Positions 1-42,185 of a stretch of DNA of 42,185 nt are shown one piece after another. Source of the DNA: Fragilaria crotonensis (Eukaryota; Bacillariophyta; Fragilariophyceae; Fragilariales; Fragilariaceae); the NCBI GenBank assembly GCA_022925895.1, contig JAKSYS010000555.1, positions 1 through 42,185 on the forward strand. Direction: 5' to 3'. Position 1 is the first letter of the stretch; each line of letters begins with the position of its first letter. The notes below the pieces were generated by a model. The model searched no databases. It was not told the DNA's origin and worked only from the letters and a program-made list of their open reading frames with translations. Made by a program: the position numbers and the translations under genes.

Positions 1-190
1 ACAATAAATATATTGCAATAATCGTTTCCGCCAATACAATATATTGCAATATGAACAAACACCAATACAATATATTGCAATATTTCTTTCGACCAATACA
101 ATATATTGCAATATTTTACTTTGACAATAAAATATATTGTATTGTATTGTATATTGTATACAATATACTGCAATATATTGTTGAGTTTGG
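1..190. repeat. AT-rich ~31-bp repeat array (left)
   Basis: About four imperfect units of 31-32 bp run from the window edge. Each has a near-constant core CAATACAATATATTGCAATA followed by about 10 variable bases (units near 1, 32, 63 and 94), then a degenerate ATTGTATTG stretch to about 180. The core is partly self-complementary. A related array lies at 1150-1345, and the two flank a hAT transposase relic. They may be subterminal repeats of that element, but this is inference. The array may continue outside the window. Confidence 0.8.
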
Positions 191-500
191 CAAGACTGTA
201 TTACATCTACTGTGCTACGGATACCTACGCAGCTTCATTGTATCATACTGAACTCGGTTGGCTACTAATAAATCATCAACTGAGATTTAACCGCCGTTTT
301 CTTCTAGTTTAAACTTGAAACCATATGCACTTACGACCATCTTTTCACACTACAATTCCAACTTTGAATCCTTGAGGCTGGTGCATCCCATGGCAACCAA
401 GCTGGCTAATCCTTGATGTTAATGACATAGTATGATAAGAGCTGAAAAGTGTATCATTAGATTTAACATGTACTCGGAGTAGAATATAGATCACTGCACT

Positions 501-858
501 TTACCAATCCTGCTCCTCTTGGCCTCCTTCACCTTTGCCTTTGTCCTGTTCCTCGTCCGACTCCGCATCATCCCTGCCATTTACAACCAAAGCAACTGTG
601 GACAAATTCCACAGCTGTCTGTTTTGCATCTAGTGTTTTGTGCTTAACCTGCGCCAGTGAGGACAAAAGACTCGCTTTGCCATGGAGAAGAGTCTCTCAA
701 CCACACATGAGGTTGGAAGCAAAAACCTCGTGTTGATATACTTGCTGCCTTGAGCTTTTCTTGCACTGCACAGAAAGTCGCTTGAGTGCTTGCTCAGCAA
801 AGGACAGCTCACCATCATGATCCTCGCAGTTGCTTCCTTCTGCTATCGTGTCCTGCAA
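501..858 (-). pseudogene. hAT transposase C-terminal relic
   Basis: Reading the minus strand from 858 gives a segment containing LSFAEQALKR, then after a frame change a segment containing FLLPTSCVVERLFSMAKRV, and after an in-frame stop (630-632) a tail with RQLWNLSTVALVVNGRDD and an acidic end. PTS..VERLFS.AK is the hallmark of the hAT C-terminal dimerisation region, which helps form the transposase dimer in cut-and-paste transposition. The catalytic core and the BED finger are absent. One frame change (near 725-735) and one stop make it non-functional. It sits between two AT-rich arrays that may be remains of the element's ends. The family call is firm; the element boundaries are inferred. 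Confidence 0.75.
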
Positions 859-1149
859 CGACAAAGAAGGACTTTGTACTGAGAGAGTGGTTTGCTCGAC
901 GCCATCGAAAAAGACTGTATTCAGCTACAGTACAATATATCCTACTATATTATAAATTAATTGTGTGCGTGCGTGTGTCCGTCCGTCCGTCTGTTACGAG
1001 GTATGACCACTCTGGGGTACTGTTGCACTGTTACGTGGATTACATGTACTACAGGTCTACAGTACATAAACGACCAGTACGACCCGGTTGGGGGTACTGT
1101 ACGTCCAGTTTCCTGTAGTAGACACTCCGATCAAATGTGAGGTACCCAC
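859..1149. other. Non-coding interval with GT/CCGT microsatellite
   Basis: No convincing gene. A short simple-sequence stretch (GTGTGCGTGCGTG, then CCGT repeats) lies at about 961-995. The rest is GTAC-rich unique sequence leading into the right AT array. Confidence 0.6.
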
Positions 1150-1345
1150 TAGTTGTACAATATATTTGTATTGTTCGACTTATCAATACACAATATATTG
1201 ATATTGTCGGAGTTAACAATACAATATATATTGATATTGTTAGATTCAACAATACAATATATTGATATTGTTCGACTGACCAATACAATATATACGACAG
1301 TATTGGTAACAATATATTGCAATATATTGTAAGACGATCTATTGT
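1150..1345. repeat. AT-rich ~32-bp repeat array (right)
   Basis: Five to six imperfect units of about 28-33 bp have the core CAATACAATATATTGATATT and variable 8-10 bp linkers. It is related to the array at 1-190 but carries GATATTG where the left array has GCAATAT. The core is close to palindromic, so direct and inverted orientation are hard to separate by eye. The array ends in an ACAATATATTGCAATATATTGT stem. Confidence 0.8.
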
Positions 1346-1635
1346 TGCGCATCCCTGGTACAAGTACTAGAGTACTCGGAGTAAGCGTTTGGCGATCTCC
1401 TCGATGTTACTATGTATTCATACGCCTGGTACAATAACAGGTACTACCAGGTACTACAGCATTTGCGTATCTATTCACATTGCTATACTCACAATTCATC
1501 GAGCGACGAGCATACCGCAACGCGTGCATAGCCCCCTGTTCGACCAATGACAACGATAAGCAAGAAACAAAAGGAGCTGTCAGCATCCACCATCCACATG
1601 CTGGTGGAATTCGCCAGCTCGATTGAGGCAAACGC

Positions 1636-2445
1636 ATGATCATGACGAATGGAGTTATTATTGTCATTGGAGCTGTTGGTCTCCTGGTTTTCTTAGCATT
1701 TGTCATCCCCCCTGGTTATGACGACAGCTGCGCCGCGTATTCGTACGGTGGAAGCGCTCTGGACTGGGGAGGCATACCATGCAAACGAGGTATTGTCAAT
1801 CAATGTGGTGATTCATATGGTCAAAGTCCAATTAATCTCATGACCAGTGATGAAAATTTTGAGGCCTCCGAGAATGATGTAGTCATCGTTTCTGACAACA
1901 TGTCATGCCAAGATGAGTTAAACGTCGTTCACAACAAACTTCTATTCCCAGAATCTTGTTCCCCGACTATCAGCTTGGCGAGCCTGGAGTATCGCCTTAG
2001 GCAGCTTCATTTCCACGTCGGAGGAAGCGAGCACACCGTTGATGATTTCCGATTCGATGGTGAGCTCCATCTCGTTCAAGAGGGTCTATCAGGTTTTGTC
2101 GTTATCGGAGTATTTCTAGATTCATCGCAAGATGAGGCAAACGAGGATCTTGAGTTCATCCTGGAAATCTACGAAGGTGGAGCGCATCGACGACTGGCGA
2201 ACGAAGCCTGGAATCCATACAGTTTGGTTCAATCGCTTAACACCTACTTTACCTATCAGGGTAGTCTCACTACACCACCGTGTAGCTCTGGCATTCGGTG
2301 GATTGTCACACAAGAACCGCTTGCCATTTCTCAAGATCAATTGGGGCGACTCGCAGCTTTGTATCCATATGTGCCGAACTATCGGCCACTACAAGCGAGA
2401 GGTTCGCGACAGGTTATTCAATACTCGTCGGACAAGTTAAGGTGA
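1636..2445 (+). CDS. alpha-carbonic anhydrase, membrane-anchored or secreted
   Basis: A 269-residue protein that should interconvert CO2 and bicarbonate. Residues 7-24 form a hydrophobic signal peptide or signal anchor, followed by the alpha-CA fold: QSPINL at 63-68, the zinc-ligand block LHFHVGGSEHTVD with H125 and H127, the third ligand H145 in ELHLV, the gatekeeper-type pair E131/T133 region, and SLTTPPCSSGI at 210-220, whose TTPP carries the substrate-orienting Thr. Length and motif order are normal for the family. The usual NNGH proton-shuttle motif is not obvious; VVHNK at 97-101 occupies the area. Start: ATGs at codons 1 and 3 precede the hydrophobic stretch, so either could serve. No intron is needed. 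Diatom alpha-CAs act in carbon concentration, often in endomembrane or plastid-surrounding compartments; location here is inferred only from the N-terminus. Confidence 0.93.
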   Translation: MIMTNGVIIVIGAVGLLVFLAFVIPPGYDDSCAAYSYGGSALDWGGIPCKRGIVNQCGDSYGQSPINLMTSDENFEASENDVVIVSDNMSCQDELNVVHNKLLFPESCSPTISLASLEYRLRQLHFHVGGSEHTVDDFRFDGELHLVQEGLSGFVVIGVFLDSSQDEANEDLEFILEIYEGGAHRRLANEAWNPYSLVQSLNTYFTYQGSLTTPPCSSGIRWIVTQEPLAISQDQLGRLAALYPYVPNYRPLQARGSRQVIQYSSDKLR

Positions 2446-2560
2446 ACGACCGCCCCCGGTTAGCGAACACATACTCGAGTTACGCCTCAACTGCATGCGT
2501 TCTAGTCGTCTGCAGGGCTAGTTTGCTTGTACTCCAGGACATTTTGTTGCGCACATTAAA

Positions 2561-3025
2561 TTGCTCCCACCCTCCCAGGTGCTACGGCAAGTTCATAACT
2601 ACACTCGTGGCGCGATTCCGAAGAGCGCTAACAAACGAAGAACGATTGCCGTCGCGATTTGCCATCTGAAAACCAACTTGGTGAACAGCGGATTGCTGAT
2701 TCGCTGTAGTCGACGATCGAATACACTTTTCATGCATACTTTTGTTATCGAGTGGTCTGCTCCAGCACAACCGAAGCTGCGGTACTTCCTGAACGTTGTG
2801 GAACTGTTTGACGATGGTCTGTCGTCAAGGAAGGTGGTGAATCTCAAGATCAGTTCCGGACAAGGGCATCAGGCGGTCGCGTGTAACTCAGATGTGCCTT
2901 TCCGGGTGCTCCCTGATAGAGACGATCCTCTGCCGCTTCAGACCTACATGTACGGTAAACATAACTTTAGTTTGGCTGTCAGCCAGGAATTGAAGACCAT
3001 TCAACAAGTGTACGTTTATTATTAA
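2561..3025 (+). CDS. hypothetical ORF, 154 aa
   Basis: An open frame 115 bp downstream of the carbonic anhydrase on the same strand. I do not recognise a family. The first half is basic and low in hydrophobic pattern; the second half reads more like protein (residues about 60-150, with WSAPAQPKLRYFLNVVELF and regular hydrophobic spacing). Overlapping frames on both strands are also open for 60-120 codons here, so the open frame is weak evidence. It could be a real small gene, a 3' UTR of the upstream gene, or noise. No other feature is seen between 2446 and 3115. Confidence 0.25.
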   Translation: MLPPSQVLRQVHNYTRGAIPKSANKRRTIAVAICHLKTNLVNSGLLIRCSRRSNTLFMHTFVIEWSAPAQPKLRYFLNVVELFDDGLSSRKVVNLKISSGQGHQAVACNSDVPFRVLPDRDDPLPLQTYMYGKHNFSLAVSQELKTIQQVYVYY

Positions 3026-3115
3026 CCCAGCATACTGTAGTACCTAACAAATAATCAAGCAAACAGTATCCGTGCGTCGGAGATCCAGTAAACAGAATCC
3101 TCTTCCCTGGTCTCC

Positions 3116-3934
3116 CTATGCCGCCATGGTTTTGACGTACTTGCTCTCCGAAATCTCTCTCAAAACAAAGATTTCGCTCGGCATACACTGTGGACGCTGG
3201 CTGCGGCACTCATCCAGCATGGAAAATGGGGTAACATACCCATGGCTGCGAAGAAGTTGACGAACTGCCTCGTCCTTCTGTACGTTGGTGCCGTCCATCT
3301 CGATCACAAACATGTCGATGGGAACACTCCAGTCAAAGGTTTCGAGGACGGTTAGCTCCCCTCCCTCTACATCCAAGTAGAACAAGTCCACATGATCAAT
3401 CTCATTCTTCTGGAACAATTCTGATAGCATCATGCATGGCACCTCCACCAATGCGGCGGACGCGTCGACAAATCTATCTTTGTGAATATCACTCATGTCC
3501 TGTGCAGCACCACCCGTAGCACCATTTTTGGCAGGTTGAAAAGAGATGGATTTTCCAGGACAAATTGCTCCGAAGACATTGGTAGCGTCGGGTCGGTTCA
3601 CAACCATCTTCGCGTAATTGTCGGGAAATGCTTCAACCAGAAGGGCTCGCCAATTGAGAGCATATTGAAAGAACCAAGAGTTACTGAAGGTTTTTCCATC
3701 AAAGCCCCCATCTCGACGATAACACCATCGCACTTGGGATCTTTTGCGAAGAAAGCATTGTAGACAACTTCGTCCTCCATGTACTGAGAGATACGGGACA
3801 TTCGGGGTTGCGAGGCACTTCTGTGTGATTGTCTTAGGATCAGCATGGCCAGGTCGTAGAAATTGACACTCAACAACCACCAGGCTGGAAAGGAAAGCAG
3901 AAAGCGCGCATAAACGAAGGGTGAAAGCAGGCAT
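3116..3934 (-). CDS. FkbM-family SAM-dependent methyltransferase, frame-broken
   Basis: The protein starts at Met 3934 with a secretory-type signal (FTLRLCALSAFLSSLVVV), then a short linker, then a Methyltransf_21/FkbM domain: QYMEDEVVYNAFF, motif I CDGVIVEMGA continuing as FDGKTFSNSWFF, YALNWRALLVEAFPDNY (cofactor acidic residue E), RPDATNVFGAIC, and VDLFYLDVEGGELTVLETFDW followed by FVIEMDG. FkbM enzymes usually O-methylate sugars or other hydroxyls; the substrate is unknown. Two frame changes are needed: one near 3790-3800 (one base extra) and one at the A-run 3701-3703 (one base short). They cancel, so a single frame stays open from 4090 to 3116 but replaces about 30 residues including motif I with unrelated sequence. 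An upstream extension to 4090 is open but precedes the signal peptide and is unlikely to be used. Confidence 0.8.
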   Translation of the reverse strand: MPAFTLRLCALSAFLSSLVVVECQFLRPGHADPKTITQKCLATPNVPYLSVHGGRSCLQCFLRKRSQVRWCYRRDGGFDGKTFSNSWFFQYALNWRALLVEAFPDNYAKMVVNRPDATNVFGAICPGKSISFQPAKNGATGGAAQDMSDIHKDRFVDASAALVEVPCMMLSELFQKNEIDHVDLFYLDVEGGELTVLETFDWSVPIDMFVIEMDGTNVQKDEAVRQLLRSHGYVTPFSMLDECRSQRPQCMPSEIFVLREISESKYVKTMAA

Positions 3935-4490
3935 GGTGATGGTTTTGAGTTGATCTTCGCTTGAATGAGGTTGGTAAGCTGGGCTTCGTTGAGTGAAGAT
4001 TGTGATGACCCCTATTGGCCACAATGACGCAATGCTCGATGTCGTTTTGACTACCGCCTGTATCATATGGGTTCGTACCAGGTAGGTCATTGCATAAGTC
4101 GAACGTCACGGAAAGGGTGTACTCGGACATTCGATGGATGACTCTTGACTTTTCCAAGACATACTCCTCTCATAGCTCCAATGCGGCGGTTCGAGTGCAC
4201 ACGGTTTCAGGAAAATTCGTGCCAGTCTTGTTGACATTCACTATCGTAGCTCGTAGTAGTAATTTCACGTATTACTGTACTACGAGAATTAGAACATTCT
4301 CCGTATAAAAAATTCTCACTCGTCCTACTTCCACATTGAGTGACCATGGCATCCCCCATTACATCGCACAGCACCTACCATAACTTTGCCTTCAATATGA
4401 TAATGACATAATGAATCATGTACACATTGTGTTGCGCTTCATTCTTGAGTCCGGATGCCTTGCATTTCTTCTAGTTGGTGCTACTCGATA
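3935..4490. other. Intergenic, nothing recognised
   Basis: Short open frames on both strands here show no family resemblance. The stretch is likely the upstream region of the minus-strand methyltransferase and the 3' side of the Ser/Pro-rich ORF. Confidence 0.5.
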
Positions 4491-5026
4491 CTACCGGTAC
4501 TTCTCGGCTTCTACATCAACAGTCAAGAATAAATACACATGAACGTCGATTGGATCGGTGGAGGGCATTGCTGATCCAGTTGGCAACCCAGTTGGTTGTG
4601 GCGACGGGATATGACTAGATGACGGCAAAGTACTGCTGGGAGAAGCAAATGGGTGATGGCTCGGCACCGTTGAGGGCACGCTGGAGCCAGAACTAGGGGA
4701 GCTTGAAGGAGCCATATTTATGGAAGGACGGGATGTCGGGGTGTCAGACAGTTGCAACGATCCGAGTGGAGAAGTACTTGGAAATGACCACGGGTCCGCA
4801 CTTGATGACAGTGCACCTGTTGGGACCTCAGACCCGACTGAAGGCCCTCGGAAAACACTTGGAGAACCAGATGGGGTAGAGTTGATGATGACATTGGCGT
4901 TTGTTGTGCCTCTGAATTGCCATCCATCAACGATAAGTTGTTAAGGTTGGTTGTCGGCACCGAAATGGGAGCACTCGTTGGAATAGACGCGTGCTTCGCA
5001 CTGTGGCGAGAAACGCTAGCGCCCAC
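4491..5026 (-). CDS. Ser/Pro/Thr-rich low-complexity protein, possibly surface or wall associated
   Basis: Two minus-strand frames read as Pro/Ser/Thr-rich protein. The longer one (about 4940 down to 4491) contains runs such as PTSRPSINMAPSSSPSSGSS, PSHHPFASPSSTLPSSS and PSPQPTGLPTGSAMPSTDP, with PS roughly every four residues. An upstream frame (from 5026) has IPTSAPISVPTT. One frame change or an intron between about 4880 and 4930 would join them; TTCAG at about 4906 on the minus strand is a possible acceptor. Mucin-like PSxxPS repeats are common in secreted diatom proteins and should be O-glycosylated, but low-complexity sequence gives no specific function. No signal peptide was found, so the 5' end may be missing. 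Confidence 0.4.
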
Positions 5027-5900
5027 TGGATATTGACATCATGACCTTGGGGGTGTCCGCTATCCTTAGCGATGGACAGCAATGCACAATTACATGTGAC
5101 GGGGTGCAAGGATGCATGGATCCGTATCATTGATGCCAACAAAGATAAACTGCTCAGAACCATGGGGGGTCATGATAAGCCGTCACAAATCTTGCATCTG
5201 CTTTATCAACCTATCTGTGTCAGCGACCAGACCAGCAGAACAATCAAATTCAGTATCAGTTGGTGCAGCCAACTATGGAAAATTATGGTTGCAATGAGTG
5301 GACAAGATGACCATGCAACAATTGAATGGCTGGGATGCTCCTCTTTATACTCATTTTGGCCTGACGTCCAATGAATTGAGCTGTAGATACCACTGGACGG
5401 GGGTGCAGAGGACAGCATTGATTCAAATCCAGATCTTCCGAGATTGAGTTCATTTAACGGGAAAGTGAGAAATGTTCCCGACAACTCGATTGTCCCTGAC
5501 TACGCTGGATTGTTAGGACCACTGCTTGTATGCGTGTTATCCATGGGATATAAGAAATGGTGATTCCCAGTTTTTTGTTTCTAAACGTGAACCTACTATG
5601 ATAATGGTCGTGGCACTATGTTCGTGGTCTGCTTAATTGATTTGATTAGTCTAGTCCCATAACAATGTTGAAGGTAACGTAGTTCATCAATGCTCAAACT
5701 TGTTGTAGTTTGCAATGATGACACAAGCAACCCCGTCATGGTGAAAGATAACGATAGCATCGGACCACTCCGTAGCCCGTGTTGGTTTTTTTTCAGTGCT
5801 GTAGATTTTGTACCAACAGCAGCTTGAAAAGGAAAAAATACTGCGAAAACCGTGTGCACTGGAACCGCCGCCTTGGAGGTCGTATCGTTCATTCAAAAGT
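5027..5900. other. Intergenic, short unassigned ORFs only
   Basis: Open frames of 60-100 codons occur on both strands (for example 5072-5374 plus and 5596-5892 minus), with no recognisable domain and no consistent coding pattern. The right edge meets the terminal repeat of the transposon at 5901. Confidence 0.45.
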
Positions 5901-5914
5901 GTAGGACAAAAAAA
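5901..5914 (+). repeat. 14-bp terminal inverted repeat, left
   Basis: GTAGGACAAAAAAA is followed at once by a second AGGACAA. It pairs with the complement at 10268-10281. Transposase binding is inferred. Confidence 0.6.
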
Positions 5915-6259
5915 GGACAATTTTTGGCGATCCTCGCTATCTCCAGATTTCCAATACGACTAAAATCGTAGTCGTACATCCTGTTCCTGACTTCATGACC
6001 TTTCCAAATCAGTGCTGCTTTCCTATTTTGTCCTAAAAATGGTGGAGATACATTGATGCAAAGAAAGACCAATTTTGTGGTCGTCGCAAAACTTTTTGTC
6101 CTAAATGAATCGCTCTGGAAAGGACAAAATTCACAAAAATACTCCGTACAAAAGTCAATTTTTAGATTTTCTCGTGATAAATTCTCATGTTAAATCTAAT
6201 CACCATGATGAGCATGGCCGCTATCTCTGGTTTAATAGACAACACTACTTTCTATCACT

Positions 6260-9200
6260 TCAAAACCTCCGTCTTGTCCTCCTTTCGGGTACTGTAATCG
6301 TACCAATGTTCCTGCGACGACTTGGAGGATGCTCAGGACTGCTTTTGCAATCGTCATCACTGCTGGAATTTTCTGGAATGAAGTCTTCATCGTCGTCATC
6401 GTTCCATGAGGCAGATGGTTGCACCATTGTCCCTCCTGCAGTCACAGCGCTCACAGAGGGTGGCACTATCACGTCTTCTGCAGACACAGCAGACACATTA
6501 TTGGCTCGACGGGGTGGCGGAGGCTGTCGGTTGCCGTGTGCGCGGACCGACAGTTGCATGCTTTGTGCTTCAGCACAACACGGGTCAAACAATGTCTCCG
6601 CTTCATGAAACAGAAGAAAACAGCTCTGCCCATTGTATCTTGGTCTTTTGCACAGGGGAACCTCACATACTGAACACTTCCACGTTGTCTTCATTCCGTG
6701 TCGAGTGTGCTTCTGTCCAGTTGAATGATCAATACGACAACACCAGACACAACTGGATTGCCTGTTGACGGAGATAGGTTGGTGGTTGGCTCTTTGATTT
6801 TTCCTCCGTTCAATGAGTGGTAGCTTGGAAAAGTATGCTTCGCGTTTGTTGTATGAAATATTAACACCTCCTGAAGAAGCGGCGTTGTCTCCTCCGTCCT
6901 CGGTCCTTCTCATCATCTGGCCATCGTCATCATCGCTGCAGCTTTCATACATTGATGGTGGAACAACTTCAATGTTTAAATCATTGGCAAGCTCTAGACA
7001 GAATTGGCGGAATGGAGGTTGACGCGCACGCCTCTGTTGGAAGTTCTTGAATGATTTGCATTCGTCACTCATAAGATATGAAACAGTTCGACTGAGATTG
7101 TGTGCGTGGTATGCATTGTAGACACATGTCATGATGAGGCGTAACCAAATTGCACCCACTGGACCGAGATGAAAATGCGCTGATTTGCAATTCTTTTGAA
7201 AGCGACTGTAAACATCGATCGGACCCTTGCCCCGATTCCATGTCGCCACCACCTCTGGAATTAGGTGGCGACCTGCCGGAAGAGGTTTCATTTGCTCATA
7301 AATCAACTTGCAGAGAGCTCTCCACAAGTCCAAGGTGCACTGGACGCTATGCTGATCAACTGCGTGGGACCCTGCTTCGAATGTCATAGCTGGCACAATC
7401 CCCTCCTCTATCCAATTCAGATGTTGCCGACCCAAATTCGTTATCACAGAAAGGTACTGTTCTCGTATCAAGGACGACCCAACTTGAACATGAACAACAC
7501 GGATTATCTTCCGTAGCGATGCGACAACGTAGAATGCATGGTCGAGAGCACCAGACGCCATACCATGGAGCAGTTGGCATCGGTACGACGCATCAGGGAT
7601 GCTTCGTTTGAACAGTTCAGGATCCTCGTCAGCGTTGATTTCTTGATACTCTCCAAACTCCGCAATCAGGTTGTACTCTTGAGTTAAGGTTGCCTGAGAA
7701 CACTTAGACTTCATCTCCACCAACGCCACATAACGCGTAGGGCCGGAAGGCAATCCGTCAACAAGAACACCTGCTATTGCATCCGGTGAAAACGCAGCCA
7801 GTTTCTCATCGGCATGACAAAGTAGTCCTAAGTCGTGAACAGTCTCAATTTTGATCTGATGACCTGCGGGTGCCAAGCATTTAGCACTTTTCTCGGAAAC
7901 GAACGAAGGGAAATGAGAAAATATAAATGGTTCGTTTAGTGTGCCTTCACGACAAGCTTTTGATTTGAAGGGTGCCATAAACCATGTCTTCATTAGCACA
8001 CTCAACACCGTAGTAGCCTCTTGGTTGCCTTCGTTGCGTCCGCCTGATAGTATTCTCTCTATCACAGCCGCCTTCGTCCCCGACACAGCTAAGTTTTTGT
8101 TGCGACATATTTCGCGGAGATCAGGAAGACCCATTTCACTTAGACGTTCATGTGTGAAGACAACGTCATCCACCGCCTCGTGTGTCCGTAGCAGGCTGAG
8201 AATCCGCAGCACTGCATTGATGTTCTCGTCGCGATCAACATCTGGATAGCGACTGAGTAGCATCCAAATAGCGTATGCACCTGTTCCTGTTATCCGAAAC
8301 TTTCGAAGCAGAAACCATTCAGGAGTTCGCTGGCTTTCCGTCAACATGATTGGAACTTTGTCAAGATATGGCATTACTGGATCGTCGTCGCTCCAGAACT
8401 TAATCGGTGCGTTCGCATCCCGCTGCGTGATCAGAGTGTAACGCCCTGGACCCAACGTTTCATCCGTTGTGTGCATGAGTACAACGCGACCCAACCCACT
8501 CCTGTTAGCCAAGGCGAACTGCTTGTTTCGTCCGGTTCCCCTGACAGCCCAATATGCTGCGGCGGTGCCCTTCTCTTGGACGAGCCGGCGTGAAGGGCCT
8601 GGGTTTTGGTCAAAGGTGAACGGAAATGATTTCATGCGTTTCGACGTGCCCACAAGCACAGCACCCTTTGCACTTGCAAACGAATTCACTTCACCTTCGA
8701 CGCCGCCGTAGCCTCTGTCCCAAAAGAATTTTGTCCTGTTGAGATAGATCTGAGACTCAATTGACGCTCCAGACAATGCAAGAAGGAGTATCTTTACACA
8801 ATCAATCGTCGACTCTTTCCTTGATGCGACATGGCCTCCACAGTACAAAGAAGTACAGTTGGAGACAGCGCCATGGTGGACGACGCCCAGCCCCTTGTTG
8901 GGGTTGTTTATCTGAGAGTACCCTTCAAGCACAACTCTTCTAGAACAAAGTCGTAGCAGATCATCATCGAGCCCGATGTCTGTTGTGCCAGGAACAAAAG
9001 CAATCTCAGCACATGTTCTGCGAACGATTGACATGGCAGTTGCCATATCTGTGTTGTGTGTCATAGGGGGCTTCCAAACTCCAACTCCTAACGAATCAAC
9101 AGTAAGACCAGTTGTTCCACACACCACCTGCGTTCGTGGAGCACGGTTGGTGGTATCGAGTGCTTTCAGTATTTGGCTGTACCGATAGTGACTCATGCCA

Positions 9201-9879
9201 CCAGTGGAGGAAGGGAAGTTCGATGCATTTGCAGGATCAAAGTACATAGAGGGGGAAACCTAAGAAGAGGGATGAGAACAAAAAGGCAAATTGCCGGTCA
9301 GTCCATTGATCAAATTAAAAACACAAGGAAGGCTTGCGTTGATATCCGATGTTCTTACCTTATAAAACGAAATCATGAGCTCGACACGAATGAATGCAAT
9401 TATGTCGGAGCTTGATACTAGATCATTACTATTTCTCATGTTGGAATTAATGAAGGCCTTCATGTATCCCAGAAAGTGTGGATCCATGAAGGCCTTCAAG
9501 CAGTCACCGGGCGAAATTGTACGAACATCCCGATCGCGCCTTGAACCAATTCTCTTTTTCAGGTTTCGAAGCACAACAGGAACTTCTTCGCGAGCCCTGT
9601 CAAGCAGACGGTTGTTGATGCCATCAATGGAAATGGAAACGTCTGGACGGTTGGATCCAGTGAGATACGTCCAGCCTTGACTTGCCACATCATGGCAATT
9701 GTTCCTCAAACCGCGCTGGGCAGAGGTATCATCATCACTTTGTCGTCGTCCTCATCGTTGTTACTACCGCTGACGTATGCACTCAGGTTGAACATGGTCT
9801 CCATCATGCTATTGTCAACATCTTCAATCCCTCCAAGGAGGTCCTCATTAGCACCTTCATATTGATCATCATCATGCAT
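6260..9879 (-). CDS. piggyBac-type transposase with internal SAP and YqaJ-like nuclease domains
   Basis: Exon 1 (about 9879-9359) starts MHDDDQYEGANED, an acidic head, and carries the piggyBac N-terminal helix SSSDIIAFIRVELMISFYK; a one-base shift near 9742 is needed inside it. A 99-bp GT-AG intron leads to exon 2 (9259-6260). Counting from Met 9247: GMSHYRYSQILKAL (17-30); catalytic Asp 1 in IGLDDDLLRL (94-96); Asp 2 in FFWDRGYGG (177), followed by LVGTSKRMKSFPF; a YqaJ-like start EWFLLRKFRITGTGA (310-324); a SAP helix pair (368-400); nuclease residues D489 (FSPDAIAG), E511 and K513 (VEMKSK) and Q558; Asp 3 in WNRGKGPIDVY (678); and a Cys/His zinc finger (833-881, CEVPLC). YqaJ enzymes are lambda-exonuclease-like nucleases, and SAP binds DNA. 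The protein should cut and rejoin element ends in the nucleus; the role of the added nuclease is unknown. The basic, Ser/Asp-rich tail is low complexity. Confidence 0.85.
9260..9358 (-). other. Intron in the piggyBac-YqaJ gene
   Basis: On the minus strand the donor is GTAAGAAC and the acceptor TTCTTAG. Splicing joins ISFYK to VSPSMYFDP in frame, restoring the order expected for piggyBac transposases. The intron contains in-frame stops, so it has to be removed. Confidence 0.85.
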
Positions 9880-10267
9880 GATGAAGTTGCTGCTTCATTT
9901 GCAATGGAATTTGCAATGAAATGCGAGTAGTAAAGAACTCGCATTGTAACAAGGTTCAGGTCGTGTTCATCAGCAAAATTGTCTCAACGACCATGCCGTG
10001 ATACTGTCATAACGTACCAACCCGTCATTCAACGTCAAAACTGGATTGCATACGCATAAACAAGTGTACCCCGGAGGTGCGTTTGGTAGTTGTGAAACGA
10101 TCCGTGACACTGAGCGAGTAAGCCATGAAGAATGGTGTGATCAGATCATGGTCAACACGGTGCTCTTCGTGTTAAACTTGATTAACCCGTGGTTATAAGG
10201 TTTCTTTTTGTCCTATTGCTAAATCCGCCGAAGGACAAAATGGATTCGGCGATCCGGAAATTAAATA
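9880..10267. other. 5' region of the transposase gene
   Basis: No ORF or RNA gene recognised. This is presumably the promoter and subterminal region of the element, holding inner AGGACAAAA/TTTTGTCCT copies near 10205-10245. Confidence 0.5.
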
Positions 10268-10281
10268 TTTTTTTGTCCTAC
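10268..10281 (-). repeat. 14-bp terminal inverted repeat, right
   Basis: TTTTTTTGTCCTAC is the exact complement of 5901-5914. It lies next to inner copies TTTTTGTCCTA at about 10206 and AGGACAAAA at about 10234. Confidence 0.6.
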
Positions 10282-10431
10282 CCGGCAGGATAAAAATGTT
10301 TAAAATCTTGTTTTGGGGGGGGCGGGAGTCAGGAGGTTCCTGCCTTCGTAGCGTGGCATGCTGAAATGAAGCCAGACTACTATGTCATACATCAATTCAA
10401 GGTTAGGTAATGCTTTAATGCTGAATACAGG

Positions 10432-10694
10432 TGAGTCATTTGTTCAGGCAAATTGAAATGCCCGAGTCATTCATCCGCATCTCTATAGGTGGTGCACTTC
10501 AGTCATTCCAAGCTCAATTTTTTGCGTACCTCGACACAGAAATCTCTTCACCATCTCTAGTATTGATCCAACACGGATATCAATTGGCGTGACGAGTTTT
10601 TTTTCGATTTATACTCAGGGCTTGAATATCTGTAAGTGTCATTTGCGGAATCAACTTGCCGGCTGGAGTCGTTTAGCACCTGAGTCACTTGCTC
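10432..10694 (-). repeat. TGAGTCA motif cluster L (inverted relative to M and R)
   Basis: TGAGTCA occurs at 10432 and 10681, with the variant CGAGTCA at 10463. The 19 bases TGAGTCATTTGTTCAGGCA at 10432-10450 recur as an exact inverted copy at 22645-22663. The motif at 10681 with its neighbour (TGAGTCACTTGCTCA) is the complement of the unit used in the array at 13050. The cluster therefore behaves as the left, inverted partner of the other two. Confidence 0.65.
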
Positions 10695-13049
10695 AAATGA
10701 CGCATGACGCATGAATGACCTTGAAGGATCTCATAATGCAGTTTAAGAAAAGGAACAGTTCCAATTTCCAATCATGCGGAGGCTACCGGTAGGTGTCACA
10801 AGTCACAACTCCTGCAACAGTAGGCAGAAGAGATGGAATAATGGCCATTAGCCATTACAAGCCACAACGATAGAACAATAGAACAATAGAAACAAAGCAA
10901 TCATTATGAAAACAACGGCCACAGGGGGAAGGGGATTCAGGTGAAAGAGGTCAAAACGGAATAGGACGCGGAGGTGTTGGGGGACAAGGAAGTAATCCAT
11001 TGTCGTTCCGTGTATGCAGCATCAACAGAATGTGCCCAGCGCACGGAGGACATCTTTGGCGCGACTGTTTCGTATTTACACTATTAACTACCATTAGGAC
11101 AGGCCTCAGTGTTGTCAGAGATGCGTTATTTCTTGGCTCCAGCTACAAGGCTTTTCTGTGGACTGCTACAGCAGCAGGGTATGCTGACGACCATTAGCAT
11201 GAAAGTTGAGAAGAGTTTTTGTATTGTCGCAGTAATGTCATGCAAGGGATGACCTGACTCTATTTGTCTCATTTTTTGAATGAAGTGACTTGATGGACTC
11301 CAATGATTTGCATCATCATGATCACTCTATTGCTTGTCGTTCTTTTTAGATTTGATGGACTCCAATAATCTCCATCTGCATCATCACTTGGTTCATACAT
11401 CTGTTACACACATTTTCTTCGGTCTTAGCTGAAATCAGGACTCAGGAGGCCTGCTTTTTCAGGTTTTAAATTTCGGGAATTTTCTTGATATCATGGCCTG
11501 AGAAACTCCCAAAAATTATTTCAATGTGGCAATTTTGTGTTAAAAATGGTCAAGCTTTGAAATTCACTGGGAAAGTAAAAAAGTGGCAGACCTTCAATTC
11601 TGAACAGGTCACAACCCTTTCCCTATGACACCCCAGATGTCCATGCATGCATTGGAATCCATTGTAAGGTGAATTGTCCTGCGCAGATTTGCACAGCATG
11701 TGAGTTTGTGGCATTGGCAATGCTGATACTCTTGACACCAAGCTGCCTGCACATGAAAGTTGACATCATATGATGCAAACTTCACAACTCTAGTACTACT
11801 GCACGTAAATGGCATTGATAGCCATCCTTGAAAACAGCATACTACCTCAATGTGGGAGGACAATTATGATTATAGAAATAAGAAAGCTGGAGCAGTAAAA
11901 AGGCTGCATCACTATGATAACATCCAGTTGGACGGTTTATTCAAGTAGGAACAAGAAAGTGGAAGCAGTGAAACAAGATCACCATAGTAGTTTGCTGGTG
12001 ACCTGAAGGCCATGACATTTCCCTTGCTAAGAACTATGGCTGGTGGGGTGGTGGCTGTTTCTTAAATTGTGTTGTGGAGTAAGGCAGGTACAGGCAATGC
12101 TGGGGGCATCCTTGATGAGATTTTGCCCACAGTTCTTCAACAAGTTGATCTGCCTGTGTTTCATGACACCAAGGATTCCTCAACAGCAGATCATCATCAA
12201 AATAATTGCCTCTTATTAAACATCTGGTAAGAGGAAAGCATTGAGATCATTGATGCCCAAGCAGCAGAAGAATTGAATGTCAAGTTGGATGCAGTTAACT
12301 CATCATACAGGGAATTATTCAGAGACTGCTGTTTGAGCCCAGTAAGACAGCTTTACAGAATATGTTTGGTATGTTTCCCAGTATAAGCTTGGTGGAATCT
12401 GACTTTGATTTCATCAGTTGCTGGTGAAGGATCCTTTTAGGATGAGGCATTTCCAAACAGCACCTACTACAATGAATCACTTTTCCATTGCACGCAAGCA
12501 AGAACACAGAAACATTGGAGAGCCTTTCAACATAGTAATTTGTACATCAATTGAAAGAAAGGAGGTACTTTTAGGCTCTTAATGGTGAGTAAACAATCCA
12601 ATTTACCGGTAGAAATTCCTCCATTTAACCCGATAATAATTTTTCAAATCTCACAAATTCAGTGATTTTTCGGTTATGTTCGAGCTCTGGAGGTTGCGGA
12701 AAATTGACTTTCGCTACTGGAAACGAGTACTGGACTATTCTAGATGCAGACACCAGCACACCGCAGTTCTTGTGTGCCACCATTCCACGTTGCGAGGTAG
12801 TGCAACCTTTAAAACCCCAAATTCGAACTCACTACAATATTTCATTTACGTCAATATCAGCTGGACCAATTTTGATTGCTGATGCGGAGAACGTGCTAAT
12901 CGTTTGTTATATTAAAAAACGACATACACATTTTCAATTGATGTCAATTACATTGTTGATACGATTGTACTATATGTAAGGATCATGTAATTACTCCGAA
13001 AATAGATATCCGCATCAGGGTTAGTAAGCCGTGACCATAGTTCAGGTAA
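10695..13049. other. Long interval without a supported gene
   Basis: Only short open frames are present. The minus-strand frame at 11863-11609 has a Cys/His-rich stretch (WCQEYQHCQCHKLTCC) and then reads on to MDSNACMDIWG; it could be a fragment of a zinc-finger or transposon protein, but I cannot name a family. The minus-strand 12507-12319 frame is similarly unassigned. The stretch lies between inverted motif clusters L and M, so it may be a non-autonomous or decayed element of about 2.8 kb. Confidence 0.4.
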
Positions 13050-13195
13050 AGTGACTCATGGTGAGCAAATGACTCTGGTGAAGTGACTCATGGTGAGCAA
13101 ATGACTCAGGTAAAATGACTCATGGTGAGCAAATGACTCATGTAAAACGACTCAGGGTGAGCAAATGACTCAGGTAGAACGACTCATGCAGAGAA
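13050..13195 (+). repeat. TGACTCA tandem array M, 32-bp unit
   Basis: About 4.5 tandem units of 32 bp, each built as TGACTCATGGTGAGCAAA then TGACTCAGGTAA. TGACTCA occurs at 13052, 13084, 13102, 13116, 13134 and 13165, with CGACTCA variants at 13148 and 13180. The array starts just after AGGGTTAGTAAG (13017). It lies immediately upstream of the 187-aa gene. Confidence 0.9.
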
Positions 13196-13322
13196 AATGA
13201 TGCACCCAACAGAACTCAACCAAAAACAAACCGGCATCGAAAACCTGAAAATATCTCCAACACGAACTCGAAAGCTCAACTGATGTCGTTGCTCCTGTTT
13301 CAACGGTACTCCCACGGTCACG

Positions 13323-13886
13323 ATGCACGACTTCAGTTTAAAATTCAGCACACTTTCTGCACAGCTCCCAATGACTACCACAGGGGAGCAATCAGCCTCT
13401 GCTGATGAGCCACCATGGAGAAACAGCAATGCGCAAAAGGAGCTACGCAATCTTTTGACAACTGGAACAGTGCCGAGTGTGTCGGGAATCATGTCGCCTG
13501 CAGACGTATGGAAGACGTTCTGTGCTCCTCGACCAGAGTTTTCAGGATTTCTCTACCAAAAGTTTCCTCAACGGCTTCGAGCAATGCAGAAGCAGCAACT
13601 TTCCAAGAGTGGCAGGGCTGCAGAAGAGAATGCTGCACTGCTGCATGACAGGATTCATTTCCCAACACCTACGCACAATTATCGTGGCGAGTTGCAATGG
13701 CATGGTTCAGAGGCTGAACGGCTTCTCAAATTTGATGTTTCCATCAAGAACCATGAGAGGATGACTCCGCATCAGCTCTATCATACTAGAATTCAGTACC
13801 AAGAGTACCCCTTGGAGGTCGTCCGAAAACACATTCATCAGGAAGTTCGATTGTTGAAACTGAAATCTCAATACGGCATTAAGTGA
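13323..13886 (+). CDS. hypothetical protein of 187 aa with a two-fold internal repeat
   Basis: An intact intronless frame. Two copies of a module of about 60 residues can be aligned by eye. The first runs from PPWRNSNAQKELRNLL (about residue 30) through MSPADVWKTF and RPEFSGFLYQKFPQRLRAM. The second runs from LQWHGSEAERLLKFDV (about 124) through MTPHQLYHTRIQYQEYPLEV and RKHIHQEVRLLKLK. The shared pattern is W..S.A...L, then M.P..(V/L)(W/Y), an aromatic-acidic patch and a basic helix. I do not recognise a named domain; similar proteins may be a stramenopile-specific family. A helical DNA- or protein-binding role is possible but unproven. An alternative start is Met 17. It sits between motif array M and the ULP1-MULE gene, so it may be element cargo. 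Confidence 0.65.
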   Translation: MHDFSLKFSTLSAQLPMTTTGEQSASADEPPWRNSNAQKELRNLLTTGTVPSVSGIMSPADVWKTFCAPRPEFSGFLYQKFPQRLRAMQKQQLSKSGRAAEENAALLHDRIHFPTPTHNYRGELQWHGSEAERLLKFDVSIKNHERMTPHQLYHTRIQYQEYPLEVVRKHIHQEVRLLKLKSQYGIK

Positions 13887-14300
13887 ATGGAGATAAGCAA
13901 GTGTGAAAGAAAAATCACTATTGAAGCTGGTTAGACATTAGTTATTGCCTTAGTAATAAACACTCTGTTCGCACTTCTAACTATCTTTACAATTTGCATC
14001 CCTCGCTTTTGGGCTCACATTGTGGGGTTGCGTCAAGCACTAGGCTTCTTGCATCATCCGATCCCCACTGTTGATTGACAAGTGTGTCTGTATAGTCTAC
14101 AACTGGCACTTGACGAAACGACGGTGAAATCGTAATCGTCAACTTCACAATTGACTAAAAACGTACGATAGACGGTAGGAAAACGAGATTCCGATAAAGA
14201 AAACGTTACATTGTGTTCAATCGCACATCAGTCGCACATCATGATCGTTCGTACGGTGACTCGCGTACCGAACACAATTCATACCGTATGCACAATAGTT
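13887..14300. other. Intergenic, nothing recognised
   Basis: Downstream of the 187-aa gene; no coding or RNA feature seen. An imperfect inverted pair (CGTACGGTGACTCGCGTACCG near 14253-14270) is the only visible structure. Confidence 0.4.
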
Positions 14301-14308
14301 TTATGGGG

Positions 14309-14432
14309 AAATTACAATTTAGTCCTTTTTTAAAGATTTTTCAAAGTAGTACAATGACTTACTATTTAGTACAAATACGTTTGCACTTACAATTTAGTCC
14401 ATTTCTTTTGCCCACTTTTTACAATTTAGTCC
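14309..14432 (+). repeat. TACAATTTAGTCC short repeats
   Basis: TACAATTTAGTCC occurs at about 14313, 14389 and 14420, with a related TACTATTTAGTAC at about 14360, all in the same orientation and set in T-rich DNA. They lie upstream of the ULP1-MULE gene and could be subterminal repeats of that element or promoter elements; neither is shown. Confidence 0.6.
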
Positions 14433-14959
14433 ATAATCACCAAAAATCCAATTTCCACGCCTGCCATCTTCATTTCTCACGAAATGAATGGTACCCCGTC
14501 CTGTAGAAGACATCAAAATGAGCATCATTGCCGTCGCATTTTCCTCAAACATTTCATTTCCAATGTGTTCACATCTCACTTATACTATTCAGAACTTTAC
14601 GCTTATGAATGATGTTGACTGTGGTCATAATTGTTGACCACAGAGGTCTGTTGCATAAATGGCTCTTCATCCATGAAGTCATTGTGGTGCTACCAAATTT
14701 CAGGTGTGCACGACAACAGTGTTTGACCTACTTCTTCCTCATACACAGTAGCGTTGACTTCATTGTTTGGAGGCAACTGCATCGAACACAGAGAATGGAA
14801 AAATCTTTGCACTCTCATCTGTCACACCACTCGCTCCCCTCAAACCAAACTTCTTGGCAATGCTGTCTTTACGAAAGCCTTCTCGTCATGCGCGAACTCA
14901 GTTGTTTCCTGGAGATCCCGTTTTGGAGTTGTCATCAAACCGCCGGCAAGTGATGTTGA

Positions 14960-17953
14960 ATGTCTAAAAAAAGAGCTTTTCTCAGTACTGCTCTTCTTGA
15001 CTACATCATCAACCTTACTAGTACAACTTTACTGCCTGACTCGACATTGTCACATACAGTACCGGCGGTTGAACCGTTGCTGGGTAGTCTTGGTGCAGAG
15101 GCATTTATATCATCAATGAATCTAACTGCCTCAATTAAAAGGGAACAAGCGAGAACAAAGAATGATTGGAAAGCATACCAGAATCACATTCGCAAGATTC
15201 GCACCAAGTTCAAGAATGTTCTCAAATACCATGTCAAGGATGGCGATTTCAAGAATATTCTCGATGAAAACATCGAGGATGTCCCACAGAGGCTTATTAT
15301 TCCAATTGTTCGGGGGCCACCTGATAGTCCCGGACATTTCTTTGTGGCATGCTTTGACTTTTCGGTAAATGATCCAAAATTCTTTGTGAACGTGTGTTTC
15401 TACGACTCTATGGAGCGCGCACGAACGAGAATTCATCGTTCCAGTACTGCTGCTGAAATTGTCGAGAAGGTCAACTTCTTCTTTAAGTTCTACATTCTTC
15501 ATGAAGCCAAATATCAGTCCCTACACCAGTCAGATGTCGACGTTCTTCAACGCGCACAATACAAAGAATGTCCTCGGCAGAACAATGGATACGACTGCGG
15601 AATCTTTACAGTCGCTGTCGTGTTACATCTTCTTGAACGAAAAGAAGTTGATGAGATGTCTTTCACTCAAAGTAATGTCACAGAAGGTAGGAAACACTTG
15701 GCGACGGCTTTGATTAATGCAAAATCCCCTTCACGTGAGCAGATTCGTGGCGTTTTCAGGAAATGCTTCCCTCTGCTCTTTGTCACCGAGGAGGGAAACA
15801 GTAGTGTCCCAACCATCGATTGTACTGAGGATCAGGATACACTATTGAGTGTTCCCTTGCAGGTCTGTGGTGGTGCCAACGACATCAAGGAGACCACCAG
15901 TGTGGACGACAAGGATGAGGACAACATAGCACTCCGGGTGAGAGACACAAAAGATTTGGCAACTCTGAGTGCAAGTGTGGACGACGAGGATGAGGACAAC
16001 ATAGCACTCCGGGTGAGAGACACAAAAGATTTGGCAACTCTGACTGCTGATGTGTTTCCTTCGAATAACAGAAACATAAGTAATGAGGCGAAGGTAAAGG
16101 ACGACGATGAAGAATTTTTTGACACCATCGACACTGACACTGAATCCCAGATGGAAGATGCTGCTGCTTCAAAGACAGAGAATGAAGATAGTGTTAGCGC
16201 TCTTTCAGGCGACACTACCTTCTACGACCTTATGAAGGAAGCAAAGTTGCAGTGCTTTCCAACACTGGAAGCTGTGAATCCTATTGTCGAAGCTTATGAA
16301 GTTCGGACTGGGAATTACTTGCGCATCAAGAGGTCAATCAACGACAAATTTCGTGTGTACGAATGCCGCGAGCATCTGGGGTGTCCTTTCCAAATTCGTA
16401 TCTCCCGCCGACGAGCCAATGGAAGTTTTGTGGTCTCGAAGATGAAGACCAAACACAGTGACGTTCGCCGCCCAGCAAAGGCAAAAGATGGGCGGAAATG
16501 GAAGAAGCGTCGCCATGCAAAGCTGAATGACATTGTCGTCAAGGTTCTCAAAACGAAGGATGGTGATCCGACACCGAACGACGTCATCAAAACCGCAGCA
16601 AACGAATGCGGTATAATTGTCCCTTACATGACGGCATACCGTGTAATAACAACCGATGCCGGGGTAGGACGGAGATTAATTGCGAAGAGTTTTGAGCAGA
16701 TTATCCCGTACGTAGAAGCCATGAAGAAATGCAACCCCAAGTCGGTCATCGGATGCACAAAGAGCGAAACCAACGAGTTGGTCGATGTCTATTTCTTTCC
16801 TGGTTTTATGAACGAGGCTCTGAAGTTTGTGCGACCTGTTGTTTCGCTTGACGCAACTCACCTGCGCAGCGAGTACAAGGGAACACTGTATGTCGCATCT
16901 GTGTTGTCAGGAAACAATGATGTGTTTCCCATTGGGCTGATGATATCTTCTGGTAACGAAGATGGAGCAACATGGACGAAGATGCTAAGGCTTCTCAAGC
17001 AAGCATCTCCTATCCTTAGTGGACGTTCATTTGTCTTTATTTCGGATCGGGATAAGGGTCTCAAGGCTGCCCTGGACGATGTTTTCCCAAGGAATTTGGA
17101 GTTTAGCTGTGCTAAGCACATAGAATCCAACGTGACCCAGCGGTTTGGAAAACAGTGTGGACGCTATGTTATGGCGATGGCCAAGACGTATTCTGCAAGG
17201 AATGCTGCTAATATGCTGGATCTGGTGCGCCAAATAAAGCCCAGCGCTGCTGCCTACATTGAAAGCATTGAAAGCGGCGGTGTGCTCTGGAAATGTTCAC
17301 AATGGATTGCCTGGCAACACTCAAACTTGCCCCCTCGATACGGAATTGTTACATCCAACACGAGTGAGAGCGTGAACAACATGTTCTCAGAGGCTCGGGA
17401 TCTGGCGTGGATGGAAGCTTTAGAAAAGATTGTTGACATTATGTCGACAAGGATTGGTGATTGTCGAACGAAGTATTTGAAGCGTGAGGATTCGGAAGTT
17501 GTTCCCCGTGTCGCTCAGATTTTGAAAGCACGTTGGGATGCTGCAGCATCCATGGCAGTGATGGAGATTGAACTTGGGTGTGGTGAGTTCAAAGTGACAT
17601 CATCAGAGTATGGTTCCACTGCTGACAAAGGCGAGCATGACATTGTCCTCTCCGTCGCCCACGGGTCACCAATGCACCAGCGAAGTATTCACATTGTAAG
17701 GCCTGGTGTACAATGGTGTTGGTGTGGGGCATGGCAAGATTGTATGTTTCCCTGCCGGCATGCCTGTGCGGTGTACAGAAAGTGGAAAGAAGTCGACTTT
17801 ATGACACCTTGTGTTCTTTTCCGCGTGAGCATACGAGCGTTGGGATTAACTCGACTCGGAAATGCCGTTCACACATCAAGAGTCAACGAGATGTTGTTGT
17901 GTTTGGGAATGATCCTATCGGTCAAGCCAGTCCGCAGTTCGGGGATGTACTGA
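14960..17953 (+). CDS. ULP1-type cysteine protease fused to a MULE transposase
   Basis: A 997-residue intact frame. Part one is a C48 ULP1-like protease: H126 (PGHFFVACFDF), D149 (CFYDSM), Q207 and C213 (RQNNGYDCGIF), the full catalytic set. An acidic linker follows with a perfect-frame 25-residue duplication (315-364). Part two is a Mutator-like transposase: a C/C/H finger (C469, C475, H499) like the FLYWCH/WRKY type, D631 (VVSLDATHL), D696 (FISDRDKGL), E803 (SNTSESVNN), and a SWIM finger C920-x-C922...C932-x-H934. The true start is probably upstream: the frame ending PPASDVECL joins this one if the A-run at 14966-14972 is one base short, and it supplies the usual start of the ULP1 fold; it is open back to about 14754. 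The C-terminus after the SWIM finger is short and atypical. Plant MULEs with ULP1-type domains are known; a direct N-terminal fusion in an alga is less familiar. Confidence 0.92.
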   Translation: MSKKRAFLSTALLDYIINLTSTTLLPDSTLSHTVPAVEPLLGSLGAEAFISSMNLTASIKREQARTKNDWKAYQNHIRKIRTKFKNVLKYHVKDGDFKNILDENIEDVPQRLIIPIVRGPPDSPGHFFVACFDFSVNDPKFFVNVCFYDSMERARTRIHRSSTAAEIVEKVNFFFKFYILHEAKYQSLHQSDVDVLQRAQYKECPRQNNGYDCGIFTVAVVLHLLERKEVDEMSFTQSNVTEGRKHLATALINAKSPSREQIRGVFRKCFPLLFVTEEGNSSVPTIDCTEDQDTLLSVPLQVCGGANDIKETTSVDDKDEDNIALRVRDTKDLATLSASVDDEDEDNIALRVRDTKDLATLTADVFPSNNRNISNEAKVKDDDEEFFDTIDTDTESQMEDAAASKTENEDSVSALSGDTTFYDLMKEAKLQCFPTLEAVNPIVEAYEVRTGNYLRIKRSINDKFRVYECREHLGCPFQIRISRRRANGSFVVSKMKTKHSDVRRPAKAKDGRKWKKRRHAKLNDIVVKVLKTKDGDPTPNDVIKTAANECGIIVPYMTAYRVITTDAGVGRRLIAKSFEQIIPYVEAMKKCNPKSVIGCTKSETNELVDVYFFPGFMNEALKFVRPVVSLDATHLRSEYKGTLYVASVLSGNNDVFPIGLMISSGNEDGATWTKMLRLLKQASPILSGRSFVFISDRDKGLKAALDDVFPRNLEFSCAKHIESNVTQRFGKQCGRYVMAMAKTYSARNAANMLDLVRQIKPSAAAYIESIESGGVLWKCSQWIAWQHSNLPPRYGIVTSNTSESVNNMFSEARDLAWMEALEKIVDIMSTRIGDCRTKYLKREDSEVVPRVAQILKARWDAAASMAVMEIELGCGEFKVTSSEYGSTADKGEHDIVLSVAHGSPMHQRSIHIVRPGVQWCWCGAWQDCMFPCRHACAVYRKWKEVDFMTPCVLFRVSIRALGLTRLGNAVHTSRVNEMLLCLGMILSVKPVRSSGMY
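15902..16051 (+). repeat. 75-bp in-frame tandem duplication
   Basis: Two copies of a 75-bp unit (15902-15976 and 15977-16051) encode VDDxDEDNIALRVRDTKDLA plus five residues each, within the acidic linker of the ULP1-MULE protein. They differ at only a few bases, so the duplication is recent. Confidence 0.9.
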
Positions 17954-18062
17954 AAACAATGGAGGATACTGGATCTCAGTCACACGTCGGTATTGCTTCC
18001 ACGGAACTATCTGTCAGGTTGGCAAATCAGCAAGGTCACAATTTAATATAGGGAAGTTGTTG

Positions 18063-18311
18063 CTAATCCACCAATGTACAATGGTGGTACCGATATATCT
18101 TCATCCTGAGAGGAAGCAATGGTCGTGTGGGAGATGGAGCTCCTCCTTGGATCAAGTAGTCCAACAGGTTCTTTGTACTCAAATACTTATTCTTGCGCAG
18201 CGCCTGCACATCTTCTGCATGTGCCGAGAGAGCAAAATTGAACCTTGGGTCTCGTGGAAAAAAGTTCTTCTCAACAGCACCTCCTCTACTTGGCTTCTTC
18301 TTTGGTGGCAT
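18063..18311 (-). pseudogene. 5' fragment of a second ULP1-like gene
   Basis: The minus strand encodes MPPKKKPSRGGAVEKNFF, then DVQALRKNKYLSTKNLLDYL, ending shortly after SPTRPLLPL. The block D..AL....LS...LDY.I matches the start of the ULP1 fold in the neighbouring fusion gene (DVECLKK.AFLSTALLDYI). Nothing of the catalytic part follows before the stop at 18063. Either it is a truncated copy or the next exon begins elsewhere; a CTCAG acceptor-like site occurs near 18110 on this strand. It ends about 110 bp from the MULE stop codon, tail to tail. Confidence 0.5.
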
Positions 18312-18611
18312 AATGAGACAAGAAATCAGAGACAGGGACTGTCAACAAGGGAAGGGCGAGAACGAGGGTGATTCTGTTGATGATGATGAATGGCTGATGA
18401 GATTGTGTTGTGTTGGTGTCAAAAAAGATTGTTGTTGTATTTGTACAGCACTGTATACGAGCATTTTGTTGTTGGTGGCCGGTCTCCAAGCCCAAGAAGC
18501 AAATCTGACGGCGTATGACAATGCAACCAGAATGTATCCAGGAGCACACAAGATGACCACATTCTTCCTCACACCATCAAGCCAAGCCTTGTCTAAAGAA
18601 TAGTAGATTAC

Positions 18612-18907
18612 GACCGTTAATTTGTACTGTTCATTCTACAGGACATTGTACAATGCAAATAGATATTGTATGCAGCCCTACTAATCTTTGAGTTACTATC
18701 GTATGTACCATCATGTTATAGTTGTATGCAGGGTACGTACTCAAGACGAGAATTGTAAGTGTTACTGGAGTACAATCATACATGCATACACCATTGATCC
18801 TTGGATACTACAGTACAAGTACCTGGTAGGTATGCAGTAAGACAAATTACTGTGTTAAAATTCAACTAGAAGATTTTGACGGTTAATTCGAACAGATCAT
18901 TCTACAG
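18612..18907 (+). repeat. Direct repeat pair of 30 bp, 265 bp apart
   Basis: The 30-base segments at 18612-18641 and 18878-18907 match at about 25 of 30 positions; both contain GTTAATT and end TCATTCTACAG. The interval between is GTAC-rich and non-coding. They flank the promoter side of the three-exon gene and may be traces of a small insertion. Confidence 0.5.
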
Positions 18908-18942
18908 TACTCCGAGTACATTGAAGCCGTGGTTGTTTGAAA

Positions 18943-20967
18943 ATGGCACCTCGTGGGCACATTCACTTGGCCCATTCTTGGTGTGATTCACAATTTTGGA
19001 TTTGGTCAATGGAAGTCGACAACCGAAACAGAATCTCAGACGACAACGGCCAACAACAAGCAAACCAAGAATTGCCCTGTACTGCTCCCCATAGCACAGC
19101 TGTCAAGAAGACAAAGGGTCTGAGCGACGCAGTACTACGCCAGCTCTTGGTAGACATAGAAGAAAAGGTGGAATATATCAAGTATCTGCCAAAGTGTTTG
19201 TGATCGAAAGCCAGAGCTCTACGGGAGAACCAAGTCAGACCTGAGAAAGCAGGTTCGCAACAAGATAGCAAAGTGGAAACTTCTCCCAGCAGAGTCATTT
19301 CATCAAGTTGCTCTCCGTCTATTTTCTGGCACAACCTTCAAAATCGCCTCAAGCATTGTTCCATTCCACGGATCCCCGCCACCACCTGAACAAAGCACAT
19401 TTGGATCACCTCCTCCTATTCTGCATCAACCATTGTTTGCATCACTGCCAACAAACCCATCAGAAGCAACAAACATGATGTCCATTGCTACTACCATTCC
19501 AGCAACCGCAAGCAAAGATATGACGTACATTCACCGGGTTTTGATGGCGAAGGATTTTGGTAAGTTGTATTGACTTTCTTTTATTCCATTTTGTGTTTGC
19601 ATTCATTCTGATCAACACACCGTTTTCATGTATGATTAAGTTGAGATTGAAGTGGATATTGAAAGCCCCGAGAGGAACAGAGAGGCACAGGTGTTCCACT
19701 TCACGGGGAGAAGGACAAACGGAAAACTGCACAATGGATTCACGATTGAGATGTGTGTCGACCCCCGTGACTACACCAACCATCATTACCAAGCCTATTT
19801 ACTCCCCGATAAGCATCGGATCTTCATCAAAGTCCCTTCCCAGTGCGCATCGTTCACATTGGATCACGCGCTTGTTTCCGGTAGAGAGAGAGCTAATTTC
19901 TGCGACAGAGTGCAGGAGTCCAGAGATGTGGCCAGACATGCTATCCAAGACAGCGACAAGCGTGTTTACAAGCATATGGTTCTCATGTTCCCTGGCTACA
20001 TGGAGCTTTCTAATGCCATCTACAGTCCCACCACTGCTGATGGAAAGATAAGGATGGTTCCGGTACCATATGAAGGGAGTGTTACATTGGGCGGCACAGA
20101 GTATCCCACATTGTTGTGCCGCGTCGTGTGGAAGGTTCACATTGTTGAAGCAACGGATCGCGTCGTTGAAAGGGAACATCTCAACGAGGGCACTTACGAG
20201 GATGAGTTGGTGCAGGCACTCAGGGAAGGTATGGCTTGAAGTAGCTACTTTAGTATCTCATATTATTTCTCGTCGATTTTCTAAGCCTTGCCTTCTCTTT
20301 TCTTTCCTCCTTCTTAGGATTGGAGACTAACTACGAGCAATATATTTCTAGTAGACAACAGTGGCCCACTCATCAGACTGTGGCGGCATCTTCCACAGTG
20401 CTGAATAACCAGTATGCTGCCGTTCAAGCACTCGGAGCTGATGATACTCCCCCAGCATCCATTGTCAACCTTGCTTGTCCGCCAACAAAACTACCAGTTA
20501 TGGCGTTTGCTGACGGAAGATTCATTTTGTCGCCCCAGTATTCCGCACCACCCCCAGCATCCATTGTTGACCATGCCCATTCACCAACATCACTAGCAAA
20601 TATGCCGCGGGCTGATGAAAGATTCCACCAGAAGGAGGAGTCTGCGCTGCCAGCAGCATCCATTTTTGACCCTGCTCGTGCAGTTGCTCGTGCACCATCA
20701 GCACGAACTGTAGCGTGGGCTGATGAAAGATTCCATTTGTCGCCGCAGAAGCCCGCCCTTCAGCAGCATGCTGTCCATCCACCGTCATTTCCACAAGCAG
20801 CTACGGCACCCATTTTCGACTCTGCTCAACGTCTAACAAGAACAATGCAAGCAGGTGCCGAAGGTGCACCTCCCGATGTTCTCATGGATGATGAGGGAGG
20901 TCATTTGAAACGTACATACACAGATGCATTGGACGAGTCTGACTTATATCCAGATGTGGATGTCTAG
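18943..20967 (+). CDS. Three-exon gene of unknown function, possible Harbinger partner
   Basis: Exons 18943-19559, 19641-20228 and 20318-20967 are joined by GT-AG introns (81 and 89 bp) that keep frame: MAKDF/VEIEV and ALRE/GLETNY. Exon 1 needs one shift at the T-run 19197-19199. The N-terminal third has GLSDAVLRQLLVDIEEKVEY, then DRKPELYGRTKSDLRKQV and NKIAKWKLL, a helical basic region that could be Myb/SANT-like, but the Trp spacing is not diagnostic. The middle exon is a compact unassigned domain (FHFTGRRTNGKLHNGFTIEM, KHMVLMFPGYMELSNAIYS). Exon 3 holds three to four imperfect repeats of PASI(V/F)D.A...ADERFHLSPQ and an acidic end. It is convergent with the Harbinger transposase, and PIF/Harbinger elements normally carry a second DNA-binding protein gene; the pairing is inferred. 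The exact start is uncertain. Confidence 0.6.
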
Positions 20968-21216
20968 AACTGTCAGAAAAGGAAAGCAATGCTTAGTATT
21001 TATTCAAGATGCCAGCTATAGGACCGCAGCAAACCGGGGAACAAATTCAATGGGCATCCCAAAGCCATTTTCGTTCGCTCATAGGCTAGTACATCTGCTC
21101 TTTAGTAGCAGTAAATATGGAGAACTTTTGAGACGACCCGTCATTGGCACAAGCATTTTTACTGCAGGTTTGTCCTATCGACATCAGCTTCCAGTACACA
21201 ACCAAACCCATCACTA

Positions 21217-22506
21217 TTAGATATCGAAGAGTGGAGCCCCATTCTCAAGCTGGTATTGGACAATCACACAAATTGCCTCAAAGCAAATCTTATGCTTTGC
21301 CATTCCATGGCGAAACTGATTGTCCAGGGAGGCGAAGTTTTTGAGCCTACCATTGAATGTTTCATGTCTGGCTCGAGCTCGTGTCTGTGATAGTTGTCAT
21401 TGCAATGATAATGTGATGCGACATCAAATATCATGAGAAAATTCCTCCTGTTGGCAAGCACATGATTTTGCAAGCAAAGCAAGCTCGTGCTTGAACTTAC
21501 CTTGAACTCCCGAAGCGCTGGCGTGTCACGCGAGTTTGGTGTACAAAGGATTTCTTTCTCGCCACGGTACCCCTGATCTGCTATTCCCTTCTTTCCCGTT
21601 GGTGTCTTCTCTTTCAGTCCCCCATCTTCACGGAAAATAGAAACATCATGCTTTGAAGCGACAAAGGGACCATTCATCCATACAAGTGAGTTATCGGAGA
21701 GAGAAATTGCAAGCTCGTATGCGAATCCTGCTTGATTGAACTTGTGCGAATATAATTGTTTGTCTTTGGCCAATGTTGGATGCATAACTTCATTTGTTCT
21801 GCAATGAATGCCATCGACTGAGTATAGAAAGTTTGGAACAGTTATGTCGGCAACGTGCACATTGTTCACAGCACCCCAGTGCTCTGGCCATACAATCTAT
21901 ATGCATGCGATGATGTCAGTTGTTGGTTTGAGAACATAATAAAGTACTAGCTAGTGGAGCACGATTCTTACCTTCTTTGCCTTCAAAGCCTGAATCCTGG
22001 AAGCAATGAACCAAGCCCACTTTCGAGCTGTTGTCTCACAGAGTTTGGAACTTCCAGCCAACTTCTCTTCTGTCGGGTATACATTCAGGAGGTATAGAGC
22101 AAGAAAAACTTGTCCAGAGTTGTTGCAGGATTGATGCGGGCCTCTTGAATCTCAGTTGTCAGCAAATCTTCCCATATGACAGCGCAGACGAGTGGGAACA
22201 ACCAAAATGGGATTGGAAGCGCTTGATGTTGGTGGCCCTAATAACTCGCTCTCGTCGGCAAGCATCAAAGCCTGCCCAATCAAGGCCAATTCGCATCACC
22301 TGGTCGACTGTGAAGATCATTTGTTTGGTATCGCTTGCTCTTGGTTTCTTGTGTTTTGTGACATGCGAGGGCAAGGCAGTGTGCCTGTCATCGTGAACGC
22401 CACGATACTCGAAACGCCATCTCACACGATAGCCTTGCAAAATAAACGGTTGCGGACGGACAACACAGAGAAATTTTGTATCGAAACATAAGCGTATATA
22501 GGTCAA
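21217..22506 (-). CDS. PIF/Harbinger (HARBI1-like) transposase, three exons, frame-broken
   Basis: Minus strand: exon 1 (about 22506-21972), exon 2 (21896-21501), exon 3 (21384-21217), with GT-AG introns of 75 and 116 bp. Exon 1 gives NIKRFQSHFG, then ARINPATTLDKFF, LYLLNVYPTEEKLAGSSKLC and RKWAWFIASRIQALKAK. Exon 2 continues VWPEHWGAVNN, then the DDE_Tnp_4 core FLYSVDGIHCR (Asp 1), YSHKFNQAGFAYELA, GPFVASKHDVSIFR and KKGIADQGYRG (Asp 2). Exon 3 gives ARARHETFNGRLKNF (catalytic Glu) and ends with VQYQLENGAPLFDI and a stop. Two frame breaks in exon 1 fall at homopolymers (22194-22196 and 22104-22108), each one base short. All three catalytic residues are present. The enzyme would excise and insert the element, usually at a TAA-like target. 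The 5' end is uncertain because no early ATG is in frame. Confidence 0.85.
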
Positions 22507-22593
22507 CTACGAAGTTCGAACTACATTTTCGAAAAAAGTTGGAGTTTAGCATGCCTCACCGGCTTGCATGCTCGTCATCTAAAATCAGGAAAA

Positions 22594-22740
22594 ATGACTC
22601 AGGCAGAAACTTAGCCTCGACGAATGACTCAGGTTTGTTCAGAATGCCTGAACAAATGACTCATGGGTGAGTCATTTTATTGATGCCGGAGAAAATGACT
22701 CAGGCATAAAACGACTCAGGCAGTGAAAACGACTCATGCA
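22594..22740 (+). repeat. TGACTCA motif cluster R with hairpin
   Basis: TGACTCA occurs at 22594, 22625, 22658 and 22696, TGAGTCA at 22668, and CGACTCA at 22712 and 22730. A hairpin TTTGTTCAG-AATGC-CTGAACAAA sits at about 22634-22656. The cluster lies about 90 bp beyond the presumed 5' end of the Harbinger gene and ends near AAAAAACCCTAAG (22748). It is an inverted partner of the cluster at 10432. Confidence 0.85.
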
Positions 22741-23159
22741 TAAGTAAAAAACCCTAAGGTAAAGCTTAAATGCGAATCGTGGACATATGTTCTCTTCCAA
22801 TTGATTTTCGGATAATTCGAAGTTTACATTGGAAAAAAACTATGACCATTTTTGTCATGGTTTCTCAATCTTCTTCGTTGTGCTGTATGTAGCTTTTCTG
22901 ATTCACAGTCGAATTCGCCTCAAAGATAAAACGATAAAACACGCTCTCAATGTGTGCTCAGTCCGACACGACGGTTTTTTAATGAGGAAGAGCTCGCTTA
23001 AACAAATCCTTAACTCGTGATGACAAGCACGTCATTTTGAGTCGTTGTCAGTGTCTACGCCGGATTTGTACGACGAAAAGTCAATCTTCCGCAACCTCCT
23101 GGACTAAAGAAAGGGAGTGGTGACGTGTTGACGTGGTGACCTCCTGGTGTTACTACCCC
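22741..23159. other. Unique spacer before the triplicated array
   Basis: No gene recognised. Short plus-strand frames (for example 22829-23020) look random. TGACGTGTTGACGTGGTGACC at about 23120-23140 is a small internal repeat. Confidence 0.4.
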
Positions 23160-23164
23160 AGTAC

Positions 23165-26100
23165 ATTTCCGGTGTTTTGCAACCGAAGTAGTATTTTCAA
23201 CTCCCTCCGGTATGTGTATACGACAGGGACCTGTAGAACTTGCAGGTACTGTGACAAAAACGCAGTGCGGAACATCAGGATCTTTTGCAACCCAGTTGCA
23301 CGTAGGGTTGCAAAATTTCTACGAGAGAACGGCGTAGGTTTGCAACCCAATCCGTGTTTTTTTGCAACTCGAATTAGTCAATCACAGCAGTACCAGGTAC
23401 AGTAGCAAAGTAAGGGTGCATTGGGGTAACCCTGATTTTCACGAGTTCTCAGATACCGGGTACTCTAGCCAAGTACTACCGTACTCCACTACTCCACTAC
23501 TCCAGTGCTCCGGTCCGTTCCTCACTACTCCTGTACAGCGTCAACCAGCAAAGGAAGAACAAGCATATAAACATGGTGTCTGGATTAGAATTCTTTTGCC
23601 TTAAAGGCACACTTGTTGACAGTTTTCTTTAAGGTTGAACAAATAGATAGATGATGGGTATGCTATGCAGCTATTGTGATGGAAAATCATGAAGATGATA
23701 TGATTTGTCAAGTCTTCATTCTTTGAGTTTTTCCTTAACATGGCATCAGGACAGTTGAGTCACTCAAATTGAGTCCAATTTACAAAATCAAGTGGGTATG
23801 ACTTTTTTGCATGTTACACATTCATGTCAAATGTATGTGTTGTTATGAGTCTGCTGTTGTGGAAGTGGTTCTTGAGTCCTCAGAAAGGAACACATTCAAA
23901 TTGCTGGTGATCTGAACAACAGGAATATCTTGGAGTTTGTGGTGAAACTCATGCTTTTTGCAACTGACACTGGTTCAATTAAATTAGTAGCCAGTGCTGG
24001 TAGTTCTTTGGAATGTGCCATAGGATAAAAAATGAGTTGTCAACAAAATTTATTTTTCAAAAGTGATTGTGACTGTGACCATGCCTGTTGAGTTGTTTTT
24101 TGCTGGTGATGTTAGACTTGGCAAAACGTATGTAGTGGATCCTCACACCTTCACTAGCTTGCTGGAACATCAGTCTGACTACTTTAACACTGTGATTTCA
24201 TGTACTTGTTGTTACAGTAGTCAGCATTTAAACTACGAAGATAAAATTCTCGAGAGCAGGAAAAATCCCGAATTTAATGTGTTCTAACTTGTGAACGGTC
24301 ACTCCTCACCAAAAACAAGCTACTAGTACAGTAACACCATGTGTTTTAGGGTGTACTACAATATGCTGGGTAGTCACTACATAAATCTTCCTGAATGAAT
24401 ACAATCAAATCACCAATTTCTCAATCTGTCCAGGTACTGTGGTAGTTTGATTTGTCCAGATACTCTGTCAATGCTTGTACTGCTGGAGTTCTTGGAGTAA
24501 TAGAGTACTGTACTCCAAATAATTTTCTTATCCTACATTCAGCTCTGACTGTCACAACACCACCTCAGGAGTACTAGCTAACTACTTCCAATTTCCAGTT
24601 CAACCCTCCTGTATGACCTTTTGCATAAAATTGTCAACAATGACTGAACCTGGCTGTCACATACGTTAGTCTTGTGGAAATCATGATTTTCAAGCTTCAA
24701 TGCTGTATTTATACAGACTTTTGTCTGTCCCCCTGCTTCTTAACAGAGAGAACAACAAGGTACACAACACCCTCTTTTTCTATGTAGTGGAACCATGAAC
24801 CAGCATCACTAGAGCCAGCTCACAAGAAGGGTTGTTTCAAGGGTCTCTGCTATCTTGTGGACAGTACTATGGATCAGCTTCTCTCACACAGAAGCTAATC
24901 AAGAGATTAGTGGAGGGTGGGCCATATGACCATGTAGGAAACCCTCACCAGAAATGTTATGTACTTGTGGCTGGTGGGTGTGATTGATTCTGGTATCAGA
25001 TGTGTGAACACTGGTTCTTGAGAGTGGTGCAAGTGGGAGGAAGACTCAAACACAAAGACTTGAAGGGTGTGATGCTGCTTGTAATGCATCTGCTATTGAT
25101 GCCATGGTACAATGAGCCAATTCTTTTTGTGCGTTTGTGCCTTGGAGCTTGGTACTTGCCAAGACCTCAAGTACTTCTGTTGATGCAGCCAGTCTTACTG
25201 TGGTGGGAATTTAAAGATAGTAGATAAGCCATGACCGTAGCTCTAGAATATATGCTGCTGGTGTTGCTTTGAAAAACCAAGAATGGAAGACCAGGATAAA
25301 CTTCCTGGCATGCACAACTCTACTGAGAGATCCAAAAAGGCATACATGTCTTTTGAGAAATGAAGACTACATTGTGTAAGATCTACACCAAGGAAAGTAA
25401 TCTGGGGTCAGGCTGTTATGATTATGTTTGCAGTGTAATTTACTTAGTAGATTATCATTTTTGAAAGACTTACTGGTTCTTATCTTTGATTGATTTATGA
25501 CTTATAATGGAGTGTTGACAAACAACAAATAAGCTCACAATCCTACAGAGAAACAAACAAAGAAAAAGCAGAGTATAAATAATACTGTATTACCAGGTAC
25601 TTGAGTACCTGGTACTGTTTTATTGCATTTGCGTTCAGTATAGTTATCCTGGTACATACTACTGTACCACGACAATAAAGTCAACATGCCGGTAGGTCTG
25701 TAGTTTTCATATAACGTGATGTATGGTACACAACTACAGCAGACGTGTAGAGCATGAGATGTGTAGCGATGTACTACGTACAGTACCGAGTACCAAGTAC
25801 CAAGACAGCAGGTGTTATTCAGGAAGCAAGAGGTCTAATTTTTCGATATTCTCCTTCAGTACGGTAAATGTGCGCTCGGTGTGATGCATACTCTAGGAAT
25901 TGATCCAGTAGCGTGGACTTGGTACATCTGGCTACGTTTTGTACGATTAATACTAGGCCTACGGGGTTGCACAACCGGTTGCAAAAAAAATGGGTACGGG
26001 CACATTTCCGGTGTTTTGCAACCGAAGTAGTATTTTCAACTCCCTCCGGTATGTGTATACGACAGGGACCTGTAGAACTTGCAGGTACTGTGACAAAAAC

Positions 26101-29100
26101 GCAGTGCGGAACATCAGGATCTTTTGCAACCCAGTTGCACGTAGGGTTGCAAAATTTCTACGAGAGAACGGCGTAGGTTTGCAACCCAATCCGTGTTTTT
26201 TGCAACTCGAATTAGTCAATCACAGCAGTACCAGGTACAGTAGCAAAGTAAGGGTGCATTGGGGTAACCCTGATTTTCACGAGTTCTCAGATACCGGGTA
26301 CTCTAGCCAAGTACTACCGTACTCCACTACTCCACTACTCCAGTGCTCCGGTCCGTTCCTCACTACTCCTGTACAGCGTCAACCAGCAAAGGAAGAACAA
26401 GCATATAAACATGGTGTCTGGATTAGAATTCTTTTGCCTTAAAGGCACACTTGTTGACAGTTTTCTTTAAGGTTGAACAAATAGATAGATGATGGGTATG
26501 CTATGCAGCTATTGTGATGGAAAATCATGAAGATGATATGATTTGTCAAGTCTTCATTCTTTGAGTTTTTCCTTAACATGGCATCAGGACAGTTGAGTCA
26601 CTCAAATTGAGTCCAATTTACAAAATCAAGTGGGTATGACTTTTTTGCATGTTACACATTCATGTCAAATGTATGTGTTGTTATGAGTCTGCTGTTGTGG
26701 AAGTGGTTCTTGAGTCCTCAGAAAGGAACACATTCAAATTGCTGGTGATCTGAACAACAGGAATATCTTGGAGTTTGTGGTGAAACTCATGCTTTTGCAA
26801 CTGACACTGGTTCAATTAAATTAGTAGCCAGTGCTGGTAGTTCTTTGGAATGTGCCATAGGATAAAAAATGAGTTGTCAACAAAATTTATTTTCAAAAGT
26901 GACTGTGACTGTGACCATGCCTGTTGAGTTGTTTTTGCTGGTGATGTTAGACTTGGCAAAGCGTATGTAGTGGATCCTCACACCTTCACTAGCTTGCTGG
27001 AACATCAGTCTGACTACTTTAACACTGTGATTTCATGTACTTGTTGTTACAGTAGTCAGCATTTAAACTACGAAGATAAAATTCTCGAGAGCAGGAAAAA
27101 TCCCGAATTTAATGTGTTCTAACTTGTGAACGGTCACTCCTCACCAAAAACAAGCTACTAGTACAGTAACACCATGTGTTTTAGGGTGTACTACAATATG
27201 CTGGGTAGTCACTACATAAATCTTCCTGAATGAATACAATCAAATCACCAATTTCTCAATCTGTCCAGGTACTGTGGTAGTTTGATTTGTCCAGATACTC
27301 TGTCAATGCTTGTACTGCTGGAGTTCTTGGAGTAATAGAGTACTGTACTCCAAATAATTTTCTTATCCTACATTCAGCTCTGACTGTCACAACACCACCT
27401 CAGGAGTACTAGCTAACTACTTCCAATTTCCAGTTCAACCCTCCTGTATGACCTTTTGCATAAAATTGTCAACAATGACTGAACCTGGCTGTCACATACG
27501 TTAGTCTTGTGGAAATCATGATTTTCAAGCTTCAATGCTGTATTTATACAGACTTTTGTCTGTCCCCCTGCTTCTTAACAGAGAGAACAACAAGGTACAC
27601 AACACCCTCTTTTTCTATGTAGTGGAACCATGAACCAGCATCACTAGAGCCAGCTCACAAGAAGGGTTGTTTCAAGGGTCTCTGCTATCTTGTGGACAGT
27701 ACTATGGATCAGCTTCTCTCACACAGAAGCTAATCAAGAGATTAGTGGAGGGTGGGCCATATGACCATGTAGGAAACCCTCACCAGAAATGTTATGTACT
27801 TGTGGCTGGTGGGTGTGATTGATTCTGGTATCAGATGTGTGAACACTGGTTCTTGAGAGTGGTGCAAGTGGGAGGAAGACTCAAACACAAAGACTTGAAG
27901 GGGTGTGATGCTGCTTGTAATGCATCTGTTATTGATGCCATGGTACAATGAGCCAATTCTTTTTGTGCGTTTGTGCCTTGGAGCTTGGTACTTGCCAAGA
28001 CCTCAAGTACTTCTGTTGATGCAGCCAGTCTTACTGTGGTGGGAATTTAAAGATAGTAGATAAGCCATGACCGTAGCTCTAGAATATATGCTGCTGGTGT
28101 TGCTTTGAAAAACCAAGAATGGAAGACCAGGATAAACTTCCTGGCATGCACAACTCTACTGAGAGATCCAAAAGGCATACATGTCTTTGAGAAATGAAGA
28201 CTACATTGTGTAAGATCTACACCAAGGAAAGTAATCTGGGGTCAGGCTGTTATGATTATGTTTGCAGTGTAATTTACTTAGATTATCATTTTTGAAAGAC
28301 TTACTGGTTCTTATCTTTGATTGATTTATGACTTATAATGGAGTGTTGACAAACAACAAATAAGCTCACAATCCTACAGAGAAACAAACAAAGAAAAAGC
28401 AGAGTATAAATAATACTGTATTACCAGGTACTTGAGTACCTGGTACTGTTTTATTGCATTTGCGTTCAGTATAGTTATCCTGGTACATACTACTGTACCA
28501 CGACAATAAAGTCAACATGCCGGTAGGTCTGTAGTTTTCATATAACGTGATGTATGGTACACAACTACAGCAAACGTGTAGAGCAAGAGATGTGTAGCGA
28601 TGTACTACGTACACGGAGTACCGAGTACCAAGTACCAAGACAGCAGGTGTTATTCAGGAAGCAAGAGGTCTAATTTTTCGATATTCTCCTTCAGTACGGT
28701 AAATGTGCGCTCGGTGTGATGCATACTCTAGGAATTGATCCAGTAGCGTGGACTTGGTACATCTGGCTACGTTTTGTACGATTAATACTAGGCCTACGGG
28801 GTTGCACAACCGGTTGCAAAAAAAATGGGTACGGGCACATTTCCGGTGTTTTGCAACCGTAGTATTTTCAACTCCCTCCGGTATGTGTATACGACAGGGA
28901 CCTGTAGAACTTGCAGGTACTGTGACAAAACGCAGTGCGGAACATCAGGATCTTTTGCAACCCAGTTGCACGTAGGGTTGCAAAATTTCTAGAGAACGGC
29001 GTAGGTTTGCAACCCAATCCGTGTTTTTGCAACTCGAATTAGTCAATCACAGCAGTACCAGGTACAGTACCAAAGTAAGGGTGCATTGGGGTAACCCTGA

Positions 29101-31669
29101 TTTTCACGAGTTCTCAGATACCGGGTACTCTAGCCAAGTACTACCGTACTCCACTACTCCACTACTCCAGTGCTCCGGTCCGTTCCTCACTACTCCTGTA
29201 CAGCGTCAACCAGCAAAGGAAGAACAAGCATATAAACATGGTGTCTGGATTAGAATTCTTTTGCCTTAAAGGCACACTTGTTGACAGTTTTCTTTAAGGT
29301 TGAACAAATAGATAGATGATGGGTATGCTATGCAGCTATTGTGATGGAAAATCATGAAGATGATATGATTTGTCAAGTCTTCATTCTTTGAGTTTTTCCT
29401 TAACATGGCATCAGGACAGGTGAGTCACTCAAATTGAGTCCAATTTACAAAATCAAGTGGGTATGACTTTTTTGCATGTTACACATTCATGTCAAATGTA
29501 TGTGTTGTTATGAGTCTGCTGTTGTGGAAGTGGTTCTTGAGTCCTCAGAAAGGAACACATTCAAATTGCTGGTGATCTGAACAACAGGAATATCTTGGAG
29601 TTTGTGGTGAAACTCATGCTTTTTGCAACTGACACTGGTTCAATTAAATTAGTAGCCAGTGCTGGTAGTTCTTTGGAATGTGCCATAGGATAAAAAATGA
29701 GTTGTCAACAAAATTTATTTTTCAAAAGTGATTGTGACTGTGACCATGCCTGTTGAGTTGTTTTTTGCTGGTGATGTTAGACTTGGCAAAACGTATGTAG
29801 TGGATCCTCACACCTTCACTAGCTTGCTGGAACATCAGTCTGACTACTTTAACACTGTGATTTCATGTACTTGTTGTTACAGTAGTCAGCATTTAAACTA
29901 CGAAGATAAAATTCTCGAGAGCAGGAAAAATCCCGAATTTAATGTGTTCTAACTTGTGAACGGTCACTCCTCACCAAAAACAAGCTACTAGTACAGTAAC
30001 ACCATGTGTTTTAGGGTGTACTACAATATGCTGGGTAGTCACTACATAAATCTTCCTGAATGAATACAATCAAATCACCAATTTCTCAATCTGTCCAGGT
30101 ACTGTGGTAGTTTGATTTGTCCAGATACTCTGTCAATGCTTGTACTGCTGGAGTTCTTGGAGTAATAGAGTACTGTACTCCAAATAATTTTCTTATCCTA
30201 CATTCAGCTCTGACTGTCACAACACCACCTCAGGAGTACTAGCTAACTACTTCCAATTTCCAGTTCAACCCTCCTGTATGACCTTTTGCATAAAATTGTC
30301 AACAATGACTGAACCTGGCTGTCACATACGTTAGTCTTGTGGAAATCATGATTTTCAAGCTTCAATGCTGTATTTATACAGACTTTTGTCTGTCCCCCTG
30401 CTTCTTAACAGAGAGAACAACAAGGTACACAACACCCTCTTTTCTATGTAGTGGAACCATGAACCAGCATCACTAGAGCCAGCTCACAAGAAGGGTTGTT
30501 TCAAGGGTCTCTACTATCTTGTGGACAGTACTATGGATCAGCTTCTCTCACACAGAAGCTAATCAAGAGATTAGTGGAGGGTGGGCCATATGACCATGTA
30601 GGAAACCCTCACCAGAAATGTTATGTACTTGTGGCTGGTGGGTGTGATTGATTCTGGTATCAGATGTGTGAACACTGGTTCTTGAGAGTGGTGCAAGTGG
30701 GAGGAAGACTCAAACACAAAGACTTGAAGGGGTGTGATGCTGCTTGTAATGCATCTGTTATTGATGCCATGGTACAATGAGCCAATTCTTTTTGTGCGTT
30801 TGTGCCTTGGAGCTTGGTACTTGCCAAGACCTCAAGTACTTCTGTTGATGCAGCCAGTCTTACTGTGGTGGGAATTTAAAGATAGTAGATAAGCCATGAC
30901 CGTAGCTCTAGAATATATGCTGCTGGTGTTGCTTTGAAAAACCAAGAATGGAAGACCAGGATAAACTTCCTGGCATGCACAACTCTACTGAGAGATCCAA
31001 AAAGGCATACATGTCTTATGAGAAATGAAGACTACATTGTGTAAGATCTACACCAAGGAAAGTAATCTGGGGTCAGGCTGTTATGATTATGTTTGCAGTG
31101 TAATTTACTTAGATTATCATTTTTGAAAGACTTACTGGTTCTTATCTTTGATTGATTTATGACTTATAATGGAGTGTTGACAAACAACAAATAAGCTCAC
31201 AATCCTACAGAGAAACAAACAAAGAAAAAGCAGAGTATAAATAATACTGTATTACCAGGTACTCGAGTACCTGGTACTGTTTTATTGCATTTGCGTTCAG
31301 TATAGTTATCCTGGTACATACTACTGTACCACGACAATAAAGTCAACATGCCGGTAGGTCTGTAGTTTTCATATCACGTGATGTATGGTACACAACTACA
31401 GCAGACGTGTAGAGCATGAGATGTGTAGCGATGTACTACGTACACGGAGTACCGAGTACCAAGTACCAAGACAGCAGGTGTTATTCAGGAAGCAAGAGGT
31501 CTAATTTTTCGATATTCTCCTTCAGTACGGTAAATGTGCGCTCGGTGTGATGCATACTCTAGGAATTGATCCAGTAGCGTGGACTTGGTACATCTGGCTA
31601 CGTTTTGTACGATTAATACTAGGCCTACGGGGTTGCACAACCGGTTGCAAAAAAAATGGGTACGGGCAC
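23165..31669 (+). repeat. Three tandem copies of a 2.83-kb non-coding unit
   Basis: Copies lie at 23165-26003, 26004-28838 and 28839-31669 (2839, 2835 and 2831 bp), head to tail with seamless junctions GGGCAC|ATTTCC. They are nearly identical by eye; differences are mostly single bases and homopolymer lengths, plus small indels (for example copy 3 lacks three bases after TTTTGCAACCG). The array is flanked by AGTAC at 23160-23164 and 31670-31674. Inside each unit, in order: a block rich in TTGCAA motifs, a CTCC/ACTCC-rich block, a long T/G-rich tract with short unassigned frames, and a TATAAATA followed by a 24-bp palindrome. No ORF over 100 codons is conserved in all copies except small frames that differ by indels. 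I cannot assign the unit to a family. Confidence 0.95.
25591..25614. repeat. 24-bp palindrome, one per array unit
   Basis: Arms TACCAGGTACT / AGTACCTGGTA around a two-base centre, downstream of AGTATAAATA. Equivalent sites are at 28422-28445 and 31253-31276. The third copy has CG at its centre and is a perfect palindrome. It may be a regulatory or structural site of the unit; the function is unknown. Confidence 0.8.
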
Positions 31670-31674
31670 AGTAC

Positions 31675-32489
31675 GTAGTGCACGCTACCATGAAGTAATA
31701 GTCTACGGTGGTACTGCATATAGTAGTAATGATACAACTGTGGCCTACATAAAGAAGGACTGGAGTACAAGTACAAAATTTGCGCATTGATTTAATGTAT
31801 CCCTATAAATCAGCTAGAAGCAGTATGACAGTGTACTAGCACTCTAACCCCTAAGCTCTAAAAAGGTACACAGTCTCACTCTTTGGATTTGTATCTTTTA
31901 TGATGTCCTTTTATTGCACATTTTCCTATTTTGTACGACCAATTTTACTCAGCTCATCAGACCCAACCGCTCTGGGATGGGCAATGACAACGCCATGCTA
32001 CCCATCATTCAATGATTTGTAGAATGTCCGTGGGAGACTCTGCATATTCTCAAATCATGTGGTGTGTTCTACGTTCCGGATGCCTTGTTGGTAAGCCTTG
32101 AACTGCCCTCGTCTTCCATTGAACTCGAACATAATATATGGATCATGTAGCCTGGAAGAGTATCCGGTGGTCTCCGCATCCCGATACATCTGCCTGTCAA
32201 ACGAAACGAGACAACCTCGACTAGACCCAAGGGGCGCCTTGACCCATGTCCATACCATCATGCTGGATGAATTCTATACGGACTACTGTGAGTCACTTCT
32301 GAACACCAGCAGGACATACATTTCTATAATCCGGTGATTAATATGTCCTGGCACAACCGATATCATGCCTAATTCAACCACGGTTGAACGGATCAACGGA
32401 CCACCAGCCATCCGAAAGGTTTTGGATCAACAACCGTTGGCTGGTGGTTTCTCATCATTACTCTTTTTGTTAAGACCACTCCGGTCAAC
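31675..32489. other. Interval between the array and the copia relic
   Basis: No gene is supported. An LTR or leader of the copia element would be expected somewhere here, but no TG...CA repeat shared with sequence beyond 39743 is visible. Short minus-strand frames at 31485-31787 continue from the repeat and are not convincing. Confidence 0.4.
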
Positions 32490-35060
32490 ATGAACAATGC
32501 AGCAATGCGAGCAGTCATGACCCGCATTGGTTTTGTCGAGGCTGCCGCCCAAGCCCTCCTCATTGGAAGAACAGGGCCTGGACACCTTTGAGGAAATCAA
32601 ACTGCATGGTGATGATGAAATTGCAGCCTCATCAAGGTGATCTGCCGCCCTGAGGAGGGGGTCAATCCCAGCCCCATTGGGAGGCCATGAATCAGGCTGA
32701 AAGCCATCTCAAACTTGTACTTGCCTTTTATCTACAACACCAAGCTCGGAATAGCAAGATGGCCAACGCCCCAGATGTAACCTTACATGCAATCGGAGAA
32801 GTTCGTGAACTCCATGAGTTCGAGGCTACATACAAGAAGCCAGAGGATCTCCCATCTGTCAACGCCAGGATGGGCCAAGGACAATTGAGGCAATTGACAA
32901 ATACCTTTGGTGAGTACTGGGGGAACGTAAAATCTCACTCGCCTACGTCATCCGCACGCCAGACAACCAAGATTGGCCCGCCAACGCCGTATAAATTTCG
33001 GAACTCAAGGCAGGTGGAAAGCGAGATGCAATCGAAGATTGCTAGCTACTACACCGAGGAACAAGAATGAGTTTGCTGCCAAGCAACTCAAACGCGGTCT
33101 CAAACCTGCCGCCAAGGATGGTAAGGTCCACCAGGGTGGTGGAAATAAAGTTAAGGGCAGCTGAGGTCATTAAGAATCTCTGGAAGGCAATGAATTGCCA
33201 CGACTCTCAATTGGCAAAGCAAACGAGTGACACAGGAGTCAATGACAATCAAACGGTTGTCTCCACCAACTCTGCTTTTGAGGAGGAATCAGCACCTGCA
33301 GAGAAGGCAAAAGTTGTTACAAAACGCAGAAATGCCGCCCTCACTCGCCAGAAGAAGGTCAACCTAAATGACCTTATGGGGACTAGCAATGCGGTCTGGC
33401 AATCACTATGTTCAATGGACACCTCGGTCTCTTTGGTCCTTAACGAAAGTAGAACCGATTTGGACTCGTACGCCCACCAGTGTGCCGAAGGAAGCAACAA
33501 TGCTCTGATTGTACACGATAACGACCGACCAGTGGTCAACGTAAAGTGCCACAACCCCGATGGTCCCATCAATAAAGACATGCAAATAGTTGCCGGTGCT
33601 TTAGCATACAATGACTCAGTGGCTGGTGAGACTGTCACTTAGTAGCTTGTCAGCAATCAGGCAATCTACCTTCCCAGCATGATAAGCTACAACCTGCTTC
33701 TGACATTCCAACTTCGGTTGAATGACGGTATTGTAGACACCAACTGCCCTCATTTCTTCTTAAGTGACCATATTACCAAACTGACACACTCGATTGTAAT
33801 TCCCCTTGACAGCACCGATCAAACTTATGTTATACCATTTCACTGAATGGCGTATTATCTTCTTTTCCAACGCGCAAACCTACTGTTGCGGACTACGAAT
33901 CACTACCGCACTTTTCCCTAACGAGCGACAAGCTGACATATGATCCGTACGATGTCTCATTTGCCCAGCAAGAGGAGACAAAATGAAATACATGTCGCAC
34001 AGGGGACCGTACAGGCGCTCCGCCTCCATCGCACCGCCTTTGCAGTGTCTCCAACATGTCTTCAACCGTTAATCATGATGGCCTGCCCCTGTCATTTTGA
34101 CAAACTATGCCGACTCTTGATATCTTTTCCGTCTCTGGCATGGTAAGCACCACGTTGGCAGGGAACATGCCTTCTTCTCCCGGTAAACAATTTGAGGCTC
34201 GTACATGACTGGCACTTAACCTTGGCATCAACCTCCAAACTGCCAAACGAATGATCAATACGACGACTCAGCGTGGAGTTCGATTTGTCCGACATTCATC
34301 CTTGTCGTGGCGCGTCGGGACAAACGATAGGCAGCACCGATATAAGCAACTACCCATAAACTGCTTCACCGACACATCGTTGAGATCTAACACAGCCTCG
34401 CCCCACAATAACAAGTATGCCCAAATCTTGGCGACTCCGGACGGCTGGTGCCGAGCGTTCCTTATGCCAAAGAAGTCCCTCGCGCACAAAGGACTATCTC
34501 AACTTGTCCATAGGGAAGGCACCTTGAACACCATCATCATGGACGGCGCACGGGAACAGACCATGCTGGGTTTGTTTTGGAAGAAGTATTGAGAAGTTGG
34601 TGTTTGAGTACGACAAACGGAACCGCACACACCGTGGGCGAATGCCGCAGAAGCCGCAATCCGTGAACTAAAGAAAGGCATCGGTTGGAAAATGGTTAGC
34701 TAGGCTGCACCTAAGCGCCTCTAGGATGATTGCATTGAATGCGAGGCGTACGTCAGATCTCATATGGCACACAACATCTATCGAGTGACTTGATGGGCAA
34801 GTGCCAGAGACCGTCGTCAGTGGTGAAACTGCCGATACATCACCTTTTTGTTGTTGAATTGGTACAAGTGGGCATTGTTCCGTGACATGTCTGTCACTTA
34901 CCCAGATGACATCATGGTAGTAGGCCGCGACTTTGACCCTGCCATTGATATTGGCCCTGCAATGACTCGCAAGATATTGAAGGAAAATGGGCAAGTCGTG
35001 TACAAAAAAACCTCAGATCTAATTTCACGTGCTGCCTCTTCTTTCATGATGTAAAAGGTC
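32490..35060 (+). pseudogene. Ty1/copia relic, gag-protease-integrase part
   Basis: Plus-strand text in shifting frames. Gag starts MNNAAMRAVMTRIGFVEAAA (32490) and continues through HLKLVLAFYLQHQARNSKM, APDVTLHAIGEVRELHEFEA and, in another frame, ISLAYVIRT. The protease region is a degenerate DLDSYAHQCAEG with NNALIVHDNDRPVVNV (about 33450-33545). Integrase follows (about 34230-35050): GVRFVRHSSLSWRVGTNDRQ, ATPDGWCRAFLMPKKSLAHK, TIIMDGAREQTM, then FRDMSVTYPDDIMVVGRDF and IDIGPAMTRKILKENGQVVY. Order and wording match diatom copia elements. Many stops and frameshifts make it dead. The element resumes at about 38370 after an antisense insertion. Confidence 0.85.
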
Positions 35061-38000
35061 AACTCACACGACCAGATACGATCCGAAGGGCACCATGTCC
35101 AGTAACCTTGCTTTCCCAACTTGTTTCTTCTTACCGTACGGGTGCAAAATATGACCGTATACTAGATCAAACTCCCGATATAGCTTTTTCTTTTGCTCTT
35201 CTCGCGCTTTTCCTTAATATTGGCCCATTCACTATTAACCAATTCCAAGTGACCCAAAGTGGCCGACGCATAGTATGTTTGTGTTCCTCTTGTAATAGTA
35301 ACCCTTGGACTCTGGGCTCTAGGTGGTTTCGCTTTGCATAGGCAGACCTAGCGTAATGCAGACTGTATCTCCCTCCGCTCCGATATTATTCTGGTTGCCG
35401 CGTCTCGGCCGTGTAATTCTTCATTCCTCAAACTTCCATAGTTTCATCCATTCCTTCCAGATCGCGCATATCAGTTTAACTTGAAAACATTGACCACTCC
35501 ACCAATCTTGAGTACCTTGATGGGAACGCAACCTTGCATAACAATCATCTTGCAATCTACTCCATTCAACACTAAATCGGCCATTGATAAGCAAGTTGTT
35601 GCCATCCGATCAAATTCTGTTGACTGATTGCTACTTAAACATCGTTATGAAATGGAATTGGTGAAATGTGAAACACATTCTGTTCTGTGGATACTACCAT
35701 TCAATTGCTCATTGTCTGGTTCCGCAGATTCCAAAATAGTGAGGGTTTGGTGTCCTACCATTTGGCATGATGGAACTCAATTATAAGTAGAAACTGTTGC
35801 TCCATTTCAGGCAACTAGTTGCTGACCTTTCAATATATGGTCTCATGTCTCGATACCTGCCGAGCATCCTGGACATGTTTGCCTACCGCTGTCGAATTTG
35901 TTTAGTCTTTCCAATGTAGGGAGGCACTTGTGTGGGTGCTATCATGGTAATATGTATGCATTTTTTGTTCATGGCATTCATTGCTTGACCGTGGGCTTGC
36001 CAATTGATTCTACTATACTACATAATCGCCTCGGTATTCCCGTACTTCTCCCCAGTACATTCTTGCAATGGTATTGTTGTAGCCCGATGACGAATATCTT
36101 GCACGTACTTTGAAGTCTTCGTGCCTTCCGGATACACTCATTACTTGGCGACGTCAATGCGAATGGGTGGGCACTTCTGAATTCCGGTTGATATCTTCAG
36201 CAAGTTTGTCGGCATCAATGTTGAGCTGCACTCTTTGACTGAGTCTGTTGTATGCCTTTTGCATGTCTCAGTGACCTTTGACATATACTAGTTTCACAAA
36301 GGCAGTTGCATGTGGGCACCACTAGTACGTATTTCAACGAGTTGATCCCACTCCGGTATTAAGGGGTCAAGTGGTACCTGCCTATTTGGGAGTGTTGCTG
36401 GGACTGATGCTGCCGGTCCTTTGTTCTCCTGTCCGAAGATAGTGTCTAGCATACTTTGGCTATCCGTCCCAATGGTACCATGCCACTCCTCTTAACCAAA
36501 TTAGTCTATTCAGATATTCGTATCAAGAACCTTAAAATGAACAACATGCTGCTGCACTCAGCGCAATAAGTGTCCGTTACTTGGCATCTCGAAGGTCCCA
36601 TTCCCATTCTTGATGTGCGTTCTCCTTGTGACATTCTAATAAACCATCCAAATGAGCCGTTGGCGGTTCCAAGCTTCTCAGAACCATCGCTTCCGGCTTC
36701 GAACCCTTGATGTAGTTCCAGACATGCCGCACAAGGATCGACAAAGAGTTCTGAATGTCGCAATATATCAACCTCCCATGCATCAAGTTGTCGGAGAAAG
36801 TCTTCGAAAGTAGCTGCAGTTGGTTGTTTTAGTGGGGTGATTCTTTGTGAATGACAAATTATCCTCCATTGTTGATCACCTTCTGGCGCTCGGATTTCCA
36901 CTGGGATTGCTTTTCGCGGTATCTTGTTGCTCGCTTTGATGATATAAATATTTCGTTCAGCATGTATTTGTTTTGCTTTGTTGAACGTTCTGCGTTTTAT
37001 ATATTCACCGTCCGACCTTCTGACATAGTATAGTCTGGATCAATGCACATAAGCAAATTGGGATATTCAACTTTCATCATTGTATACTAACCACGATCCC
37101 AAAGGCTGGATCAGATTGCCGTCGGTTTAACTCCATAATTTGTTCGCTCTTTTCCATACTTTCCTCATTGCTATTGATGGTGCCTTGTCTTGATACACAT
37201 TCATCCATCTTGTACAATTAACTAGCTACGAAACAATAATTCTTGACCCATATGTTTGGTCTGATCTAACTGATTGCCGTGTGTCATCAATAGATCGGAG
37301 AAAGTGAGTTCTCCCACAAATGGCTGACAGTAATTGAGTCTCTTGATTTCATTTTGGTTGAATTTCCTTGACAATAGCATCCAATGCATTATGATTTCAT
37401 CTTAATGTCATTATAAGAGTGCCACTCCTGTCTGATCCAGGTGCAAGCTAGTATCAATAAATGCCAAGTATTCTTGCAGTGAACGCAGCCATTAAGACTC
37501 GAGATGTGGGAGATACTCCTGAACATATTCCAAGAGCGGCTTTGAGGTGCCGATTCTATATTGGGCCCACCCAACAACGTATCTGAGTAATTTTCCATCT
37601 GTTGTTGTCATCCGCCAGTGTCTCATAAAGAGTTGAATTTGCCCAATGCCTTGTTGATCGTATAATCTCCTGAAGTTGGCTCCTCCATATTCTAACGCAC
37701 CATAAATGATTGTTGGTTTGGTGTTGCAATTGTAGCCGCATTTTGCAATGATAATGGACATCGCTTTCCGCTGGATATTCTTTGCCAGCCAGTTGAGCCT
37801 CCGTGCGATACAAGTTTGCCAGAGGATGGCCAATAGCCAAAACTTGGTAGATAGCATGCATAGTAATACAGCATCCATGCCTCTTCTGGCTGGTGTTAGA
37901 CAACATAGATGCAAAAAATTGACTGACATGTTGCTCTTTGACTTCAACTGTCAATATTGCACTTGTTGTGTCCCAGCTGGATCATTATAATGCCCCAAGG

Positions 38001-38350
38001 TCTTATGCGCTGTGTATGGATTTAGTAGGTAATCTAGTCCTGAGGATCTTCCCTGATACGGGATCTTTGACAATTAATCCTGATGAGTCGGTGACGAGCA
38101 TTGGTGCTCCTGTCATGCATAGCCACGTCATGACATGGCTGATATGAGCACTTTGATAATTCCAATGCCCCTCCTGTAAGTCCAAATCGTTCTGCCCATA
38201 GCTGCGCGTTGTTTTTCAACTCTGCAATTATCCTCTGTCATGTGATTTCTGATTCATGTTGATCAAGCAAATTGGTTTGACCATTTGAGTCGTCGACGAA
38301 ACCAACCATCCCAAGTTTCACATTTTCAGATTGGCTTGGATTGGTGTATG
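35060..38350 (-). pseudogene. Antisense RT-RNase H retroelement, 5'-truncated relic
   Basis: Minus strand from about 38350: MVGFVDDSNGQTN (reverse transcriptase YVDD-type box at 38281-38306), AQLWAERFGLTGGALELSKC (38200-38140), TWLCMTGAPMLV, HKTLG..NDPAGTQ (about 37990), IIAKCGYN, TIIYGALEYGGANFRRLYDQ and QLFMRHWR (37750-37600), then an RNase H domain with GSDGS, NGSFGWFI and YCAECSSMLFILRFL (36901-36506), VKGH.D..MQKAYN with a stop in the motif (about 36290), and a C-terminal TCPGCSAGIET..HIL zinc-knuckle-like segment (about 35860), followed by QNLIGWQQL. The early RT fingers are missing, so the copy is 5'-truncated like many target-primed insertions. Frequent stops show decay. It splits the copia relic. 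Confidence 0.8.
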
Positions 38351-38369
38351 TTGCTTTTGCTGCTTTTCA

Positions 38370-39743
38370 TCATGACAATTGTATAGAATGCGGATGACGG
38401 CGATGGTGAAGAGCCTTTAGCCCTAGACGCCGATGACGAAGTCGACGTGGATACGTACGACCAGTACGTGGGGACACAAGTCCCATTTCCCATTAGGACA
38501 AGATGCTCACAGTAGAGTCCGCGGTTGCAAACAATTGGCAGATGGAAAACTAACTGGTGGGAAAGTTAACGTGAACGCAATACTTGATTCACGAGCAAAC
38601 ATATGAGGTCAAGTTAAGAACATGATCACCCAGAGTAATGCATGCTTCATGTGTGACACTGAGGGGATTCACCAATTCATCTTGCTGGAAGACATTGTCA
38701 GACATGGAAAGGATGACCCAGCACTAGAAAATGCTGATGTGATGTATGTTCAGCATGGATCCAATTGTCAGCACATGCGCGGCAAGACCACGAGGAAGGG
38801 CTGGAAGCTTTCTTGCGTGGAATGGAAAGATGGCGGTACGACGTCCTTCTTGGAACGGCTCGCCGACATTAAAGAGTCAAATCCCGTTGAGGTGGCCGAG
38901 TATGCCATGCCCATGGGATAGACGGTGAACCAGCTTTTCCGTGGTCGGTACCGTATACGTTGCATCGACGTAATTGGATTCTTATCGCTGCTGTAAATGC
39001 GCATTGCTATAAGTGCTCACATAAGTATTGCATTGAAATGCCAAACATGTTAGAGGAGGCCTGCCTTCTTACTAGGATCGATAGTGAAAATGGTAAGACA
39101 TTATGGCATGATGCAATCCGAAAGGAAATGGCAAACATAAAGGTTGCGTTTGAGGTACTCCAAGATTGAACTCTTCCACCACCAACAACCTTCCAAGGAA
39201 TCAGCAGGTGCCGCCTTGTATTTGATATCAGCCAAGATGGAAGATTTCCAGTGAAAGGCAAGGCTGATTGCAGGTGGACACATGACTGAGTCACCACCAA
39301 CATACGTGACAAACGCTAGTGTTGTTTCAAGGAAGTCTGTCCGAATTGCCTTACTACTCACCGTTCTGAATGATTTAGAGGTCAAGAAGACTGCCAATAT
39401 TGAGAACACATACTTCACGCTCCTGTTCGAGAGAAGCTTTGGTGCAGGCTTGGACCAAATTTGGGCGATATGCCGGCAACAAGATGGCACTAATTGTCTG
39501 CACTGTGTATGGTTTGAAGTCCACAGGTGCCTCCTTTAGGAACCACTTGGCGGACTGCATGCAACACTCGGGTTGGTCATCCTGCATTGCTGATGCAGAC
39601 GTGTTGATGAAACTCGAGATTTTGGGTGAAGATGGGTATATGTTTTCTGCCTATTGTGTGCTTTATGTTGATGACATCCTAATGGTTCATCATAACAGTA
39701 TTGGTGCCTCGAATGAAATCGTCCATTTCAATAACTTTTTCTA
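38370..39743 (+). pseudogene. Ty1/copia relic, connector and reverse transcriptase part
   Basis: Resumes the copia polyprotein: an acidic stretch with ALDADDEVDVDTYDQYVG (about 38420-38470), then TTRKGWKLSCVEWKDGGTTS and KESNPVEVAEYAM (38790-38915), ILIAAVNAH, GKTLWHDAIRKEMANIKVAF (39095-39155), SVVSRKSVRIALLLTVLN, VYGLKSTGASFRNHLADCMQ and the RT active site CVLYVDDILM (about 39655-39685). Several frame changes and stops occur, and RNase H is missing after 39743. It continues the part at 32490-35060. Confidence 0.85.
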
Positions 39744-40036
39744 GTTCAATGTGCTCCTGATATCGCACGTTTTCTTCCTTTTAGGACCGCTTTTACTCAC
39801 AAGAATCGTGTACGCTACTGTTACCTGGTACAAGTACGAGTACCACCACGCAGCACTCCTATCATAATGCGTGTTTGTCAATCAGACGTTTGGCGACGAT
39901 CAAACATAGGTTCTCGCTCAGACGAAACGTTGAGTTGCAGCTAGCCCAGTGGCATGACGACAATGATGACAACTTTGTAATTCTGATCCCGTCGCCCTCT
40001 TGCATCTCCAATAGAGGCACTCAAATTCACTGAAAA
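39744..40036. other. Intergenic, probable 5' region of the TRAPPC11-like gene
   Basis: No ORF of note. It contains a GTAC-rich palindromic stretch (CCTGGTACAAGTACGAGTACCACC near 39820-39845) and a good start context AAAAATGG at 40033-40040. Confidence 0.4.
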
Positions 40037-42185
40037 ATGGATTCCTATCCCGGTGATCTCTTGACTGGAGTATTTCCTCTTGTATTTGCTGTTGATGCGA
40101 TCCTTCCAACAACGAGTTCACCGTCTGGTGAAGGTGCAGCAGGTGAGCCTCCCCTTATTCCACGGACATCGTCCACGCGTAGTCTCTTTGATCGTTTTCT
40201 TGATGCAATGGCGTCGTATCTTAGTGATGATAGCGACGGTAGCTTAGCGCCGAAGGTACCGTCCCGTCGCTCTGGAACTGATACATTCGCGTCTCTATTG
40301 CGCGGAGATGATATGTTTGGCGGTGGAGAGGAAGACTCTTCAGACGACGAGGACGAATCCATAGACTCTAATGCCGGTCGCCGTTTTCGTGGTCTCGGAT
40401 CTCCTTCTCTCGTAGTGCCCGGAATTAATAACGCCCGAGGAATAAAAAGCACGGCGCCTCGGTCTCAGTCGACGGCGTTCGCCAGGAGCCTGAAACTTGA
40501 TGGTTTCTTTGATCGTGCTCGCATTCTCTCCATCTCCAACCGGCATGGGTTTCCACCTAGCAAAGATTCGACAGGCCAGATGAATCGCACCTCAAGCTCA
40601 GTCAAGCGCGTTCCGCCTTGGCCATGAATCCCACGGATGCCAACGCCCTACGCCTCAAGAGAGTGGTTGACACTCATCCCATAGACGGCATTTTAAATGC
40701 GGGATGGCTTGAAAAGCATGCTGCAGCACTTCCTTCAGTATTGCTGATAGTGACTACGTTTCAAATTCTTGACAAGATGGCTCAAGATGAGCAAGACGCG
40801 CACTTGGTGGAAACGTTGGAACACCTTCGAGAATCGCTGGCTGCGAAGCGAGCGTGTTCAATCCGCCTTGTTTGTCTTGCAGATACACCAGACCAACCAA
40901 CGACGCCTGCCAAGGTGGATGAATGGATTTCGAGGATGAAAAAGAGTGTGATTTGACAACGGCAGATGTCACAATGCTGCAGATTTCTCATGACTTGAAA
41001 CTGCGTCCCTGAATTCCCAGAATAGCACTTCCGTCATTGGTCCAATGCAAAAACTTCACAGAAAATCCGGGACGCCAGTTGGTCTTACTATCAATCTCTA
41101 AATCGTCGCGTCAAGCTCAAACTGAATCTTCTGGCTCATGATAGCCAACCGATGCTCGTGCCTTTGGCTGTGCGCTACTGCTTTAAGATCGGTGTATTTT
41201 ACGAGTTCCTTCTCGTCCATACCAAGGCCTTGAAGTACTTTTACAAGGCCTATCGACTCCTCCAGACATACTATCTTCATTTGTTGGGAAAGTCGACTCC
41301 GTGGAACCCGGTCGCAGCTTCGTCTGTTCCAGCAATCGTCAATCCCCAATCGGACGAAAGTGGTGGAATCGAACTAGCTCTGGGAATCAATCAATACGGA
41401 GCGAACGACGAAGGCGGCGTCAGTTCGGGAGTGGAAGTTGCTTTGGCGGATGATTCCTACGATGACGATGATGACTTGGATGACGAGAGCGACCGACTAC
41501 AAGGAACTCAGCCAAAGATCGCTACCACAGTTCCGCTGGATATTCGCAAGGTTTTTACAGAAATCAACGCTCCCTTTGACATGGCCAACCAGTGTAGAAA
41601 AATTGCCGACTGGCTCAACTTCAAGCTTCTACAGGCTGGGCTGCAGTCGTCCTCCTTTTCCGACTCAGACCAAGGAATTCTCGCCGCATCCTCGCAGTGG
41701 CGACGGCATTGCCAAGTCTTCCTTAAGCACGACGATGTGAATGATCCTGCTTGGAGCTACTGGGCCTACGCATCGCATCAGCGTCTAGTGATGTCGCAGT
41801 TGGTGGAGCGTTTCCCTCCTCGCAAATTGACCTCCTTGTCAGGATTGGTGAGGGATGAGGTATTGATGCAGTGCAGCGCATGGCGAAACTATGGCGGCTG
41901 CCGAAGCCAGTCTCCGAGTTGGTGTTGAAGTTCGTAAAGCTGTAGTAGACGCTGATGCGCTCGACAGCACCGTTGCCGAAGGCAAATCTTCGCGGTCGCT
42001 TTATTGGGTCGATGGATAGCGAAGGACTTGCTCCGCTGCTACAAGACGAAGCGAAGAGAGATCACACAGGTGAGTTTGTTTGTGAGGTAGAAGTGCTTGA
42101 TGTTCGATCTATCTCACAGCTTTTCCGAAGAAATCGCGTTGGATATGCTCACTCGAGCTGTCACTCGCTTCGAGAAGGAACTGGA
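40037..42185 (+). CDS. TRAPPC11-like (foie gras domain) trafficking protein, 5' part, frame-broken
   Basis: Starts MDSYPGDLL with a Ser/Asp-rich head (residues about 40-150), then FARSLKLDGFFDRARILSI. Next comes the TRAPPC11 N-terminal block IDGILNAGWLEKHAAALPSV with an LRESLAAKRACSIRLVCLA strand (40685-40885), DLTTADVTMLQISHDLK, IRDASWSYYQSLNRRVKLKL and LAVRYCFKIGVFYEFLLVHT...ALKYFYKAYRLL (41070-41260), and the foie gras core CRKIADWLNFKLLQAG, SQWRRHCQVFLKH and YWAYASHQRLVMSQLVERFP (41590-41820), then FIGSMDSEGLAPLLQDEAK. TRAPPC11 belongs to the TRAPP III complex in ER-Golgi traffic and autophagy. At least five frame breaks occur; those at 40939-40943, 41007-41009 and 41062-41065 are homopolymers one base short. 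It is either an intact gene with sequence errors or a young pseudogene. It runs off the window. Confidence 0.82.
42070..42119 (+). other. Probable 50-bp intron in the TRAPPC11-like gene
   Basis: Donor GTGAGTTTG at 42070 and acceptor TCTCACAG ending at 42119. The exon before ends DEAKRDHT and the sequence after reads FSEEIALDMLTRAVTRFEKE, but the simple join is one base out of phase, so either a nearby indel or another splice site is involved. Confidence 0.55.

Follow-up and report, generated by a model that had tools for sequence, protein, structure and literature searches.

Lambda exonuclease, LHK-Exo, mimivirus R354 and the phage YqaJ nucleases are stand-alone enzymes. Certain DDE transposons also encode a nuclease of their own. 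ISL2EU, of the PHIS superfamily, carries a YqaJ exonuclease gene in addition to its DDE transposase, in a second ORF whose stated function is unknown (excerpts of PMC4482050). KolobokP is a DDE transposon with long terminal direct repeats, whose His-Me finger nuclease is a separate protein encoded on the other strand; the Kolobok superfamily has TTAA duplications and 5'-RR termini (excerpts of PMC9587614). In the piggyBac transposase of Trichoplusia ni, an insertion domain (residues 372-433) lies between the catalytic residues D268 and D346 on one side and D447 on the other (excerpts of PMC7351741).

The locus described here is from the diatom Fragilaria crotonensis (contig JAKSYS010000555.1 of assembly GCA_022925895.1), where a stretch of 42,185 nucleotides, called the window, was analyzed. 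A transposase gene with one intron is predicted on the minus strand at window positions 6260-9879. The evidence supports a piggyBac-type transposase that carries a YqaJ/lambda-exonuclease-like block between its second and third presumed catalytic aspartates, the block in turn enclosing a SAP helix pair. A YqaJ-like block and SAP at this place had been proposed from the letters of the DNA, and the place corresponds to the topological site of piggyBac's insertion domain. The element belongs to a multi-copy, nuclease-bearing transposon family in this diatom genome.

Gene structure and element ends

The features of the window copy are collected in Table 1, where residues are numbered along exon 2. 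The residue numbers of the original prediction are correct when counted from Met5 of that exon; they correspond here to D98-D100, D181, D682, D493, E515, K517 and Q562. The intron is missing from subfamily B and from L018. Splicing would join FYK to VSPSMYF, and the intron-less L012-L014 read continuously through this point as FYRVSPSLYF. The exon 1 frame of the window copy is broken near position 9740 by a one-nucleotide length difference relative to L009 and L010, and comparison with the ends of other copies reveals that its terminal CCCC/GGGG and target duplication are degraded. The window copy looks inactive. Many other copies are interrupted as well, and L011, on contig C52, has both terminal repeats, a TTAG/TTAG pair, an open exon 1 and an exon 2 of 1041 codons.

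The family termini, CCCC...GGGG, present pyrimidine-rich 5' ends, as in the piggyBac superfamily. Outside these ends, perfect 4-bp duplications are found in 14 of the 24 copies with both flanks readable (TTAA in six, TTAG in three, TTAT in two, CTAG in two and CTAA in one), and a perfect duplication is absent from the other 10. These 24 represent 23 distinct copies, given that the flanks of C775 are identical to those of C289. The count leaves out C537 and C595, whose 3' end is unreadable, and single-ended copies including L007, L016, L019 and L023. Target duplication of the four-base TTAA type is present in the family, in a form looser than strict TTAA.

Table 1. Features of the window copy. 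Tallies of residues across copies are not independent, because seven near-identical copies are included.
Feature	Position in window	Strand	Basis or conservation
Transposable element (window copy)	about 5895..10299	-	homology limits by blastn against L006, L009, L010
Subterminal inverted repeat, left arm, GTAGGACAAAAAAA	5901..5914	.	window copy
Subterminal inverted repeat, right arm, TTTTTTTGTCCTAC	10268..10281	.	window copy
Exon 1 (starts MHDDDQYEGANEDLL; contains IIAFIRVELMISFYK)	9359..9879	-	spliced model; DDE_Tnp_1_7-matched region of relatives begins here
GT-AG intron, 99 nt	9260..9358	-	same position in L004, L010, L020
Exon 2, single open frame of 999 codons	6260..9259	-	ORF
Transposase N-terminal part of exon 2, residues 1-299	8363..9259	-	putative roles, from piggyBac layout (excerpts of PMC7351741)
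Presumed first catalytic aspartate, one of D98-D100 (GLDDDLLR)	8960..8968	-	putative role; D at each position in 20/20 copies covered, of 23 loci
Presumed second catalytic aspartate D181 (FFWDRGYGG)	8717..8719	-	putative role; D in 18/20 copies covered
YqaJ/lambda-exonuclease-like nuclease block, residues 311-620 (about 310 residues)	7400..8329	-	motifs; fold matches; PHROG
SAP helix pair, residues 374-404, inside nuclease	8048..8140	-	Pfam SAP 1.3e-5, over cut-off
Nuclease residue E443 (GTLNEP)	7931..7933	-	E in 18/19 copies covered
Nuclease residue D493 (FSPDA)	7781..7783	-	D in 20/21 copies covered
Nuclease residues E515, K517 (VEMKSK)	7709..7717	-	E in 19/21, K in 17/21 copies covered
Nuclease residue Q562 (YRCQ)	7574..7576	-	Q in 23/23 copies covered
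Transposase C-terminal part, residues 626-905	6545..7384	-	alignment; separate search of C-terminal half
Presumed third catalytic aspartate D682 (WNRGKGPIDV)	7214..7216	-	putative role; D in 17/22 copies covered
C-terminal cysteine-rich zinc finger, residues 837-885 (CxxC, CxxC, C, CxxxxH)	6605..6751	-	zf-Tnp_2; piggyBat alignment

Affiliation of the transposase

The original prediction assigned the transposase to the piggyBac type. This assignment is supported by relatives that match a Pfam transposase model, by a putative zinc finger and by the element ends, whereas a Pfam scan of the window protein itself returned neither a transposase nor a YqaJ match. The DDE_Tnp_1_7 model is matched over its cut-off by relatives L015 and L018 (2e-6 and 1.8e-6; two of nine proteins scanned), and of the 84 matches that this model has in the genome, 10 fall at family loci; the matches in the family are confined to profile positions 1-99 of 349. 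The zinc finger is matched by Pfam zf-Tnp_2 in four of 37 family pieces (best 8.9e-5), and the matches of L007 and L004 fall under the cut-off of that model. Its Cys/His positions are largely kept across copies, and the modelled finger (residues 806-890 of a low-confidence model) aligns by VIA-align with piggyBat chain 9c0f_D at Z 5.5 and rmsd 2.9 over 65 residues, with 23% identity. By analogy with piggyBac, residues 1-299 presumably hold the rest of the dimerisation/DNA-binding region and the first half of an RNase H-like core.

Other comparisons of the transposase yielded little. An HMM built from 14 ordinary piggyBac proteins of the same genome scored no better on the nuclease-bearing family than on shuffles, and hhalign comparison of the family's transposase halves with these 14 gave weak matches. 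Profile searches of the PDB with each transposase half returned no transposase and nothing relevant. An AlphaFold model of 920 residues had a mean pLDDT of 39.6, and the DDE fold was not predicted with confidence. Overall, the matches in relatives, the putative finger and the ends support a divergent piggyBac type for the window element.

The inserted block

Five ordered motifs, low-confidence fold matches and a PHROG match support the description of the insert as a YqaJ/lambda-exonuclease-like nuclease, as the original prediction had it. The signature was defined as W-x3-R, G-x3-E, [NST]-x-D, E-x-K and [YW]-x2-Q, in that order. The proteins of the window copy, L011 and L004 all contain it. 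An initial form of the pattern matched nine of 21 known YqaJ-type proteins and missed both lambda and the insert, which led to a single revision; the revised form, adjusted with lambda and the insert already in view, matches 19 of the 21 and none of the 14 ordinary piggyBac proteins. A piece from L018 that covers most of the nuclease domain does not fit the revised pattern. W315 and R319 are kept in all 12 pieces covering both.

Profile comparisons gave mixed results. The Pfam YqaJ model PF09588 matches nothing in the genome and none of 19 insert pieces, and for this reason the insert is called YqaJ-like here and is not placed in the Pfam family itself. RecE-like PHROG 434 is matched by three of the 19 pieces (best 6.3e-4). 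When the insert was compared by hhalign with a profile of 17 YqaJ-type proteins, left after the near-duplicates L107, L108, L109 and L125 were removed from the 21, the two aligned in the right register, yet four of 200 column-shuffled controls scored higher. Besides SAP domains and unrelated chains, a PDB profile search with the insert returned mimivirus R354 at E 0.16, and the same search with the whole family returned SAP domains and one unrelated chain. Nothing relevant was found in NCBIfam, and a scan of viral contigs found no relative.

Two models of the protein were of low confidence, and the best matches of the first are nucleases whose PD-(D/E)XK fold is of the lambda-exonuclease kind. 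With this first model, Foldseek against viral models placed a YqaJ exonuclease at the top (E 7.6e-4), the sole match at or below 0.001. The first eight rows of a VIA-align search with that model were lambda exonuclease, LHK-Exo, a phage exonuclease and the mimivirus R354 nuclease, with Z from 7.0 to a best of 8.0 for LHK-Exo. The tool rates Z values in this range as frequent among chance matches, and the alignment begins at model residue 95, which lies outside the insert. A model of the 331-residue insert alone (mean pLDDT 45.1) gave lambda exonuclease as its best VIA-align match, at Z 4.7, and mixed nucleases in Foldseek, none significant. The alignment for this model left out L014 and L023, which are partly out of frame, and L043, which is fragmentary.

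The strongest domain match is SAP. The helix pair claimed in the original prediction is real by its Pfam match; its position differs, as it is nested inside the nuclease, between the first and second nuclease motifs, and does not lie beside it.

Copies in the genome and selection

A search for other copies of the same architecture, suggested with the original prediction, found them in number. The 999-residue query has at least 72 matches on 27 contigs of its own genome. The insert, searched separately, matches 29 contigs, 25 of which also match both transposase halves. Two more (C375 and C794) match the insert and the C-terminal half only, and the insert matches without a transposase half (C20 and C253) are short fragments. 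Two contigs, C83 and C753, match both halves without the insert; these are internal deletions that have also lost D181, and therefore no insert-free version of the family was found. The position of the insert is identical across the aligned subfamilies. The fused block is not a product of chance, since the five-motif signature arose in none of 50,000 shuffled versions of the insert and both halves recur on most insert contigs.

A group of seven copies shows 98.4-99.5% identity across 4.0 kb. Between the window copy and L011, synonymous differences in the three parts of the gene are 0.76-0.84, which is saturated, and nonsynonymous differences are 0.18-0.26. Between the window copy and L010, dN/dS is 1.27 in the insert, from very few changes. 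The insert is under purifying selection, with constraint similar to that of the transposase halves. Compared with the window copy, L006 and L009 are mostly 95-98% identical, but fall to 77-84% over window positions 5895-7085; such mosaics indicate recombination between copies.

Possible roles of the nuclease

The reading preferred here, to which we give roughly even chances, is that of a piggyBac-type cut-and-paste transposon with a YqaJ/lambda-exonuclease-like domain and SAP at the insertion-domain position, in which the fused exonuclease trims DNA ends. As in piggyBac, the helical domain at the N-terminus and the zinc finger at the C-terminus would bind the CCCC...GGGG inverted ends, and the D98-D100/D181/D682 site would cut and join at a TTAA-like four-base target, whose duplications are observed. 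The exonuclease, held in the same complex, might then trim ends that arise in the reaction. Its most likely substrate would be the donor-derived four-base 5' flap left by piggyBac hairpin opening, and removal of this flap would leave the new target free to differ from the old one; the broken donor site might perhaps be resected as well. Counted in favor of the flap idea is the variety of targets within the nuclease-bearing family, compared with CTAG in all three ordinary piggyBac elements for which ends were found (L022, L103 and L104, where CTAG adjoins a TGTCTA... repeat; 18 loci were scanned, most too short for both ends). The original prediction suggested that the putative nuclease processes excised ends or target DNA, a plausible idea that none of the results contradicts. 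A more ambitious version, in which a second nuclease within the DDE core resects ends so that a single-protein cut-resect-copy transposon controls its own repair, is more doubtful; this might free the element from a fixed TTAA target and/or bring about homology-directed repair that multiplies copies.

Enzymes of the lambda-exonuclease type produce the single-stranded 3' tails used in recombination. After excision, the exonuclease might degrade the 5' strands of the donor break, so that the ends could not be rejoined seamlessly and repair would have to copy, by homology, a sister or homologue in which the element is still present; each jump would then add a copy. The resemblance of the insert to lambda exonuclease in low-confidence models and the mosaic copies L006 and L009 speak for this possibility, which is nonetheless unlikely: mosaicism also occurs in ordinary transposons, and short target duplications are uninformative on donor repair. 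It would be similarly surprising if the insert were a catalytically dispensable DNA-binding platform, with SAP and the nuclease fold enlarging the insertion domain and holding AT-rich target or chromatin DNA. Here the prominence of the SAP match is joined by the fact that, in piggyBac, the target-DNA channel is lined by beta-hairpin loops that come largely from the insertion domain (excerpts of PMC7351741). However, D493, E515, K517 and Q562 are retained at the frequencies in Table 1 across subfamilies whose silent sites are mutually saturated, and a pure platform would have no need of these presumed metal-site residues.

Some explanations would separate the nuclease from transposition. The fold matches include mimivirus R354, which also gave the weak profile match at E 0.16 and whose PDB title refers to a virophage-resistance system, and the nuclease might defend the element or host against competing DNA, such as viruses or rival transposons, with the transposase as an expression vehicle only. 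This is very improbable, as the nuclease sits inside the presumed catalytic core and 27 of the 29 insert contigs match at least one transposase half. Hardly credible is an artefact of dead repeats or the nesting of two elements by chance. The window copy does have a disrupted exon 1 and degraded ends, and interrupted copies are common, but the insert occupies the same place in the aligned subfamilies, L011 combines a fully open exon 2 with both ends, and the insert is constrained like its flanks in a family with no insert-free version found. Chance nesting was rejected on the basis of this recurrence and selection.

Lambda/YqaJ-type exonucleases ready DNA ends for recombination, and the presence of one inside a cut-and-paste transposase core would suggest that repair is not left to the host by all transposons. 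Should the nuclease be active, the family would show in nature how a transposase can gain an end-processing enzyme and, with recent copies and both activities in one polypeptide, would make the question of what a YqaJ-like nuclease does in a transposon directly testable with single-residue mutants. If the cut-resect-copy version proved true, there would be a class of DNA transposons with its own end-resection enzyme inside the transpososome.

Comparison with known systems

The diatom family shares with piggyBac of T. ni and with piggyBat the N-terminal DDE_Tnp_1_7 match (in relatives), three spaced aspartates, a putative zinc finger, 4-bp duplications and C-rich 5' termini. It differs in that nuclease and SAP add about 310 residues within its presumed core, and in that TTAA accounts for just six of the 14 perfect duplications. 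In our comparison, its CxxC-CxxC-C-CxxxxH finger is nearer to those of PiggyMac and PGBD2-4 than to that of T. ni, as these are given in excerpts of PMC8086355. This genome also holds ordinary piggyBac-like elements (L021, L022, L025-L036 and L102-L105), which have no insert and many of which match DDE_Tnp_1_7 nearly full length; none of 14 of their proteins carries the nuclease signature.

With lambda exonuclease, LHK-Exo, mimivirus R354 and the phage YqaJ nucleases, the insert shares the ordered motifs and its best fold matches. In contrast to these, the diatom domain is embedded in a transposase, is itself split by SAP and has no Pfam YqaJ match.

KolobokP and the diatom family are both DDE-type transposons that encode an added nuclease (excerpts of PMC9587614). 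Assignment to Kolobok or KolobokP was rejected, as the diatom family has CCCC termini and a different type of nuclease in the same protein. ISL2EU has its YqaJ in a second ORF, a PIF/Harbinger-related transposase, a THAP domain, AT duplications and usually GG termini (excerpts of PMC4482050), and identity with it was likewise rejected, given the single fused protein, 4-bp duplications and CCCC termini of the diatom family. The original prediction knew of no described system with this layout. Among the matches listed in a literature search, this holds for a nuclease fused inside a DDE core, of which no published case was found, but not for the association as such: in ISL2EU a transposon already carries a YqaJ nuclease, there as a separate protein (excerpts of PMC4482050).

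A nuclease-like block within the presumed transposase core

The original prediction placed a YqaJ-like block between the second and third presumed catalytic aspartates of a transposase, and this arrangement holds: five ordered motifs (W-x3-R-x3-IT-x-T, G-x3-E443, SPD493, E515-x-K517 and Y-x2-Q562; exon-2 numbering) occupy residues 311-620, with D181 before and D682 after them. These two aspartates are ~500 residues apart. The core of T. ni piggyBac is itself interrupted by an insertion domain (372-433), located between D346 and D447 (passages of PMC7351741). The predicted SAP helix pair is also present, but it lies inside the nuclease, not alongside it.

After one revision, the final ordered motif pattern fits 19 of 21 known YqaJ-type proteins and three of 37 family pieces (window, L011 and L004); most of the other pieces fall short of its full length. 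None of the 14 ordinary piggyBacs of the genome and none of 50,000 insert shuffles shows it, nor does it fit the L018 piece, although that piece covers most of it.

With a weak full model, the top Foldseek match in the PDB is lambda exonuclease (E 0.027, probability 0.92); among viral models it is a phage YqaJ exonuclease (E 7.6e-4), and a pandoravirus YqaJ-like recombinase is also matched (probability 0.97). VIA-align rows 1-8 comprise lambda exonuclease, LHK-Exo, phage exonuclease and mimivirus R354, and because their Z values (7.0-8.0) might be at chance level for this tool and the aligned spans begin beyond the limits of the insert, near model residue 95, it is the coherence of these rows that provides the argument. 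The insert-only model yields mixed nucleases by Foldseek and lambda exonuclease (Z 4.7) by VIA-align. PHROG 434 (RecE-like exonuclease) matches three of 19 insert pieces, at best 6.3e-4. When the insert was aligned to the YqaJ profile with hhalign, four of 200 shuffles scored higher, placing the score within the shuffle range; the same alignment brings four motifs (G-x3-E, SPD, E-x-K, Q) into register.

The insert is also constrained about as strongly as its flanks, since differences between the window copy and L011 in the three parts are saturated at silent sites (0.76, 0.79, 0.84) and lower at amino-acid-changing sites (0.18, 0.26, 0.24). Against L010, dN/dS for the insert is 1.27, a figure with very few changes behind it. 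Among copies covered, E443 is kept in 18/19, D493 in 20/21, E515 in 19/21, K517 in 17/21 and Q562 in 23/23, and W315 and R319 are kept in all 12 pieces covering them; among the departures are E515 to K in L010 and K517 to N in L018 and L040.

A divergent transposase

The transposase gave negative profile tests both against piggyBacs of the same genome and against the PDB, and its structure models are too poor to confirm the catalytic fold. It is therefore called piggyBac-type, divergent. Of the models proposed for the check, Pfam SAP matches the window protein, DDE_Tnp_1_7 matches relatives, and Pfam YqaJ matches neither the genome nor the 19 insert pieces. DDE_Tnp_1_7 exceeds its cut-off on the N-terminal part of L015 (2e-6) and L018 (1.8e-6) among nine proteins scanned, and at E up to 1 it matches five of 37 pieces. 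Ten of its 84 matches in the genome fall at family loci, confined to profile positions 1-99 of 349. Four of 37 pieces have a zf-Tnp_2 match at the C-terminal zinc finger, the model of which aligns with piggyBat (Z 5.5, 65 residues, 23% identity). By our own comparison with the arrangements in excerpts of PMC8086355, the finger's CxxC-CxxC-C-CxxxxH pattern seems nearer to PiggyMac/PGBD2-4. The presumed catalytic aspartates are kept in 20/20 (D98-100), 18/20 (D181) and 17/22 (D682) copies covered, in tallies over 23 loci that include near-identical copies.

Copies, ends and genomic setting

The locus in the window represents a transposable element. Queried against its own genome, the 999-aa sequence gave at least 72 matches on at least 27 contigs, and separate searches found the 331-residue insert on 29 contigs, the N-terminal half on 29 and the C-terminal half on 33. 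Both transposase halves accompany the insert on 25 of its 29 contigs. On C375 and C794 the insert occurs with the C-terminal half, and on C20 and C253 with neither half. C83 and C753 carry both halves without the insert, and because D181 is lost together with it, they are read as internally deleted copies and not as an insert-free form.

In better-kept copies the termini are CCCC...GGGG inverted repeats (CCCCCGACAT in L009, CCCCAGACA in L011, CCCCAGT in the intron-less subfamily B). A pattern search found 29 left and 25 right subfamily-B ends, derivatives of ~1.37 kb included. These non-autonomous derivatives (C268, C295, C614, C265, C100 and others) have the subfamily-B left end and mostly a variant right end. 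Seven subfamily-B copies (L012-L017 and L024; ~4.0 kb) share 98.4-99.5% identity over 4.0 kb; their private differences, counted by alignment column, are mostly indels, with 0-11 private substitutions per copy, and the frame is interrupted in every one of them. Such a pattern might stem from a very recent burst, from indels of long-read assembly, or from a combination of the two.

In L011 the terminal repeats are present on both sides, flanked by a TTAG/TTAG duplication; exon 1 is open, and so is exon 2, over 1041 codons. The identity of L006 and L009 to the window copy is 77-84% over 5895-7085 and ~91% over the 200 bases that follow; further on it is mostly 95-98%, with 86% in the last block. 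This mosaic structure shows that copies have recombined. The splice in the window copy is supported by subfamily B, which reads continuously across the equivalent intron-less junction. Given that a one-nucleotide length difference from L009 and L010 breaks the exon-1 frame and that the outermost terminal bases are missing, the window copy is probably dead, or else misassembled at the exon-1 break.

Features of the window, with one frame from elsewhere in the genome
Feature	Position	Strand	Details
Limits of DNA homology among copies	5895 and 10299
Exon 2	6260-9259	-	single open frame, 999 codons
Intron	9260-9358	-	99 nt, GT-AG; connects exon 1 to exon 2
Exon 1	first Met at 9879	-
SAP	residues 374-404		nested between nuclease motifs 1 and 2; Pfam
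Inverted arms	4176-4207 and 5847-5878		32 nt, 94% complementary, 1639 nt between
Carbonic anhydrase gene	1627-2445	+	1.6e-34; adjoins element
FkbM-type methyltransferase gene	3116-4105	-	2.3e-13; adjoins element
ORF, 997 codons	14960-17953	+	Ulp1-type protease (Peptidase_C48 1.4e-8) and Mutator-type transposase (MULE 5.6e-11)
DDE_Tnp_4 fragment	21264-21896	-	2.2e-7; further DNA transposon remnant
Frame, 1456 codons	G000:C97:29749-33762		three silicon-transporter matches in succession

The inverted arms flank the element immediately beyond its left end; overlapping sequence also occurs in the flank of L019, and the arms are possibly another small repeat in place of the left terminus. The 997-codon ORF is a second case, in this window, of a transposase that carries an extra enzyme. 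Across the genome, a silicon-transporter model gave 19 matches, 18 above cut-off, and the host is accordingly taken for a diatom.

Target duplications and a possible role for the nuclease

Perfect 4-bp duplications flank 14 of the 24 copies with both flanks readable (TTAA 6, TTAG 3, TTAT 2, CTAG 2, CTAA 1). The two flanks differ at a single position in four (L010, L012, L014, L020) and do not match in six (L004, C19, C198, C289, C775, C67); C775 and C289 have identical flanks and are both counted among the 24. Targets are thus variable in this family, in contrast to the CTAG (not TTAA) found at all three ordinary piggyBac-like elements of the genome with ends found (L022, L103, L104; TGTCTA... 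repeat).

In T. ni piggyBac, hairpins are formed whose opening leaves a four-base overhang of the old flank, and the flap sequence is irrelevant (PMC7351741), so no trimming is needed there. When the old target differs from the new one, the flap would be mismatched at the new site, and a 5'-3' exonuclease kept in the complex could trim it. The main alternative is that the nuclease resects the donor site. If flap trimming is its role, the one-base duplication mismatches in four copies could be flaps that escaped; later mutation is an unlikely source for those of L012 and L014, where private substitutions number 1 and 9 over 3.9 kb.

Relation to known systems

The original prediction knew of no described system with such a layout. 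Among the matches listed by full-text literature searches there is no fused form, but a YqaJ protein does accompany a transposon elsewhere: ISL2EU encodes one of unknown function in a separate ORF (portions of PMC4482050). KolobokP carries a separate nuclease of the His-Me type (portions of PMC9587614).
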